Below, in pieces: positions 1 through 63,779 of a stretch of DNA of 63,779 nucleotides. The stretch comes from Gammaproteobacteria bacterium (GTDB taxonomy: Bacteria > Pseudomonadota > Gammaproteobacteria > SZUA-229). Where the stretch lies: contig JAOUNI010000010.1 in assembly GCA_029881035.1 (NCBI GenBank), forward strand, positions 1 through 63,779. The letters run 5' to 3'. The first letter of the stretch is position 1. Every line of letters begins with the position of its first letter. The translations under genes were made by a program, and so were the position numbers. The notes under the pieces were generated by a model. It saw only the letters and a list, made by a program, of their open reading frames with translations, made no database searches and had not been told where the DNA came from.

Positions 1-867
1 TTCGGGGTGATGCAAACTCAGTCGCCAGGCGTGCAGCGCCTGCCGGTTGAAGTTCTTCAGTTGCTCGATGTAGCTCTCATCAGCCCCCGGCGGCAGACGC
101 GAACGTCCTTCATAAACCGGATCACCGACCACCGCATGCCGCAGATGCTGCATGTGCACACGGATCTGGTGGGTCCGGCCTGTCTCCAGCTCGACATGAA
201 GATGCGTGTAGCCACGGAAACGGTCCAGTACGCGATAATGCGTCACCGAAGGCCGGCCATCTTCCCTCACGGTCATGCGAACACGATCATACGAATGACG
301 GCCAATCGGCTGATCGACCGTGCCACCGCCCGTCATCACGCCGTGCACCAGCGTCTGGTATTCACGGTGCACTTCTCGCTGCTGTATCTGATCGACCAGG
401 TATTTATGCGCGATCAGCGTGCGTGCCACCACCATCAGACCGCTGGTATCCTTATCCAGCCGATGAACAATACCAGCGCGCGGCACTTCGGCCAGCGAGC
501 TGTCATAAAAAAGCAGCGCGTTCTGCAATGTTCCCTGTCGGTTCCCTGCTGCGGGATGCACTACCAGACCGGCCGGCTTGTTGATAACAATCAGCGACTC
601 GTCCTGATAAACGATATCCAGCGGGATATCTTCAGGCGCACACTCGTCATCAAGATCCACCGCCTTCACATTCAATGCCAGCAGCTGCTCAGCGTAGGCT
701 TTGGTTTTAGGTTTGGCGGGCTGACCGTCGAGCAAAATCAGTCCTTCCAGCAACCACTGCTTTAAACGACTGCGGGAATAATCAGGCATCAGCTCAGCGA
801 GCACGACATCCAGCCGCTGGCCTGATAGCTCTTCAGGAATACTTATTGTTGTTTGAATTTCGGGCAT
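1..867 (-). CDS. rluD: 23S rRNA pseudouridine synthase RluD (3' end cut by window)
   Basis: Makes pseudouridines in helix 69 of 23S rRNA in the cytoplasm. Reading leftward from the ATG at 865-867, the frame stays open for 289 codons to the window edge, so the C-terminus is missing (the family is about 320 residues). An N-terminal S4-like RNA-binding segment (ISIPEELSGQRLDVVLAELM) precedes the catalytic motif HRLDKDTSGLMVVA, whose aspartate is the nucleophile; later motifs include ETGQTHQIRVH and GDPVYEG. It is divergent from bamD with about 110 bp between, the same arrangement as in E. coli (rluD/bamD), which supports RluD over RluC. Identification is confident; only the end is unseen. Confidence 0.95.
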   Translation of the reverse strand, partial: MPEIQTTISIPEELSGQRLDVVLAELMPDYSRSRLKQWLLEGLILLDGQPAKPKTKAYAEQLLALNVKAVDLDDECAPEDIPLDIVYQDESLIVINKPAGLVVHPAAGNRQGTLQNALLFYDSSLAEVPRAGIVHRLDKDTSGLMVVARTLIAHKYLVDQIQQREVHREYQTLVHGVMTGGGTVDQPIGRHSYDRVRMTVREDGRPSVTHYRVLDRFRGYTHLHVELETGRTHQIRVHMQHLRHAVVGDPVYEGRSRLPPGADESYIEQLKNFNRQALHAWRLSLHHPE

Positions 868-917
868 TAGAATGGAAAATACGGCTCACAGAATCACTGT
901 AGGACAAGGAACTTAGT

Positions 918-923
918 TATAAT
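918..923 (+). promoter_or_regulatory. candidate -10 box for bamD
   Basis: A perfect TATAAT lies in the rluD/bamD divergent gap, 54 bp upstream of the bamD ATG. No good -35 hexamer is visible at 17 bp spacing, so this is only a candidate promoter element. Confidence 0.4.
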
Positions 924-977
924 GTTCCATTCTAACGGATATCGGATAACAACTGACAATAATGATCAGGCAGATTT

Positions 978-1826
978 ATGCATAAACACAACCCTAGCCA
1001 CTTCACCCGCCCGTTATTATTTTTGACTTCCATAGTGCTAACCGTATTTTTATCGGCCTGTAGCACCATGAGCGCCGACCCCACCGCTGAATGGACCGCC
1101 AAAGATTTCTATGATGAAGCCAGGTCGTCCCTGGATGCCGGTGAATTTCAAACCGCCATCAAAAATCTCGAAACGCTGGAAGCACGTTTTCCTTTCGACC
1201 CCTACGCCAAACAGGCGCAGCTGGATGTGGCTTATGCCTATTACAAATTTGAGGAGCCTGAATCGGCGATCAGTGCGGTCAACCGTTTCATGCGCCTGCA
1301 CCCCAGAGATCCACACATCGACTATGCCTATTACCTGAAAGGTCTGGTGAATTTTAATCGCGGCTCCGGTTTTCTGGATGACTGGTTCCCACGTGACCAT
1401 GCCCGCCATGATGCCTCAGTCATGCAACAGTCCTATAACGACTTTTCCACGCTGGTTCGCCTGCACCCCGATAGCCATTACGCCGGTGATGCACACCAGC
1501 GAATGGTCTTTTTGCGCAACAAGATGGCGCAGAAAGAAATTGAAATCGCTGAGTTTTATATCGAGCGTGAAACCTGGTTGTCCGCAGTCAACCGCGCCAA
1601 GATCGTGATCGAGCGTTATCAGGATTCCATCTGGAGCCATCGCGCACTCGAAATTATGGTGGAAGGATACAAAAACCTGGGGCTCAATGATCTCGCTACT
1701 GATGCTCAACGGATACTTAGTCTGAACGAGCCCGGCCGCAATATACAAACACCCGCACCGGATGAGAATCGGGGCGAGCCACCTGCAATGGCTCGCAACC
1801 TGAACCCAGCTCAGTCCAAATTATAG
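978..1826 (+). CDS. bamD: outer membrane assembly lipoprotein BamD
   Basis: Essential lipoprotein of the BAM complex that inserts beta-barrel proteins in the outer membrane. It has a lipoprotein signal peptide ending in the lipobox LSAC, so Cys28 is the predicted lipidated residue. TPR-like helices follow, with typical family stretches such as AKDFYDEARSSLDAGEF and ARFPFDPYAKQAQLDVAYAY. At 282 residues it is slightly longer than E. coli BamD, because of a proline-rich tail. Its stop codon overlaps the end of the convergent nadE by 6 bp, leaving no room for an ordinary terminator between them. Confidence 0.95.
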   Translation: MHKHNPSHFTRPLLFLTSIVLTVFLSACSTMSADPTAEWTAKDFYDEARSSLDAGEFQTAIKNLETLEARFPFDPYAKQAQLDVAYAYYKFEEPESAISAVNRFMRLHPRDPHIDYAYYLKGLVNFNRGSGFLDDWFPRDHARHDASVMQQSYNDFSTLVRLHPDSHYAGDAHQRMVFLRNKMAQKEIEIAEFYIERETWLSAVNRAKIVIERYQDSIWSHRALEIMVEGYKNLGLNDLATDAQRILSLNEPGRNIQTPAPDENRGEPPAMARNLNPAQSKL

Positions 1827-3443
1827 ATTTCGCCGGTAGCCTGAGGTGATCGGGTAACGCCGATCACGGCCAAAGGCGCGACGGGTAATGCGCACACCGG
1901 GTGCAGCCTGACGGCGTTTGTATTCGTTGCGTTGCACCATAGTGGTGACCTGCTCAACCACTGACTTATCCAGCCCCATGGCAATAATATCTTTCATCGG
2001 CATATCCCGTTCCACGGATAATTCCAGAATCCGGTCCAGCACATCGTAATCGGGCAAAAAGTCCTGATCGCACTGGTCTGCACGCAGCTCAGCAGAAGGT
2101 GGCCGGGTCAAAACACGTTCAGGAATGACATTCCCCAGTGCATTTCGATAACGACATAGCTGGTAGACACGAGTTTTGCTAACATCTTTCAGCGGAGCGA
2201 AACCGCCCGACATATCGCCATAGAGCGTGGTGTAACCCACCGCCATTTCACTTTTATTGCCAGTGGTCAGCAGCATACGGCCGGTTTTGTTGGAAATCGC
2301 CATCAAAATCACACCACGGCAGCGCGCCTGAATATTCTCTTCGGTAGCATCGGCTTCTTTTCCGGCAAACACACCGGCCAGCAGGCTCAAAAATTCCTCA
2401 AAGACCGATTCGATGGGAATAATATCGTACTGTACGCTCAGTATTTCTGCCTCGGCGCGGGCATCTTCAAGGCTCATATCAGCGGTGTACTTCGTGGGCA
2501 TCATCACCGCATGCACATGATCAGCGCCCAGCGCATCAACCGCTATCGCCAGCGTCAGCGCCGAATCTACACCGCCCGATAAGCCGATGACGACACCGAT
2601 AAAGCCATTTTTATAGACATAATCGCGCACGCCGAGAACCAGCGCTTTATAGATTGCCTCGTCTTCTCGTAAGGCAATAACATCACGCTTTTCAACCGGC
2701 TGCACCTGCGATGCAGTCACGTCCACATAGTCGATGAAAGTCTCAAAAGCCGGTGCCCGCGAGACCGGTTTACCCTCGCCATTGACCACCAGCGACTCGC
2801 CATCGAACACCAGTTCGTCCTGACCACCGACCATATTCAAATACAATATCGGCATGTGATTTTCGCGACCGCGCTGCGCCAGCACGTCCAGACGTTCTTC
2901 ATACTTACCGACATGATACGGTGAGGCATTGAGCACCAGCATGACCTCGGCACCGGCGGCTTTGGCATCGGCCAGAGACTGCTTTTCCCAGACATCTTCA
3001 CAAATGGCCAGACCAAACTTTACCCCTTTAAATTCCACCACCACACTCTGCGAGTCCGTCTTGAAATAACGCGCCTCATCAAATACAGAATAGTTGGGTA
3101 ATGCCTGCTTGTGATAACTGGCGATACGCTCACCGTTGCGCAACCAGACAGCGGCGTTATAGAGCTTCTCACCAACGCGATCAGGCATACCCAGCAGAAC
3201 ATCGATATCATTGAGCTGCGACTGAATACGAGCCAGTTGATCGACAACCTGGGCATTAAAACCGGGGCGATACAGCAAATCCTCCGGTGGATAGCCCACC
3301 AGCGCCAGCTCGGGGAACATCACCAGATCTGCCCCTTTCGACTTGGCCGCGCGTGACAGATTGATGATCTTATCAGCATTACCCTTGATATCGCCGACAA
3401 GAAAATTATCCTGTACCATGGCGACTCTAACGGTTTTCTTCAT
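1821..3443 (-). CDS. nadE: glutamine-dependent NAD+ synthetase
   Basis: Converts nicotinate adenine dinucleotide to NAD+, using ammonia released from glutamine. The 540-residue protein has two domains. The N-terminal nitrilase-like amidase (about 1-250) has MFPELALVGYPPEDLL (Glu), the KQALPNYSVFDEARYF lysine region and FGLAICEDVW (Cys). The C-terminal synthetase carries the P-loop GLSGGVDSALTLAIAVDALG and TTGNKSEMAVGYTTLYGD. The ATG at 3443 is preceded by an AGGG ribosome site. It is convergent with, and overlaps, bamD. The two-domain form explains why it is twice the length of E. coli NadE. Confidence 0.96.
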   Translation of the reverse strand: MKKTVRVAMVQDNFLVGDIKGNADKIINLSRAAKSKGADLVMFPELALVGYPPEDLLYRPGFNAQVVDQLARIQSQLNDIDVLLGMPDRVGEKLYNAAVWLRNGERIASYHKQALPNYSVFDEARYFKTDSQSVVVEFKGVKFGLAICEDVWEKQSLADAKAAGAEVMLVLNASPYHVGKYEERLDVLAQRGRENHMPILYLNMVGGQDELVFDGESLVVNGEGKPVSRAPAFETFIDYVDVTASQVQPVEKRDVIALREDEAIYKALVLGVRDYVYKNGFIGVVIGLSGGVDSALTLAIAVDALGADHVHAVMMPTKYTADMSLEDARAEAEILSVQYDIIPIESVFEEFLSLLAGVFAGKEADATEENIQARCRGVILMAISNKTGRMLLTTGNKSEMAVGYTTLYGDMSGGFAPLKDVSKTRVYQLCRYRNALGNVIPERVLTRPPSAELRADQCDQDFLPDYDVLDRILELSVERDMPMKDIIAMGLDKSVVEQVTTMVQRNEYKRRQAAPGVRITRRAFGRDRRYPITSGYRRNL

Positions 3444-3615
3444 ATATGAGCCCTAACTGGCTATTATCGAACTTACGATACTAAGCAAACTTTTCGATCA
3501 GGTCAGGATTTTATCAGAGAGCAGAACAGGAAATGTAAAATAAAACCTTGTGGCTTTCGACGATGAAACACACTATACATAATCGGTAATCTCGGAACTA
3601 AAAATCTTCTTTACA
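3444..3615. other. nadE/pilS divergent intergenic region
   Basis: A 172-bp AT-rich gap between divergent genes that must hold both promoters. A TACATAAT stretch near 3576-3583 could be a -10 region for pilS, but no convincing -35 partner was found. Nothing else was recognised. Confidence 0.4.
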
Positions 3616-5280
3616 ATGAACAAAGCAACCCAAAATATTTTAAATAACATTCACTCCAGCCCTGGCTGGCATCGTCTCCGTCTATTTAATTATTACCGGG
3701 GTACGCTCTCTCTGTTATTTCTTACTATTTACCTAAATGGCTGGATAGACTTATTTATCTCAGCCAAAGATTTTCAGTCAACCCTTTTTCTTTTTACTGT
3801 TATTTTTTATTTATGTTCATTCATTGTTTTTACACTCGGCATTCAACGACATAAACCCAATATAAAAACCCAGGCGATTATACAAACCTGTATTGATATT
3901 GTTGCCATTGTCACCATCACACACGCTTGCGGTGGAATAAAATCAGGTCTTGGCATGTTGCTTATCATCAACATATCCCTAACTAGCTTATTTATGCCCA
4001 GGCGACTCACTCTATTATTTGCCGCCGCCACAACACTGATGATTCTCGCTGAACAAATATATTCATATCTCCTAATTCACGATTTTCACGCATCCTTTAC
4101 CCAAGCCGGCATTCTGGGAATACTTATTTTTGCCTGCGCTTTTATAGCGTCAAATTTTTCACAACAATTACGTGATACAGAACAGCTCGCTGATGAACAG
4201 GGACGTGACCTGGAAACGGCCACGCAATTGAGTGAGCATATTATTCATAGCATGAGAACGGGTATTATTGTACTTTCACCCAACGGCAATATACTGATGT
4301 CGAACAATGCGGCACAGAATATTCTGGGCAATATAAAATTACCACCTAATACCTCATTAAAGAAAACCGCTCCCAGCCTGTTTCAACGTTTTGTCGAATG
4401 GCAACTCAACGAAGAATACCCACAACAAACCCCAATTCAACAAAGTCATGGTTTACCTGATATACAACCGGGGTTCAGTGCAATCGAAAAAGACAAAGGA
4501 ACACAGGGGCAAACTCTTGTTTTTCTAGAAGATGCCAGCCAACTCAATCAGAGGTTTCAACAGGTCAAACTAGCTTCTTTGGGACGCTTAACTGCGAGTA
4601 TTGCTCACGAAATTCGCAATCCTCTTGCTGCCATTCAACACGCTTCTCAATTACTGGAAGAATCCATTGATGAACCAGACAATTTAAAATTAGCTCGTAT
4701 TATTACTTCTCAGACCCAACGACTTAATGGTGTAGTTAAAAATGTTTTACAACTATCCAGAAAACAGCATAGTAGTCCGGAAGTTATTAACCTGATGAAC
4801 TGGTTAGTTCAATTTAGAAATGAATTCTGCCCCTCCAACGGAATGAACGAGACACAAATAGACATCAATATTAAACCTGAATCATTATCTATATTATTCG
4901 ACCCAGAGCAGCTCTATCAGGTTTTCTGGAATTTATGCACTAATGCAATCAATCATTCTGGGCTAGACATTCACCAACTAACTATCAAATTATATAGTCA
5001 GATATCTGATGAAACCCAGCAAGCTTTTATCGATATTATCGATAACGGCCATGGTATCGATGGAGATATTGCAAACCATATATTTGAACCTTTTTATACC
5101 ACCAGCACAGAAGGCACTGGACTCGGGCTGTATATTATCAAGGAAATTGTTGAAAATAATCGTGCTAAAATCAGGCACATTGCCCAGCCAGATAATGGCA
5201 GCTGCTTTAAAATTTGTTTTATGCAGGCGGGCGGCAAAACAATTCAAGAAAATAGCTCTTCAACGGACACACAAGTATAA
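3616..5280 (+). CDS. pilS: type IV pilus sensor histidine kinase PilS
   Basis: Inner-membrane histidine kinase that controls pilin transcription through PilR. The 554-residue protein has six predicted membrane helices in the first 180 residues (the PilS hallmark), then a PAS-like region (about 205-310). The HisKA motif ASIAHEIRNPLAAI follows, with phosphorylated His331. The ATPase N box is FWNLCTNAINHS and the G boxes are DNGHGIDGD and GTGLGLYI. It stops two bases before the pilR ATG, so the two are co-transcribed. In studied species PilS also monitors pilin level in the membrane; that role is inferred here. Confidence 0.95.
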   Translation: MNKATQNILNNIHSSPGWHRLRLFNYYRGTLSLLFLTIYLNGWIDLFISAKDFQSTLFLFTVIFYLCSFIVFTLGIQRHKPNIKTQAIIQTCIDIVAIVTITHACGGIKSGLGMLLIINISLTSLFMPRRLTLLFAAATTLMILAEQIYSYLLIHDFHASFTQAGILGILIFACAFIASNFSQQLRDTEQLADEQGRDLETATQLSEHIIHSMRTGIIVLSPNGNILMSNNAAQNILGNIKLPPNTSLKKTAPSLFQRFVEWQLNEEYPQQTPIQQSHGLPDIQPGFSAIEKDKGTQGQTLVFLEDASQLNQRFQQVKLASLGRLTASIAHEIRNPLAAIQHASQLLEESIDEPDNLKLARIITSQTQRLNGVVKNVLQLSRKQHSSPEVINLMNWLVQFRNEFCPSNGMNETQIDINIKPESLSILFDPEQLYQVFWNLCTNAINHSGLDIHQLTIKLYSQISDETQQAFIDIIDNGHGIDGDIANHIFEPFYTTSTEGTGLGLYIIKEIVENNRAKIRHIAQPDNGSCFKICFMQAGGKTIQENSSSTDTQV

Positions 5281-5282
5281 AT

Positions 5283-6596
5283 ATGTCTAAGAAACATGTG
5301 CTTATCATTGATGATGAACCCGACATCTGTGAACTGATTGAAATCACACTAACGCGTATGGGTTTTCAGACACAATCAGCCTACACCATTGCCGAAGCCT
5401 ATACACTACTAAAAAAAGAAACCTTTGATTTATGTTTGACTGACATGCACTTACCCGATGGCAATGGTATTGATCTGGTTCAGTATGTACAAACCAATTA
5501 CCCAACATTACCTATTGCCGTCATTACAGCACATGGCAATATGGACTCTGCCGTCAAGGCCCTCAAAGCTGGCGCTTTTGACTTCGTCTCTAAACCAGTC
5601 GATATTCATATCTTACGAAATCTGGTTTCATCCGCAACGAAACCCAATAACTTCGAGCAAAGCTCAAATGCTACGACAACAATTACCGGTCAATCCAATA
5701 CCGTCAAGCAACTGCTCAAACATATCGAAAAGCTGGCCCGAAGCCAGGCGCCTGTTTTTATTCATGGTGAATCCGGCTCGGGAAAAGAACGTGTCGCCAG
5801 AATGATCCATGAACAGGGCAGCCGTGCCGATGCTCCTTTTGTTCCAGTTAACTGTGGAGCCATACCGGCTGAATTAATGGAAAGTGAATTTTTTGGCCAT
5901 ATTAAAGGTAGCTTTACCGGGGCCAGTACCGATAAACAGGGTTTATTTCAGGCTGCTGATGGTGGTACGCTTTTTCTGGATGAGATTGCCGAACTGCCGA
6001 TGCACATGCAAGTTAAACTACTGCGCGCCATTCAGGAAAAAGCTATTCGATCTGTAGGCAGCTCACATGAAATTCCGGTGGATGTTCGTATACTCAGCGC
6101 CAGCCACAAAGATCTTGCTGCACAGGTTAAAGAAGGGCATTTTCGCGAAGATCTGTACTATCGCATCAACGTTATTGACCTATCTGTGCCCAGCCTCAAG
6201 GAACGTAGTGAAGATATACCCTTACTGGCCGAGCAGATACTACAAACCCTTGCATCCAAATCTGGATGCAATTCAGCTCCAAGCCTCGATAGCGCCGCCC
6301 TCTCAGCACTGTCCAACTACCACTTTCCCGGCAACGTCCGTGAACTGGAGAATATTCTAGAAAGAGCTTTGGCAATGGCAGAAAATAATGTCATCACAGC
6401 CAATGACCTGCACATCAAACCCCAGCAGACATCAGTTACCGAAGCAGGCAACACTATCAATTTAGCAAGGCAAGAAAAAAATGCCATTATGCAGGCGCTC
6501 GAAGAAACCCGCTGGAACAAAACCGCCGCGGCAAAACGACTCGGCCTCAGTCTTAGACAGCTCAGATATCGTCTGGAAAAAATGGATATTGACTAA
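5283..6596 (+). CDS. pilR: sigma-54 response regulator PilR
   Basis: NtrC-family activator of sigma-54 transcription, phosphorylated by PilS. The 437 residues contain a receiver domain (about 1-120) with the acidic pocket IIDDEPD and phospho-acceptor Asp54 in TDMHLPDG. The AAA+ domain has Walker A GESGSGKE and the sigma-54 contact loop as GSFTGA. A C-terminal Fis-type helix-turn-helix (NKTAAAKRLGLSLRQLRYRL) completes it. Its target is almost certainly pilA just downstream, which has a matching -24/-12 promoter. Confidence 0.96.
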   Translation: MSKKHVLIIDDEPDICELIEITLTRMGFQTQSAYTIAEAYTLLKKETFDLCLTDMHLPDGNGIDLVQYVQTNYPTLPIAVITAHGNMDSAVKALKAGAFDFVSKPVDIHILRNLVSSATKPNNFEQSSNATTTITGQSNTVKQLLKHIEKLARSQAPVFIHGESGSGKERVARMIHEQGSRADAPFVPVNCGAIPAELMESEFFGHIKGSFTGASTDKQGLFQAADGGTLFLDEIAELPMHMQVKLLRAIQEKAIRSVGSSHEIPVDVRILSASHKDLAAQVKEGHFREDLYYRINVIDLSVPSLKERSEDIPLLAEQILQTLASKSGCNSAPSLDSAALSALSNYHFPGNVRELENILERALAMAENNVITANDLHIKPQQTSVTEAGNTINLARQEKNAIMQALEETRWNKTAAAKRLGLSLRQLRYRLEKMDID

Positions 6597-6664
6597 TTAG
6601 CTATACATCAATAACTAATATCAGTGCAAAAGAGATTTATTCTCAACAAAATGTATTACAAAAT

Positions 6665-6687
6665 TGTCATTTTTTTACATTAATGTC
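6665..6687 (+). promoter_or_regulatory. candidate PilR binding sites upstream of pilA
   Basis: Two TGTC tetrads, at 6665-6668 and 6684-6687, lie in a T-rich tract about 80-100 bp upstream of the sigma-54 promoter, with a related AGTC at about 6695. PilR of Pseudomonas binds repeated TGTC-containing sites in this position. The spacing fits an enhancer-type activator. The assignment is inference from location and motif. Confidence 0.4.
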
Positions 6688-6765
6688 ACATTGAAGTCAT
6701 TTCAAAAATCACAGAAATTCAGATAAATAATTGTTTTATATAGTTTTTTATTTAGCAATTAAAAC

Positions 6766-6781
6766 TGGCACAGCAACTGCT
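6766..6781 (+). promoter_or_regulatory. sigma-54 promoter of pilA
   Basis: TGGCACAGCAACTGCT has the invariant GG (6767-6768) and GC (6779-6780) exactly 10 bp apart, as required for RpoN -24/-12 promoters. It lies about 88 bp upstream of the pilA start and downstream of the gene for PilR. Confidence 0.85.
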
Positions 6782-6868
6782 TTGTATAAGACAATCCCCG
6801 AATAATGGGGTTTTAAATAAACAAAATAATACCCATTACACAATCTACTTTATTAAAGAGGAACTACC

Positions 6869-7276
6869 ATGAAAAAAGTACAACAAGGTTTTACACTGAT
6901 CGAGCTGATGATCGTTGTCGCGATTATCGGTATTCTGGCGGCGATCGCCGTACCTGCTTACCAGGAATATGTTGCAACATCCAAAGGTGCTGCGGGTATG
7001 AAAGCTGTAGGTAACTACGTGACCAAGCTGCAGACCTGCATTCAAACAGACATTGGCTGCGCAAGCCTTGGAACTGAAGTGGCCTCTCAAGCTGGTCTTA
7101 CAATAACTCCTGCTACTCCAGTAGTGAATACAGATGCAACTCTTGAGTTCGACAATCTCTCTTGTCTGATTACCGCAACTGTGACCGCTGATGGTACAAC
7201 TACCTACACAGCAGCCTTGGGTTCAGCCCCTGGAAATACAACTTTAGCTCAATGTGAGAAAGGCGCTAACCTTTAA
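6869..7276 (+). CDS. pilA: type IVa major pilin PilA
   Basis: Structural subunit of the type IV pilus. The 135-residue prepilin has a short basic leader MKKVQQG cleaved by PilD before Phe8, then the hydrophobic helix [20 protein letters not shown] with the conserved Glu at mature position 5. Four cysteines are present: two close together (TCIQTDIGC) and a C-terminal pair (LSC and AQC) fitting the usual disulfide-bonded loop. A strong AGAGGAA ribosome site, a sigma-54 promoter and its own terminator make it a single-gene highly expressed unit. Confidence 0.93.
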
Positions 7277-7291
7277 AGCTAGCAGTGCTTA

Positions 7292-7321
7292 AAAAAACCC
7301 CGCTTTTGCGGGGTTTTTTTT
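7292..7321 (+). terminator. pilA rho-independent terminator
   Basis: Stem AAAAAACCCCGC / GCGGGGTTTTTT with a TTTT loop, starting 15 bp after the pilA stop codon and ending in a T tract. The A-tract on the left arm makes it able to work in both directions. Confidence 0.93.
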
Positions 7322-7544
7322 ACCTAAGCCAATCAGGCCGGACATTTAAACTATTTACATAAACAAACATTACACTTAACTAACAATCCCAATATAGCGC
7401 TTTATTATTAGGCCACAGTTATCATTCATCATAAAATCACTACCACTAATACATATAAATTCCAGATTGCTAGATAATTTTAAGTATATAGATCAAAATG
7501 CTATTGAGGCTATCCTATATCGGCCAATGCGTAAGGAGTGTGAT
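7322..7544 (+). other. AT-rich leader of the second pilin gene
   Basis: A 223-bp AT-rich stretch between the pilA terminator and the second pilin. No -24/-12 promoter with correct GG-N10-GC spacing was found, unlike in front of pilA. TATATA at about 7486 is a possible -10 element. The upstream in-frame TTG at 7467 would add 26 unlike residues before the prepilin leader and is not the likely start. Confidence 0.4.
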
Positions 7545-7934
7545 ATGAAAAATAATTATTACAATAGTGGGTTCACCTTAATTGAACTCATGATTACTGT
7601 TGTCATAGTAGGTATGCTGGCTGCGATTGCACTACCCTCCTATTTTGCTTACGTCAAGGACACTAATGAAAAAGCAGTGAATGCCAATGCTCTATCTCTA
7701 GCTAATTTTGAAAATAACTTTTTTTACGAAAATGAAACCTATGTAACGGGTACATACACTCCTGGCGCAGCCAGCTCATTATCAGCCGCACTAGGATGGA
7801 CTCCTTCTGGTGATCAGGATAATTTCAAATATGCTGTCAGCGCCGGTCCTTGTGGGGATATCAAAGAATGTTATACCATTACCGTCACACTCATTAGTGA
7901 CCCGACAATAAACCATACTCTATCTGGCCCCTAA
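7545..7934 (+). CDS. type IV pilin-like protein, PilE-type body
   Basis: A 129-residue prepilin with leader MKNNYYNSG, then [20 protein letters not shown] with mature Glu5. The start at 7545 is set by the ribosome site TAAGGAG at 7532-7538. The body has the pattern of PilE-class pilins: NETYVTGTYTPG, LGWTPSGDQDNFKYAV and a Cys pair (GPCGDIKEC). It lies between pilA and pilB with its own terminator, rather than in a minor-pilin operon. It could be an alternative major pilin, a minor pilin or a competence-type pilin. It is certainly a PilD substrate by motif; its exact role is unknown. Confidence 0.85.
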   Translation: MKNNYYNSGFTLIELMITVVIVGMLAAIALPSYFAYVKDTNEKAVNANALSLANFENNFFYENETYVTGTYTPGAASSLSAALGWTPSGDQDNFKYAVSAGPCGDIKECYTITVTLISDPTINHTLSGP

Positions 7935-7945
7935 TACCAAATATC

Positions 7946-7993
7946 TTATGCACAATAAAAAACCCGGGAAACCGGGTTTTTTATTGTGCATAA
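7946..7993 (+). terminator. long perfect-hairpin terminator after second pilin
   Basis: Two 22-bp arms (7946-7967 and 7972-7993) are perfect reverse complements around a GAAA loop. The core AAAAAACCCGG / CCGGGTTTTTT is a normal terminator, and the complementarity continues another 11 bp outward. It starts 11 bp after the stop codon. Confidence 0.92.
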
Positions 7994-8126
7994 AATTATA
8001 CGAATACATCTTTAAATACGACAATTTAATCAGTTTTCGTCTATGCTTGACGGGTATGAAATTTAGCTATATTTTTCAACTAACACTCATCATAAACCCT
8101 AAAGTATCGGAATAATTAATTCGCCT

Positions 8127-9833
8127 ATGTCTGCACAGCCACGTCTCCAGGGTCTTTCTCGCAAGCTAGTCAATGATGGTCTTATTGATGAAGAAAAAGC
8201 CATCGAAGCCATAAAAGGCGCTCACGAAGAAAAAATAACCTTTACCCAGTATCTGGTCGACCACAAGATACTAACGGCGAAAAAAATCGCTATGGAAGCC
8301 TCTGCTGAATTTGGTCTACCTGTGTTTGATCTAAATGCGCTGGACATGGAGATCATTCCGAAAGATCTGGTCGATGACAAACTAATTGAAAAACACCATG
8401 CCCTGCCCCTGTTTAAACGCGGCAACCGCTTATATATAGGCATTTCTGACCCAACTAATCTGGCTGCTATCGACGATATCAAGTTCCAGACGGGCAGCAA
8501 TACCGAAGCAGTACTGGTCGAGGTTGATAAACTTTCCAAAATCATCGAAAAGATACTGGACGAAGACGATGGCATGGATGACATGCTGGACGAAGGACTG
8601 GATGACCTTGAGTTTGCTGATACTGATGCTGATCCAAACAAAGACGAAGATACCGGTTCAAATATTGATGACACACCTGTGGTCAAATTCATCAATAAAA
8701 TGTTACTTGATGCCATTAAAAAAGGTGCCTCCGACCTTCACTTTGAACCGTATGAAAAACGATACCGTGTGCGCTTCCGTATCGACGGCATGTTACGTGA
8801 GGTCGCCTCCCCTCCAATTGGTCTGAGCATGAAAATGGCGGCTCGTCTCAAGGTGATGTCAAAAATGGATACCTCCGAAAAACGGGTACCACAAGACGGT
8901 CGTATCAAGCTAAAAATCTCCAAAAATAAAGCTATCGATTTTCGTGTTAATACCTGCCCGACGTTATTTGGCGAAAAAGTGGTAATGCGTATTCTGGATC
9001 CTTCCAGTGCATCACTCGGTATCGACATGTTGGGTTATGAACCGGATCAGAAAGAACACTACATGAATGCCCTGTCCAATCCCTATGGCATGATTCTGGT
9101 GACTGGCCCCACCGGTAGTGGTAAAACTGTATCGTTATATACCGGCCTGAATATTCTGAACAAAGAAGACACCAATATTTCAACCGCCGAGGATCCGGTA
9201 GAAATTAACCTGGAAGGTATTAATCAGGTTAACGTTAATGAAAAAACAGGCATGACTTTTGAGGCTGCGTTACGAGCATTTCTGCGTCAGGATCCTGACA
9301 TCATCATGGTCGGTGAGATTCGAGATCTGGCCACCGCTGAGATTGCTATCAAAGCGGCACAAACCGGCCATATGGTTATGTCTACTCTGCATACTAATGA
9401 TGCGCCTCTAACTCTGGCACGTCTGGTGAATATGGGTGTACCACCATTTAATATTGCTGCTGCCGTTAACCTGATCATCGCACAGCGATTGGGACGACGC
9501 TTATGTGAAAAATGTAAAACCGTGCATGATTTACCTGACTCTGTACTGGAAGAAGAAGGTTTTACTGCCGAGCAAATCAAAGCTAAACCCACCTTGTACA
9601 AGGCCGTAGGTTGCGATGCCTGTGATAAAGGCTACAAAGGTCGTGTGGGTATTTATCAGGTTATGCCTATATCTGAAGCAATAGGAAAAATTATTATGGA
9701 TAATGGTACTGCGCTTGATGTTGCTGAACAGGCGCAAAAAGACGGTGTAAACGACCTAAGACAATCCGCTATATTAAAAGTGATTTCCGGCGTGACCAGC
9801 CTCGAAGAAATCAATCGTGTCACCAAGGACTAG
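8127..9833 (+). CDS. pilB: type IV pilus extension ATPase PilB
   Basis: Hexameric cytoplasmic ATPase that drives pilus assembly. The 568 residues include an N-terminal T2SSE_N/MshEN-like domain (about 1-160) with a short acidic Asp/Glu-rich linker. The ATPase core has Walker A GPTGSGKT (about 326-333), Walker B LRQDPDIIMVGEIRD (about 385-399) and the histidine motif STLHTND. A tetracysteine zinc site (CEKC near 460 and CDAC near 497) separates PilB from PilT. The ATG at 8127 has no clear Shine-Dalgarno sequence. It is followed 17 bp later by pilC. Confidence 0.96.
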   Translation: MSAQPRLQGLSRKLVNDGLIDEEKAIEAIKGAHEEKITFTQYLVDHKILTAKKIAMEASAEFGLPVFDLNALDMEIIPKDLVDDKLIEKHHALPLFKRGNRLYIGISDPTNLAAIDDIKFQTGSNTEAVLVEVDKLSKIIEKILDEDDGMDDMLDEGLDDLEFADTDADPNKDEDTGSNIDDTPVVKFINKMLLDAIKKGASDLHFEPYEKRYRVRFRIDGMLREVASPPIGLSMKMAARLKVMSKMDTSEKRVPQDGRIKLKISKNKAIDFRVNTCPTLFGEKVVMRILDPSSASLGIDMLGYEPDQKEHYMNALSNPYGMILVTGPTGSGKTVSLYTGLNILNKEDTNISTAEDPVEINLEGINQVNVNEKTGMTFEAALRAFLRQDPDIIMVGEIRDLATAEIAIKAAQTGHMVMSTLHTNDAPLTLARLVNMGVPPFNIAAAVNLIIAQRLGRRLCEKCKTVHDLPDSVLEEEGFTAEQIKAKPTLYKAVGCDACDKGYKGRVGIYQVMPISEAIGKIIMDNGTALDVAEQAQKDGVNDLRQSAILKVISGVTSLEEINRVTKD

Positions 9834-9850
9834 CAGGAAGGTAATAAATC

Positions 9851-11080
9851 ATGGCTACAGCTAAAGAATCAACAATGAGCTCTTTTTCCTGGGAAGGTAC
9901 CAATAAACAAGGGAAAACCGTTAAAGGTGTAAAAACAGCTGCAAGTATTGATGCGGTTAAAGCCGAATTACGCAAACAGGGTGTCACTGCCAAGCCAGGA
10001 AAAATAAAAAAACAAAATAAGAAAACCCGTGGTAAGAAAATTACGCCCAATGACATTGCAGTGTTCAGTCGACAGCTTGCCACCATGATGAAAGCAGGCG
10101 TACCACTGGTGCAATCTTTTGATATCGTTGGTGGGGGTCACTCCAACCCTAGCATGACCGAATTAATTATGAAGATCAAAGCCAGCGTCGAAGGAGGCAA
10201 CACACTAGCCACCGCTATGGGCGAGCATCCTCTTTATTTCGATGATTTATTTGTCAATCTGGTCGATGCCGGTGAACAATCAGGCGCCCTGGAAACACTG
10301 CTAGAAAAAGTCGCCACCTATAAAGAAAAAACCGAATTACTAAAGAAAAAGATCAAAAAGGCAATGACCTACCCGATTTCCGTTCTCGTGGTCGCCATGG
10401 TTGTATCTGTAATTCTACTGGTATTCGTGGTACCAACATTCAGCGAAATGTTTGAGAGCTTTGGCTCCGAGCTACCTGCATTCACACAAATGGTGGTCCA
10501 TATGTCGGAATGGATGACTTCAGATGGCTGGATTCTTGGTGTTATCGGTGTTACGGTCTTTGTCGCCTTCACGGAAACCAAAAAACGCTCCAGAAAATTT
10601 AATGAAAATCTCGATAAAATGTACCTGAAAATGCCTATTATTTCGGGACTTGTTCACAGTTCAGCCGTGGCCAGGTTTGCTCGAACATTAGCAACAATGT
10701 TTGCAGCAGGTGTACCTCTGGTTGACGCCATGGACTCAGTTGCTGGAGCTTCAGGTAATATCGTTTATAAAAAAGCAATTCTGGCTATTCGTGATGAAAT
10801 TGCACAGGGCTCAACATTACAATCCAGCCTTTCGCAAAGAACTGATCTTTTTCCTAATATGTTGATACAAATGGTAGGTATTGGTGAAGAATCCGGTGCA
10901 CTCGATGCTATGTTATCCAAGGTCGCCGAATATTTTGAAGCCGCAGTAGATGATGCAGTTGAGAATTTAACGACTCTGATGGAACCCCTGATCATGTCAT
11001 TTCTGGCAGTCGTTATTGGTGGTCTGGTTATTGCTATGTATCTGCCTATTTTCAAAATGGGCGAAGTGGTTGGCAACTAA
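9851..11080 (+). CDS. pilC: type IV pilus inner-membrane platform protein PilC
   Basis: Inner-membrane platform of the pilus machine that works with PilB. The 409 residues contain two T2SSF domains, seen as the repeated pattern FSRQLATMMKAGVPLVQSFD and FARTLATMFAAGVPLVDAMD, each followed by GE(Q/E)SGALD/E. Hydrophobic segments lie after each cytoplasmic domain, with the last helix at the C-terminus. The ATG at 9851 has GGAAGG upstream; an in-frame ATG at codon 9 is an alternative. It sits between pilB and pilD as in Pseudomonas. Confidence 0.96.
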   Translation: MATAKESTMSSFSWEGTNKQGKTVKGVKTAASIDAVKAELRKQGVTAKPGKIKKQNKKTRGKKITPNDIAVFSRQLATMMKAGVPLVQSFDIVGGGHSNPSMTELIMKIKASVEGGNTLATAMGEHPLYFDDLFVNLVDAGEQSGALETLLEKVATYKEKTELLKKKIKKAMTYPISVLVVAMVVSVILLVFVVPTFSEMFESFGSELPAFTQMVVHMSEWMTSDGWILGVIGVTVFVAFTETKKRSRKFNENLDKMYLKMPIISGLVHSSAVARFARTLATMFAAGVPLVDAMDSVAGASGNIVYKKAILAIRDEIAQGSTLQSSLSQRTDLFPNMLIQMVGIGEESGALDAMLSKVAEYFEAAVDDAVENLTTLMEPLIMSFLAVVIGGLVIAMYLPIFKMGEVVGN

Positions 11081-11091
11081 GGCGATTACAC

Positions 11092-11967
11092 TTGGAAATT
11101 CTAAACGTTTTTGAAACTACGCTGTGGCTGTTTTATGCCACCATACTTATACTAAGTTTATGTGTTGGTAGCTTTCTTAATGTTGTCATTTATCGGCTGC
11201 CCGCCATGCTGGAACGTGACTGGCGTATCCAGTGTCATGAATATTTGGAACTAGGAGATGCCAGGATTGATGACAAACTACAGCACCTCTCTTTAGCCAA
11301 ACCCGGTTCTACGTGCCCTCATTGTGGCCATAGAATTCGTGCCTGGGAAAATATCCCAGTCTTAAGCTATCTTTTTTTGAAAGGAAAATGTTCGTCCTGC
11401 AACTCAACAATTTCATTACGATACCCTGTCATAGAACTCATTACGGGCGTGCTGTCAGTTATTGTTGCAATAAAATTTGGCGTCAGCCTGACTACGCTTT
11501 GCGCATTATTTCTTACCTGGACGCTAATTGCTCTCACTCTTATCGACTACGATAAACAGTTACTGCCTGACGACCTCACGTTACCACTGCTTTGGCTTGG
11601 ACTTTTAATCTCTTTTTTTAATGTCTTCACAGATACCGAATCGAGTCTTATTGGAGCCATACTCGGCTATATGATTCTCTGGACTGTCTTTCAGATTTTT
11701 AAACTCGTCACTGGTAAAGAAGGTATGGGCTTTGGTGATTTTAAGTTATTAGCCGCACTGGGCGCCTGGATGGGCTGGCAATTACTGCCGCAAATTATCC
11801 TGCTCTCCTCAGTAGTGGGGGCTGTAACTGGTATTTTCATGCTCATCACCGGCCTGACCAAAAGACAACAGCCGATACCTTTTGGCCCCTATCTTGCCGT
11901 TGCCGGCTGGATAGCATTAATGTGGGGACATGATATTAATAGGCTTTATCTATCCAGCCTTCAATAA
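11092..11967 (+). CDS. pilD: prepilin peptidase / N-methyltransferase PilD
   Basis: Polytopic inner-membrane aspartyl protease that cleaves prepilin leaders and methylates the new N-terminal Phe. The 291 residues carry the cytoplasmic zinc loop (CPHC near 74 and CSSC near 100) and the two catalytic Asp motifs, LIDYDKQLLPDD (about 153) and GMGFGDFKLL (about 214). The start is a TTG at 11092 with AAGG 9-10 bases upstream; no ATG is nearby. Substrates in this window are the two pilins. Its stop overlaps the coaE start by one base (TAATG). Confidence 0.95.
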   Translation: MEILNVFETTLWLFYATILILSLCVGSFLNVVIYRLPAMLERDWRIQCHEYLELGDARIDDKLQHLSLAKPGSTCPHCGHRIRAWENIPVLSYLFLKGKCSSCNSTISLRYPVIELITGVLSVIVAIKFGVSLTTLCALFLTWTLIALTLIDYDKQLLPDDLTLPLLWLGLLISFFNVFTDTESSLIGAILGYMILWTVFQIFKLVTGKEGMGFGDFKLLAALGAWMGWQLLPQIILLSSVVGAVTGIFMLITGLTKRQQPIPFGPYLAVAGWIALMWGHDINRLYLSSLQ

Positions 11968-12563
11968 TGTTGAAGGTTGGGTTAACAGGCGGCATTGGCA
12001 GTGGAAAATCTACAGTCTCTGAAATATTTTCCAATCTGGGTATTACTATCATTGATGCTGATCGTATTGCACATCAACTGATGCAATCAGGAAGCGATAG
12101 CTTTAATGATATAAGACAATTGCTCGGCGATGAATTTATTAATATCAATGGGGAGTTGGATAGAAAAAAAATAGCACAAACTATTTTTTCAAACCCCCAA
12201 AAAAAAATTGCTCTTGAAAAAATTCTACATCCCAGAATCAAACAATACCTGCTGCAGGAAGTGGAACGTTTTAATAGTAAAAGCTATATTATTCTGGAAA
12301 TTCCCCTACTTCTGGAAAGCCAGTTTACGGATTTAGTAGATCGAATTATTGTCGTTGATGCTGATGATGACATAAGAATCCAACGGACTAAACAGCGCGA
12401 CAACCGTACTGAAGAACAAATCAGGTGTATCATGAATCACCAGATAGACCGTGATCATCGTCTACAACAAGCTGATGATATCCTGAATAATAATGGCAAT
12501 ATTGAAGACCTACGCAAAGCTGTCACACTTCTCCACCACAAATATCTAGCAATGGCAGCCTAG
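11967..12563 (+). CDS. coaE: dephospho-CoA kinase
   Basis: Last step of coenzyme A synthesis: phosphorylates the 3'-hydroxyl of dephospho-CoA. The 198-residue protein has P-loop GLTGGIGSGKST at the N-terminus, the CoaE segment IIDADRIAHQL, the helix LHPRIKQYL and the lid motif QRDNRTEEQIR. It is translationally coupled to pilD by the TAATG overlap, an arrangement common in gammaproteobacteria. Confidence 0.96.
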   Translation: MLKVGLTGGIGSGKSTVSEIFSNLGITIIDADRIAHQLMQSGSDSFNDIRQLLGDEFININGELDRKKIAQTIFSNPQKKIALEKILHPRIKQYLLQEVERFNSKSYIILEIPLLLESQFTDLVDRIIVVDADDDIRIQRTKQRDNRTEEQIRCIMNHQIDRDHRLQQADDILNNNGNIEDLRKAVTLLHHKYLAMAA

Positions 12564-12629
12564 AAATCTGGAGCAGCTATTTTGAATATGAGTGGTTTTG
12601 TGTAAAAATCCACCCCAATTAACCCTAAG

Positions 12630-13409
12630 ATGAATACCGTGACTGAGTTCTACACATACGAACAACCTACCAATGAGCGCATCCGCGCCTTCCTGCGCCT
12701 TGAAAAACTATTTCGGCAATTTAATTTTCATTTAAGACAGGGCAATGCATGGAGTAATGATATCGCTATCGATTCGATTAATGAACTTCTGGCCTTCACT
12801 AGCCGCTCAGATATAAAACTGGAGGCCCTCAAGGAACTCGAGCGGCAACATGCACGTTTAGAGCGCCTGTCAACACGCGCACACATTGATAAGAATCAAC
12901 TCGAATCGTTATTGATCAAACAGAAAAAATTGATCATGGAACTTCAGTCTATACAGGGGCAGCTAGGACAAAATACTCAATCTATTGAGCTTCTCTCTGC
13001 TATAAGACAAAAAAGCTCCATACCCGGTTGTATCTGTGATTTTGATCTACCTGTCTACCAATACTGGCAGAGTCTGCCCGAGTCGACGCGTAAGAGTCAC
13101 CTCCAGAAATGGTTTGAGCCTTTCAAGATTCTTGATCATTCAGTCCATTTGATTCTGGACGTATTACGCCACAGCGTAGAAGATAGCAACGAGATCGCTA
13201 CTAATGGTTTTTTTCAGAAATCCATCGATACCAACCAGGCTATTCAGTTATTAAGAATAAGTATTGTGGCAAATAGTAACTACTATCCTGAAATCAGTGC
13301 GGGGAAACACCGTTTTTCTATTCGTTTTATGAGCAACGAAGATCCTTCAAGTCGACCTGAACAATATAACGAAAATATAAATTTCAAACTTAACCTGTGT
13401 ACTATTTAA
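12630..13409 (+). CDS. zapD: cell division protein ZapD
   Basis: Cytoplasmic protein that bundles FtsZ filaments at the division ring. The 259 residues begin with the family signature YEQPTNERIRAFLRLEKLF, followed by a helical domain and a beta-rich C-terminal domain (RFMSNEDPSSRP). The ATG at 12630 has no strong ribosome site. It follows coaE as in many relatives. The small gyrase inhibitor gene yacG that often follows is not present; the next gene is convergent. Confidence 0.93.
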   Translation: MNTVTEFYTYEQPTNERIRAFLRLEKLFRQFNFHLRQGNAWSNDIAIDSINELLAFTSRSDIKLEALKELERQHARLERLSTRAHIDKNQLESLLIKQKKLIMELQSIQGQLGQNTQSIELLSAIRQKSSIPGCICDFDLPVYQYWQSLPESTRKSHLQKWFEPFKILDHSVHLILDVLRHSVEDSNEIATNGFFQKSIDTNQAIQLLRISIVANSNYYPEISAGKHRFSIRFMSNEDPSSRPEQYNENINFKLNLCTI

Positions 13410-13441
13410 AAGTACGCTAACAAGTCAGATATCCAGCAGTT

Positions 13442-14398
13442 TTAAACAGGGTTCCATAACGCCCCTATCGCAGCTATACCCTGAGCACCAGCTAACCAGG
13501 CTTTTTCAGTATCATCCTTAGTTACACCACCTAAAGCATAAACAGGCACATTTACCTGAGTTATCATTTCTGAAAATTGCTGCCAACCTAAAGGTACTGT
13601 ATCAGGATGTGTAGCTGTAGCTTGCACTGGTGACAATACCATGAAGTCAACTCCTAAAGCCTGCGCTTCAATCATCTCCTGCAGATTATGACAGGAAACA
13701 GAAAGATAATCGCAATCTGGCCTTTGCGAATATTGCAGCAGCTTTCTGCTGTTCAAATGCAGACAGGATGGGGTAATTAAATGTGCGAGCTGATCAGGAA
13801 TATTGAACATAAGCCTGACGCTGGATTGCTCACATAAATCAGTCGCAAGTTTTATAATCTTAGCGGCAAATTTTTCATTCGTTGTTTGCAGCCAGTCATT
13901 GGTGAGCCTTAGTTGCGCCAGTCGGATACCGCTATCAATAGCTAATCCAAAGCGCTCTTCAAATTCATAAATAGAATCGAATTTTCCTGTAATCAGGTAA
14001 TGCTCGGGTAAATTTAGAGATTGAATAATCGGAACATTCGCAGCTGGAAACTCAATTGGCTCAAGTTGATCAATCGCCTGCCAGCGAATTGTCTGACCTT
14101 CTTTACCCACTGCTTGCCCAGTGTAATCGTCTACCTTCCAGACATCGAGTAAAACTGTTTTATCTGGATATTGGTGCCTCACTTTTATCAGCGGGCGGCA
14201 AGACTTTACATGGATGCCAAGTTCTTCTTCCAGCTCCCGCAACAGTGCTTGTTGAACCTGTTCGCCGGATTCAAGTTTACCCCCGGGAAACTCCCAAAAA
14301 CCACCCTGATGAGCATTGGATGCGCGCTGGCTAATCAATACTTCGTTATTGCTATTAACAATAGCGGCAACAGCTACATGAACAACTTCTGTATTCAA
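13442..14398 (-). CDS. Nudix hydrolase (MutT type) fused to thiamine-phosphate-synthase-like domain
   Basis: A 318-residue fusion. The N-terminal half is a MutT-type Nudix hydrolase with the complete Nudix box (GGKLESGEQ, then RELEEELGI), expected to destroy 8-oxo-dGTP. The C-terminal half (about 135-318) resembles ThiE/TenI: LAQLRLTN, LHLNSRKLL, SVSCHN, DFMVLSPVQATATHP and ALGGV occupy the usual places. Several ThiE substrate residues look altered (for example NSR in place of GQED), so this half may not make thiamine phosphate. The start is a TTG at 14398; no better start lies upstream of the conserved VHVAVAAIV strand. It lies 5 bp after argJ. Confidence 0.88.
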   Translation of the reverse strand: MNTEVVHVAVAAIVNSNNEVLISQRASNAHQGGFWEFPGGKLESGEQVQQALLRELEEELGIHVKSCRPLIKVRHQYPDKTVLLDVWKVDDYTGQAVGKEGQTIRWQAIDQLEPIEFPAANVPIIQSLNLPEHYLITGKFDSIYEFEERFGLAIDSGIRLAQLRLTNDWLQTTNEKFAAKIIKLATDLCEQSSVRLMFNIPDQLAHLITPSCLHLNSRKLLQYSQRPDCDYLSVSCHNLQEMIEAQALGVDFMVLSPVQATATHPDTVPLGWQQFSEMITQVNVPVYALGGVTKDDTEKAWLAGAQGIAAIGALWNPV

Positions 14399-14403
14399 AA
14401 AAA

Positions 14404-15624
14404 CTAACTTCGATAGTTTGAATTGATAGTCACGTAATCGTGGGACAAATCAGTGGTCCAGATTGTGGTCGAGACATCGCCACGACCGAGAATAACTTTG
14501 ATGGTAATCTCAGGCTGACGCATAACTCGCTGACCTGCTTCTTCGGTGTAATCTGCATCTCTACAACCGCCTTTAACAATACGCACATCATCCAGAAAAA
14601 TGCTAACATTTTCTGCAACCAGATTTTTAATTCCAGCATTGCCGACAGCAGCAAGGATTCTTCCCCAGTTTGGGTCGCTGGCAAACAAAGCTGTTTTCAC
14701 CAGTGGAGAATGCGCAATGGTATAAGCCACGTCACGCGCTTCTTTCAAAGAGGCCGCCGTGTCCACATTGATGCTAATAAACTTTGTCGCGCCCTCACCA
14801 TCGCGAACAATGGCATGCGCCAGGTGCAAACATACTTCATCAACGGCCCGGGCAAAAACTGCTGCATCATCGCTGTGCGCATCAATCAGCGCGGTGTTCG
14901 CAGCACCAGAAGCTATCAAGATGCAGGCATCATTCGTTGAAGTGTCACTATCGACCGTGATCGAATTGAAACTTTTTGCAACCGCACCATCAAGGCAATG
15001 CTGTAAATAAGTATTTTCTACTCGTGCATCTGTACCGATATAGGCAAGCATAGTGGCCATGTTGGGGTGAATCATGCCTGAGCCCTTTGCGATACCAGTG
15101 ATAGTCACCTGCTTGCCACCCAACATAAATTGTTTAGAGATAGCTTTAGCGATTGTATCAGTTGTCATGATGCCACGCACTGCTGACATCCAGTTATCTT
15201 CTGTTAGACACTGACTGACCGTCTCCACACCCTTGCTCAAGACATTCATTGGCAGGGACTCGCCGATAACACCGGTGGAAAAAGGTAAAACTTCTTCCAC
15301 TTTACAGTGAAGAGCTTTGGCGACCCACTCACAACTTTCAATCGCATTCTGGATGCCCTGCTCGCCAGTTCCGGCATTAGCATTGCCTGAGTTAATTAAA
15401 AGTGCTCGAGGTTGTATTTGAGCAAGATGTCTTTTAGCCACAATCACAGGTGCAGCCGCAAAAGAGTTTTTGGTAAACGTTGCTGCGCAATTTGAACCCT
15501 GGTCAAGCTTGATCAGGACAAGATCTTCTTTTCCTTTGGCCTTCTTGATGCCACAGGCTACCGAAGCAAGCTCAATACCTTTAACAGGAAGAATATTAAC
15601 GGGTTCTGAGAGACCTACTGCCAT
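14404..15624 (-). CDS. argJ: bifunctional glutamate N-acetyltransferase / ornithine acetyltransferase ArgJ
   Basis: Transfers the acetyl group from N-acetylornithine to glutamate, recycling it in arginine synthesis. The 406-residue precursor contains the autocleavage site in KGSGMIHPNMATMLA, where the Thr near residue 190 becomes the N-terminal nucleophile of the beta chain. Other family motifs are STGVIGE, TTDT and DPNWGRILAAVG. It lies downstream of secA on the same strand, as in Pseudomonas. Confidence 0.96.
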   Translation of the reverse strand: MAVGLSEPVNILPVKGIELASVACGIKKAKGKEDLVLIKLDQGSNCAATFTKNSFAAAPVIVAKRHLAQIQPRALLINSGNANAGTGEQGIQNAIESCEWVAKALHCKVEEVLPFSTGVIGESLPMNVLSKGVETVSQCLTEDNWMSAVRGIMTTDTIAKAISKQFMLGGKQVTITGIAKGSGMIHPNMATMLAYIGTDARVENTYLQHCLDGAVAKSFNSITVDSDTSTNDACILIASGAANTALIDAHSDDAAVFARAVDEVCLHLAHAIVRDGEGATKFISINVDTAASLKEARDVAYTIAHSPLVKTALFASDPNWGRILAAVGNAGIKNLVAENVSIFLDDVRIVKGGCRDADYTEEAGQRVMRQPEITIKVILGRGDVSTTIWTTDLSHDYVTINSNYRS

Positions 15625-15657
15625 ATCACACCTTCAAACGATAAAAAGTATTAACGA

Positions 15658-18378
15658 TTAAACCAACTTACCATGACATTGCTTGAATTTTTTACCTGAA
15701 CCACACCAGCAAGGATCATTACGACCCAGCTTTTTCTCACCGCGAACAAAAGGCTGCTCTGATGATTCATTATTTTCAGCATTCTGTTTCTGATGCATAC
15801 CATCAGCCTGTTCATGTTGATAATTAACATTCTCAGTTTGTGCATGACCACGCTCTTCTATATTTTCAACTTCTTCGCGTGCCTGAATTTTTACTTTTGA
15901 TAAAATAGAAATCGCTTCATGCTTGATCTTATCCAGCATTTCCGAGAACATTTCAAAAGATTCACGTTTATATTCCTGTTTTGGATTTTTCTGTGCATAA
16001 CCACGCAAGCCAATACTCTGGCGCAAATAATCCATGGCAGCCAGATGCTCTTTCCAGATCCTATCGAGAACATTTAACAGCACATATTTTTCATAATTAC
16101 GCATGCCCTGTTCACCAGCTAACATTTCCTTAGCATGATAATCTTCGACCAATATTTCCAGAATACGTCGACGTAAACCTTCCTCATTCAGTTCATCATC
16201 CTTGTCCAGCCACTGCTGGATCGGCATTTCACTGCCAAACTCCTCATACAGTGCATTTTCAAGTCCTTTTATATCCCACTGTTCATCCAGACTACCGGGC
16301 ATAATAAAACTTGAAATAACATCTTTCAGAACATCTTCACGAATAGCTTTGACGATGTCAGACAAATCATTCTCTGACATCATTTCATTGCGCTGCGCAT
16401 AAACTACCTTGCGCTGATCATTGGCGACGTCATCATAGTCCAGCACTTGCTTACGGATATCGAAGTTATGGCCTTCAACTTTACGTTGCGCATTTTCGAT
16501 AGCTCGATTGACCCATGGATGCTCAATCGCTTCACCACGTTGCATGCCCAGTTTTTTCATCAAGGCACCGACACGATCAGAAGCAAAAATTCGCATCAAA
16601 TCATCTTGCAGTGATAAATAGAATCGCGTAGATCCAGGATCACCCTGACGTCCAGAACGGCCCCGCAACTGGTTATCAATACGTCTGGACTCATGTCGTT
16701 CACTGCCAATTACATGCAGCCCTCCCGCCTCCAGAACTGTCTGATGCCTTGCCTTCCATTTGGAACGAATTTCATCAATTTGTGCTTGCGTTGCATCAGG
16801 TTTTTTAGTCAGCTCTGCTTCCAGATTTCCACCCAGTACAATATCAGTACCACGACCAGCCATATTGGTGGCGATGGTAACCGCACCCGGTTGCCCGGCC
16901 TGTTCGATAATGTGTGCCTCATTTTCATGCTGCTTGGCATTCAGTACATTGTGCGGGATTTTTTCCTGCTTTAATTTGCTGGAAATTAATTCTGAAACAT
17001 CAATAGAGGCTGTACCTACCAGTACCGGCTGCTGGCGCTTAACACAATCACGCACATCCTCGATGATCGCTTCGTATTTTTCTTCCTGAGTTAAATAAAC
17101 CAGATCTGTATTATCGTTACGGATCATTGGCTGATTAGTCGGAACCAAAACAACTTCCAGATTGTAAATCTGTAGCAACTCACCAGCTTCAGTATCAGCA
17201 GTACCAGTCATTCCCGATAGCTTTTCATATAGACGAAAATAATTCTGGAAAGTAATTGAAGCCAGCGTCTGGTTTTCACTCTGTATTTTTACGCCTTCCT
17301 TCGCTTCAACCGCCTGATGCAAACCTTCAGACCATCGACGCCCAGGCATGGTTCGGCCGGTAAATTCATCAACAATCACCACTTCGTCATTCTTTACAAT
17401 GTACTGAACGTCCTTTTTAAACAAAGCACTAGCTCTTAGTGCTGCATTAAGATAGTGAATCAGATTAATATTGTTGGTGCTGTATAAACTTTCATTGGCA
17501 GGAAGAATGCCTTCATCAACAAGAATTTCTTCAACCTTCTGGTGTCCCTGCTCAGTAATATGTACTGTACGATTTTTCTCATCAACCGAAAAATCACCTT
17601 CTTCAGGTGCGTCTTTCTCTTCTTTGTGCTTACCCTGTTCTAATTGCTTTACAATTTCCTTAAATTTTACGTGCAGCTCACTGCTATCATTTACAGCACC
17701 TGAGATAATCAAAGGCGTTCTTGCTTCGTCGATGAGAATCGAATCTACTTCATCGACAATAGCGAAATTCAATTCACGCTGAACCTTTTCATCTATGGTG
17801 AAGGCCATATTATCTCTGAGATAATCAAAGCCAAATTCATTGTTAGTGCCGTAAGTGATATCTGCCGCGTATGCTTTCTTTTTCTCATCGTGATTCAGAC
17901 CGCTGATGCTGACACCGGTCGTCAAACCGAGAAAACCGTATAAACGCCCCATCCATTCTGCATCACGACTTGCCAGATAATCATTAACGGTAACGACATG
18001 CACACCTTTGCCTGACAAAGCATTGAGATAAGCCGCCAGCGTTGCCACCAGTGTTTTACCTTCACCGGTACGCATTTCAGCAATTTTTCCGCTATGCAAA
18101 ACCATGCCACCGATCAACTGTACATCGAAATGCCGCATATTGAGCACACGTTTACCTGCTTCACGCGCTGTAGCAAATGCTTCAGGAAGTAAATCATCCA
18201 GCGTTTCACCCTGCTGGTATCGTTCGCGATATTCGATGGTTTTTGCCGCCAACTGTTCGTCACTCAAAGCTGATATTCCGGCTTCAAGCTGATTAATTTT
18301 CTCAACGGTTTTACGGTGCTGCCGGATTAATCGATCATTACGGCTACCAAATATTTTACGGAAAACTTTGTTCATCAT
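15658..18378 (-). CDS. secA: preprotein translocase ATPase SecA
   Basis: ATPase motor that pushes secretory proteins through SecYEG. About 906 residues, with Walker [34 protein letters not shown]-type motor motifs and a C-terminal zinc site [13 protein letters not shown] that binds SecB. A TTG three codons earlier (18387) is open, but the ATG at 18378 (or the one directly after) matches the family N-terminus [14 protein letters not shown] better. A low-complexity Gln/Glu/Asn-rich linker separates the core from the zinc tail. No SecM-like regulator lies upstream; an M23 peptidase gene is there instead. Confidence 0.97.
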
Positions 18379-18497
18379 CTTTGACAAATAACCTGTGACA
18401 AAATACCGAACTGACAGGTCCGATATCTAAATGAAATCAAAAGCGCATTATGCCCGAGAACCAGTCTCTGGTCATGGAAATTGAATGAATAATTATC

Positions 18498-19394
18498 TTA
18501 ACTGCTGGATTCAACAAAACGGAGAGGATCAACCTGGCGGTCATTAAGCAACACCTCAAAATGTACATGAGGTCCTGTTGAGCGACCTGTCGAGCCCATT
18601 AACGATATAGCCTGGCCTTTTTCAACTGTATCTCCGACTTTTACAATAATTTCTGCATTATGCCCATAACGAGTAGCATAACCATGGCCATGATTGATCT
18701 CTACAAGGTTGCCGTAACCATATCTGGGACCAACCCAGGTCACTACTCCACTAGACACAGCCACAATCTCACTGCCTTCCCTACCCGCAAAATCCATACC
18801 CTTATGCATCTCAAGCTTGCCAGTGAAAGGATCAGTTCGTTTACCGAAATACGATGATGTCCAGCCTTTGGTGATAGGACGTCCAGAAGGTCGAGTTTCT
18901 TTTTTCACCTGCTTACTCATCAATACATCTTCCAGTATTGATAACTGCTGCTCACGACTATCTAATTGATCACTCAAATCGCCCAGTACACTCTCAAATC
19001 CCACAGAAACTGAACTTTCTGGTTCATGGGGGCCACCGAAAGCGGGTTCATGGGTAAAGTTAAATTCTTTAGAATCCAGCTTGGACATAGTAACTAATCG
19101 CTCACCCAGAGCATCTAAACGGGTAACATGTGCTTGCATCAGACCTAAACGTGCTGCTAACGCATCCATTTCAGATTGTGCATTGGCGCGTGCTTTTGCA
19201 ATCATGTTCTTTTGCAGAACAAGTTCTTTTTCCACCTCCGTCAACTGATTCAGTTGCCCAGAGCTTGTTCCCCACCAGTAGCCAGCTACAGCCATAAGAC
19301 TCATAAACCCGGACAGTATAATGCCCGAAGCCATCACCCCCATCTGCCAACGTACTGGTTTGCCGCGATATTTACCTAAAAATATAATATTCAT
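18498..19394 (-). CDS. membrane-anchored M23 family metallopeptidase
   Basis: A LytM/M23 protein expected to act on peptidoglycan in the periplasm. The 298 residues have one N-terminal membrane helix (about 18-42), a coiled-coil-like region (about 50-150) and an M23 domain. Zinc ligands are visible as HKGMD and HVHFEV, with RYGHNAEIIV between, so the active site looks intact (unlike EnvC/NlpD-type activators). It lies upstream of secA, a conserved position in gammaproteobacteria outside the enterics, and is divergent from dciA. Cutting specificity is not visible. Confidence 0.88.
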   Translation of the reverse strand: MNIIFLGKYRGKPVRWQMGVMASGIILSGFMSLMAVAGYWWGTSSGQLNQLTEVEKELVLQKNMIAKARANAQSEMDALAARLGLMQAHVTRLDALGERLVTMSKLDSKEFNFTHEPAFGGPHEPESSVSVGFESVLGDLSDQLDSREQQLSILEDVLMSKQVKKETRPSGRPITKGWTSSYFGKRTDPFTGKLEMHKGMDFAGREGSEIVAVSSGVVTWVGPRYGYGNLVEINHGHGYATRYGHNAEIIVKVGDTVEKGQAISLMGSTGRSTGPHVHFEVLLNDRQVDPLRFVESSS

Positions 19395-19456
19395 ATTACA
19401 ATTCTAATAACCATGACTATTGTGATAATAGCCTATTTAATGAGATATTCAGCACT

Positions 19457-19882
19457 ATGAAGCCTTTCAATCGCCTGTTAAATCCAGTTCTTATATCAAA
19501 ATCACACCAATTAGAACAGCTCACCTCTATCCTTAATGGAGAACTATCACCAGAAACCGCTGGACATTACCACATTGCAGACATTGATAACAGTACGCTT
19601 GTTGTTATCACCGATTCCCCCGTCTGGACCACAAGATTACGGCAACTAGGTCCTATGATCATTGATATTATATTTAATAGAACAGGGGAAAAATTTCAAC
19701 ATATCCGCATTGTGAGTCGACAGGGTTCAATTAAGGCACCTTGTCAGATCAGTAATACCATTAATCGTGTACTTAGCAAAAAATCAGGCCAACAAGTAGC
19801 CCAAGCTGCTGAATACATTAAAGATAATGAACTCAAAGAAGCGCTTCTAAAGTTTTCTAAACGGGGTAATACAGCAGACTAG
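19457..19882 (+). CDS. dciA: DciA family replicative helicase loader (DUF721)
   Basis: A 141-residue DUF721 protein. DciA is the ancestral loader or partner of DnaB in bacteria lacking DnaC. Visible family features are the N-terminal stretch [16 protein letters not shown], the KH-like core [26 protein letters not shown] and the beta strand FQHIRIVS. It is the only plus-strand gene in the lpxC-secA interval, divergent from the M23 gene and overlapping the 3' end of lpxC by 4 bp. The same order occurs in Pseudomonas. Confidence 0.85.
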
Positions 19883-20793
19883 AAAGCCTGTAGTGGCTGC
19901 GTATATGAAATAGGCGATGAAGCATTTTCATCCACAAAAGTAACCTCTTCCCAGGCTGATTCATCAGCAATCAATGCTTTTAGTAATTTATTATTTAGTG
20001 CGTGGCCCGAACGGTAACCTGAAAAAGCACCTATCAGACTATGTCCCAACAAATACAAATCACCGATAGCATCCAAGATCTTGTGCTTAACAAACTCATC
20101 CTCGTAGCGCAGGCCATCCTCATTGAGTACACGGTACTCATCGACTACGATGGCATTATCGATACTACCGCCTAGAACCAGATTCTGTGCTCTCAGGCGC
20201 TCAATATCATTCATGAAACCAAAAGTGCGGGCGCGACTCACCTCCTTAACAAAGGATGTGGTTGAAAAATCTATTTCCGCTTTACAGGGCATCCCCTTGA
20301 AAACAGGGTGGTCGAAATCGATAGAAAATCCTACTTTGAAACCTTCAAAAGGGTCAAAACGTGCCCATTTATCATTTTCTTCAACCAGAATAGGCTTTTT
20401 AATACGGATAAAACGTTTAGGTGCTTCCTGTTCTGCAATGCCCGCAGACTGAATCAGAAATACAAATGGGCCTGAACTACCATCCATAATAGGCACTTCA
20501 CCTGCACTCACATCAACATAGGCATTATCAATACCCAGACCCGCCATTGCTGATAACAAATGCTCAACTGTAGAAATACGCACACCATTCTGTTCCAGAG
20601 TGGTCGATAAAGTCGTTGGCCCTACATTTTCAGCGGTTGCCTGAATCTCAACAGGCTCATTCAGATCTACACGACGAAAGACAATTCCAGTTTCCGGTTG
20701 CGCAGGACGTAATGTCAGGTAAACCTTCTCACCAGAATGCAGACCGACGCCGGTTGCACGAATTACATTTTTTAGTGTTCTTTGTTTAATCAA
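19879..20793 (-). CDS. lpxC: UDP-3-O-acyl-N-acetylglucosamine deacetylase LpxC
   Basis: Zinc enzyme for the committed step of lipid A synthesis. The 304 residues include the zinc ligand region TVEHLLSAM and the catalytic [14 protein letters not shown]. The start is a TTG at 20791-20793, giving [11 protein letters not shown], which matches the E. coli N-terminus exactly over the first eight residues, so a rarer start codon is real here. It is separated from ftsZ by 177 bp with a TAAAAT-like -10 element, suggesting its own promoter. Confidence 0.96.
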
Positions 20794-20970
20794 CTTACTA
20801 AGCCCTAGTGTATTTTAGCATCGCCCATGACTGAGCGACTGAAGCCAGCCCAGCATTTTCACATATTTAACAGAATAATTGCAGTTCTTTTTCAAGCAAT
20901 GCCCATATTTTGAGCGAAATTCACTCTTACCTCACTCAGCAATATCCAAAATCTGTTTTTACTGAAATAA

Positions 20971-22098
20971 TTAATCTGCCTGACGACGAAGAAATGCCGG
21001 TATATCCAGCAAACTTTCATCATAAACACCTGAGCGATCATTATTACTTTTACGTTGCACAGCCGGTTTTTCCAGTTGTCCGTAATCAACATCACCATTC
21101 GTATTACGTGGTACGACATTAATTTCTGGTTTTTTGGCCATTTGTGGCACACCCAGACCAGTGGCCACCACAGTGACTCGCAACTCTTCACCCAGCGTAT
21201 CGTCAATAGCCGTACCCATAACAACCGTGGCATCATCAGAAGCAAAAGAGCTAACCACTGCTCCGATATCCTGAAATTCGCCCAGTGTCATATTAGCTCC
21301 CGTCACATTAACCAGAATCCCTCTGGCCCCAGACAGATTCACATCTTCCAGCAATGGACTTGCCACGGCAGCCTGGGCCGCCTCTTTAGCACGATTTTCA
21401 CCTGTTGCCCTACCTGAACCCATCATGCCCATACCCATTTTAGACATCACGGTACGCACATCGGCAAAGTCGACATTAATTACGCCGGGATTAGTGATCA
21501 GCTCAGTAATTCCCTGAACAGCACCACTCAATACATCATTGGCACCATTAAAAGCGTGCATCAAATCAAAATCTCGGCCGTATACATCGAGTAGCTTGTC
21601 ATTTGGGATGGTGATCAATGAGTCAACATTTTGTGTTAACTCTTTAATTCCATGCATCGCGATTCTCATACGTGAAGGACCTTCAAAAGAGAACGGCTTA
21701 GTCACTACACCGACCACAAGAATTCCCATCTCACGCGCCAACTGAGCAACAATCGGCGCCGCCCCCGTACCGGTGCCACCACCCATGCCAGCCGTGATGA
21801 ACAACATATCGGTATTAGCAATCGCGTCCTGAATCAGTTCTCGATCTTCGAGCGCCGCCTGTTGCCCTACCTCAGGTGTGGCACCTGCTCCCAGGCCTTT
21901 AGTGATGTTACAGCCAATCTGTAATGATTTGGCGCCTGTTATCTTGGTCAATGCCTGGGCATCCGTGTTAGCGCAAATAAAATCTACACCTTGAATACCA
22001 CTAGCAACCATATGTTTAACCGCGTTACCACCGCCACCACCTACACCCATTACTTTGATGACGGCGTCCTGTGCTACTGAGTCCATAAATTCAAACAT
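20971..22098 (-). CDS. ftsZ: cell division GTPase FtsZ
   Basis: Tubulin-like GTPase forming the division ring. The 375 residues have the tubulin signature GGGTGTGAAP, the T7 loop NVDFADVRTVM and the conserved C-terminal peptide LLDIPAFLRRQAD that binds FtsA and ZipA. The start ATG has an AGGTGAA ribosome site. It follows ftsA after 99 bp at the end of the dcw cluster. Confidence 0.98.
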   Translation of the reverse strand: MFEFMDSVAQDAVIKVMGVGGGGGNAVKHMVASGIQGVDFICANTDAQALTKITGAKSLQIGCNITKGLGAGATPEVGQQAALEDRELIQDAIANTDMLFITAGMGGGTGTGAAPIVAQLAREMGILVVGVVTKPFSFEGPSRMRIAMHGIKELTQNVDSLITIPNDKLLDVYGRDFDLMHAFNGANDVLSGAVQGITELITNPGVINVDFADVRTVMSKMGMGMMGSGRATGENRAKEAAQAAVASPLLEDVNLSGARGILVNVTGANMTLGEFQDIGAVVSSFASDDATVVMGTAIDDTLGEELRVTVVATGLGVPQMAKKPEINVVPRNTNGDVDYGQLEKPAVQRKSNNDRSGVYDESLLDIPAFLRRQAD

Positions 22099-22197
22099 AA
22101 GCGTTCACCTTTGTCTGTTTGTTATTATTATTTATTCCGGCAAAACACCGGGCCATTTTTAAATCTTTCTGCGTTAAACCTGCCATTACTTTTTTCA

Positions 22198-23433
22198 CTA
22201 AAAATTCCCCTGAAACCAACTTTTCATCCGCCCGAATACACCCTTTAATCCCCCTTCCATCATGATGTGACTGGTTCCGATATTTCGATGCTGACTACCG
22301 AACAACAACAAACCCACACCTGTGGCGTAGATCGGATTACTAACCACATCCGAAAGGCCTGTTACGTATTGCGGTAAGCCCAAACGAACTGGCATATGAA
22401 AAATCTCTTCTGCCAGATCAATCACACCCTCCATTTTTGAACTGCCCCCGGTCATAACAATGCCGGCTGCAATAATTTCTTCAAAACCACTTTTGCGTAG
22501 TTCAGCCTGCACCAGTGATAGTAATTCTTCGTAACGCGGCTCAACCACCTCAGCTAAAGTCTGGCGTGATAATTTACGTGGTGGTCGATCACCCACACTA
22601 GGCACTTCAATGGTTTCTTCCGGATTAGCCAGTTGACGTAGTGCGCAGGCAAACTTTATTTTGATGTCATTGGCATATTGTGTTGGGGTACGTAGTGCCA
22701 CGGCAATATCATTTGTCACCTGATCGCCAGCGATAGGAATAACTGCAGTGTGACGAATCGCGCCTTCTGAGAACACAGCAATATCCGTAGTACCACCGCC
22801 GATATCAATAAGACAAACACCCAGTTCTTTTTCATCCTCAGTTAATACAGAGTAGCTCGATGCCAGTTGCTCAAGAATAATATCGTCAACGTCAAGCCCA
22901 CATCGACGTATACATTTGACGATATTTTGAGCCGCACCAACTGCACCCGTGACTAGATGAACTTTAGCCTCAAGACGTACACCAGACATACCGATTGGCT
23001 CACGAATGCCTTCCTGATTATCAATAATAAATTCTTGCGGAAGAATATGTAATATCCGCTGATCTGCTGGAATAGCGACTGCACGCGCCGCATCAATAAC
23101 ACGATCAAGATCACTATTAGTTACTTCTCTTTCTCGTATTGCAACAATACCGTGTGAATTAATACTTCTAATATGGCTACCTGCAATGCCGACGTAAACT
23201 GAATTTATCTGACAACCCGCCATCAATTCAGCTTCTGCAACAGCACGCTGAATAGATTGAACCGTCGACTCAATATTTACGACTACACCCCTTTTGAGAC
23301 CGTATGAAGGATGCGAGCCCAGGCCAATAATCTCAACATCACCTTCAGGAGTGATCTCACCGACAATCGCAACCACTTTCGATGTTCCGATATCCAGACC
23401 CACGATCATATTTTTATCCGTTCTCTTGGTCAT
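22198..23433 (-). CDS. ftsA: cell division protein FtsA
   Basis: Actin-like ATPase tethering FtsZ to the membrane. The 411 residues have the phosphate-1 motif VGLDIGTSKV, phosphate-2 CLIDIGGGTTDIAVF, adenosine motif IVMTGGSSKM and a C-terminal amphipathic helix (VFGRMKSWFQGNF) that is the membrane anchor. It starts 6 bp after the ftsQ stop. Confidence 0.97.
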   Translation of the reverse strand: MTKRTDKNMIVGLDIGTSKVVAIVGEITPEGDVEIIGLGSHPSYGLKRGVVVNIESTVQSIQRAVAEAELMAGCQINSVYVGIAGSHIRSINSHGIVAIREREVTNSDLDRVIDAARAVAIPADQRILHILPQEFIIDNQEGIREPIGMSGVRLEAKVHLVTGAVGAAQNIVKCIRRCGLDVDDIILEQLASSYSVLTEDEKELGVCLIDIGGGTTDIAVFSEGAIRHTAVIPIAGDQVTNDIAVALRTPTQYANDIKIKFACALRQLANPEETIEVPSVGDRPPRKLSRQTLAEVVEPRYEELLSLVQAELRKSGFEEIIAAGIVMTGGSSKMEGVIDLAEEIFHMPVRLGLPQYVTGLSDVVSNPIYATGVGLLLFGSQHRNIGTSHIMMEGGLKGVFGRMKSWFQGNF

Positions 23434-23439
23434 ATTGTC

Positions 23440-24195
23440 TTACGCCTCTCTGACAAGCACATGCTTGATGGCAGTATTATTATTTTTTATTTTCATTGCA
23501 AAACCATTGGGATAACGGAAATCAATCACCGCAACATTTTTTAAATTAAATTTATCCATGTTCGAAAAAACACGGACAAATCTAATCAGTCGGTTATCGG
23601 CATGATCACGTCCCAATTTAACTTCAATTTTATCAGGCATATTTTCAGATAAAAAATGAAGGCTCCATGCACGTCGGTCATCCAGATTCAAATCAACCAC
23701 ATCAAAACCCATTGGTAAAAAATCTTTATTAATTGCCGTTAAAAACATCCACATTTTGTTATGCAAGCCCTCAGGGCCATTTAACCTCGGCAACGGTAAT
23801 TGATGACTAATAATCTCCGGCTTAAACACATCGCCACGATCGCTGATCATAGCGTCGTCATTCCAGTAGGCTACAGCCCGCTTTTCTGTCACTTTTATGT
23901 GCAGACTCGATGGCCATTGTCGACGTACTGAAACATCATCCACCCAGGGTAGACTAATCAATGCCGCTCGCATTGCGTCCAGATTAAGTGAAAAGTATCC
24001 ACCATCTATCACTGCCACCACCTGATCTCTGAAACCATCATGTGAAATATTTTTAAACTCACCCTCAATTTCCACTTTTTCTATCGGCAAGATAGTTTTA
24101 AATTCATATTCTCTCAACTGATCAGCAAACAGCCAGCCAACCATCATTAGTGCAAAAACAAAAGTTGTCGTTAACAAACGATGTTTATTACTCAC
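23440..24195 (-). CDS. ftsQ: cell division protein FtsQ
   Basis: Bitopic divisome protein linking early and late division proteins. Predicted 251 residues: a cytoplasmic tail, one membrane helix (LLTTTFVFALMMVGWLFA), a POTRA domain and the FtsQ beta domain (PWVDDVSVRRQWPSSLHIKV, then AYWNDDAMIS). The frame opens at a TTG at 24234, but the GTG at 24195 has a good GAGGGAC ribosome site at 24201-24207 and overlaps the ddlB stop by 8 bp, so it is preferred. It lies between ddlB and ftsA in the standard order. Confidence 0.9.
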   Translation of the reverse strand: MSNKHRLLTTTFVFALMMVGWLFADQLREYEFKTILPIEKVEIEGEFKNISHDGFRDQVVAVIDGGYFSLNLDAMRAALISLPWVDDVSVRRQWPSSLHIKVTEKRAVAYWNDDAMISDRGDVFKPEIISHQLPLPRLNGPEGLHNKMWMFLTAINKDFLPMGFDVVDLNLDDRRAWSLHFLSENMPDKIEVKLGRDHADNRLIRFVRVFSNMDKFNLKNVAVIDFRYPNGFAMKIKNNNTAIKHVLVREA

Positions 24196-25111
24196 AGCAT
24201 GTCCCTCTAAGAATCTCAATAACCAGCTGCTCAAAATTAATACCGGCCTGCTTTGCCGCCATCGGCACCAGGCTATGATCTGTCATTCCGGGGACGGTAT
24301 TTACTTCAATCAACCAGGGCTGATTATTTTGATCTATCATGAAATCAACACGCCCCCAGCCGCTAGCATCCACAGCGTTAAACGATTGCTTGATCATGAG
24401 TGACAACTGTATTTCAGTTTCCTGACTCAGACCACATGGACAAATGTATTTTGTATCTTCTGCCTTATATTTCGCATCAAAATCATAAAAAGCATGCGAT
24501 GTTTCTAATCGAATCATCGGCAAAACACGATCATTTAAAATCGCAGCCGTATACTCCTTACCTGTTATCCATCTTTCAGCAATAACAACGCCACCACATG
24601 CCTTTGCTTTCTGCCACGCAGATATCATTTCACTTTCATCTGTGACCTTGCTCATACCAATACTTGATCCTTCAAGTGCCGGCTTCATTATTAATGGCAA
24701 GCCCACTTTCTTTACTGCATGCGCACAGTCCATCTCACTATTCAGGATGCAATAATCAGGTGTTGGTAAGCCGGCAGCAAGCCAGATTTGCTTGGTACGA
24801 AGTTTATCCATCGACAATGATGATCCCAATACCCTTGAACCTGTATATGGAATTGACATTGCGCTCAGCAAACCTTGTATAGTGCCATCTTCACCACCAC
24901 GTCCATGTAGAACAATAAATGCACGTTCAAATTTTCCCTCTTTCAGTACCGTCGCAATATCATGATCTACATCTACTGCATGCGCATCCACGCCCTGCGC
25001 CTGCAGTGCAGTTAACACAGCTTTGCCACTCAACAAAGAAATCTCGCGCTCTGCTGACCAGCCACCCATTAATACAGCCACTTTTCCAAACTCACTAGTC
25101 AGGGCACTCAT
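24188..25111 (-). CDS. ddlB: D-alanine--D-alanine ligase
   Basis: Makes the D-Ala-D-Ala dipeptide for the peptidoglycan stem. ATP-grasp enzyme of 307 residues with LMGGWSAEREISLLSG, the glycine-rich loop ALEGSSIGMSKV and the metal/product region WLIEVNTVPGMTDHSLVPMAA. The start ATG overlaps the murB stop as ATGA. Confidence 0.97.
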   Translation of the reverse strand: MSALTSEFGKVAVLMGGWSAEREISLLSGKAVLTALQAQGVDAHAVDVDHDIATVLKEGKFERAFIVLHGRGGEDGTIQGLLSAMSIPYTGSRVLGSSLSMDKLRTKQIWLAAGLPTPDYCILNSEMDCAHAVKKVGLPLIMKPALEGSSIGMSKVTDESEMISAWQKAKACGGVVIAERWITGKEYTAAILNDRVLPMIRLETSHAFYDFDAKYKAEDTKYICPCGLSQETEIQLSLMIKQSFNAVDASGWGRVDFMIDQNNQPWLIEVNTVPGMTDHSLVPMAAKQAGINFEQLVIEILRGTCCE

Positions 25112-26010
25112 ACTTGCCTGTCTCCAACGATGCGTACTTCTGTTTGCAAATTAACACCTGTTTGCTCCAGAACCTGTTTTCTTACAAACTCGATTAAGTC
25201 TTCAATATCAGCCGCTGTTGCCTGCTGATCATTAATAATAAAATTCGCGTGCTTTTCAGATACTACGGCCCCACCAATTCGTTTTCCTTTTAAACCACAT
25301 TGTTCAATTAAGCGCGCCGCATAATCATTCTCAGGATTACGAAAGACAGAGCCACAATTAGCTGTTCCAGTAGGCTGGGTTTCTGCACGTTTGGCTAGCA
25401 GCTGTTTAATATTTACTGATGCCTTCATATTCGCATCAAATTTCAGTAATGCTGAAATAAACCACTCATCTTTTAGACCTTCGACACTTCGGTATGAAAT
25501 TTTATAATCTTCTGGCGTTCTCTGATGAATATCACCTTGACGATTAATCGTTTCCACATAAATAACATGTGACCAGGTCTCACCACCAAACGCACCAGCA
25601 TTCATCGCTAATGCTCCACCCACCAAACCAGGTATACCCGCAAAAAATTCAGCACCAGATAAATTTTCACGTGTGCAGAATTTTGCCAGTTTCGCACCTG
25701 GCACACCGGCACCAACATAGACACAATTATCTTCTCTACGCTCCAGCTGCGACATCACCCCCTGGGTAGCAATCACTGTTCCATGAAAGCCACCATCACG
25801 TACCAGAGTGTTACTACCCAGCCCTAACCACAACAGATTTTCTCTCTCTGGCAGTGACTTCAACAATACAGTCAGATCATCTATATCTACTGGTGCACAA
25901 TAACAATCAGCACGACCACCTGCACGCCAGCTAACATGATTCGCCATCGATTCGTTATAATGAATCTCACCTCTTATTTCTGCCGTCAGAATCAAATTGG
26001 CTGCCTCCAT
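25108..26010 (-). CDS. murB: UDP-N-acetylenolpyruvoylglucosamine reductase MurB
   Basis: FAD enzyme reducing the enolpyruvyl group to give UDP-MurNAc. The 300 residues contain the FAD-binding stretch WRAGGRADCYCAP, GLGSNTLVRDGG, GALAMNAGAFGGE and the catalytic Ser in NCGSVFRNP. The length and motifs fit the shorter type II MurB rather than the E. coli type I form. It sits between murC and ddlB, 1 bp after murC. Confidence 0.96.
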   Translation of the reverse strand: MEAANLILTAEIRGEIHYNESMANHVSWRAGGRADCYCAPVDIDDLTVLLKSLPERENLLWLGLGSNTLVRDGGFHGTVIATQGVMSQLERREDNCVYVGAGVPGAKLAKFCTRENLSGAEFFAGIPGLVGGALAMNAGAFGGETWSHVIYVETINRQGDIHQRTPEDYKISYRSVEGLKDEWFISALLKFDANMKASVNIKQLLAKRAETQPTGTANCGSVFRNPENDYAARLIEQCGLKGKRIGGAVVSEKHANFIINDQQATAADIEDLIEFVRKQVLEQTGVNLQTEVRIVGDRQV

Positions 26011-26011
26011 C

Positions 26012-27439
26012 TCATGCCTTCTCCTGCAACTGGACCGACAAATTCTCTGCTACTCTGCCAATCGAACCTGCACCCAGTGTTAAAATAATATCGCCATCCT
26101 GAATAATTGCTCGCAGAGAATCTGCCACTTCATCAACGTCCTTAATAAAAATTGGATTTACTTTGCCTCGTGTGCGTATCGCTGCACACAAAGATCGACC
26201 ATCTGCACCAGCAATCACTTCCTCTCCCGCCGCGTACACCTCACTCAATAACAGCACATCAACATCAGCCAGTACATCAGTAAAATCTTCGAACAGGTCA
26301 CGTGTGCGTGTATAACGGTGTGGCTGAAACACTAGTACTAAACGTTTGTCTGGCCAGCCCGTGCGCACTGCCTGCAAGGTTGCTGCCACTTCGGTAGGGT
26401 GATGACCATAATCATCAACCAGAGTCACCTTACCTGCCGGTGTTTGAATATCACCATATAAATGCATACGACGACCCACACCTTCAAAACCTGCCAGGGC
26501 CGACTGGATATCGTCATCTTTCACTCCCAGTTCATGCCCTATCGCAATCGCAGCCAATGCATTTAATACATTGTGTGTGCCAGGCATGTTTAGTGTAATC
26601 GCCAGTGGCTCACTGCGCTCTGGCAACATGACGTCAAAAGAAGTTTGCATACCCGATGGTTGAATATTGAATGCGTATACATCGGCTTCATGTTCAATAC
26701 CGTAACGTAATACCGGCCGGGTAATTTTTGGCAAAATATTTCTGACTTCTTCATTTTCGACACAAACCACTGCCAGTCCGTAAAAAGGCAGATGGTGCAA
26801 AAACTCAACAAAAGCTTCACGCAATCGTTCAAAATCATTATGGTAAGTAGGCAGATGATCTGCATCGATGTTAGTGACTACTGACATCATGGGTTGTAAA
26901 TACAAAAATGAAGCATCACTTTCATCTGCTTCAGCAACCAGATATTTACCACTACCCAGACTCGCGTGTACCGATGAGCTATTTAATTTACCGCCAATCA
27001 CATAAGTAGGATCAAGATTACCCGCTGCCAAAACACTGGTTACCAGTGAAGTTGTAGTGGTTTTTCCATGAGTCCCAGCTATCGCAATACCATGACTAAA
27101 ACGCATCAGTTCTGCCAGCATTTCAGCTCGGGGCACAATAGGAATACGCAATTCTCTGGCTGTTTTTACTTCTGGGTTCTCTGCATTGATTGCACTGGAA
27201 GTCACCACCACATCAACATTTTTCACTTGAGCCGCATTATGTCCCTGATAAACCTTGATACCTTCTTTCTGCAAGCCCCGGGTAATCGCATTGTCCGCAA
27301 GATCAGAACCACTGACTTCATAACCCAGTGTATTCATCACATCAGCAATACCGCTCATACCAGCACCACCAATGCCGACAAAATGTACTTTTCGGATCCT
27401 TCGCATAAAGCTATCAAAAGGTGTTTGTTCAGTATTCAT
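26012..27439 (-). CDS. murC: UDP-N-acetylmuramate--L-alanine ligase MurC
   Basis: Adds L-Ala to UDP-MurNAc. The Mur ligase has the N-terminal dinucleotide fold [15 protein letters not shown] and P-loop [10 protein letters not shown]. The frame is open upstream to 27463, but the ATG at 27439 forms a 4-bp ATGA overlap with the murG stop and is preferred (475 residues). Confidence 0.96.
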
Positions 27440-28518
27440 ATCAGACCACCTGCTAGCATACAACGCTCAGCGACTTCTTTAGCTGCATCAGGCTTTGCCT
27501 GACGACGCGCAGATTTTGCCATATGTAAAAGTCGATCACGTTGCTGAGTTAATTCACTAATGATTGAACTCAGCCAGTCAGCATCCATATCTTTCTGTTG
27601 ACAGACTATGGCCGCATTAACTTTTGCAAGATAGTCGGCATTTGCTGTCTGATGATCATCAACTGCATGAGGATAAGGTATCAGGATAGATGCCACACCG
27701 GCAGCCGCTAATTCAAATACTGTCATCGCACCAGCTCGACATATCACCACATCCGCCCAGGCGTAAGCAGCTGCCATATCATCAACAAAAGCTTCCACTT
27801 TGGCCTCAACATTAAATTTTTTATACAAAGCTTGCGCTGCTTCGTGATTTTTCAAACCTGTCTGGTGCCACACTTCGGGTCTGGCCTCTAGCTCAATTTT
27901 TGAAACCGCTTCTGGTACCAGCTCATTCAAACGTACTGCACCCAAACTTCCGCCCACCACGAGCACACGTAAGGCAGCATCATGGCTGGCCAGCCTTAAT
28001 TCCGGTGATGGCAAATTGATAATGTCTTTACGCACAGGATTACCAACATAATGGGCCCTGTTACCCAGCGCTCCTGGAAATGCTTCCATGACTTCATTAG
28101 CTACTTTCTCCAACAGGCGATTGGTTAATCCGGCAACCGCATTTTGTTCGTGTATTAACAAGGGCTTTCTCAGTAACCACGCCATCAAACCACCGGGACC
28201 AGAGGCAAAGCCGCCCATACCAAGTACCGCGCACGGTTTTCTTCGCAACAAAATCAGCAACGCCTGATAGCAGGCCACGATTAATCGTGTCGGTGCCAAT
28301 AAAGTATTCAACATACCCTTGCCCCGCCAACCAGAAATACTTAACCATTCAATTGGATAACCTGCCTGTGGAACCAGTCTTGCTTCAATACCCGCGCGTG
28401 TACCTAACCAGATTACTGGCACCCCCCTAACACGTAACTCGTCAGCCACTGCTAATGCGGGAAATACATGACCACCTGTACCACCCGCCATAATTAAGAT
28501 AGGTTGCACTGCTCTCAT
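27436..28518 (-). CDS. murG: lipid II synthase glycosyltransferase MurG
   Basis: Adds GlcNAc to lipid I on the inner membrane face. The 360 residues have the N-terminal glycine loop [17 protein letters not shown]-loop 2 [16 protein letters not shown] and the UDP-binding region [20 protein letters not shown]. Its start overlaps the ftsW stop as ATGA. Confidence 0.97.
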
Positions 28519-29744
28519 GCAGCACCTCCAGCTATAACTGCTTTATTCTGACGACGACTTTTTCGACTCACTGCCTGTTTTGAAAATTCACCGCACTCAC
28601 AATGAATACGCAATAACAATCCTATAGCCATACAACAAACAACCAGACTACTACCACCGTAACTCATTAATGGCAGAGTCAAACCCTTGGTTGGCATCAA
28701 ACCCATATTCACGCCCATATTGATTACTGCCTGAAGTGCCAACCAGATACCAATACCATAAGCTACATATGCCGCAAAACGATTACCACTTTTTTCTGCT
28801 TGCAGGCCAATTTTAAAAATCCTGAAAAATAACAGTGTGTACATAAAAATCACAAAACACACACCCATAAAACCAAATTCTTCGGATAACACGGCAAACA
28901 GAAAATCAGTATGAGACTCAGGCAGATAAAACAGTTTCTGCACGCTACCACCCAGGCCAGTTCCAAACCAGCCACCAGTGCCAATTGCAATAAGTGACTG
29001 CGTTAACTGGAAACCGGTATCAAAAGGATCTGCCCAGGGGTTCATAAATGATGTCAAACGTTCCATACGATATGGTGACGAAATAATTAGCATCAACGCA
29101 CTCGCACCAAACAAAGTCATAAATGAAGCAAATTGAACGAAACGCACACCACCCAAAAACGTCATTGCCAATACTGTACCCATAATCACCACTGTTGAGC
29201 CAAAGTCTGGCTCCAATAACAACAGCAACCCGGCCAAACCCACCATCAACATTGGTTTTATAAAACCTCGCAATGTCGTTCTGACTTCCTCGCCATGACG
29301 TACTAAATAACCCGCCACATAAATCAACAAAAACAACTTCACCACTTCTGAAACCTGAAGATTAATTATGCCCAGAGAAATCCAGCGGGTACTTCCATTA
29401 ATTGTTTTACCCACACCAGGGATCAGCACCAGCACCAGTAAAAACAAGGCAAAACCAAGTAGTGCAACACCTGATTTTTCCCACTGCACCAAGCGTATAC
29501 GATAAACCAAAGCAGCCGCTATCAAACCAATAATTACAAACACCAACTGACGCTGCAAATAATAAAATGGATTAGAAAAATTTCGATCTGCCACACCCAC
29601 CGAGGCAGAGGCGACCATAACCAGGCCCAACGATAACAGCGTAATACAAACAGCCACCAGTACAGGATCCAAATGATCCAGCTGCCACGATGTAACACGC
29701 TTAAACTCGGACTTAACAGTTGGCACAGCCATACGCACACTCAT
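28515..29744 (-). CDS. ftsW: septal peptidoglycan polymerase FtsW
   Basis: SEDS-family glycosyltransferase that works with FtsI at the septum. The 409 residues have about ten membrane helices, the SEDS motif LLLLEPDFGSTVVI with its catalytic Asp region in TDFLFAVLSEEFGF, and the C-terminal SYGGSSL. The start overlaps the murD stop as ATGA. Confidence 0.96.
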   Translation of the reverse strand: MSVRMAVPTVKSEFKRVTSWQLDHLDPVLVAVCITLLSLGLVMVASASVGVADRNFSNPFYYLQRQLVFVIIGLIAAALVYRIRLVQWEKSGVALLGFALFLLVLVLIPGVGKTINGSTRWISLGIINLQVSEVVKLFLLIYVAGYLVRHGEEVRTTLRGFIKPMLMVGLAGLLLLLEPDFGSTVVIMGTVLAMTFLGGVRFVQFASFMTLFGASALMLIISSPYRMERLTSFMNPWADPFDTGFQLTQSLIAIGTGGWFGTGLGGSVQKLFYLPESHTDFLFAVLSEEFGFMGVCFVIFMYTLLFFRIFKIGLQAEKSGNRFAAYVAYGIGIWLALQAVINMGVNMGLMPTKGLTLPLMSYGGSSLVVCCMAIGLLLRIHCECGEFSKQAVSRKSRRQNKAVIAGGAA

Positions 29745-31087
29745 TGAATATGCTCCCGAACAGCGTCTGCAAATGCCTGTCCTCGATGTTCAAAATTACG
29801 AAACATATCAAAGCTAGCACAGGCGGGCGCCAGCAAAACATTATCACCTGCTTGCGCCAACTCGGAAGCTTTAATAACTGCTTCATCCATATCTTTCGCA
29901 TGTATAATCGGTACAATACCGTCCAGCACAGCCTCTATCAAATTTGCGTCACGTCCGATTAAAACAGCGGCACGTAAATGTTTTTTTGCCACTTCCGCAA
30001 GAAGGGAGAAATCGGCGCCCTTGCCCTCACCACCTGCAATTAATACGTGTTTACCTGGTAATCCTTCTATACCGGCAATACTGGCACCTACATTGGTTGC
30101 CTTAGAATCATTAAACCAATTAACACCGTTTTTTTCTGTCAGCCACTGCATACGGTGCTCTAATCCAGAAAAATTTTTAATAGCCTCAATCATAAATCGC
30201 TGTGGAATATTTAATACCGACCCCAATGCTAATGCTGCCAGCACATTGGCGGTGTTGTGCATTCCTTTTATTTTTATCTCATCGACACTTAATAGACGCT
30301 CATTGCCATGACAGAGCCAGGTCACACCACCAATATCACACAAACCAAAATCACCCTTTGATGGTTGCTTCAGCGTAAAACCTATAGAGTTTGCACAAGT
30401 ACACAATTGATTTTTAGATAGCTCATCATCTCTATTCACCACGCATGTTTTGGCATTACGATAAATATCCTGTTTGGCCATCACATAAGCATTTAGATCT
30501 TCATATCTATCCATATGGTCAGGGCTGATATTCAGTACAACCGCAGCTTCCATTGGTAAGTTCTGCAAAGTCTCCAGCTGAAAACTGGATAACTCCAGAA
30601 CATATAATTCATAATTATCTTCCAGAAGATCCAATACAGGCGCACCAATATTGCCACACGCAACTGCATCTATGCCTGCGCATTTAGCCATTTCAGTCAA
30701 TAAAGTAGTCACGGTACTTTTACCATTTGAGCCCGTTATACCAACAACAGGAGCGGTAACTTCGTGTGCAAATAAATCTATATCACCAGTAATCTCCACA
30801 CCTTTTTCTTTGGCTTTCTGTAAAACCCATTCAGATACCGGCACACCAGGACTCACAATAATACGCCGAGCAGAAGTAAATAACGCTGCCTTAAATTTTC
30901 CTGTATGCAACTCTACATCAGGGAAATGTTCTTTCAATAATTTCATTGCTGGCGGCAAGTCTCGACTATCAACAACAACAACGCGCTCACCTAAACTACG
31001 CAAATAACGTACAACAGACAACCCCGTCACCCCCAGTCCAACCACCAGGGTATAAATTGTATTTTTTTCGAATTGCGTTTTTTCCAT
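29741..31087 (-). CDS. murD: UDP-N-acetylmuramoylalanine--D-glutamate ligase MurD
   Basis: Adds D-Glu to UDP-MurNAc-L-Ala. The Mur ligase has P-loop [14 protein letters not shown] and the N-terminal VVGLGVTGLSVVRYL. The ORF extends to a TTG at 31123 inside mraY, but the ATG at 31087, 7 bp after the mraY stop, gives the normal N-terminus and 448 residues. Confidence 0.95.
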   Translation of the reverse strand: MEKTQFEKNTIYTLVVGLGVTGLSVVRYLRSLGERVVVVDSRDLPPAMKLLKEHFPDVELHTGKFKAALFTSARRIIVSPGVPVSEWVLQKAKEKGVEITGDIDLFAHEVTAPVVGITGSNGKSTVTTLLTEMAKCAGIDAVACGNIGAPVLDLLEDNYELYVLELSSFQLETLQNLPMEAAVVLNISPDHMDRYEDLNAYVMAKQDIYRNAKTCVVNRDDELSKNQLCTCANSIGFTLKQPSKGDFGLCDIGGVTWLCHGNERLLSVDEIKIKGMHNTANVLAALALGSVLNIPQRFMIEAIKNFSGLEHRMQWLTEKNGVNWFNDSKATNVGASIAGIEGLPGKHVLIAGGEGKGADFSLLAEVAKKHLRAAVLIGRDANLIEAVLDGIVPIIHAKDMDEAVIKASELAQAGDNVLLAPACASFDMFRNFEHRGQAFADAVREHIQ

Positions 31088-31094
31088 TTTTTTA

Positions 31095-32177
31095 TTATCG
31101 AACCTTAAGCGAAGCCAGGCCAACCAAAACCAGTATCACTGTAATAATCCAGAAACGAACAATCACTCTAGGCTCTGGCCAACCTTTTAACTCAAAATGA
31201 TGATGTAATGGCGCCATCCGAAAAATACGACGACCCGTTAACTTAAAGGAAGCAACCTGCATAATGACTGATACCGTCTCCATGACAAAAACGCCGCCCA
31301 TAATTACCAGTACCAGTTCCTGACGAATCAAAACAGCAATAACACCCAGAGCTGCGCCTAGAGCCAGTGCGCCAACATCACCCATAAAAACCTGTGCAGG
31401 ATAAGTGTTGAACCACAAAAACCCTAAACCTGCACCCACCAGTGAGCCGCAAAATATCATTAACTCACCTGCGCCTGAAATGTAGGGAATACCCAAATAA
31501 TTAGCGAAGCCACTATGTCCAGTCACATAAGCAAAAACCCCTAACGCACCGGCTACCATCACGGTTGGCATAATAGCCAGACCATCAAGCCCATCCGTCA
31601 GGTTCACCGCATTACTACTTCCAACAATGACAAAATAACTCAGCACTACAAACCAACCACCTAAAGGAACCATCACATCTTTGACAAAAGGCACAATCAA
31701 AGTTGTCTCGATGGGTGTTTCAGCCATGCGGTACATAACAATCGCTGCAGTCAAACCAAAAACGGTTTGCCAGAAATATTTAACTCTGGCCGCTAATCCT
31801 TTTGAATTGCCATAAACCAGTTTTTTATAATCATCAATACCACCAATCAAACCAAATAACAGCGTTACAATTAATGCCATCCACACTTTTTCGCTTGCAA
31901 GATCACTCCACAGTATCGTACTGATGGCTACTGAAACCAGAATCAATGCGCCACCCATTGTTGGTGTGCCCGCTTTAGATAAATGAGACTTCGGCCCATC
32001 GTCACGAACTGTCTGACCAATTTTATAACTAACTAATTTTCGAATCATCGCTGGACCAATAAGTAACGACAGCATCAGTGCTGTAATGGTACCCAGAATT
32101 GCACGCAATGTAAGATACTGAAATACATGGAAGCCGCTGTGATACTGCTGTAGATATTCTGTGAATATGAGCAACAT
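31095..32177 (-). CDS. mraY: phospho-MurNAc-pentapeptide transferase MraY
   Basis: Membrane enzyme making lipid I from UDP-MurNAc-pentapeptide and undecaprenyl phosphate. The 360 residues have ten hydrophobic helices, the motif GTPTMGG, the catalytic Asp region [32 protein letters not shown] and the histidine loop [10 protein letters not shown]. The start shares one base with the murF stop (TGATG). Confidence 0.97.
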
Positions 32178-33541
32178 CAGTTTATCCTCTGTTTATTATT
32201 GTTATTATCTGGCAATAATGCCTGCACAACATTTTCCATAGCCATGGAGCGCGAACCTTTCACCAGGACTGTTGTTAATGCATCCATGTTTTTTTTCACG
32301 GCTTCAATTAGTTCGGATCTGTCCTGATAAAACTCGGCACCATCACCAAAACCTTTAACAGCATTGCGACTTAGCTCGCCCATAGCAAAAAGTTTTTTGA
32401 CACCCAGCTGCCTGGCTTGTTGACCAGCTTCAAAATGCAGTGCTGCTGATGACTCACCCAGCTCAGCCATATCACCTAACACTAAATAAGCTTCACCTTC
32501 CATTTCTGTTAATACTGTCATTGCGGCTTTAAGCGAAAGTGGATTTGCATTGTAAGTATCATCAATAAGCCGAGCCCCATTAAATCCATCGCACAAATTT
32601 AAACGTCCAGAAACGCTGGAAAATGACTGTAAACCTGCAGCAATATTTTTAAGACTAATACCCAGCGACATAGTTACAGCGGCCGAAGCCAATGCATTCA
32701 TCACATTGTGACAACCAGGAATATGCATATTAATGCTTACATCACCTGTCGCAGTTTTAAACAAATAACTCGAATCAGATTTTATCTCAGCATAAACATC
32801 AGCCTGCTGATTTTTCATCGAAAATGTAACAACATTTTTTCCCTGGCAAACTCGCTGCCAGTAATCAGCATAATCATCATCAAGATTAATAACGGCAACA
32901 CCCTCATCAGCCAGACCACCATAAATTTCCGCTTTAGCCTGAGCCACTTTCTCCACCGAGCCAAAACCTTCAAGATGCGCTGGTCCGGCATTAGTAATTA
33001 CCGCTACATCTGGTTTAGCGATATGCGTTAAATAATCAATTTCACCGACATGGTTTGCTCCCATCTCGATCACCGCATAATCATGCCGCTGACGTATCGA
33101 CAACAAAGTCATGGGCATACCAATATCATTATTCAGATTACCCTGCGTGGACAAAACACACTCATCGCTCGCCGCCTTTACCAAAATAGCCCGGCACATT
33201 TCTTTAACCGTGGTTTTTCCATTACTGCCTGTAATACCTACCAGTTTGCCTTTAAATTGATCTCGCCAGGCTGCGGCCAGATCACCAAGCGCAATACGCG
33301 TATCTTCAACACAGATCTGCGACAGATTAATTGACTGAGGTTCACTCACTATAGCTCCGGCCGCACCCAGACTGGCCGCCTGCTCCAGAAATTTATGACC
33401 ATCAAAATTCTCACCTTTGAGCGCGACATACAAATCGCCCTGACTCAAACTGCGCGTATCTTTTGACACTGCCATAAACACGGCATCATCACCACGCAGA
33501 GCGCCTTTTGTGGCCAGCGCCGCCTGTGACAAGCTCATCAT
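32177..33541 (-). CDS. murF: UDP-MurNAc-tripeptide--D-alanyl-D-alanine ligase MurF
   Basis: Adds D-Ala-D-Ala to complete the pentapeptide. The Mur ligase has P-loop [14 protein letters not shown] and [14 protein letters not shown]. The frame is open to 33559, but the ATG at 33541 forms an ATGA overlap with the murE stop and is preferred (454 residues); the next codon is also ATG. Confidence 0.95.
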
Positions 33542-35073
33542 TGCCGCATCTCCAGACATTCTCTCGCCACCAGCCGATCATCAAACTCAAAAACTTCTTT
33601 GCCTACAATCTGTATGCTCTCGTGTCCTTTTCCGGCCAGTAATACCACATCATTTTTCTGTGCATGTTCAATCGCACAGGCAATCGCTTCACGACGATCA
33701 AGAATAACTTTGACTTTTGATTTATCATCAAAGCCTTCAACAATTTCATCAACAATATTTTGCGGATTCTCACTACGCGGATTATCACTAGTGACAATAA
33801 CCTTATCTGCAAAATCCTGTGCCACTTTTGCCATCAATGGCCGCTTGCTACGATCACGATCACCGCCACAACCAAAAACACACCATAGCTGACCATCAAA
33901 ATGAGCTCTAACCGCCCTGCACGCTTCTTCCAGGGCATCAGGCGTGTGCGCAAAATCAACTACCACAGTTGGTGCATCATTCACCACAACCACTTCCATA
34001 CGTCCAGGCACCGGTGAAATCTCTGCCAGTTTTTTCAATGCTTCTTCAAGCGATCGATTATTAATAAGCAATATCGACAATACCGCCAGTGTATTTGAGA
34101 CATTAAAATTACCCAACAGAGGAATAAACAAATCACCATTACCTTCGGGTGTTTTAACAGTTACTTCAAAACCTCGTGCTACAGCCTTGATACTCACGGC
34201 ACGAACAAAATGATGAGCACAACCCTGCCAGTTTTCAAAATCACATTCTAAGCTGTAACCCCAAACTGTCAGGTGGCCCTTACATTCTTTTGCCAAAATT
34301 CGACCATATTCATCATCAAGATTAATGACCGCCGTTTTCAGGCCCGGCATAAAAAATAATTTGCGCTTGACCTCGGCGTAAGCAGATAGCGTTTTGTGAT
34401 AATCAAGATGATCATGCGATAAATTAGTAAATATCGCCGCATCAAACACAACACCATTAACTCTACCCTGATGCAAGCCGTGCGAAGATACTTCCATAAC
34501 AACAGTTTCAGCATGATTGGCACGCAGCATTTCCAGGTCACGATGAACTGACAAAGCATCTGCAGTAGTTAATCCTGTTTTATTCAGCTCTCCAAGAAAA
34601 CCATTGCCCAATGTTCCTAAAACACCACAACGTTTATCTGCCTCATCCATACACTGCGCAATAAAATGTGCAATTGATGTTTTGCCATTTGTACCTGTCA
34701 CGCCAGTCACTTTGAGTTGTGACGAAGGATGTTGATAAAAACGATCTGCGATCTGACCCATTTTCATTTTCAAATCTTCACAGTACAGACAGCACACCTG
34801 CTTTGATACTTTTCTAACTATCGCGCCACAGCCTTCACACTCGTCCCAGATAATTGTTATCGCACCATTTTTAACCGCCGCTTCAGCAAACATCAAACCG
34901 TGAGAGATCTCACCCTGATATGCAAAAAACAAATTATCTTTTTTAGCCTTTCGGCTATCGATACACAATCCATTAACCTGCACATCATCACAATCGTTCA
35001 ACAGTTCCGGCACAATAAAACCTGCCAATAAAGCCCTGAGTGATACCGATGCTTTATACTGATCAAGCAACAT
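33538..35073 (-). CDS. murE: UDP-MurNAc-tripeptide synthetase MurE (meso-diaminopimelate adding)
   Basis: Adds meso-diaminopimelate to the stem peptide. The 511 residues have P-loop GVTGTNGKTSIAHF and the substrate-defining DNPR motif in VTSDNPRSENP, which marks the diaminopimelate rather than lysine enzyme. The start shares one base with the ftsI stop. Confidence 0.97.
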   Translation of the reverse strand: MLLDQYKASVSLRALLAGFIVPELLNDCDDVQVNGLCIDSRKAKKDNLFFAYQGEISHGLMFAEAAVKNGAITIIWDECEGCGAIVRKVSKQVCCLYCEDLKMKMGQIADRFYQHPSSQLKVTGVTGTNGKTSIAHFIAQCMDEADKRCGVLGTLGNGFLGELNKTGLTTADALSVHRDLEMLRANHAETVVMEVSSHGLHQGRVNGVVFDAAIFTNLSHDHLDYHKTLSAYAEVKRKLFFMPGLKTAVINLDDEYGRILAKECKGHLTVWGYSLECDFENWQGCAHHFVRAVSIKAVARGFEVTVKTPEGNGDLFIPLLGNFNVSNTLAVLSILLINNRSLEEALKKLAEISPVPGRMEVVVVNDAPTVVVDFAHTPDALEEACRAVRAHFDGQLWCVFGCGGDRDRSKRPLMAKVAQDFADKVIVTSDNPRSENPQNIVDEIVEGFDDKSKVKVILDRREAIACAIEHAQKNDVVLLAGKGHESIQIVGKEVFEFDDRLVARECLEMRQ

Positions 35074-36824
35074 CAGACATTCTCACCTTTTTTTGCAACT
35101 AGCTTTGATTTCATGTTAGGTTTCATTATCAGTTGTTTCTCAGAAATAAGATCTGGAGCCACATCCAACAAACGCATCGCGCCTGCCATTACCTGGCTAA
35201 ACACGGGTGCCGCCACTTCTCCGCCAAAATGTTCACCATTTCGAGGCTCATCAATCATTACCACCATGACAAGTTCAGGTGAGCCCGCTGGTACCATGCC
35301 TGCAAAAATCGATAGATAACGTTCTTCCGCGTACCCACCAGAAATAAACTTGTGCACCGTACCTGTTTTTCCCGCAACACTGTAATTCGCCACCTGAGCA
35401 CGAATTCCTGTTCCTTCCTCACTGACTACACTCTGCATCATTTTTCTTACAGCTCGTGCTGTTTCCACACGCATAACGCGCTCACCTTCTACCACTTGCT
35501 CATTATGTAAAAAACTAACCGGCCTGATTATTCCATCTGCAGCCAGCGCCCCATAAGCACGAGCAAGCTGCATAGGCGTCACCGATACACCATAGCCAAA
35601 TGCCATGGTTGCTCTTTCAAAATCATTATTCAGTGCACTCACCGATAAACGACCTATTGCTTCACCGGGAAAACCACTACCAGTATCTGCACCTAACCCC
35701 AGATTTTGATACATACCCCATTGCACATCAGCATCAACGGCTAAAACAATTTTACTGATGCCGACATTACTTGATTTTTCAATCACACCACCAAGATCAA
35801 GCTCACCATAATTACGATGATCTCGAATCATATTGCCCTGCACCTTCATATAACCGGGCGATGTATTTACTTTAGTCGTAGGCGTCCATATACCACTATC
35901 TAAGGCAGCGGCCATAGTAAGTGGTTTCATGGTTGAGCCAGGCTCGAACACGTCAGTGACTGCACGATTACGTGCTGACTCAGGGCTCATTTGACTTCGA
36001 TCATTAACATTGAAAGAAGGCTGATTGACCATCGCCAGAACTTCACCACTTTTTACATCCAGCACGACTGCAGAACCAGCGATAGCATTATGTTTAATCA
36101 CGGCAGCTTTAAGCGTCCGGTAAGTCAGATACTGCAAACGCCTGTCCAGACTTAAAACTACTGGCTTGCCCGGCTCAACTGGACGAATGTGCTCAACATC
36201 ATCAAATACTCGACCTAAGCGATCACGAATTACTCTTTTTTTACCTGGCTCACCTTTTAACCAGTCATTAAAGGCCAGCTCAATACCTTCCTGACCGTTA
36301 TCATCAACATCTGCAAAACCAATTACATGTGCAGCCACTTCACCAGCCGGATAATAACGACGATATTCATCCTGCAATGCTAGCCCAGGTATCTCTAGCG
36401 CCATCACTTTACTTGCCAGCTCCGGTGATGCCTGTCGCTTCAGATACATAAATTCACGTGTCTGCTGAGCTGTAATTTTTTTATACAATGCCTTTGCATC
36501 TATTGATAAAATTTTTGCCAGCTCAGGTATTCGATGCATATCCGAAATGACTTCGCCTGGATTTAGCCAGATACTGTTAACTGGTGTACTTACCGCAAAT
36601 GGCTCACCGTTTCTATCAACAATCTGACCACGATAAGCAGGAATAGAAACCACTCGAAGCTGCCTTGCATTACCCTGACGCTGAAAGAATTCACTATGTA
36701 AAATCTGCATATCCAGCGCACGCCCTAGTAATGCAACTACGGCAATTAAAAAAACAACAAGCAGGGAAATTCGACGCCAGGGCATCAGAGGCTTCCCAAC
36801 AACTTTTGCGTTACTGAATATCAT
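35073..36824 (-). CDS. ftsI: septal transpeptidase FtsI (PBP3)
   Basis: Class B penicillin-binding protein cross-linking septal peptidoglycan. The 583 residues have one N-terminal membrane helix (LLVVFLIAVVALLGRALDM), a pedestal domain and the transpeptidase domain with SxxK (GSTMKPLT, active Ser near 296), SxN (SSNVGIS) and KTG (GKTGTVHK). The start overlaps the ftsL stop as ATGA. Confidence 0.97.
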   Translation of the reverse strand: MIFSNAKVVGKPLMPWRRISLLVVFLIAVVALLGRALDMQILHSEFFQRQGNARQLRVVSIPAYRGQIVDRNGEPFAVSTPVNSIWLNPGEVISDMHRIPELAKILSIDAKALYKKITAQQTREFMYLKRQASPELASKVMALEIPGLALQDEYRRYYPAGEVAAHVIGFADVDDNGQEGIELAFNDWLKGEPGKKRVIRDRLGRVFDDVEHIRPVEPGKPVVLSLDRRLQYLTYRTLKAAVIKHNAIAGSAVVLDVKSGEVLAMVNQPSFNVNDRSQMSPESARNRAVTDVFEPGSTMKPLTMAAALDSGIWTPTTKVNTSPGYMKVQGNMIRDHRNYGELDLGGVIEKSSNVGISKIVLAVDADVQWGMYQNLGLGADTGSGFPGEAIGRLSVSALNNDFERATMAFGYGVSVTPMQLARAYGALAADGIIRPVSFLHNEQVVEGERVMRVETARAVRKMMQSVVSEEGTGIRAQVANYSVAGKTGTVHKFISGGYAEERYLSIFAGMVPAGSPELVMVVMIDEPRNGEHFGGEVAAPVFSQVMAGAMRLLDVAPDLISEKQLIMKPNMKSKLVAKKGENV

Positions 36825-37099
36825 GGTTTAATAAATACCACTTCTTCTGCACTCGGCATAACCATAGACAATCTCTCCCGCGCCACCTGTTCGATACGAC
36901 CATGACCAGACCAGGCACTCTGCTCTAATTGCAACTGCCCCCATTCTGTATTCAATTCATCAACCTGATGCTTAAGACCTTGCAACTCCACAAATAATTT
37001 TCTACTTTGATGTTTGCTATAAACCAGCAAAACCGCTGAACTCAACGTCATTATAAATATCAATGACACAACCAAAAAAAATCGTTGTGACTCTGTCAT
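36821..37099 (-). CDS. ftsL: cell division protein FtsL
   Basis: Small bitopic divisome protein of 92 residues: a short cytoplasmic tail, one membrane helix (FFLVVSLIFIMTLSSAVLLVY) and a periplasmic coiled coil ending in VARERLSMVMPSAEEVVFI, typical of FtsL. It is coupled to rsmH and ftsI by ATGA overlaps on both sides. Position between rsmH and ftsI confirms it. Confidence 0.94.
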   Translation of the reverse strand: MTESQRFFLVVSLIFIMTLSSAVLLVYSKHQSRKLFVELQGLKHQVDELNTEWGQLQLEQSAWSGHGRIEQVARERLSMVMPSAEEVVFIKP

Positions 37100-38031
37100 C
37101 GCACCCGCTCCAAAACCCTCAAACGCGCGCTTCTTGATCTTGGGTTAGCCGCCAGCTCATCTGCACTCGCAATCCATGACTTACCCACCAGTCGAAATGG
37201 TGGGTCCTCGTCTTTTTCCATAATCGGCAGACCCGGCGGTAATTTGGCGCGACTGGAAATGTCACGCATAAATCGTTTCACCATTCGATCTTCTAATGAG
37301 TGAAAACTGATCACCGCCAACCGACCACCAACCGCTAACATTGAGGCCGCTGCCTGCAAACCACTTTCAATCGAAGGCAACTCCTGATTGATATACATAC
37401 GAATGGCCTGAAAACTTCGCGTTGCCGGATGCTTGTGCTTTTCCTTGACCGGAATCGCATCTGAAATAATGCTCGCTAACATAGCAGTGTTATCAATCAC
37501 CTGCTCTTTTCTGGTTTCCACGATGGCGGTAGCAATGCGCCGGGCGAACTTCTCTTCACCATAACGCTTGAGCACCAATATCAAATCACGCAGATCGACC
37601 CTGGCCAGCCACTGCATCGCTGATTCACCCTGCTCGGTATTCATGCGCATATCCAGCGGCCCCAATTTTAAAAAACTAAAACCACGCCCGGCGTCATCCA
37701 GTTGCGGCGACGACACACCCAGATCCATCAGCACACCATCTATACGATTGCCCAGCCCACGTTTCACAATGACAGACCCCATCTCACTGAAGTTGCAATG
37801 CTCAAATTCAATGCGCGAATCATCCGCGAATCGTTCACGCCCGTAGGCGATGGCCTCTGGGTCCTGATCAAAAGCAATCAAGCGCCCTTCTCGGCCCAAA
37901 CGACTCAATATGGCGCCGCTATGACCGCCCCGCCCAAATGTCGCATCGACATAAATACCGTTCTGCTTCACATTCAACGCTTCCAGCACCTCATTCAGAA
38001 GCACTGGCTGATGACTAAAATCTGTCTCCAT
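37096..38031 (-). CDS. rsmH: 16S rRNA m4C1402 methyltransferase RsmH
   Basis: Methylates N4 of C1402 in 16S rRNA. The 311 residues have the N-terminal HQPVLLNEVLEAL, the SAM motif YVDATFGRGGHSGAIL, LMDLGVSSPQLD and the C-terminal NPRSRSARLRVLER. It starts 5 bp after mraZ. Confidence 0.97.
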   Translation of the reverse strand: METDFSHQPVLLNEVLEALNVKQNGIYVDATFGRGGHSGAILSRLGREGRLIAFDQDPEAIAYGRERFADDSRIEFEHCNFSEMGSVIVKRGLGNRIDGVLMDLGVSSPQLDDAGRGFSFLKLGPLDMRMNTEQGESAMQWLARVDLRDLILVLKRYGEEKFARRIATAIVETRKEQVIDNTAMLASIISDAIPVKEKHKHPATRSFQAIRMYINQELPSIESGLQAAASMLAVGGRLAVISFHSLEDRMVKRFMRDISSRAKLPPGLPIMEKDEDPPFRLVGKSWIASADELAANPRSRSARLRVLERVR

Positions 38032-38036
38032 ACCGT

Positions 38037-38495
38037 TTAAAGCGACAACTCTTCCAGGGCAACCGGAAGCTCACCTGCGTCATCCTGCACACTTCCCAGC
38101 AATGCCTCCTGGCTATCGTTCCAGGCTTCTTCATCCCAGAGTTCGAATTTTTTTCCCTGACCGATCATGACAATCTTCTTGCTCAAGCCGGCGTAATCAC
38201 GCAACAGGGTCGGCAACAGAATGCGGCCCTGACCGTCCATATCACACTCAGTCGCATGACCAATCAGCAAACGCTGTATCGACTTTGCTCGCTTGTTAAA
38301 ACTGGGCAACTGCACCAGCTTGCTTTCAATCACTTCCCACTCAGGCAAGGGGTAAACCAGCAAACAGGCGTCAGGATCAACCGTGACCACCAGATGACCT
38401 CCACAAATTTCGAGCAAACGCTCGCGATAACGCGCGGGCATCGCCATTCGGCCCTTCGCATCCATCGCAATATTGTTGATTCCTCGAAAATTCAT
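38037..38495 (-). CDS. mraZ: transcriptional regulator MraZ
   Basis: First gene of the dcw operon. The 152-residue protein has two AbrB-like repeats, seen as AMDAKGRMAMPARYR and DMDGQGRILLPTLLRDYAG. MraZ of E. coli binds repeated TGGG boxes just upstream of its own gene and represses the operon; three such boxes are present here. Confidence 0.97.
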   Translation of the reverse strand: MNFRGINNIAMDAKGRMAMPARYRERLLEICGGHLVVTVDPDACLLVYPLPEWEVIESKLVQLPSFNKRAKSIQRLLIGHATECDMDGQGRILLPTLLRDYAGLSKKIVMIGQGKKFELWDEEAWNDSQEALLGSVQDDAGELPVALEELSL

Positions 38496-38505
38496 TTATT
38501 GTTTT

Positions 38506-38531
38506 ACCCACTTTTACCCACATTTCCCCAC
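38506..38531 (-). promoter_or_regulatory. three MraZ boxes
   Basis: On the minus strand three GTGGGK hexamers, at 38526-38531, 38516-38521 and 38506-38511, are spaced exactly 10 bp apart, just downstream of the promoter -10 box and upstream of the mraZ ATG. This is the classical MraZ operator layout, so MraZ should block initiation or early escape. Confidence 0.92.
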
Positions 38532-38539
38532 ATACCGAC

Positions 38540-38569
38540 ACTATAGGAAGGAAACAAGGGTGATGTCAA
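38540..38569 (-). promoter_or_regulatory. sigma-70 promoter of the dcw operon (Pmra)
   Basis: Minus-strand TTGACA (38564-38569) and TATAGT (38540-38545) are separated by 18 bp. This is the best sigma-70 promoter in the window. The predicted start near 38533 gives a leader of about 38 nt containing the MraZ boxes. Confidence 0.88.
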
Positions 38570-38571
38570 GT

Positions 38572-38758
38572 ATTTTCAGGGCTTCAAAACTACAAAAAAT
38601 GTCTTATCCGACAAGAACTTAGCTAAAGTTCGGAAGGATTAATTTTGAGAAAAAAAATAGGCTTTTTCAAATCATCAGCTTGGCATTCAATGCTAATAAT
38701 TTACTTTAAGTTGCGCCCGGAAACGAGCCTCTTAGAAAAAAATAATGGGTCAAAAAAG
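38572..38758. other. AT-rich intergenic region between rnpB and mraZ
   Basis: No ORF with a usable ribosome site and no structured RNA was recognised. It should contain the 3' trailer of rnpB. A clear hairpin-plus-T terminator was not found on the minus strand, only T-rich runs near 38735-38760. Confidence 0.4.
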
Positions 38759-39142
38759 AAGAGGAGTTGGCCGATAAGCCGGGTTCTGTCGTAGCTTAAA
38801 AAGCCGGGACAGTCATTCATCTAGGATATGTGTCGCCACATACCTCAAGCAACCTACCCGGGAACAGCGCGGACCACGCATTATGTCCCCCTATTTGGTC
38901 TTGCTCCGAGCGGGGTTTGCCCTGCCATGCCTGTTACCAGCCATGCGGTGCGCTCTTACCGCACCATTTCACCCTTACTAATTAAACCGTGGTTCAACGA
39001 GCGGTATATTTTCTGTGGCACTTTCCGTAGGCTCACGCCCCCCAGGCATTACCTGGCACTCTGTCCTGTGGAGCCCGGACTTTCCTCGGTGCATATATAT
39101 CAATGATAGACGTGCACCGCGACTGTCTTGGCCAACTCCCGC
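38759..39142 (-). ncRNA. rnpB: RNase P RNA (bacterial type A)
   Basis: Catalytic RNA that matures tRNA 5' ends. On the minus strand the 5' end (GGGAGTTGGCC at 39130-39140, followed by AAGACAGTCGC) pairs with the 3' end (GGCCAACTCC at 38763-38772) to form helix P1. The 3' part reads CCCGGCTTATCGGCC, the conserved rnpB signature. Length of about 384 nt is normal for type A. Ends are estimated to within a few bases. Confidence 0.93.
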
Positions 39143-39144
39143 CA

Positions 39145-39612
39145 CTAATATAACAGACTATGCACATCAACATAATCACTAGATTGCCTGAACAGACGAC
39201 CAAAAAAACGATTTAACGAATGCGTTCGTGGCAGATACTGAAAAATACTACGTTTCCGGTTATCCAGTATGGCACCGGCCCGCTGCAGACGCATATCCTC
39301 CGTATCGATCTTACAGCCACGGCGTATGGCATCAATGGCACGCTTACGATTATGACATTGCCATTCTGCACAGGCCAGATTCAGGAATACGGTACCATCC
39401 AGCACTTCATTGCTGGCAGCATCACGACAAATCAACAAACCATTTCGATTGGATATGAGCACCTGAGCCAAACCAACATAAGAAGCCACTTTATTGTAGT
39501 ACTCATCGTGCTCATCAAGATCATTCAATACCACTTCAAAATCACGAGCCGCTGCGTTATAGTCTCTGTCCTCTAACGCCTGCAGACCTTTTTTATACAT
39601 TTCGTCGTTCAT
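39145..39612 (-). CDS. TPR-repeat protein of unknown function
   Basis: A 155-residue cytoplasmic protein without signal peptide. A TPR-like unit is clear near the N-terminus (MYKKGLQALEDRDYNAAARDFEVVL), and more helical repeats follow (FLNLACAEWQCHNRKRAIDAIRRGCKID). The C-terminal 40 residues are basic and aromatic (FQYLPRTHSLNRFFGRLF). The ATG has a good AGAGGAT ribosome site. The stop codon lies only about 2 bp before the 5' end of rnpB on the same strand, so the rnpB promoter must lie inside this gene or the two are co-transcribed. No function is assigned. Confidence 0.75.
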   Translation of the reverse strand: MNDEMYKKGLQALEDRDYNAAARDFEVVLNDLDEHDEYYNKVASYVGLAQVLISNRNGLLICRDAASNEVLDGTVFLNLACAEWQCHNRKRAIDAIRRGCKIDTEDMRLQRAGAILDNRKRSIFQYLPRTHSLNRFFGRLFRQSSDYVDVHSLLY

Positions 39613-39786
39613 CGTATCCTCTTAAATCGCACACAGCTGCAATTACACCGACAAAACTATACCATATAAAAACACAATCATAGATCAAAAACCATGAACT
39701 ATCATGGCTTGAACGTACTTCGGCATTAGCATTAAAGCCGCAATTAACATAAGCTATCTCAACAAGATTTTTCGAGATCCCCCTTC

Positions 39787-40677
39787 ATGCCCTGGTTACA
39801 AATTTCCGTACATACCACCCAGAATTATGCAGAACAAGCAGAAGACACTCTGCTGGAAAATGGTGCCTGCTCAGTCACTCTCAGTGATGCTGCTGACGAA
39901 CCCATTCTTGAGCCAGCGCCTGGAGAAACCCCCATCTGGCAAAATATTGTTGCCACAGGTTTATTTAGTAATACAGAAAATCAGGAACGACTGGTTGCAA
40001 GTATCAGATCTGCACTTCCAGGCGGTGGCTACAATATCTCAACTGAAATACTGGAAGATCAAAACTGGAGCCGAAGCTGGATGGATAACTACCATGCCAT
40101 GCAATTCGGTGAACGCCTGTGGGTATGCCCCTGGCACATAGAACCACCGGATCCAGAAGCCACCAACCTCAGACTTGACCCGGGCCTTGCTTTTGGCACC
40201 GGCACTCACCCAACTACATCACTGTGTCTGCGCTGGCTCGATCAACACATCCAGCAACAAAAAAGTCTACTCGATTTTGGTTGCGGCTCGGGTATTTTAG
40301 CCATCGCTGCATTATTGCTCGGACTCGAACAAGCAGATGGTGTTGATATCGACCCACAGGCACTGGAGGCCAGTCTAGCTAATGCCAGAGCTAACCAGGT
40401 TGAAAATCGCTTACGTTTATTCAGCTCAAAACAATTTTCTGCCGAACATCCTCAACAACAATATGAAATCGTAGTCGCTAATATTTTAAGCGGCCCACTG
40501 GTCAAGCTCGCACCAATACTTGCAAAACATACACTTAACAGTGGCGACATTGTCCTTTCAGGCATACTCGCCGAACAGGCCGACAGCATTGTCAAAGCCT
40601 ACTCACCTTATTTCAAAATGGATGCTCCACTTTTTGAAGAAGACTGGGTACTATTACATGGTTGCAGACAAACTTAA
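39787..40677 (+). CDS. prmA: ribosomal protein L11 methyltransferase PrmA
   Basis: Trimethylates ribosomal protein L11. The 296 residues begin with the typical MPWLQISVHTTQNYAEQAED; the SAM-binding core is LLDFGCGSGILAIAALLLG, with FGTGTHPTTSLCLRWL before it and VVANILSGPL after. It precedes the DUF3426 gene and dusB-fis. Confidence 0.96.
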   Translation: MPWLQISVHTTQNYAEQAEDTLLENGACSVTLSDAADEPILEPAPGETPIWQNIVATGLFSNTENQERLVASIRSALPGGGYNISTEILEDQNWSRSWMDNYHAMQFGERLWVCPWHIEPPDPEATNLRLDPGLAFGTGTHPTTSLCLRWLDQHIQQQKSLLDFGCGSGILAIAALLLGLEQADGVDIDPQALEASLANARANQVENRLRLFSSKQFSAEHPQQQYEIVVANILSGPLVKLAPILAKHTLNSGDIVLSGILAEQADSIVKAYSPYFKMDAPLFEEDWVLLHGCRQT

Positions 40678-40698
40678 TTCCCTGCATCATACACAACC

Positions 40699-41901
40699 AT
40701 GCAAACTATCTGCCCCCACTGCCAAACTGTTTTTAAAGTATCCGATGAGCACCTAAAAATTGCTGATGGCTACGTACGCTGTGGCATTTGTAAGGAAGTT
40801 TTTAATGCTCTAGAAGACAAAGAAAAGTCTATCACTAAAACTGAATTAGCAAGCACATCAGAGACATGCCTCGACAAAGATATCCTGCAAAACGATACAG
40901 GCTCAATTGAAACAGGATCTAAACAAAATATAGAACAGCCTGTCACCAAGGACCAAAATACACCTCTGGCAAATAAAGCCCCCACTGATGAAACCGTAGA
41001 AAGCCCTACAGCAAATAACATTACCTCTGATAATATCGTTCAGACAGATTTATTCGTCGCCCCGTCAAGTATAAAAATAACTAATTCCGGCCTGGCACCA
41101 ACTACACCTGAAACAGAAAAACTCAAAATAGCGGAGCCCGTAATAACAAAAACAGGCCCCATTGTCTCAGAAACAAAAACCGTATTTCCAGAACAAATAA
41201 AAAGCCAAAACAAAACAAACAATGACATAGCTGACACTCACCCTGAACAACAGTCAGCAGTTACTGCACCGGCAACAGCCCCATCTAAACCATCTGTTGA
41301 AAATATTGCCGTAACAAAAAATATTACAGATGCTGCTAATGACAATATAGATGACAACTTATTTGATGGCGTCCAAAGCAAACTGATTCCTGATGAATAT
41401 CGCATTCCCGAATTGCACAATACCTATTCCATCTGGCACGACATTGCATGGAGTCTGGCCATCCTGATTCTTACCGCAAGCCTGTTCGCCGAATACACTT
41501 GGTTCAATCGCAATGAGCTAATCCGCAAGCCCCAGTTACGGCCTCTGGTTACTAAATTCTGTGTCCTCGCCAACTGTGATGCAATGGCATTACGCGAGCC
41601 AGGTGAAATTGAAATGACTACCCGTAATATATACACCCACCCTAATGTCAAAAGCGCATTAATGATCTCCGGCACACTGGTCAATCACGCTGATTTTGAA
41701 CAACCTTACCCGAATATATTAATCGATTTTTCAGATGTTCGCGGCGAAGTGATTGCTTCACGTGTTTTCACTCCTGAAGATTATTTGCAAATCAAAACCA
41801 CCAGCCTGAGACCTCTGGCGCCCAGAATCCCCATCAACTTCAATATGGAAATACAGGATCCCGGTAAAAACGCCAGTACTTACGAGTTCAGCTTTCTGTA
41901 A
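40699..41901 (+). CDS. zinc-finger (MJ0042) and DUF3426 membrane protein
   Basis: A 400-residue protein: an N-terminal MJ0042-type zinc ribbon (CPHC near 5-8, CGIC near 28-31), a long Thr/Lys/Asn-rich linker of low complexity (about 45-235), one membrane helix (AWSLAILILTASLFAEYTWF, about 250-270) and a C-terminal DUF3426 domain. The order prmA - this gene - dusB - fis is common in gammaproteobacteria. Function is unknown. The zinc ribbon would face the cytoplasm and the DUF3426 domain the periplasm. Confidence 0.85.
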   Translation: MQTICPHCQTVFKVSDEHLKIADGYVRCGICKEVFNALEDKEKSITKTELASTSETCLDKDILQNDTGSIETGSKQNIEQPVTKDQNTPLANKAPTDETVESPTANNITSDNIVQTDLFVAPSSIKITNSGLAPTTPETEKLKIAEPVITKTGPIVSETKTVFPEQIKSQNKTNNDIADTHPEQQSAVTAPATAPSKPSVENIAVTKNITDAANDNIDDNLFDGVQSKLIPDEYRIPELHNTYSIWHDIAWSLAILILTASLFAEYTWFNRNELIRKPQLRPLVTKFCVLANCDAMALREPGEIEMTTRNIYTHPNVKSALMISGTLVNHADFEQPYPNILIDFSDVRGEVIASRVFTPEDYLQIKTTSLRPLAPRIPINFNMEIQDPGKNASTYEFSFL

Positions 41902-41972
41902 ACCACAATCTTCAACACCACCTATCGGTCTTTGATGTTCAAACTCACAGCTATCTGGCAGACTCATCTCTG

Positions 41973-42989
41973 ATGAAGATTGGTCCTTACATACTTGATA
42001 ACCCATTGATACTGGCTCCAATGGCCGGTGTTACTGATCGTCCCTTTCGCATGCTCTGTCGCGAACAGGGCGCTTCCCTCGCCGTTTCCGAAATGGTCAC
42101 CTCGAACAAACAATTATGGCATTCACGTAAAACTCAACTTAGGCTTGATCATACCGGTGAAAGCTCACCACGAAGCGTACAGATTGCTGGCACCGACCCT
42201 GCACAGATGGCGGAAGCCGCCCAGTACAATGTCGAAAACGGTGCACAAATCATCGATATCAACATGGGCTGTCCAGCAAAAAAAGTATGTAATGTTATGG
42301 CAGGCTCCGCTCTGCTGCGAAATGAATCACTGGTCGCCAATATTTTGCATAGCGTGGTCAACGCTGTAGACGTGCCCGTTACCCTAAAAATACGCACCGG
42401 TTGGGATCTTGATAACCGCAATGCCATCAGCATCGCTGCCATTGCTGAAGCTGAGGGCATACAGGCGCTGACCATCCACGGCCGTACCCGTGCCTGCGCC
42501 TTTAAGGGCGAGGCCGAGTACGAAACTATTGCCGAAGTAAAATCTCGTATTCAGATACCTGTCATTGCCAACGGCGATATTGATTCACCCGAAAAAGCCG
42601 TCGAAGTTCTCAGACAAACCGGTGCTGATGCCCTCATGATTGGGCGGGGAGCTCAGGGGCGACCCTGGATTTTTAAAGAAATCCTCCATTACCTGGAACA
42701 CGGAAAAAATTTACCCTCTCCAGACACAAATGAAGTCAATTTTCTATTGAACAAACACCTCAAAAACCTGTATGATTTTTACGGTGAGACTATGGGTGTA
42801 CGAATTGCCCGTAAACATATTGGCTGGTACTGCAAACATCTTTTTAATCAGTCAGTTGAGACCAATTCTGACATCATTGCCGAAATTGAGTCATTTAGAA
42901 ATAACATAAATAAAGTAGAATCCACAGAGATTCAACTTGAAAAAACAATAAATTTTTTCACTCGCAAAGGGAGCTTACTGGCCGCATGA
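41973..42989 (+). CDS. dusB: tRNA-dihydrouridine synthase DusB
   Basis: FMN enzyme reducing uridine 17 in tRNA. The 338 residues have PLILAPMAGVTDRPFR, the catalytic Cys in NMGCPAKKVCN, the FMN-binding TIHGRTR and ANGDIDSPEKA, and MIGRGAQGRPWIF. It is coupled to fis by an ATGA overlap, as in E. coli. Confidence 0.96.
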   Translation: MKIGPYILDNPLILAPMAGVTDRPFRMLCREQGASLAVSEMVTSNKQLWHSRKTQLRLDHTGESSPRSVQIAGTDPAQMAEAAQYNVENGAQIIDINMGCPAKKVCNVMAGSALLRNESLVANILHSVVNAVDVPVTLKIRTGWDLDNRNAISIAAIAEAEGIQALTIHGRTRACAFKGEAEYETIAEVKSRIQIPVIANGDIDSPEKAVEVLRQTGADALMIGRGAQGRPWIFKEILHYLEHGKNLPSPDTNEVNFLLNKHLKNLYDFYGETMGVRIARKHIGWYCKHLFNQSVETNSDIIAEIESFRNNINKVESTEIQLEKTINFFTRKGSLLAA

Positions 42990-43285
42990 GCGCACAGAAT
43001 ATTTATTCCATTGATCAACATCTGGAAAAAAATGAGGAGCAACATGAAACACAACAAGCTTCTCTTATATACGATGCCGTAAAAAGCTCAATCAAACGTT
43101 ACCTACACGAACTTGAAGACACTGAGCCCAGTGAAATGTACGCCATGGTGCTAAGTCAGATTGAACAGCCCTTACTGGAAAGCGTACTGGAACACACCGG
43201 CGGCAACCAGTCGCGCGCAGCTGAATATCTGGGCATGAACCGCGGCACCCTGCGCAAAAAGCTTCGTCTCTATAATTTGGAATAA
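42986..43285 (+). CDS. fis: nucleoid protein and transcription factor Fis
   Basis: DNA-bending nucleoid protein regulating rRNA and many other promoters. The 99 residues match the family length. The C-terminal helix-turn-helix GGNQSRAAEYLGMNRGTLRKKL is intact and the sequence ends in LRLYNLE. It is transcribed with dusB. Confidence 0.95.
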   Translation: MSAQNIYSIDQHLEKNEEQHETQQASLIYDAVKSSIKRYLHELEDTEPSEMYAMVLSQIEQPLLESVLEHTGGNQSRAAEYLGMNRGTLRKKLRLYNLE

Positions 43286-43350
43286 CACCCCGAAGTCGAA
43301 CTTGTTTATCAGAATACCTCTCAGCTTAACCTCCTCCGAACCGACAATCT

Positions 43351-43366
43351 CCGGTATAATCACCGG
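43351..43366 (+). promoter_or_regulatory. purH -10 region inside a small inverted repeat
   Basis: CCGGTATAATCACCGG contains a perfect TATAAT (43355-43360) flanked by 5-bp inverted arms CCGGT/ACCGG, 31 bp upstream of the purH ATG. No clear -35 box is seen and it does not resemble a PurR operator. It is a promoter candidate; an operator role is only a possibility. Confidence 0.5.
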
Positions 43367-43396
43367 CCTTGTAAATACTCGCAGACGAGACCGAAA

Positions 43397-44974
43397 ATGA
43401 CCGAATTAAACCAGCGTCCTGTTCGACGCGCCCTCATCAGTGTTTCCGACAAAACTGGTATTGTTAATTTCGCCAAAACCCTGCACGAACGTGGCATTGA
43501 AATCCTGTCCACGGGTGGTACCGCCAAATTACTGATTGACGCCTTTATTCCGGTCAAAGAAGTCTCACAGCACACTGGGTTTCCTGAAATGATGGATGGT
43601 CGCGTCAAGACACTGCACCCTAAAATTCACGGTGGCATTCTTGGCCGTCGAGGCATAGATGATGATGTCATGAAAGCCAACGATATCAGCCCTATCGATC
43701 TGGTCGTGGTGAACCTGTACCCTTTCGAAGCCACTGTTGCCAAAGAAAACTGCTCACTAGATGATGCCATTGAAAATATCGATATCGGTGGTCCAGCCAT
43801 GGTGCGAGCGACCGCTAAGAACCATGCTTACGTCAGTATTATCGTCGACCCCGTTGACTACTCGCGTGTCCTTGAAGAATTAAAATCCAATGATGGCCTG
43901 GTCTCTGATGCCACACGTTTCGATCTGGCAGTAAAAGCCTTCGAGCACACATCAAAATATGACGGCATGATCGCTAACTATCTGGGTCGCATCAAAGTAG
44001 ATGGGACAAAAGATATATTCCCTCGCACCATCAACCTGCAGTTCAACAAGGCGCAGGAAATGCGCTATGGTGAAAACCCGCATCAGCAGGCAGCATTTTA
44101 TATCGATCCCGCGTCCACCGAAGCCTGTATAGCTACGGCGAGACAAATACAGGGTAAAGAACTTTCTTTTAATAACATCGGCGACACTGATGCTGCACTG
44201 GAGTGCGTCAAGCAATTCAAAGACCCCGCCTGCGTTATCGTCAAACATGCTAATCCCTGTGGCGTAGCTGTCAATGACACACTACTGGAAGCCTATAACC
44301 GTGCCTACAGCACTGACCCCGAATCAGCTTTTGGTGGCATTATCGCTTTCAACCGTGAACTTGATGGTGAAACCGCAAAAGCAATCGTCGATCGTCAATT
44401 TGTTGAAGTTATCATTGCACCCAGTATCAGCCAGGCCGCCAAAGAGGCCGTCGCTGAAAAGAAAAATGTACGCCTGCTGGAATGCGGTACATGGGATACC
44501 GACCATATTGCACCTCGTCTGGATTACAAACGTGTCAATGGTGGCCTGCTAGTTCAGGACGCCGACCTGCAGCTATTCAATACCATGGATATTGTCAGTG
44601 AACGTAAACCCTCAGAGAGAGAAATTACCGATATGCTGTTCACCTGGCGCGTGGCCAAGTTCGTTAAATCCAACGCCATCGTTTACGGCAAGGACAGCAT
44701 GACCATCGGTGTAGGCGCAGGCCAGATGAGCCGTATCAACAGCGCGCGTATTGCGGGCATAAAAGCAGAGCATGCAAAACTGGACGTAAAAGGTTCAGTG
44801 ATGGCCTCTGATGCTTTTTTCCCATTCCGTGACGGCATTGATGCTGCCCATGAAGCCGGTATCGTTGCTGTTATTCAACCCGGTGGTTCTATGCGTGACG
44901 ATGAAGTAATTGCCGCTGCCAATGAGTACGGCATGATTATGATGCTAACCGGTATGCGTCACTTCAGACACTAG
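43397..44974 (+). CDS. purH: bifunctional AICAR transformylase / IMP cyclohydrolase PurH
   Basis: Last two steps of IMP synthesis. The 525 residues include the N-terminal MGS-like cyclohydrolase ([45 protein letters not shown]) and the C-terminal transformylase ([37 protein letters not shown]). It is followed at once by a strong terminator. purD, its usual partner, lies about 12 kb further right, beyond the cbb3 oxidase genes. Confidence 0.97.
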
Positions 44975-44977
44975 AAC

Positions 44978-45040
44978 CTGATTATCAGATAAATAAAAAA
45001 GCCTCGTTTAACGAGGCTTTTTTATTTATCTGATAATCAG
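44978..45040. terminator. bidirectional 31-bp perfect-stem terminator between purH and fixH
   Basis: Arms 44978-45008 and 45010-45040 are perfect reverse complements around a single unpaired base. The core AAAAAAGCCTCGTT / AACGAGGCTTTTTT ends in T tracts in both directions, so it can serve purH (plus) and the cco operon (minus). The outer right arm includes the last base pairs of the fixH stop codon (45037-45039). Confidence 0.95.
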
Positions 45041-45546
45041 GGTTCGAGCAATAATTTAATCTGTTTACCCGCATTCATATGGCCATTCAATCGCCATCCC
45101 CCATCACTCAATTCAAGATACCATTTACCCTGAATTAATGGCTGATTAATAATGCCAATATATTGATTATTCTGCCCGTGGTTCAACACCAGTTGTATAT
45201 CATTGTGATCATGTGTGGCGTATTGCAACTTTAACTGCAAAGTATCCGGGTAATCTTCCAGCCCGCCCTTATTCAAAGCCAAATTAACACGAACTAAACC
45301 CTCTGACTCATTTATTTCCAGTGCCGCACCAATACCTTTTTCCAGTGCCTGAGTATCACGTTGTAAATCACGATTAATGGCCATGCCCTGTTTGTAATAG
45401 TCATCAGCAACCAAACCATCATCCGTAGTAATCGCCAACCAGATCATGATGACACCCATCACCACTGCCGAAAATGGAATAACGATCATCATCCAGACCA
45501 GAGGATAACGATACCATGGTTGAGCCGTATTATTATTTACATTCAT
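45037..45546 (-). CDS. ccoH: cbb3 oxidase assembly protein FixH/CcoH
   Basis: Single-pass membrane protein needed for stable cbb3 cytochrome oxidase assembly. The 169 residues have an N-terminal helix (VWMMIVIPFSAVVMGVIMIWLAI) followed by the FixH signature VADDYYKQGMAINRDLQRD and a periplasmic beta domain. It starts directly after ccoG and is the last gene of the cco operon; its stop codon is inside the terminator hairpin. Confidence 0.9.
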   Translation of the reverse strand: MNVNNNTAQPWYRYPLVWMMIVIPFSAVVMGVIMIWLAITTDDGLVADDYYKQGMAINRDLQRDTQALEKGIGAALEINESEGLVRVNLALNKGGLEDYPDTLQLKLQYATHDHNDIQLVLNHGQNNQYIGIINQPLIQGKWYLELSDGGWRLNGHMNAGKQIKLLLEP

Positions 45547-46977
45547 TTACAAAGGGCCTATAAAACGTGCTTCTTCACTAATTAACAAATCTTTTTTATG
45601 ATCCGCCTGCAAGATGAATTGAACCGTACTACTACGCTTCTCTAAATTCTCAGGATCAACTTTTGCTCTGATTGGAATCTCAGTGACACTACCTGCATCA
45701 ACCTCAATATAGGCTCGATCCATATCTATACTCAAGCCTTCAATGCCTGTAACCGATAAATGATAACGACGAGCAACATTATCCATGTTCATCACTTTAA
45801 CGATATAAACATTTTCAACTAAACCTTCATTAGTATCACGATACAGACTATTTCGATCTCGAAGCACATCCATCGCTAATGGTTCACGATGAGCAATCGC
45901 ATAAAAAGTACTCGCAGTGATTGCCAGCAAGATAATGCCATAAACAACAATTCGAGGGCGCAGAAAATTCGAAGTTAATCCATTCAGCATATTTTCAGTT
46001 GTGTAACGAATCAGGCCTTTTTCGTAACCCATTTTATCCATGACATCATCACAGGCATCAATACAGGCAGCACAGCCAATGCAGTCGTATTGCAAACCAT
46101 TACGGATATCAATACCTGTTGGGCAAACCTGTACACAGATAGTGCAATCAATGCAGTCTCCCAGTCCCTGATTTTTTGGATCAATACCTTTCTTACGCCG
46201 GCCTCGTGATTCACCACGTTTCGCATCATAAGAAATAATCAGCGTATCACTGTCAATCATGGCGCTCTGAAAACGTGCATAAGGACACATATAGGTGCAC
46301 ACTTGCTCACGTAACCAGCCTGCATTTCCGTAGGTCGCCACACTATAAAAAATAATCCAGAACCATTCCCAGGGACCAAGATTAAAGTTCAATGCATTGC
46401 CTACCAGTTCCCTCAGTGGCGAGAAATAACCTACAAATGTCAGACCTGTATATAAAGAAAAAACAATCCAAATGGTGTGCTTAGTGGCTTTAATTCTGAA
46501 TTTACTAAATGACAGTGGTGATTTATCCAGCTTCATTTGCTGAGGACGATCACCTTCAATTTTTCTTTCTATCCATAAAAAAACTTCTGTCCAGACAGTT
46601 TGTGGGCAGGCAAAGCCACACCATAAACGTCCGGCCAGTGCAGTAAAGAAGAACAATGATAAGGCGGCGATAATCAGCAACAGGGCCAAATAGAAAAAAT
46701 CCTGTGGCCAAAAGACAATACCAAAAATATGAAATTTTCGATCGGGCAAATCAAATAGAACAAGCTGAGTACCTTCCCATTCCAGCCACGGAATAATGTA
46801 GTACATACCCAACAATACAAAAACACCGGCTATCCTTAGCGCAGCGAACAGACCATGCACCTCGCGTGGATAAACTTTTTCATGCTTAGCGTATAAGGAT
46901 TGTTCTACATCAACAGAAGCGGGTATTGCAGTTGCTGCTGCATCAGATGCGACAGATTTGTTAGAAGGTTCGGTCAT
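45547..46977 (-). CDS. ccoG: cbb3 oxidase accessory iron-sulfur protein CcoG (FixG/RdxA)
   Basis: Membrane protein with two 4Fe-4S clusters; in Rhodobacter CcoG reduces copper for delivery to the oxidase. The 476 residues have about five membrane helices, the motif LAGRLWCGFACPQTVWTEVF, the cluster ligands CIDCTICVQVCP and CIGCAACIDAC, and a C-terminal Ig-like domain. Spacing to ccoH is zero bases. Confidence 0.95.
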   Translation of the reverse strand: MTEPSNKSVASDAAATAIPASVDVEQSLYAKHEKVYPREVHGLFAALRIAGVFVLLGMYYIIPWLEWEGTQLVLFDLPDRKFHIFGIVFWPQDFFYLALLLIIAALSLFFFTALAGRLWCGFACPQTVWTEVFLWIERKIEGDRPQQMKLDKSPLSFSKFRIKATKHTIWIVFSLYTGLTFVGYFSPLRELVGNALNFNLGPWEWFWIIFYSVATYGNAGWLREQVCTYMCPYARFQSAMIDSDTLIISYDAKRGESRGRRKKGIDPKNQGLGDCIDCTICVQVCPTGIDIRNGLQYDCIGCAACIDACDDVMDKMGYEKGLIRYTTENMLNGLTSNFLRPRIVVYGIILLAITASTFYAIAHREPLAMDVLRDRNSLYRDTNEGLVENVYIVKVMNMDNVARRYHLSVTGIEGLSIDMDRAYIEVDAGSVTEIPIRAKVDPENLEKRSSTVQFILQADHKKDLLISEEARFIGPL

Positions 46978-47078
46978 TGATTATCAATTGCATTAGAGTA
47001 TTACCAAATTCTGTTATATCTACGCAAAAAAACAGGACCTGGATTGAACTGCCATTTCAGATATTTTATTTTCTGCAA

Positions 47079-47330
47079 CTAACAGTTGCCGAATTTTTCT
47101 GGTTTCTTGCAGGGCTTCAAAAAATAGCAGGTTGCCATGCAGTTGGCTACTCCAAACAACCAGAAAGTAAAAAACCCTATCGTATAAGCACCCAAACGAC
47201 TGATATCGTAATCGATAAATATAATACTAGGATCAAAGATTGTGAAAAAGAGTATCGTCGCAACACTCGCCGTCAAAAAAGACGGCCATAGGACTGAAAC
47301 GATTCTTTGTATTACAGGTACACTAGCCAT
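47079..47330 (-). CDS. small two-helix membrane protein in the cco operon
   Basis: An 83-residue protein beginning MASVPVIQRIVSVLWPSFL, with two hydrophobic helices (about 14-32 and 47-70), Asp-rich between them (FDPSIIFIDYDIS), and Cys at positions in VANCMATCYFLKPCKKP. It lies between ccoP (57 bp upstream) and ccoG (101 bp downstream) on the same strand. Unnamed proteins of this look are found at this site in other gammaproteobacteria; that is from memory. A plus-strand ORF covers the same DNA but is poor in protein-like features. An oxidase assembly role is inferred from position only. Confidence 0.75.
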   Translation of the reverse strand: MASVPVIQRIVSVLWPSFLTASVATILFFTIFDPSIIFIDYDISRLGAYTIGFFTFWLFGVANCMATCYFLKPCKKPEKFGNC

Positions 47331-47387
47331 GGGACTGAATATTACACAAATCAGGCTTTTTGGCTAGTGACATTTATTCTCATTCAA

Positions 47388-48299
47388 TTATTTACTCTCG
47401 TTTGACAGGCTGTATATGTAAGCCGCCAAAATATGCACTTTAGCTTCACCGAGGAATTCAGCATGCGCTGGCATACGACCGGCACGACCCTTGGCAATTG
47501 ACTGCTTAATAGCCATCGCAGAGCCGCCATACAACCAGGTATTGTCCGTCAGGTTAGGCGCACCCACAGCCTGATTACCGGTACCTTCCGGCATGTGACA
47601 GGCCACACAGAACATATCGAACTTGGCTTTACCCGCAGCAGCTACCTCAGTATTTATATCACGACCAGCCAACTGCTGAACATATTCGGCAACCTGAGAG
47701 ACACCCTCGTCACCACCCAAAGCATCTTCCCAGGCAGGCATAGCACCAGTACGTCCATACAGAATACTCGTCTTGATAGTCTCAGGCTCGCCACCATATA
47801 GCCAGTCATTATCACGCAGATTGGGGAAACCTTTGGCACCACGGGCATCAGAACCATGGCAGACTGAACAATAGTTCACGTATAAACGCTCACCGGTACG
47901 CATTGCATCACTGCTGGTCGCCAATACAGCCAGATCTTCGTTAAGAAATTTGTCATATAAAGGGCCAAACTCAGCCTCTGCCTTTGCTACTTCGGTTTCA
48001 TATTCAGAAACCTGACTCCAGCCCAGAACACCCTGAAAACTACCCATACCCGGATACAGCACAAGATACACGGCACCAAATACAATGGTGATATAAAACA
48101 TGTACAGCCACCAACGTGGTAATGGCGTGTTCAATTCTTCAAGATTTTCATCCCAAATATGCCCAGTTGGTTTTGCTTTCCCACCTTCAGGCAATTGACT
48201 CTTATTATTTATCTGAAGCAAATAAAGCATCCAGACGAATCCGCCTACAACTATAGCGCTGATAAACCAGCTCCAGAATTCGCTATTAAAGTCAGCCAT
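47388..48299 (-). CDS. ccoP: cbb3 oxidase diheme subunit CcoP
   Basis: Electron-input subunit with two c-type hemes. The 303 residues have two membrane helices in the first 90 residues (FWSWFISAIVVGGFVWMLYL and WWLYMFYITIVFGAVYLVLY) and two heme-binding motifs, CSVCH (about 147) and CVACH (about 232), each followed by a distal Met region. The ribosome site AGGAG is strong. It follows ccoQ after 2 bp. Confidence 0.97.
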   Translation of the reverse strand: MADFNSEFWSWFISAIVVGGFVWMLYLLQINNKSQLPEGGKAKPTGHIWDENLEELNTPLPRWWLYMFYITIVFGAVYLVLYPGMGSFQGVLGWSQVSEYETEVAKAEAEFGPLYDKFLNEDLAVLATSSDAMRTGERLYVNYCSVCHGSDARGAKGFPNLRDNDWLYGGEPETIKTSILYGRTGAMPAWEDALGGDEGVSQVAEYVQQLAGRDINTEVAAAGKAKFDMFCVACHMPEGTGNQAVGAPNLTDNTWLYGGSAMAIKQSIAKGRAGRMPAHAEFLGEAKVHILAAYIYSLSNESK

Positions 48300-48301
48300 G
48301 A

Positions 48302-48469
48302 TTACTCCTGATTTGTTTCACTATTACTAATTGGTTTATCGTCATCCATGGCCATACGTGCCGCTTTATCAAACTCGGCTTTACGACCACTACCAAAGGC
48401 CCATATTACGACGCCGATAAACATGACAAATGCAACGACGGTCCAGATTGTTTGTACAATGGTAATCAT
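48302..48469 (-). CDS. ccoQ: cbb3 oxidase subunit CcoQ
   Basis: A 55-residue single-helix protein read directly from the minus strand: [20 protein letters not shown], then a short basic-acidic tail with [17 protein letters not shown]. The ATG overlaps the ccoO stop as ATGA, and the TAA lies 2 bp before the ccoP ATG. Length, helix and the motif after it ([15 protein letters not shown]) match CcoQ, which protects the oxidase complex. Confidence 0.93.
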
Positions 48470-49077
48470 CGGCGTACTTTTACCTTAGTACCTAAAGATT
48501 GCAAATATGCGATCACCGCATCCATTTCTTTTTTACCTTCGAGGGCTGCAGGTGCATTTGCGACATCGTCTTCGGTGTAAGGTACGCCCACCAACATCAG
48601 GGCTTTCATCTTATCCTGTATCAATGGATCATCCAGTTGGTTCTCATCCAGCCACGGGTAATTTGGCATGATGGACTCAGGCACCACGTCACGAGGATTG
48701 ATCAAATGAGCACGATGCCAATCATCTGAATAACGCTCACCAACACGATGCAAATCTGGGCCAGTACGTTTTGAGCCCCACAAGAAGGGGTGATCATAAA
48801 CAAACTCACTAGCAACAGAATAATGACCATAACGCTCAGTTTCTGCGCGGAAAGGACGGATCATCTGAGAATGACAGCCGACGCAACCTTCACGAATATA
48901 AATATCACGGCCAGCCAGTTGCAGAGCGGTATAAGGTTTTAATCCTTCAATCGGCTCGGTTGTTGATTTCTGGAAAAACAGTGGGACAATCTGGGCCAGA
49001 CCACCCCATAAAACAACAACAATTGAAAGCACAATAAGGAAACCAAGCTTAGTTTCTATTTTTTCCTGTAATGTCAT
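48466..49077 (-). CDS. ccoO: cbb3 oxidase monoheme subunit CcoO
   Basis: Membrane-anchored cytochrome c subunit. The 203 residues have one N-terminal helix ([21 protein letters not shown]) and the single heme motif CVGCH within [20 protein letters not shown]. The ribosome site AGGAG lies 8 bp before the ATG. It lies 11 bp after ccoN. Confidence 0.97.
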
Positions 49078-49088
49078 ATCTGCTTCTC

Positions 49089-50513
49089 CTAATGCGCTGC
49101 TGCGGGTGCAGGAATAGTTGCAACAACCGGCTGACGCTTGGCGATAGTTTTAAATACGTTGTAAGCCATGATCAGCATACCGGACAGGAACATTGCTCCA
49201 CCCAGAAACCGAACCACATAAAATGGATGCATAGATTGAACACTTTCCACAAAGCTGTAAGTCAATGTGCCATCAGTATTAACTGCACGCCACATCAAAC
49301 CTTGCATAATGCCTGAAATCCACATTGAGGTTATGTACAGAACAACACCAATTGTCGCAATCCAGAAATGCATTTCAATTAATTTTTTACTGTGCATCTC
49401 AGTACCAAATAAACGAGGAATCAAAAAGTAAATGGCTCCAATGCTAATGAATGCAACCCAACCTAAAGCACCTGAATGCACATGCCCCACTGTCCAGTCT
49501 GTATAGTGTGACAGTGCATTGACGGTCTTAATAGCCATCATCGGACCTTCAAATGTTGACATACCATAGAAAGATATCGACACGATCATAAACTTAAGAA
49601 TAGGATCGGTACGCAATTTATCCCAGGCACCTGATAGAGTCATCATACCGTTGATCATGCCTCCCCATGAAGGTGCCAGCAGTATCAATGAGAACACCAT
49701 GCCCAGAGACTGCGTCCAGTCAGGCAATGCTGTGTAGTGCAAATGATGAGGGCCTGCCCAGATATAGGTAAACGACAGCGCCCAGAAATGAACCACTGAT
49801 AAACGATATGAATAAACTGGACGCTCAGCCTGTTTGGGCAGGAAGTAATACATAATACCAAGAAAGCCCGCTGTCAGGAAAAATCCAACCGCATTGTGGC
49901 CATACCACCACTGAATCATGGCATCTTGCACACCAGCATAAGCTGAATAAGACTTAAACAGTGAAACTGGAACTGCTGCACTATTAACAATATGCAATAT
50001 GGCTACAGTGATAATGAATGCGCCAAAAAACCAGTTTGCCACATAAATGTGTTTAACTTTCCTCGTCGCTACCGTGCCAAAGAAAACAATCGCATAACTC
50101 ACCCAAACAACAGCAATGAGAATATCAATCGGCCATTCCAGCTCAGCATATTCTTTTGATGAAGTAATACCCAATGGCAGTGTGATCGCCGCTAACAGAA
50201 TAATGGTCGTCCATCCCCAAAAAGTAAAAGCTGCTAACTTCGGAGCAAACAGGCGGACATGACAGGTTCGCTGTACTGCGTAATACGAGGTTGCAAACAG
50301 CGCTGAGCCACCAAAAGCAAAAATGACGGCATTGGTATGTAAAGGTCGCAGACGCCCAAAAGTCAGCCATGGCGTATCAAAATTCATCGCGGGCCAGGCC
50401 ATCTGAGAGGCGATCAACACGCCAACAGTCATACCAACAATACCCCAGATAACCGTCATCACGGCAAATTGTCTGACGACTGTGTAGTTATAGGTCATGG
50501 TTTCATCATTCAT
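49089..50513 (-). CDS. ccoN: cbb3 oxidase catalytic subunit CcoN
   Basis: Heme-copper oxygen-reducing subunit with twelve or so membrane helices. The 474 residues include the low-spin heme ligand region [12 protein letters not shown], the copper site [18 protein letters not shown], the [11 protein letters not shown] loop and the heme ligands in [16 protein letters not shown]. The frame opens at a TTG at 50552, but the ATG at 50513 has a strong GGAAGGA ribosome site at 50521-50527 and gives the usual CcoN length. It is the first gene of ccoNOQP. Confidence 0.96.
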
Positions 50514-50580
50514 AGATGCATCCTTCCAGGTTCCTGGGAACTGTTTTTTCAAAAAAAATCGTATATTAGAATTGGCGGAT

Positions 50581-50622
50581 ATTATATGTAATCTAAAATA
50601 ACTAATCTACATCAGTGATGTA
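50581..50622 (-). promoter_or_regulatory. ccoN promoter with a 15-bp palindromic operator
   Basis: On the minus strand TATAAT (50581-50586) is a -10 box giving a start near 50574. A perfect palindrome TACATCAGTGATGTA occupies 50608-50622, centred near -41, where a class II activator would bind. It is not an FNR box (no TTGAT-N4-ATCAA) and the centre is a single base rather than N4. The regulator is unknown. Confidence 0.55.
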
Positions 50623-50837
50623 AAAAGTCGCGATCTCATTAGCAATCATTGTTTTATTTATAATGATTAGCGTTGCCAACCAATACAAAACCTAAAGATG
50701 ATATCCAGAGTAACTAACAAATCCAATCAAAAATATTCGTACGTTTGTTTCTTTTAGCTAAAACATGACTTATATCAAGTACCACTTGAACCTTATAAGA
50801 AATTTAATATCTACCAATTCAATAACATTATCCAGAC

Positions 50838-50878
50838 TTGACACAAGTCACGCTTTGAAAAAAAACCCCCCGTAGAAT
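50838..50878 (+). promoter_or_regulatory. FNR-dependent class II promoter of hemN
   Basis: TTGACACAAGTCAC (50838-50851) is an FNR/ANR-type box with one mismatch in the second half-site. A -10 box TAGAAT follows at 50873-50878. The predicted start near 50885 puts the box centre at about -40.5, the position for class II FNR activation. This also rules out the TTG at 50878 as the hemN start. Confidence 0.85.
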
Positions 50879-50904
50879 TGCTCGACCTTAACAATGAGAT
50901 TTAC

Positions 50905-52296
50905 ATGAACAATCAAGTCATCTTCGATAAAGATTTGATCAGTCGCTACGATTGTTCAGGTCCACGTTACACCTCTTACCCAACAGCCGTGCAATTCAGC
51001 ACAGAATACGGCCCCGAGGATTACTGTGAATGGGTAGATAACAGCAACAACGATCCTATACCTACTGCTTTATCACTTTATCTACACATTCCATTTTGCG
51101 ATACTATTTGTTACTACTGTGGCTGTAGCAAAATTGTAACTAAAGATAAAGACAAGGCACCCGCCTATATTGACTTACTCAAAAAAGAAATCGCCTTGCA
51201 AGGCGCACTGTTTGACAAAGATCGCCCAGTCACTCAGATACACTGGGGCGGTGGCACACCAACTTTCCTTGATAATGAATCCATCCGTGATATTTTTGAC
51301 ACTATCAAGCAACACTTTAATGTACCCGCTGGTGATTCAGGCGAGTTTGGTATTGAAGTTGATCCACGAACAGTTGATGAAGAGCGTATTGCCCAGTTGC
51401 GCAATATCGGCTTTAATCGTATTAGCTTTGGTGTGCAGGATTTCGACCCTGATGTACAGGAGGCTGTCAATCGTGTTCATACCAAAGAACAAATTATGGA
51501 GGCTATTAATGCCGCCCGTAAAAACAACTTTCATTCCATCAACATAGATTTGATGTATGGCCTGCCCAGGCAGACACTAAAGAGTTTTGAGAAAACAATT
51601 CAAACAACCATTGATGCTAGCCCTGATCGCATCGCTGTCTATAACTATGCGCACCTGCCAGAAATGTTCAAACCCCAGCGCCGTATTAATGAAGATGAAC
51701 TACCCAGCGCTGAAGAAAAATTAAAAATACTCCAACTTACCATTGATAAATTACAGCAGGCAGGCTACGTCTATATCGGCATGGATCACTTTGCCAAACA
51801 GAGTGACGACCTGACAAAAGCCCAGCAAGAAGGAACGCTGCACAGAAATTTCCAGGGTTATTCTACCCATGCTGACTGCGATACTGTTGCCATGGGCATC
51901 ACCGCCATCAGTAGTATCGGTGACAACTACTCACAAAACGTACGAACAATTGAAGATTACAAAATGCACATTGAACAGGGGAAAATTCCAGTTTTCAGGG
52001 GCATAGAACTGGAATCAGACGATATTCTACGTCGAGAAATTATCAATCAGCTGATGTGCAATAATAAACTCGATATAGAACGGCTTGAACAAAGATGGGG
52101 AATCGAATTTAAAAAATACTTTGCTTCTGCCCTGCCCGCTTTGCAAACCATGGCCACCGATGGCCTGATCATCATGGACGATCAACATATTGAGATCACC
52201 GCCTCTGGCCGTTTACTGGCACGTACCATCTGTATGGAATTCGACCGGTATTTAAAGAAAGATTCACTTAAACAACACTTTTCAAAAGTGATTTAA
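50905..52296 (+). CDS. hemN: oxygen-independent coproporphyrinogen III dehydrogenase HemN
   Basis: Radical SAM enzyme for oxygen-free heme synthesis. The ATG at 50905 gives 463 residues, beginning near the family stretch YDCSGPRYTSYPTA; an upstream in-frame TTG lies before the predicted transcription start. The cluster motif CDTICYYCGC carries the CxxxCxxC ligands plus the extra Cys typical of HemN. WGGGTPTFL and NIDLMYGLPRQT follow. It shares TTAA at its stop with the convergent fnr. It supplies heme for the oxidase under low oxygen. Confidence 0.96.
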   Translation: MNNQVIFDKDLISRYDCSGPRYTSYPTAVQFSTEYGPEDYCEWVDNSNNDPIPTALSLYLHIPFCDTICYYCGCSKIVTKDKDKAPAYIDLLKKEIALQGALFDKDRPVTQIHWGGGTPTFLDNESIRDIFDTIKQHFNVPAGDSGEFGIEVDPRTVDEERIAQLRNIGFNRISFGVQDFDPDVQEAVNRVHTKEQIMEAINAARKNNFHSINIDLMYGLPRQTLKSFEKTIQTTIDASPDRIAVYNYAHLPEMFKPQRRINEDELPSAEEKLKILQLTIDKLQQAGYVYIGMDHFAKQSDDLTKAQQEGTLHRNFQGYSTHADCDTVAMGITAISSIGDNYSQNVRTIEDYKMHIEQGKIPVFRGIELESDDILRREIINQLMCNNKLDIERLEQRWGIEFKKYFASALPALQTMATDGLIIMDDQHIEITASGRLLARTICMEFDRYLKKDSLKQHFSKVI

Positions 52297-53063
52297 CCTT
52301 TAAGTCCCTTTTTTTCTTTACCATCGCCACTCTCCCCAACGATGACCTTTAGCCGATGAAGATTCAAGATGCTGATACGACGTCGATCAACCTTAATAAT
52401 GCCCGCATCCTGATACTGCGCGAACAAACGGCTGACCGTCTCGACGGCCAGGCCAAGATAATTTGCAATATCCTGTCGCGGCATACTCAAAACAAACTCC
52501 GTCGCCTTCCAGTGCCTTTCTTCCATGCGCCGGGAAATACTCAAAAGAAAAGTGGCAATTTTTTCCTCAGCGCTCATCTTGCCTAACATCAGCAGCATTT
52601 TGTGTTCTTCAGTCACTTCCTTGCCCATAATACGCCGCATTTGATGCTGTAAACCAGGAAGGGTGTTACATAAACTTTCCAGTTTGTTCATCGGGATAGC
52701 ACAAACACTAGTGGTTTCCAGAGAGATAGCCGTGCAGGTATGATTGCCATCCATAAAACCATCCACGCCAACCAGTTCACCCGGCAAATGAAAACCTACG
52801 ATCTGCTCATCACCATTCGGACTCTCAACCAGTGTTTTCACACTACCTGAACGCACCGCATAAATCGCACGCGAAGCGTCACCCTCACGGTACAAATGAT
52901 CGTTTTTCTGCAAAGGTTTACGTTGCTCAACAACCGCGTCCAACTGGCTCATATCTTCCTGATTCATACCATGAGGAAAACAGAGCTCATTCAAATTACA
53001 CTGACCACAAGAAACCTTGAGTCTTTCAAATGTCACTAATTGGGGCTTATTTGTATCGGTCAT
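52293..53063 (-). CDS. fnr: oxygen-sensing regulator of the FNR/ANR family
   Basis: CRP-family activator with an oxygen-labile 4Fe-4S cluster. The 256 residues carry N-terminal cysteines CGQCNLNELC and a fourth Cys in TTSVCAIP, the four-ligand set of FNR. The C-terminal recognition helix LAVETVSRLF keeps the Glu, Ser and Arg that read TTGAT. Likely targets here are hemN, through the box at 50838, and possibly others. It may be called anr in pseudomonads. Confidence 0.94.
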   Translation of the reverse strand: MTDTNKPQLVTFERLKVSCGQCNLNELCFPHGMNQEDMSQLDAVVEQRKPLQKNDHLYREGDASRAIYAVRSGSVKTLVESPNGDEQIVGFHLPGELVGVDGFMDGNHTCTAISLETTSVCAIPMNKLESLCNTLPGLQHQMRRIMGKEVTEEHKMLLMLGKMSAEEKIATFLLSISRRMEERHWKATEFVLSMPRQDIANYLGLAVETVSRLFAQYQDAGIIKVDRRRISILNLHRLKVIVGESGDGKEKKGLKG

Positions 53064-53231
53064 GTTTTTTTACTTAATCTCAAGACTTTTGTGAATCCAT
53101 ATTATGCCGTGTTTGCACACTTCATATAAACTGCGAATCTAAAACCCAAACCGCAAAGATATAATCCCTCTGGCAATTAAAGCACCCTTTGCACCTTTTT
53201 AGTACCTAAAGCGAAAAAAATAATTGATCTA

Positions 53232-55706
53232 ATGATAAAACCTCAACCCATAAAACCATGTTTCCACTGTGGGCTACCTATACCAAACCAGCTTGATATT
53301 CACGTACACATCAACGGTAAAAATGAAGCCATGTGCTGTTATGGCTGTCAGGCGGTGGCACAATCGATTGTTGATAGCGGTATGGAAGACTTTTATAAAT
53401 TCAGGACCCAACCTTCACTCAAAGCCGATAAAATCGTCCCTGAATTCCTGCAGCAGCTCAAAGCCTACGACAACCCGCAGGTGCAAAAGCACTTTGTTAC
53501 CGATGGCAGCGAGCAGATTCGCGAGGTTTCACTCATTCTTGAAGGCATTGTCTGCGCCGCCTGCGTCTGGCTCAACGAGCAGCACTTGAACGCCCTGCCC
53601 GGGGTGATCAGCGCCAATATCAACTATTCCAACAACCGTGCCCGTGTCCGCTGGGATAATAATCGCATCACCCTCAGTGAAATCCTCGAATCCATCACAC
53701 GCATCGGCTACCTTGCCCACCCTTATAACCCTGACCGCCAGCAGGTGCTGATAGAAAAAGAAAAGAAGCAGCAGCTGCGTCGCATTGGTATCGCCGGTGT
53801 GCTGGGCATGCAAATCATGATTCTGGCGGTGGCCATGTACACCGGCGAGTGGTGGGGCATAGAAGATACATTCAACCAGATGTTCCGCTGGGTGAGTCTG
53901 GCGGTGACTGCACCTCTGCTGCTGTTTGCCTCCAGTCCTTTCTTTACTGCGGCCCTGCGTGACCTCAAAAACAAACGCGTTGGCATGGATGTGCCGGTAG
54001 CACTGGGTATCGGCATTGCCTTTGGCGCCAGCGTCATCCACACCATTCAGGGCTCAGGCGAAGTCTATTTTGACTCAGTCGCCATGTTCACCTTTTTCCT
54101 GCTGTCAGCGCGTTACTTCGAATCCGGCGCACGAAAACGCACCGCCGAAGCCACCGAAGCCCTGCTCAATCTGCAACCGGCGATCGCGACAAAACTCATC
54201 GTCGATAGCGATGGTGTATTCGATCACCAGAAACAGCTCAGCCTCTCGGTGGCTGAGCTTGCCATCGGCGATTACGTGCTGGTCAGACCGGGAGAGCACA
54301 TCCCGGCCGACGGCAGCATCGTTGAAGGCACCTCAGGCATCAACGAATCGCTGATCACCGGCGAAAGCCTGCCGGTCACCAAAACCATCGGTGACGATGT
54401 GATTGGCGGCAGCACCAACACCGAAAGTCCACTGGTGATCAAAATCGACAAAATTGGTGACGATACCGTGCTCGCTTCGATTCAGCGTCTACTCGATGAA
54501 GCCCAAAACAGGAAACCGGCGATTGCCAAAATGGCCGACCGGCTGGCTTCAAAATTTGTCACTGTCATTTTACTGCTGGCCAGCCTCGTCGCTGTGTACT
54601 GGTACCAGACCGACCCCGAACACTGGGTCGCCATCACCATCGCCACCCTGGTCGTCACCTGCCCCTGCGCCCTGTCACTGGCCACACCGGCAGCACTCAC
54701 CGCCGCCAGCGGCCAGTTCGCCAAACTGGGGCTATTGCCCGCCAGTGCCAATGCCTTGGAAACACTCAGCAAGGCCACCGATTTCGTTTTCGATAAAACC
54801 GGCACACTCACGCAGGGCAACATCCGCCTGGTCAAGGCGGTATCACTGGATGACAGCCCCGTCGAAAATCATCTGCAAATCGCCGCCGCACTCGAAGCCG
54901 GCTCCGAACACCCGGTCGCCAGAAGCCTGATTCAGGCCGCCGGCGAAAACACCGATGCTGGTGCACCGATCAAAGTTAGCCAGCTCGATAACAAAGCCGG
55001 CCAGGGCGTCAACGGCATGATCGAAAATACACAATGGTACCTCGGCAACATCAACTACATTAATCAGATCTGTGAGCAACACTTTTCAGCTTCACAGCTC
55101 GCAGAACAGCAAATTAGCGAGATGACACTGGTCGCGCTGGCCACCGATAAAAAAATATTTGCCGTGTTCGCGTTCGATGATGAGATCAGGGAAGAAGCGC
55201 CTGCACTCATCCAGAAACTCAAACAACAAAACAAGACCATCACGCTGATGACCGGCGACAACAAGGCCAATGCCCTGCGCATCGCCAGAAAAGTCGGCAT
55301 CGACCACGTTTATGCCGAGATGAAACCCGCCGACAAACTGGCCCAGGTTCAGAGCATGCAACAGCGTGGCGCCATCGTCGCCATGACTGGTGACGGCATC
55401 AATGATGCCCCGGTGCTGGCTGGCGCCGATGTATCCATCGCCATGGGCAGTGGCACACAACTCGCTGCCGCCCACGCTGACTTGATCCTGCTATCTAACC
55501 ACGTCGAGCATTTGTACACCGGTTATCAAATCTCTACCCGCACACTAAAAATTATTCGGCAGAACCTGAGCTGGGCTTTCGGTTACAATCTGCTGGCCGT
55601 ACCCGCCGCCGCCACAGGTCATGTTGACCCATGGATGGCTGCCATCGGCATGTCCGCCAGTTCATTGTTCGTCGTACTCAATGCCCTGCGCCTAACCCGA
55701 TCATAA
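53232..55706 (+). CDS. ccoI: copper-transporting P1B-type ATPase CcoI (FixI)
   Basis: Copper pump needed to assemble the binuclear site of cbb3 oxidase. The 824 residues have an N-terminal Cys cluster (CFHCG and CCYGC), an HMA domain with CAAC (about 106), eight helices with CPC in VVTCPCALS (about 476), the phosphorylation site DKTGTLT (about 521) and GDGINDAPVL (about 719). The gene is visibly richer in G and C after about 53,450 than upstream. It is followed 20 bp later by ccoS. Confidence 0.95.
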   Translation: MIKPQPIKPCFHCGLPIPNQLDIHVHINGKNEAMCCYGCQAVAQSIVDSGMEDFYKFRTQPSLKADKIVPEFLQQLKAYDNPQVQKHFVTDGSEQIREVSLILEGIVCAACVWLNEQHLNALPGVISANINYSNNRARVRWDNNRITLSEILESITRIGYLAHPYNPDRQQVLIEKEKKQQLRRIGIAGVLGMQIMILAVAMYTGEWWGIEDTFNQMFRWVSLAVTAPLLLFASSPFFTAALRDLKNKRVGMDVPVALGIGIAFGASVIHTIQGSGEVYFDSVAMFTFFLLSARYFESGARKRTAEATEALLNLQPAIATKLIVDSDGVFDHQKQLSLSVAELAIGDYVLVRPGEHIPADGSIVEGTSGINESLITGESLPVTKTIGDDVIGGSTNTESPLVIKIDKIGDDTVLASIQRLLDEAQNRKPAIAKMADRLASKFVTVILLLASLVAVYWYQTDPEHWVAITIATLVVTCPCALSLATPAALTAASGQFAKLGLLPASANALETLSKATDFVFDKTGTLTQGNIRLVKAVSLDDSPVENHLQIAAALEAGSEHPVARSLIQAAGENTDAGAPIKVSQLDNKAGQGVNGMIENTQWYLGNINYINQICEQHFSASQLAEQQISEMTLVALATDKKIFAVFAFDDEIREEAPALIQKLKQQNKTITLMTGDNKANALRIARKVGIDHVYAEMKPADKLAQVQSMQQRGAIVAMTGDGINDAPVLAGADVSIAMGSGTQLAAAHADLILLSNHVEHLYTGYQISTRTLKIIRQNLSWAFGYNLLAVPAAATGHVDPWMAAIGMSASSLFVVLNALRLTRS

Positions 55707-55726
55707 TTAAAGACCAATAAAATTCT

Positions 55727-55915
55727 ATGGAATCGCTTTATCTTTTAGTTCCCCTCGCTCTACTAATAGCCGTCGGCATTGTCTGGGTTTTTTTGTGGGC
55801 AGTAAAATCCGATCAGTTTGAAGACCTCGAAGGCCCCGCGCATCGGATTATTATGGATGACGATGACAAGGTAAAAGAAAAAACCGACCACGAATCGACA
55901 GATAAAAAACAGTGA
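55727..55915 (+). CDS. ccoS: cbb3 oxidase assembly protein CcoS
   Basis: A 62-residue single-helix protein: LLVPLALLIAVGIVWVFLWAV followed by the CcoS signature KSDQFEDLEGPAHRIIMDDD. CcoS is needed for cofactor insertion in cbb3 oxidases. It overlaps the next gene by 4 bp (GTGA). Confidence 0.94.
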   Translation: MESLYLLVPLALLIAVGIVWVFLWAVKSDQFEDLEGPAHRIIMDDDDKVKEKTDHESTDKKQ

Positions 55916-56466
55916 ATGCCTTTACCACCAATGCCTCGCTGGTGCTTTATCCGACCGAACCCGACTGGGTGCCTGACGATCCGGAAGCATTGATCATTTT
56001 TTTGCAGGCAGCGGGACTTGCAGGCGACCCCTTAATCAAACATGAAAATAGTTTTCTAGCGGGTGAAAAATTTCTCGATCACATTAGCTTCATGGGCTGC
56101 TCACCCAACATTAAATTCAGTGACGAAAACAATGATGGCAAGTTTACTTTTATACACTTAACGATCACGCCGACCATCACCGCCCTAACCGGCAAACACA
56201 GTTTTGCACCGCATTGTCCACACTGTAAAAAACCAGAAAAAAACTGGCGAGAACTTTTGAAAGACAATCAACTGACCTGCAGCCACTGCCAACAAACCGC
56301 AAACGCATGGCAATTCAACTGGCGCAAGTCAGCCGGCTTTGCTCGTTGCTTTATTGAGATCACAGACATTTATCCAAAAGAAGCAATCCCCCAGCCTTTA
56401 CTGCTGGAATCTCTAAAAAAAAGATTTCAGATTTCCTGGGGGTATTTTTTTATCATACCTAAATAA
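55912..56466 (+). CDS. zinc-ribbon protein of unknown function coupled to ccoS
   Basis: A 184-residue protein starting at a GTG that overlaps the ccoS stop as GTGA, so translation is likely coupled. No signal peptide or membrane helix. Two CxxC knuckles (CPHC near 101-104 and CSHC near 123-126) form a probable zinc ribbon, CPHCKKPEKNW and LTCSHCQQ. Before it lie DWVPDDPEALIIFLQAAGLAG and HISFMGCSPNI. I do not recognise the family. The location suggests a link to oxidase or copper handling, but that is inference. Confidence 0.75.
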   Translation: MNAFTTNASLVLYPTEPDWVPDDPEALIIFLQAAGLAGDPLIKHENSFLAGEKFLDHISFMGCSPNIKFSDENNDGKFTFIHLTITPTITALTGKHSFAPHCPHCKKPEKNWRELLKDNQLTCSHCQQTANAWQFNWRKSAGFARCFIEITDIYPKEAIPQPLLLESLKKRFQISWGYFFIIPK

Positions 56467-56537
56467 GGCTCAAGTAAAATAGAATTTTTAATTTCAAGAC
56501 ACGTAGAAAAAGGCATCAACACAGCCACACCGTCAAA

Positions 56538-56930
56538 CTAATCGCAAACATGTTTATCAGGATTTTCAGAACTCACATCCATAAATGGCATCATTGGCAT
56601 CGATGTCATCATTCCTTTCATCGGTTCAGCACATTTCATCATCGCTTCTATGGTCGGATCATCCGCCATTTTCTTTCCATATGAAATAGCCTTTACCTGA
56701 GCCTGCGAACGCTTCCCAGCTTGGCACAGTGCAGCAACTTCTGCCTCGATTTGAGCAGAGCTTTTCTCTAACTCAGCCATCTTTTTTTTACCCACTTTCT
56801 GCATACATAACTCCATTTCCTCCACATGTTGCATCATGTTTGCAATATCTGCCTCATTCATGGCGGGCATTTCCTGAGCAAAAGCGGCCGCCGGCAATAA
56901 TAGCGACAGGGTAATTAGTGTTATTCTCAT
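56538..56930 (-). CDS. methionine-rich periplasmic protein
   Basis: A 130-residue protein with a clear signal peptide (cleavage near AAAFA-QE). The mature part has 17 Met in about 112 residues, with a cluster MKGMMTSMPMMPFM, and four Cys (possible disulfides). The ribosome site GAGGATAATC is good. It lies next to the copper ATPase/CcoS genes, transcribed toward them. Met-rich periplasmic proteins often bind Cu(I), so a copper-binding role is a reasonable guess, not shown by any recognised domain. Confidence 0.75.
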   Translation of the reverse strand: MRITLITLSLLLPAAAFAQEMPAMNEADIANMMQHVEEMELCMQKVGKKKMAELEKSSAQIEAEVAALCQAGKRSQAQVKAISYGKKMADDPTIEAMMKCAEPMKGMMTSMPMMPFMDVSSENPDKHVCD

Positions 56931-57207
56931 ATGATTATCCTCTTGATATATACAAACAAAGTAGCTTCAAAGTGCAGCTAGTATAGTCTTAAGCCATAAC
57001 GGGAAAAAGTTCGGAACACATATTTATAATACTAAAACAATTTTATTTTGTTCCCTGTTATATCCTTTTTTCTCATGACACCGTCTGGAATTACAGGCGG
57101 GAGTCTATAAATGTGCTCCACAGAATTAAAAAATAGATTTACCCTACCCCCTCCCCTCCCAACACGATAAAATCTCACCCTTATTGAATTCAGTAACAGG
57201 AAAAACA
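56931..57207. other. intergenic region before purD
   Basis: A 277-bp AT-rich gap divergent between the Met-rich protein and purD. It contains a TATAGT-like element near 56976-56981 and a GGAACA/TGTTCC inverted repeat with about 30 bp between (57013-57055). No ORF or known riboswitch was recognised. Confidence 0.4.
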
Positions 57208-58494
57208 ATGAAAGTTCTTATCGTTGGTGGTGGTGGTCGCGAACACGCCCTCGCCTGGAAAGCGGCTCAATCGCCCAAAGTTGACCACGTTTATGTTGCT
57301 CCCGGTAATGCCGGCACGGCGCTGGAACACAAAATTGAGAACATTAACATTGGCGCTGAAGATATTCCTGCGCTGCTCGATTTTGCTAAATACAATGACA
57401 TCGGCCTGACCATCGTCGGCCCTGAAGCGGCACTGGTCGCTGGCATTGTGGATGCATTTTCCGCCGCTGGCCTGAAAGCCTTCGGCCCGAGTAAAGGTGC
57501 AGCCCAGCTTGAAGGTTCTAAAGCTTTCACCAAAGATTTTCTGGCACGCCATCATATTCCCACCGCGGCTTATGGCAACTTCGTTGATGAAGCCGCCGCC
57601 ATTGCTTACGTTAAACAGTGCGGCGCACCATTGGTTGTTAAAGCCGATGGTCTGGCTGCTGGAAAGGGTGTGATTCTGGCGCACTCCGAAGGTGAAGCCA
57701 TCAGCGCAGTGCGGGACATGCTCTCCGGTAACCGTTTTGGTGATGCCGGTGCGCGCGTGGTCATTGAAGAATTCCTGTTTGGTGAAGAAGCCAGTTTTAT
57801 CTGTATGGTCGATGGTAAAAACATTTTGCCGATGGCAACTTCACAGGATCACAAAGCACGTGATAATGGCGACACTGGCCCCAATACTGGTGGTATGGGC
57901 GCTTATTCACCGGCACCGGTGGTCACACCGGAAATTCACGAGCGTATCATCAACGAAGTGATTCGCCCGACGGTGGATGGCATGGCCGCAGAAGGCAATG
58001 ACTACACCGGCTTTTTGTACGCGGGCGTGATGATCGACGAGAGCGGTACACCCAAGGTGCTGGAATACAATGTGCGTTTTGGCGACCCTGAAACCCAACC
58101 GATCATGATGCGCCTTAAATCCGACCTCGTTGAACACTGTTTACAGGCACTCGACGGCAAACTGGACAGCTCCACCACCGACTGGGATGAGCGCACCTCG
58201 ATTGGTGTAGTGCTGGCAGCGGGTGGTTACCCCGACGATTACCACAAGGGGGATGCCATCAGTGGACTGGATAGCGCTGACAATGTCACCACCAAAATCT
58301 TCCATGCCGGCACCGCGGAGAAAGACGGTCAGGTTGTCACTAACGGCGGTCGCGTTTTATGCGTCTGCGCACTGGGCGACTCGGTCACCGATGCGCAGGC
58401 GAAGGCCTATGAAGTCGTCAATAAAGTTTCATGGAAGGATGTTTATTTCAGAACCGACATTGGTCATCGCGCAATTGCCAGAGAAAAAAACTAA
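57208..58494 (+). CDS. purD: phosphoribosylamine--glycine ligase PurD
   Basis: ATP-grasp enzyme for the second step of purine synthesis. The frame opens at a TTG at 57184, but the ATG at 57208 gives MKVLIVGGGGREHALAWKAA, the family N-terminus, and 428 residues. Further motifs are PLVVKADGLAAGKGVI, DHKARDNGDTGPNTGGMGAYSP and LEYNVRFGDPETQP. It is separated from purH by the cbb3 block. Confidence 0.96.
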   Translation: MKVLIVGGGGREHALAWKAAQSPKVDHVYVAPGNAGTALEHKIENINIGAEDIPALLDFAKYNDIGLTIVGPEAALVAGIVDAFSAAGLKAFGPSKGAAQLEGSKAFTKDFLARHHIPTAAYGNFVDEAAAIAYVKQCGAPLVVKADGLAAGKGVILAHSEGEAISAVRDMLSGNRFGDAGARVVIEEFLFGEEASFICMVDGKNILPMATSQDHKARDNGDTGPNTGGMGAYSPAPVVTPEIHERIINEVIRPTVDGMAAEGNDYTGFLYAGVMIDESGTPKVLEYNVRFGDPETQPIMMRLKSDLVEHCLQALDGKLDSSTTDWDERTSIGVVLAAGGYPDDYHKGDAISGLDSADNVTTKIFHAGTAEKDGQVVTNGGRVLCVCALGDSVTDAQAKAYEVVNKVSWKDVYFRTDIGHRAIAREKN

Positions 58495-58555
58495 AGAAAA
58501 ACGTTAGAGTTAAAACCTGCCTTTTAATCGCACACGGCAATGGTTTGTGCGTTAT

Positions 58556-61500
58556 CTATTGTAAGCAAACGCGGAAGGAGATCTGGAAGCTCGGACTTGG
58601 TGGAACCGTATTACCAATAAATGTGCCTTTCGGGTTAACCCGAATATGCGTAATTGGCGGTGCGGTGGTATCACAGCCCGTGACTGCATCAAAGGTAGGT
58701 GTAGCACCGTAGCTGGTACCACCATCATTTGAGAAGGACAGGTCGTCACCCAGAGCAGGATCATCGAAACTATCGGCCAAGCTGGTAAAGCTGTAACTCA
58801 GGGTGCTGGAAGTTGTACCCTGTGTGAACAGTACAGGACCTGAACCCGCGCCACCGATATCATCAACGTACAGTAAAGTATTAGCTGGAACCGGATCAAA
58901 CACCATCGTTGAATCAAGATCCGCTGAACCTGCACCACTGTTGGTCGCGATAATGTTGTACTGCATTACCGCACCCGGTATTGCCTTGGGGTTGGATGCA
59001 ATATTGACCGGATCACTGATCGTCTGCACTGATTTCAGTAACATGATGCTCGGTGCGCTCTGCACGGTAATGCTCGCCCAGGCGGTGGTGCCAGTGAGCG
59101 CCGCCAGGGAAGTCGCCGCCGTTGCCACAGGTGTGCCAGCCGTGTTGGTCACCGCGCCAGCTGTCGATGAAGTGATATTAACCACCGCTTCACAGGAGAT
59201 TCCCGCCGCCAGCGAAAGCACTTTGAAACGAATCGCACCATCGCCAGCAACAGATGGGCTGCCATCAGTTCTGGTGACAGCGCCACAGGCGGCAGGCGTG
59301 TAACTGAATATGGCATCCTGTAATGTCATACCGGTTGGGAAGGTATCGTCCACCAGCACGTCAGTAATGGCATCGGGATTACTGGCTGGATTGGTCAGTG
59401 TTAACGACAGCGTGGTGCTCGTACCACTATTCAGCGTTGCCGCAGCAAAAGATTTAATCAATGTCGGCGGTAAATAAGCCGTGGTGGCTGCTGTCACATC
59501 CGCCGCAGGACCAGCAGAGGCATTGCCTGAAGTGACAGCACCAGCAGCCAGCGTGTTGGTATAACCGCCTGCTGCCGTCGCGGTCAGATCGACTTCAATC
59601 TTACAGGTTCCAACTACCAGAGGAGGTCCCGTAATCGTAGCCGGAATCGTGCCACCGGAAATGCTCAGCGTACCAGCACCCGCCGCTGCCGTCACGGTGC
59701 CACCACATTCGTTATAAATATTAGGCGCTGCTGCGTTGACCAGATTCGGAGGGTAAGTATCGGTAAAAACCATACTGGTGATCGCCGTCGTGTTCGGATT
59801 AGTCAGTATGATGGTAAGACGGTTGGCATTACCCACCTGGAAGCCGGTGTTAGCAAACGCCTTGGTGACGGTAGGCGGACTCAGGTGTGCAATCAGTTCG
59901 GCGGTATTACTGACCGGGCCAACTTCGGAATTCGTAGAAGAAACGGCACCGCTGGTGGTGTTGTAATAACTACCTGCAGCGGTCACTGAAACAGGAATAT
60001 CAATCGTACAGGTCGGATCAAAAGGAGTAACCAGTCCACTACTAATCGCACCACCGGTCAATTTGATGCTGGTTGAAGCACCAGCCACCAGTGCCGCACC
60101 GGCATTATCCGTTAATACACCACCACAACCATTCAATATGGTTGCTGGATCTGTCACTACCATCTGCGATGGACTAGTCGGGAAAACATCGCTGAACTCA
60201 ACAGCAGTAATATCAACACCGGAATTATTTTCGACAATAATGCGCATCACAGTACTCGCGATACCGCCAGACAATTGTATCGGGCTGGTCAAAAATGATT
60301 TTTTGATTGTCGGCTTGGTGGTAATAATTAAAGTATCTGCACCCGAAACACCGATACCCTCATTGGAAGCCACGTTGCCAGTCGTGTTGATGTAAATTGC
60401 TGGCGTGGTATCGGTGGCATAGACATCAATTTCAATCTTACAACTGGCACCCGGTGCCAGGGTGCCACCTGACAGAATAATACCGACATCACCGCCAGCT
60501 GCATTAATTGCCGTCGCAGTAGTACCATCCCAAGCTTCAAGCGAGCCTCCAGTGCAGGTCGTGGTTCCATTTGGTGTTGGCGAGGTAGTAATAGATGCCG
60601 TTAACGATCCACCTGCTAGCCTGGTTGCTGTGGTTGGAAAGAGATCGGTAATTCTCAACCCGGTAAGTGATGCCGTCAAACTCGGATTAGTAATAGTAAT
60701 AATCAACCGTGAAATATCACTCGGGCCCAGTGTCGTTGGCGTCACCTGAGTCGGGGTAAAGGTCTTGCCGACCGCGGGCGCAATCCAGGTGGCGATATTG
60801 CTGGCACTACCCGTGCCGGTAAAAGAACCGGTCAGGCCTGAAGTCTGGTTTTGATACACACCCAGCGCATTGACGGCGAGATTGATACTGAAGGTACAGC
60901 TTCCTCCAACAGCAACCTGCCCATCGGCGAGCTTGATTCCTAAATCACCACCTGTTGCAGAAAGCGTTCCCGCTGTCGTTCCATTCCACGACTCAATACT
61001 GCTGCCAGCACCACAGGGTTCTGCCGGTGATACACTCGGCGGGTTATCGGTACTCATACCTGTCGGGAACAAATCAGTAAACGACAAACCCGTAATATCC
61101 ACCACATCATTATTAGTAATAGTGATGGTCATCGTGCTAATACCAGTGGCCGGATTGAAGCTAAAGCTCTTGTCGATAGTGGGCGTGGCGTTGACGAACA
61201 GCGTATCGGTTGCTACTACCGTGCTGTTGCCGGCATTGCCGGTGGTGACATCACCAATGCCAATGGTATTGATATAACCGGTCAGGTTGACGACATCGGA
61301 AGTCACATCAACGCTCACCGTACAGCCACTGACTGGAATTGTGCCCGCAGAAAGGCTCAGGCTACCGCCGCCGGCTACTGCTGTTACAGTACCACCACAG
61401 CTGTTCGTGATATTAGGTATTGCTGCGTTAACCAGGTCAGTCGGATAGGTATCAGTAAATGCCGCCCCGGTAATCGTCGCATTATTAGAATTAGATAGCG

Positions 61501-63733
61501 TAATGGTTAATGTCGAGGTCTGCCCCTTGCCAATGATTGCAGGCAAAAATGCCTTGCTCACTGTTGGTGGTGCCAACACCGATAAGGTAGCGGTATTACT
61601 GACTGGGCCTGCCGGGCTCGACTCATTCGAATCGACGCCGGAGGTGGTATTGGCATAGTCACCCGCCGCGGCTGCAGTAACATCAATAGAAATCATACAG
61701 CTGCCTGCGGGATCGACAATACCGCCACCGCTCAGCTGAATACCAACATCACCACCAGCGGCATTGAGCGCACTGGCGGTGGTTCCGTCCCACGCATTTA
61801 CGGTACCGCCACAGCTCGAACTCAGCGAAGCGGGATTCGCCGTTACCAGCCCGGCCGGGAACAGGTCATCAAAAGTCATGCCGGTAATCGCAATGCCGGT
61901 ATTGTTGGTAATACTGAAACTCAGCGTTGCGATATCGCCAACGGGAATGCTGGAAACAGAGAAGGCTTTGCTGATAGTTGGTTTCGGCGTAAATGAAATA
62001 ATCGCGCTGGCTGTGAGGCCGGTACCACCATTGCTGGACGACACCACTCCCGTGGTATTGGTATAAACATCATTAACTGATGACGTTACTTTCACAGAAA
62101 CGGTACAGCTCTGTTCGGGTAACAGCGTGCCACCGGTAATTGAAATGGTGGTGCCACTGATATTCAAGGCAGCACCCGTACAGGTGGTAGCGGCATCAGG
62201 TGGAGTAGCAAATACTAAACCGGCAGGACTGGCCGGCAAGGTATCGCTGATAGCAACACCATTTAATGTATGACCAACATTTGGATTTCCGATCGTCAGT
62301 TTCAGCGTCGAGCTAATACCCACTGCCAGTGCCGTTGGTGAAAATTCCTTAAGGATAGTTGGCGCGAAAAGCACCTCTGTGCTCGCAGTGGCCGGTACGT
62401 TGTCGCTGGTGGTTAGCGTGGTATCGATGATCGCATTACCAATCAGCGCAATCGCAGAATTAATATAAGTACCCGGTGTTGCCGGCAGCGTTGCCTGGAA
62501 GATCAGCGAGCGTGTCGCACCTGCTGGAATATTAAATAACGATGACCAGTCGTGGGTGGAGCCAGAAATGTAAGGATCAGGCAGGCTGACATTATTAAAT
62601 GTACTCGAACCCGGAACGTAAGTGGCACCCGCTGGCAGCACATCGATAAAACTATCCAGGCTTAAAGGCGAACCACCCTGGTTGGTCGCGCTAAGCGTAT
62701 AGGTCACCACCCCACCCTGCGCAGGCAAAGTGGCATGACTGACGGATTTCGCCAACAGCACCTCGTTCTTTGCCGGCAGGATCGGCAACAAACCACCTGC
62801 GGTCGCATAGGCGCCACTGCCAAGGTTGGTATGTTTAATCGGCTGGCCACTGGTTATATAGGAAACTGGAGATAGCGTGGTAGTCGAAGCCGTGGTTGCG
62901 ACCGGCCTGAAATAGTAGATAGCATTGTAATGGGTTGTCGAAGATGACGGCACACTATCAATGTATAACTGATTATCAAACGTAATATTGTTACCGACAG
63001 ATAGCACAATGCTGGTGGCGACCAGTTCGTAGGCATCAGCACGCCAGTCGGTGAAGGTGGCAGGGTTAAATGCCATCGGGCCTGCACCCGTGCCAGTAGT
63101 GTCACAGCTGGATGGCACGGAACAACCGATGGTGCCAGTGTCACCATCTACGGTCAGCGTCGTAGTCGCACCCAGCACACTGGGGTTGATGTCCGCCCAG
63201 ATTGCATTAACCGTATTGGGGTTTGCCTCAATGACATCATCATCAATAGTGACAGAGTCCGTCGTCGTACCTATAGGAACAGTGGCGCCGCCACCAGCGG
63301 CTACCGGCTTACCTTCATAGGTGCTGAGAGAAAAACTCTGCGCTGCTGAGGCCGCCTTGGTGGTGTAAGTCGAGCACACGTAATAGAACACCGCCCTGGT
63401 TTCATTCGCTGCCATTGGGCCGAAATGGAAAATGCCATCATCGCCGCCGCCCATAAACAGGTATGTGGTAGTGGATACATCTATTTCCACCCAGGCATCA
63501 TTAATGGCTGCGTCGGTAGTTACATCAAACGAAAGATAATTACACTTTGGTGAAGTGGTTGCGGTATCTGCATCTGAGTTGCTATAAAAAATCGGTGATG
63601 AGGTACGAGTGACTGTGACTGCAGCCTGCGCTTCAGCAGCAAACAGCGTGAACAGCAACAGGCCGGCAGGCGGCAACAGTTGCAATAAGCGGCGAAGGAG
63701 TGACAGGTAGCCCCTGACGGGTGTGTTTATCAT
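58556..63733 (-). CDS. giant secreted DUF11/DUF7933-type repeat protein
   Basis: A 1725-residue exported protein. A signal peptide (LLQLLPPAGLLLFTLFAAEAQA) precedes an N-terminal domain (about 35-320). A DUF11-like unit follows at about 324-455, then eight repeats of 125-145 residues (about 456-1556), each starting like PTI.K.F and holding a TNP/ITN strand, a D.FP turn and one pair of Cys (for example SSCGGTV and GSCMISI). A final DUF11-like unit (SAPSIMLLKSV) ends at FRVCLQ. No LPxTG, OmpA, autotransporter or other anchor domain is visible. Ser/Thr/Ala-rich, no catalytic motif. A surface or matrix adhesin role is inferred. The end of purD lies 61 bp away, convergent. Confidence 0.85.
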   Translation of the reverse strand: MINTPVRGYLSLLRRLLQLLPPAGLLLFTLFAAEAQAAVTVTRTSSPIFYSNSDADTATTSPKCNYLSFDVTTDAAINDAWVEIDVSTTTYLFMGGGDDGIFHFGPMAANETRAVFYYVCSTYTTKAASAAQSFSLSTYEGKPVAAGGGATVPIGTTTDSVTIDDDVIEANPNTVNAIWADINPSVLGATTTLTVDGDTGTIGCSVPSSCDTTGTGAGPMAFNPATFTDWRADAYELVATSIVLSVGNNITFDNQLYIDSVPSSSTTHYNAIYYFRPVATTASTTTLSPVSYITSGQPIKHTNLGSGAYATAGGLLPILPAKNEVLLAKSVSHATLPAQGGVVTYTLSATNQGGSPLSLDSFIDVLPAGATYVPGSSTFNNVSLPDPYISGSTHDWSSLFNIPAGATRSLIFQATLPATPGTYINSAIALIGNAIIDTTLTTSDNVPATASTEVLFAPTILKEFSPTALAVGISSTLKLTIGNPNVGHTLNGVAISDTLPASPAGLVFATPPDAATTCTGAALNISGTTISITGGTLLPEQSCTVSVKVTSSVNDVYTNTTGVVSSSNGGTGLTASAIISFTPKPTISKAFSVSSIPVGDIATLSFSITNNTGIAITGMTFDDLFPAGLVTANPASLSSSCGGTVNAWDGTTASALNAAGGDVGIQLSGGGIVDPAGSCMISIDVTAAAAGDYANTTSGVDSNESSPAGPVSNTATLSVLAPPTVSKAFLPAIIGKGQTSTLTITLSNSNNATITGAAFTDTYPTDLVNAAIPNITNSCGGTVTAVAGGGSLSLSAGTIPVSGCTVSVDVTSDVVNLTGYINTIGIGDVTTGNAGNSTVVATDTLFVNATPTIDKSFSFNPATGISTMTITITNNDVVDITGLSFTDLFPTGMSTDNPPSVSPAEPCGAGSSIESWNGTTAGTLSATGGDLGIKLADGQVAVGGSCTFSINLAVNALGVYQNQTSGLTGSFTGTGSASNIATWIAPAVGKTFTPTQVTPTTLGPSDISRLIITITNPSLTASLTGLRITDLFPTTATRLAGGSLTASITTSPTPNGTTTCTGGSLEAWDGTTATAINAAGGDVGIILSGGTLAPGASCKIEIDVYATDTTPAIYINTTGNVASNEGIGVSGADTLIITTKPTIKKSFLTSPIQLSGGIASTVMRIIVENNSGVDITAVEFSDVFPTSPSQMVVTDPATILNGCGGVLTDNAGAALVAGASTSIKLTGGAISSGLVTPFDPTCTIDIPVSVTAAGSYYNTTSGAVSSTNSEVGPVSNTAELIAHLSPPTVTKAFANTGFQVGNANRLTIILTNPNTTAITSMVFTDTYPPNLVNAAAPNIYNECGGTVTAAAGAGTLSISGGTIPATITGPPLVVGTCKIEVDLTATAAGGYTNTLAAGAVTSGNASAGPAADVTAATTAYLPPTLIKSFAAATLNSGTSTTLSLTLTNPASNPDAITDVLVDDTFPTGMTLQDAIFSYTPAACGAVTRTDGSPSVAGDGAIRFKVLSLAAGISCEAVVNITSSTAGAVTNTAGTPVATAATSLAALTGTTAWASITVQSAPSIMLLKSVQTISDPVNIASNPKAIPGAVMQYNIIATNSGAGSADLDSTMVFDPVPANTLLYVDDIGGAGSGPVLFTQGTTSSTLSYSFTSLADSFDDPALGDDLSFSNDGGTSYGATPTFDAVTGCDTTAPPITHIRVNPKGTFIGNTVPPSPSFQISFRVCLQ

Positions 63734-63779
63734 TATCGTATTAATTCTGGTCCATATAGCGATATATTTCGCCGCCCTT
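63734..63779. other. right-edge sequence upstream of the repeat protein
   Basis: Only 46 bp remain before the window ends. The minus-strand leader contains no convincing Shine-Dalgarno sequence; the promoter is beyond the window. Confidence 0.3.

Follow-up and report, generated by a model that had tools for sequence, protein, structure and literature searches.

The 1725-aa protein encoded near one end of the window, the whole 63779-bp stretch of DNA that was analysed, combines a stalk of Ig-like modules with a conserved C-terminal module, and this module tracks a separate OmpA-containing protein, here called D, over nine families of Gammaproteobacteria. We think it rather likely that the protein is a fibrillar surface adhesin whose C-terminal end docks onto D. 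A broader idea is put forward more tentatively, namely that D, the three small secreted proteins encoded beside it (A, B and C) and a module-bearing partner (E) form an undescribed proteobacterial surface-display system. In such a system D would be an outer-membrane platform tethered to the cell wall through its OmpA domain and would receive long folded rods via a portable C-terminal module with an exposed beta-strand at its end, with the bodies of E swapped per target.

The gene and its orthologues

The window spans the whole of contig C2, one of the 99 contigs that make up a 2.69-Mb genome. The ORF list places the gene on the minus strand at 58556-63733 with an ATG start; its frame is open up to the contig end at 63778, and its upstream neighbour lies beyond that end. 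The N-terminus of the protein looks complete, since three full-length orthologues begin at the equivalent ATG. Orthologues were found in four other genomes of the same genus when 58 genomes were searched, three of them full-length (G001, G002 and G006; 74-76% identity, 1660-1688 aa) and one truncated at the edge of its contig (G004; 73% identity), and this search found none in G003 and G005 of the same genus. Contig C86 of G006 and JAGLQT010000176.1 (L003), which have identical match coordinates, were counted as one sequence. In three orthologous loci the gene is flanked by what by eye resemble a DUF389-type membrane protein gene and purD, and no exporter adjoins it in these flanks. The protein is divided as follows.

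58556-63733, minus strand: giant secreted repeat protein, 1725 aa (ORF and orthologues in the same genus)
63620-63733, minus strand: signal-peptide-like segment, residues 1-38 (by eye)
62771-63619, minus strand: N-terminal domain, residues 39-321; Cys 64, 120, 204 and 210; proposed tip
62366-62770, minus strand: DUF11 module R0, residues 322-456; K329/D364/N425 (Pfam DUF11 and triad)
61979-62365, minus strand: DUF7933 repeat R1, residues 457-585; K462/D497/N559, C518/C543
61571-61978, minus strand: DUF7933 repeat R2, residues 586-721; K589/D623/N695, C641/C679
61187-61570, minus strand: DUF7933 repeat R3, residues 722-849; K727/D761/N822, C779/C804
60782-61186, minus strand: DUF7933 repeat R4, residues 850-984; K855/D887/N962, C907/C946
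60317-60781, minus strand: DUF7933 repeat R5, residues 985-1139; K990/D1030/N1116, C1060/C1098
59879-60316, minus strand: DUF7933 repeat R6, residues 1140-1285; K1145/D1182/N1258, C1203/C1242
59471-59878, minus strand: DUF7933 repeat R7, residues 1286-1421; K1291/D1325/N1393, C1343/C1377
59057-59470, minus strand: DUF7933 repeat R8, residues 1422-1559; K1427/D1463/N1530, C1483/C1514; model matches 9ifr
58559-59056, minus strand: C-terminal module R9, residues 1560-1725; K1567/D1613/N1700, C1687/C1723; candidate domain for docking or sorting

The signal peptide claimed in the initial annotation agrees with residues 1-38, which look signal-peptide-like by eye. At E<=1, Pfam recognises only DUF7933 and DUF11 in the protein and NCBIfam only the DUF11-type repeat. 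The N-terminal domain (residues 39-321) is conserved in the three orthologues, has no Pfam match at E<=1 and no adhesive domain recognised in it, and gave a mean pLDDT of 33 in AlphaFold2 with a two-sequence input. Sequence searches of the PDB returned only weak matches for the whole protein, the repeats and the N-terminus, and phage records returned no match to the protein. Elsewhere in the window, positions 49089-56466 hold what by eye resemble a cbb3 oxidase, hemN, an FNR-type regulator and a copper-type P-ATPase, which are ordinary low-oxygen respiration genes.

A stalk probably locked twice in every repeat

Ig-like modules make up the stalk, one of the DUF11 and eight of the DUF7933 type. 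DUF7933 (PF25564) matches the protein in eight stretches with 419.8 bits against a gathering score of 26.5 (whole-protein E 1.1e-127), and in the genome search each of the eight places exceeded the gathering score. The eight tandem repeats with exactly two cysteines each at matching places, as first described, were recovered: the pairs are 518/543, 641/679, 779/804, 907/946, 1060/1098, 1203/1242, 1343/1377 and 1483/1514, with the first cysteine 52-70 residues past a conserved lysine and the second 16-18 ahead of a conserved asparagine. When 16 cysteines were placed at random over the repeat region, 70 of 200,000 trials put two into each repeat. Six further cysteines (64, 120, 204, 210, 1687 and 1723) lie outside the repeats, bringing the total to 22, and all 22 align to cysteines in two of the three full-length orthologues. 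In the third, 21 of 22 are aligned, with 1060 falling in a gap, yet that protein too has 22 cysteines.

The suggestion that each module of a long stalk holds a single disulfide is plausible, given that the cysteine pairs are conserved and that DUF7933 domains are reported to be rich in disulfides (PMC12617251). This is half of the story, however, as the Lys-Asp-Asn triad had been missed. When the ten modules R0-R9 are aligned, five columns are invariant (Lys, Asn, Asp, Pro and Asn), the triad is present in 10/10 Ig-like modules, and none of the 30 triad residues is lost in any of the three orthologues. Within the eight repeats the spacing is 32-40 residues from Lys to Asp and 95-126 from Lys to Asn. 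PMC12617251 gives a DUF7933 triad of Lys 973, Asp 1008 and Asn 1068 (spacings 35 and 95), with which the order and spacing in the window repeats agree; it predicts intramolecular isopeptide bonds for DUF7933 and reports a DUF11 (CLIPPER) domain solved with an isopeptide bond and a CTTC disulfide. Each repeat is therefore probably locked twice, by an isopeptide bond and by a disulfide, since every module also has the triad of isopeptide-bond domains.

R8, the one repeat modelled with fair confidence, is predicted to adopt an Ig-like CLIPPER-type (CnaA-like) fold. Its ten-residue confidence means are 80-93 over the first 110 residues, except for one of 58, and the best structural match of the model is 9ifr, the crystal structure of that CLIPPER isopeptide domain (Z 13.4, rmsd 2.2, 117 aligned), which Foldseek ranked third (E 3.6e-5). 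An alignment of three repeats was dropped, as its rows slid onto identical repeats and gave no depth, and single-repeat rows were used instead. DUF7933 occurs in 11 of 54 genomes of the window's family, four of which have eight repeats and are all of the window's genus, while in the other seven the only match is a single weak one lying within the gene for D. Within the family, the eight-repeat protein was found only in that genus.

The C-terminal module

The initial annotation saw no anchor in the protein. Known anchors are indeed absent in Pfam and NCBIfam at E<=1, as is a C-terminal translocator barrel in Pfam at the same threshold, in line with the reported lack of an autotransporter signal, and Pfam at E<=1 finds no Type I (RTX) adhesin repeats near the C-terminus. 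The statement is misleading all the same, in that the C-terminal 165 or so residues form a conserved module that tracks D. Alignment A1 sets residues 1560-1725 against the C-terminal ends of proteins whose bodies differ. Counting partial matches to gene C, the module is matched at E<=1e-5 in 23 of the 54 family genomes; a near-complete module, defined as most of the profile at E<1e-20 and leaving out the partial matches of gene C and of G072, is found in 18. The best 28 distinct module rows (rows sharing their last 60 residues counted once, and two holding only the last part of the module) all stop 0-3 residues ahead of the stop codon. The two module cysteines (1687 and 1723) are kept in the genus orthologues and absent from the other members of A1. 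In a joint structure model of R8 and R9, nearly all of R9 had a pLDDT under 50-51.

The module is also carried by a protein on a Sphingomonas plasmid. On L003 a 98-aa ORF upstream of the orthologue (2713-3009, minus strand) matches the module end (E 2e-6) and extends past it, and it is probably a remnant of a second module-bearing gene. Two other leads were discarded. The module profile hit designed beta-trefoils in the PDB at E 0.0005, which we put down to chance similarity over a short motif, given that none of the stretches passes by itself, and none of 71 pattern matches in viral contigs proved to be a relative.

Protein D and its locus

In the window's own genome, D is the last of four consecutive same-strand genes, A-B-C-D (407, 182, 457 and 1994 aa), at 47.9-57.5 kb of contig C12 (L049), a different contig from that of the window gene. 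B and D exceed the Pfam DUF11 cut-off and A the NCBIfam cut-off for the DUF11-type repeat, below which C falls; gene C itself is weakly module-like. D matches OmpA, a peptidoglycan-binding domain, at E 6e-14. A beta-barrel in D is weakly supported: OMP_b-brl is matched in three of eight D homologues (best E 0.0023) and not in own D, the C-terminal part of which has no Pfam match, and a hydropathy-periodicity test gave no information. A search of the PDB with the C-terminal half of D gave a glycoside hydrolase as its best hit (E 0.069), which was rejected. Distant relatives of D on plasmids are labelled TonB-dependent receptor, OmpA family protein or DUF11 domain-containing protein.

Several further observations were made at such loci. 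D is spread over several frames in G129, G240 and a Novosphingobium plasmid (L146:8342-13595, L150:9030-12642 and L158:7587-12759), for which decay, sequencing errors or phase variation are alternative explanations. On Acinetobacter haemolyticus plasmid p4 (L157:8577-20942), small DUF11 or NEW3 genes are followed by a D-like gene, then by a free-standing OmpA family gene and by a 978-aa DUF11 gene that showed no module match. The arrangement looks as though D's OmpA portion had split off to become an independent gene. Beside A-B-C-D on contig C12 (L049:460-2106, minus strand) are encoded two proteins, 182 and 332 aa long, that look secreted and seem to resemble the DUF4402 type.

Co-occurrence and linkage of the module and D

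Among 276 Gammaproteobacteria genomes, each at least 90% complete, the module (E<=1e-15) was detected in 12 and a strong D (best E<1e-200) in 21, with all 12 module genomes included (Fisher p 9e-16). In this count 22 genomes with weaker D-like matches were scored as lacking D, giving 43/276 in total at E<=1e-15. The module genomes belong to nine families and the strong-D genomes to fifteen; the window's own genome (G000) and G014, both of the window's family, are counted among the 12. The 54 genomes of the family hold module and D together in 16 cases, the module alone in two, D alone in five and neither in 31 (Fisher p 1.1e-7). This family-level association follows genera (p 0.039 within g11 and 0.14 within g1), so the class-wide sample is the better test. 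A near-complete module with no D found occurs in G060 and G062, genomes that are 79% and 84% complete.

The module gene lies close to D, on the same contig and strand, in seven of the 12 module genomes (G095, G129, G130, G151, G166, G240 and G268) and on a different contig in the other five (G000, G014, G203, G235 and G287). Among the 16 genomes of the window's family that hold module and D, the two share a contig in G018 alone, where they lie close together on one strand. The neighbourhoods of the module were read in 10 of the 12 genomes (in G235 on the module's contig alone), together with the module region of G014 and the D locus of the window's genome. In transcription order the genes run E-A-B-C-D in G095 and G130, E-A-C-D in G018, where a B-like frame separates A from C, and A-B-C-D-E in G129 and G151; in G151, A is split in two and there is a second E gene. 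The stretches read in G166 and G268 contain B-C-D-E and C-D-E respectively, and in G240 D runs in pieces from the contig end and is followed by E. The order A-B-C-D-E recurs on plasmid pTHN of the alphaproteobacterium Novosphingobium sp. THN1, with C and D in pieces.

The bodies of the linked E proteins differ. Among them, the E of G240, with four DUF7933, one DUF11 and the module, comes nearest to the window protein. Others match fn3 (G166 and G268), H-type lectin (both of G151) or P-domain (G130); the E of G095 matches DUF11 only, and no match was obtained for the short E of G129. A weaker D homologue in G057, a genome from another family, is directly followed by a DUF7933 protein of 2479 aa that lacks the module.

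Export and attachment

We propose the following sequence of events. The protein would be exported by Sec first and its modules would then fold in the periplasm, where an internal Lys-Asn isopeptide bond would form in each module with Asp as the catalyst; the disulfide added in each repeat would yield a stalk resisting pulling and proteases. The C-terminal module would be the sorting or docking part and engage D, as co-occurrence and linkage suggest, with the small secreted A, B and C as accessories of D, and own A-B-C-D would be supplied from another contig. The N-terminal domain would point outward as the tip. The outer membrane may be crossed with the help of D or via the type II secretion system (T2SS).

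Type II systems export folded, disulfide-bonded proteins, and a T2SS also figures in the better of two alternatives, which we regard as unlikely: the rod would be a type II substrate, cross-linked in the periplasm, that exits via GspD and is surface-held or shed without D, the module being merely its last Ig-like domain. The window protein shares with type II substrates a Sec-type start and disulfide-type folding ahead of export, and its genome encodes GspC, GspD, GspE and GspF above curated cut-offs. On a Roseovarius faecimaris plasmid (L035:2905-9060), moreover, a repeat-like stretch found by tblastn lies directly after gspD, GspE/PulE and type II F genes, though in an ORF annotated as an autotransporter. 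However, a T2SS is available but not diagnostic, since GspD is near-universal in the family (E<=1e-80 in 48/54 genomes and in 22/22 high-quality ones). GspD does not track the module and so says nothing on module carriers, whereas D does, and export by the T2SS leaves both the conservation of the module and its unlike bodies unexplained. A SlipAM search for a T11SS gave no match in G000, and control genomes were equally silent. Most 'DUF11' matches in the accessible part of PMC12282271 are DUF1194, with one real DUF11 in its domain list.

The other alternative, that module and D are co-inherited in one surface or periplasmic set with no contact, the rod being held otherwise or remaining periplasmic, seems to us a little less likely still. 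It draws on the unlinked position of the window gene relative to D in its own genome, on the weak likeness of gene C to the module, and on a strand-like tail of alternating hydrophobic residues with which A, B and C end (26/28 rows, one of the 28 being a broken piece) much as E proteins do (13/13), so that the module could be something common to the whole set instead of a docking signal. The tail pattern, present in 15 of 154 other ORFs and one of 18 D pieces of the same stretches, was chosen after the tails had been seen and is hence descriptive; it may mark only that an Ig-like domain ends there. Against co-inheritance without contact, linkage and co-occurrence hold over nine families, and the module is joined to bodies of different kinds, lectin-type ones among them, which is what an attachment domain would be expected to show. 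Docking to D is the reading that we prefer. Points that speak against it are the five module genomes with D on another contig, the genus-bound association within the family, the genomes that hold only one of the two, the weakly supported barrel, the N-terminus with no recognised adhesive domain and the G057 protein that lacks the module.

Relation to known systems and outlook

The repeats belong to a known family for which isopeptide bonds are predicted. The window protein resembles described DUF7933 proteins in its matches, in its triad of published-like spacing and in its cysteine pairs, disulfides being reported as prevalent in such domains (PMC12617251), but has eight such domains in tandem with a cysteine pair in every one, and here too the bond is a prediction. 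Another close comparison is the CLIPPER protein B9T28_05395 of Acinetobacter silvestris, a Gram-negative fibrillar adhesin that likewise has an Ig-like stalk with the triad; the R8 model matches the CLIPPER crystal structure (9ifr). As described in PMC12617251, B9T28_05395 has an OmpA-like anchor and a CshA-like tip on its own chain, whereas the window chain has neither; a stalk of repeated domains, as in fibrillar adhesins, is present, but Pfam and NCBIfam at E<=1 show no known anchor on the polypeptide. It is the placing of OmpA on a separate protein, D, that sets the window system apart from this adhesin. A literature search that covered few subscription papers brought up no account of either the module or the A-B-C-D locus.

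The chemistry of such stalks is known, and the question addressed here is how Gram-negative isopeptide rods are held without an on-chain anchor. A module that tracks one outer-membrane-type protein over nine families turns this into a testable proposal with a single module, a single partner and a variety of bodies, lectin-like ones among them. Should the module prove to be a docking signal, surface adhesins that are at present unannotated could be recognised by their final 165 residues.
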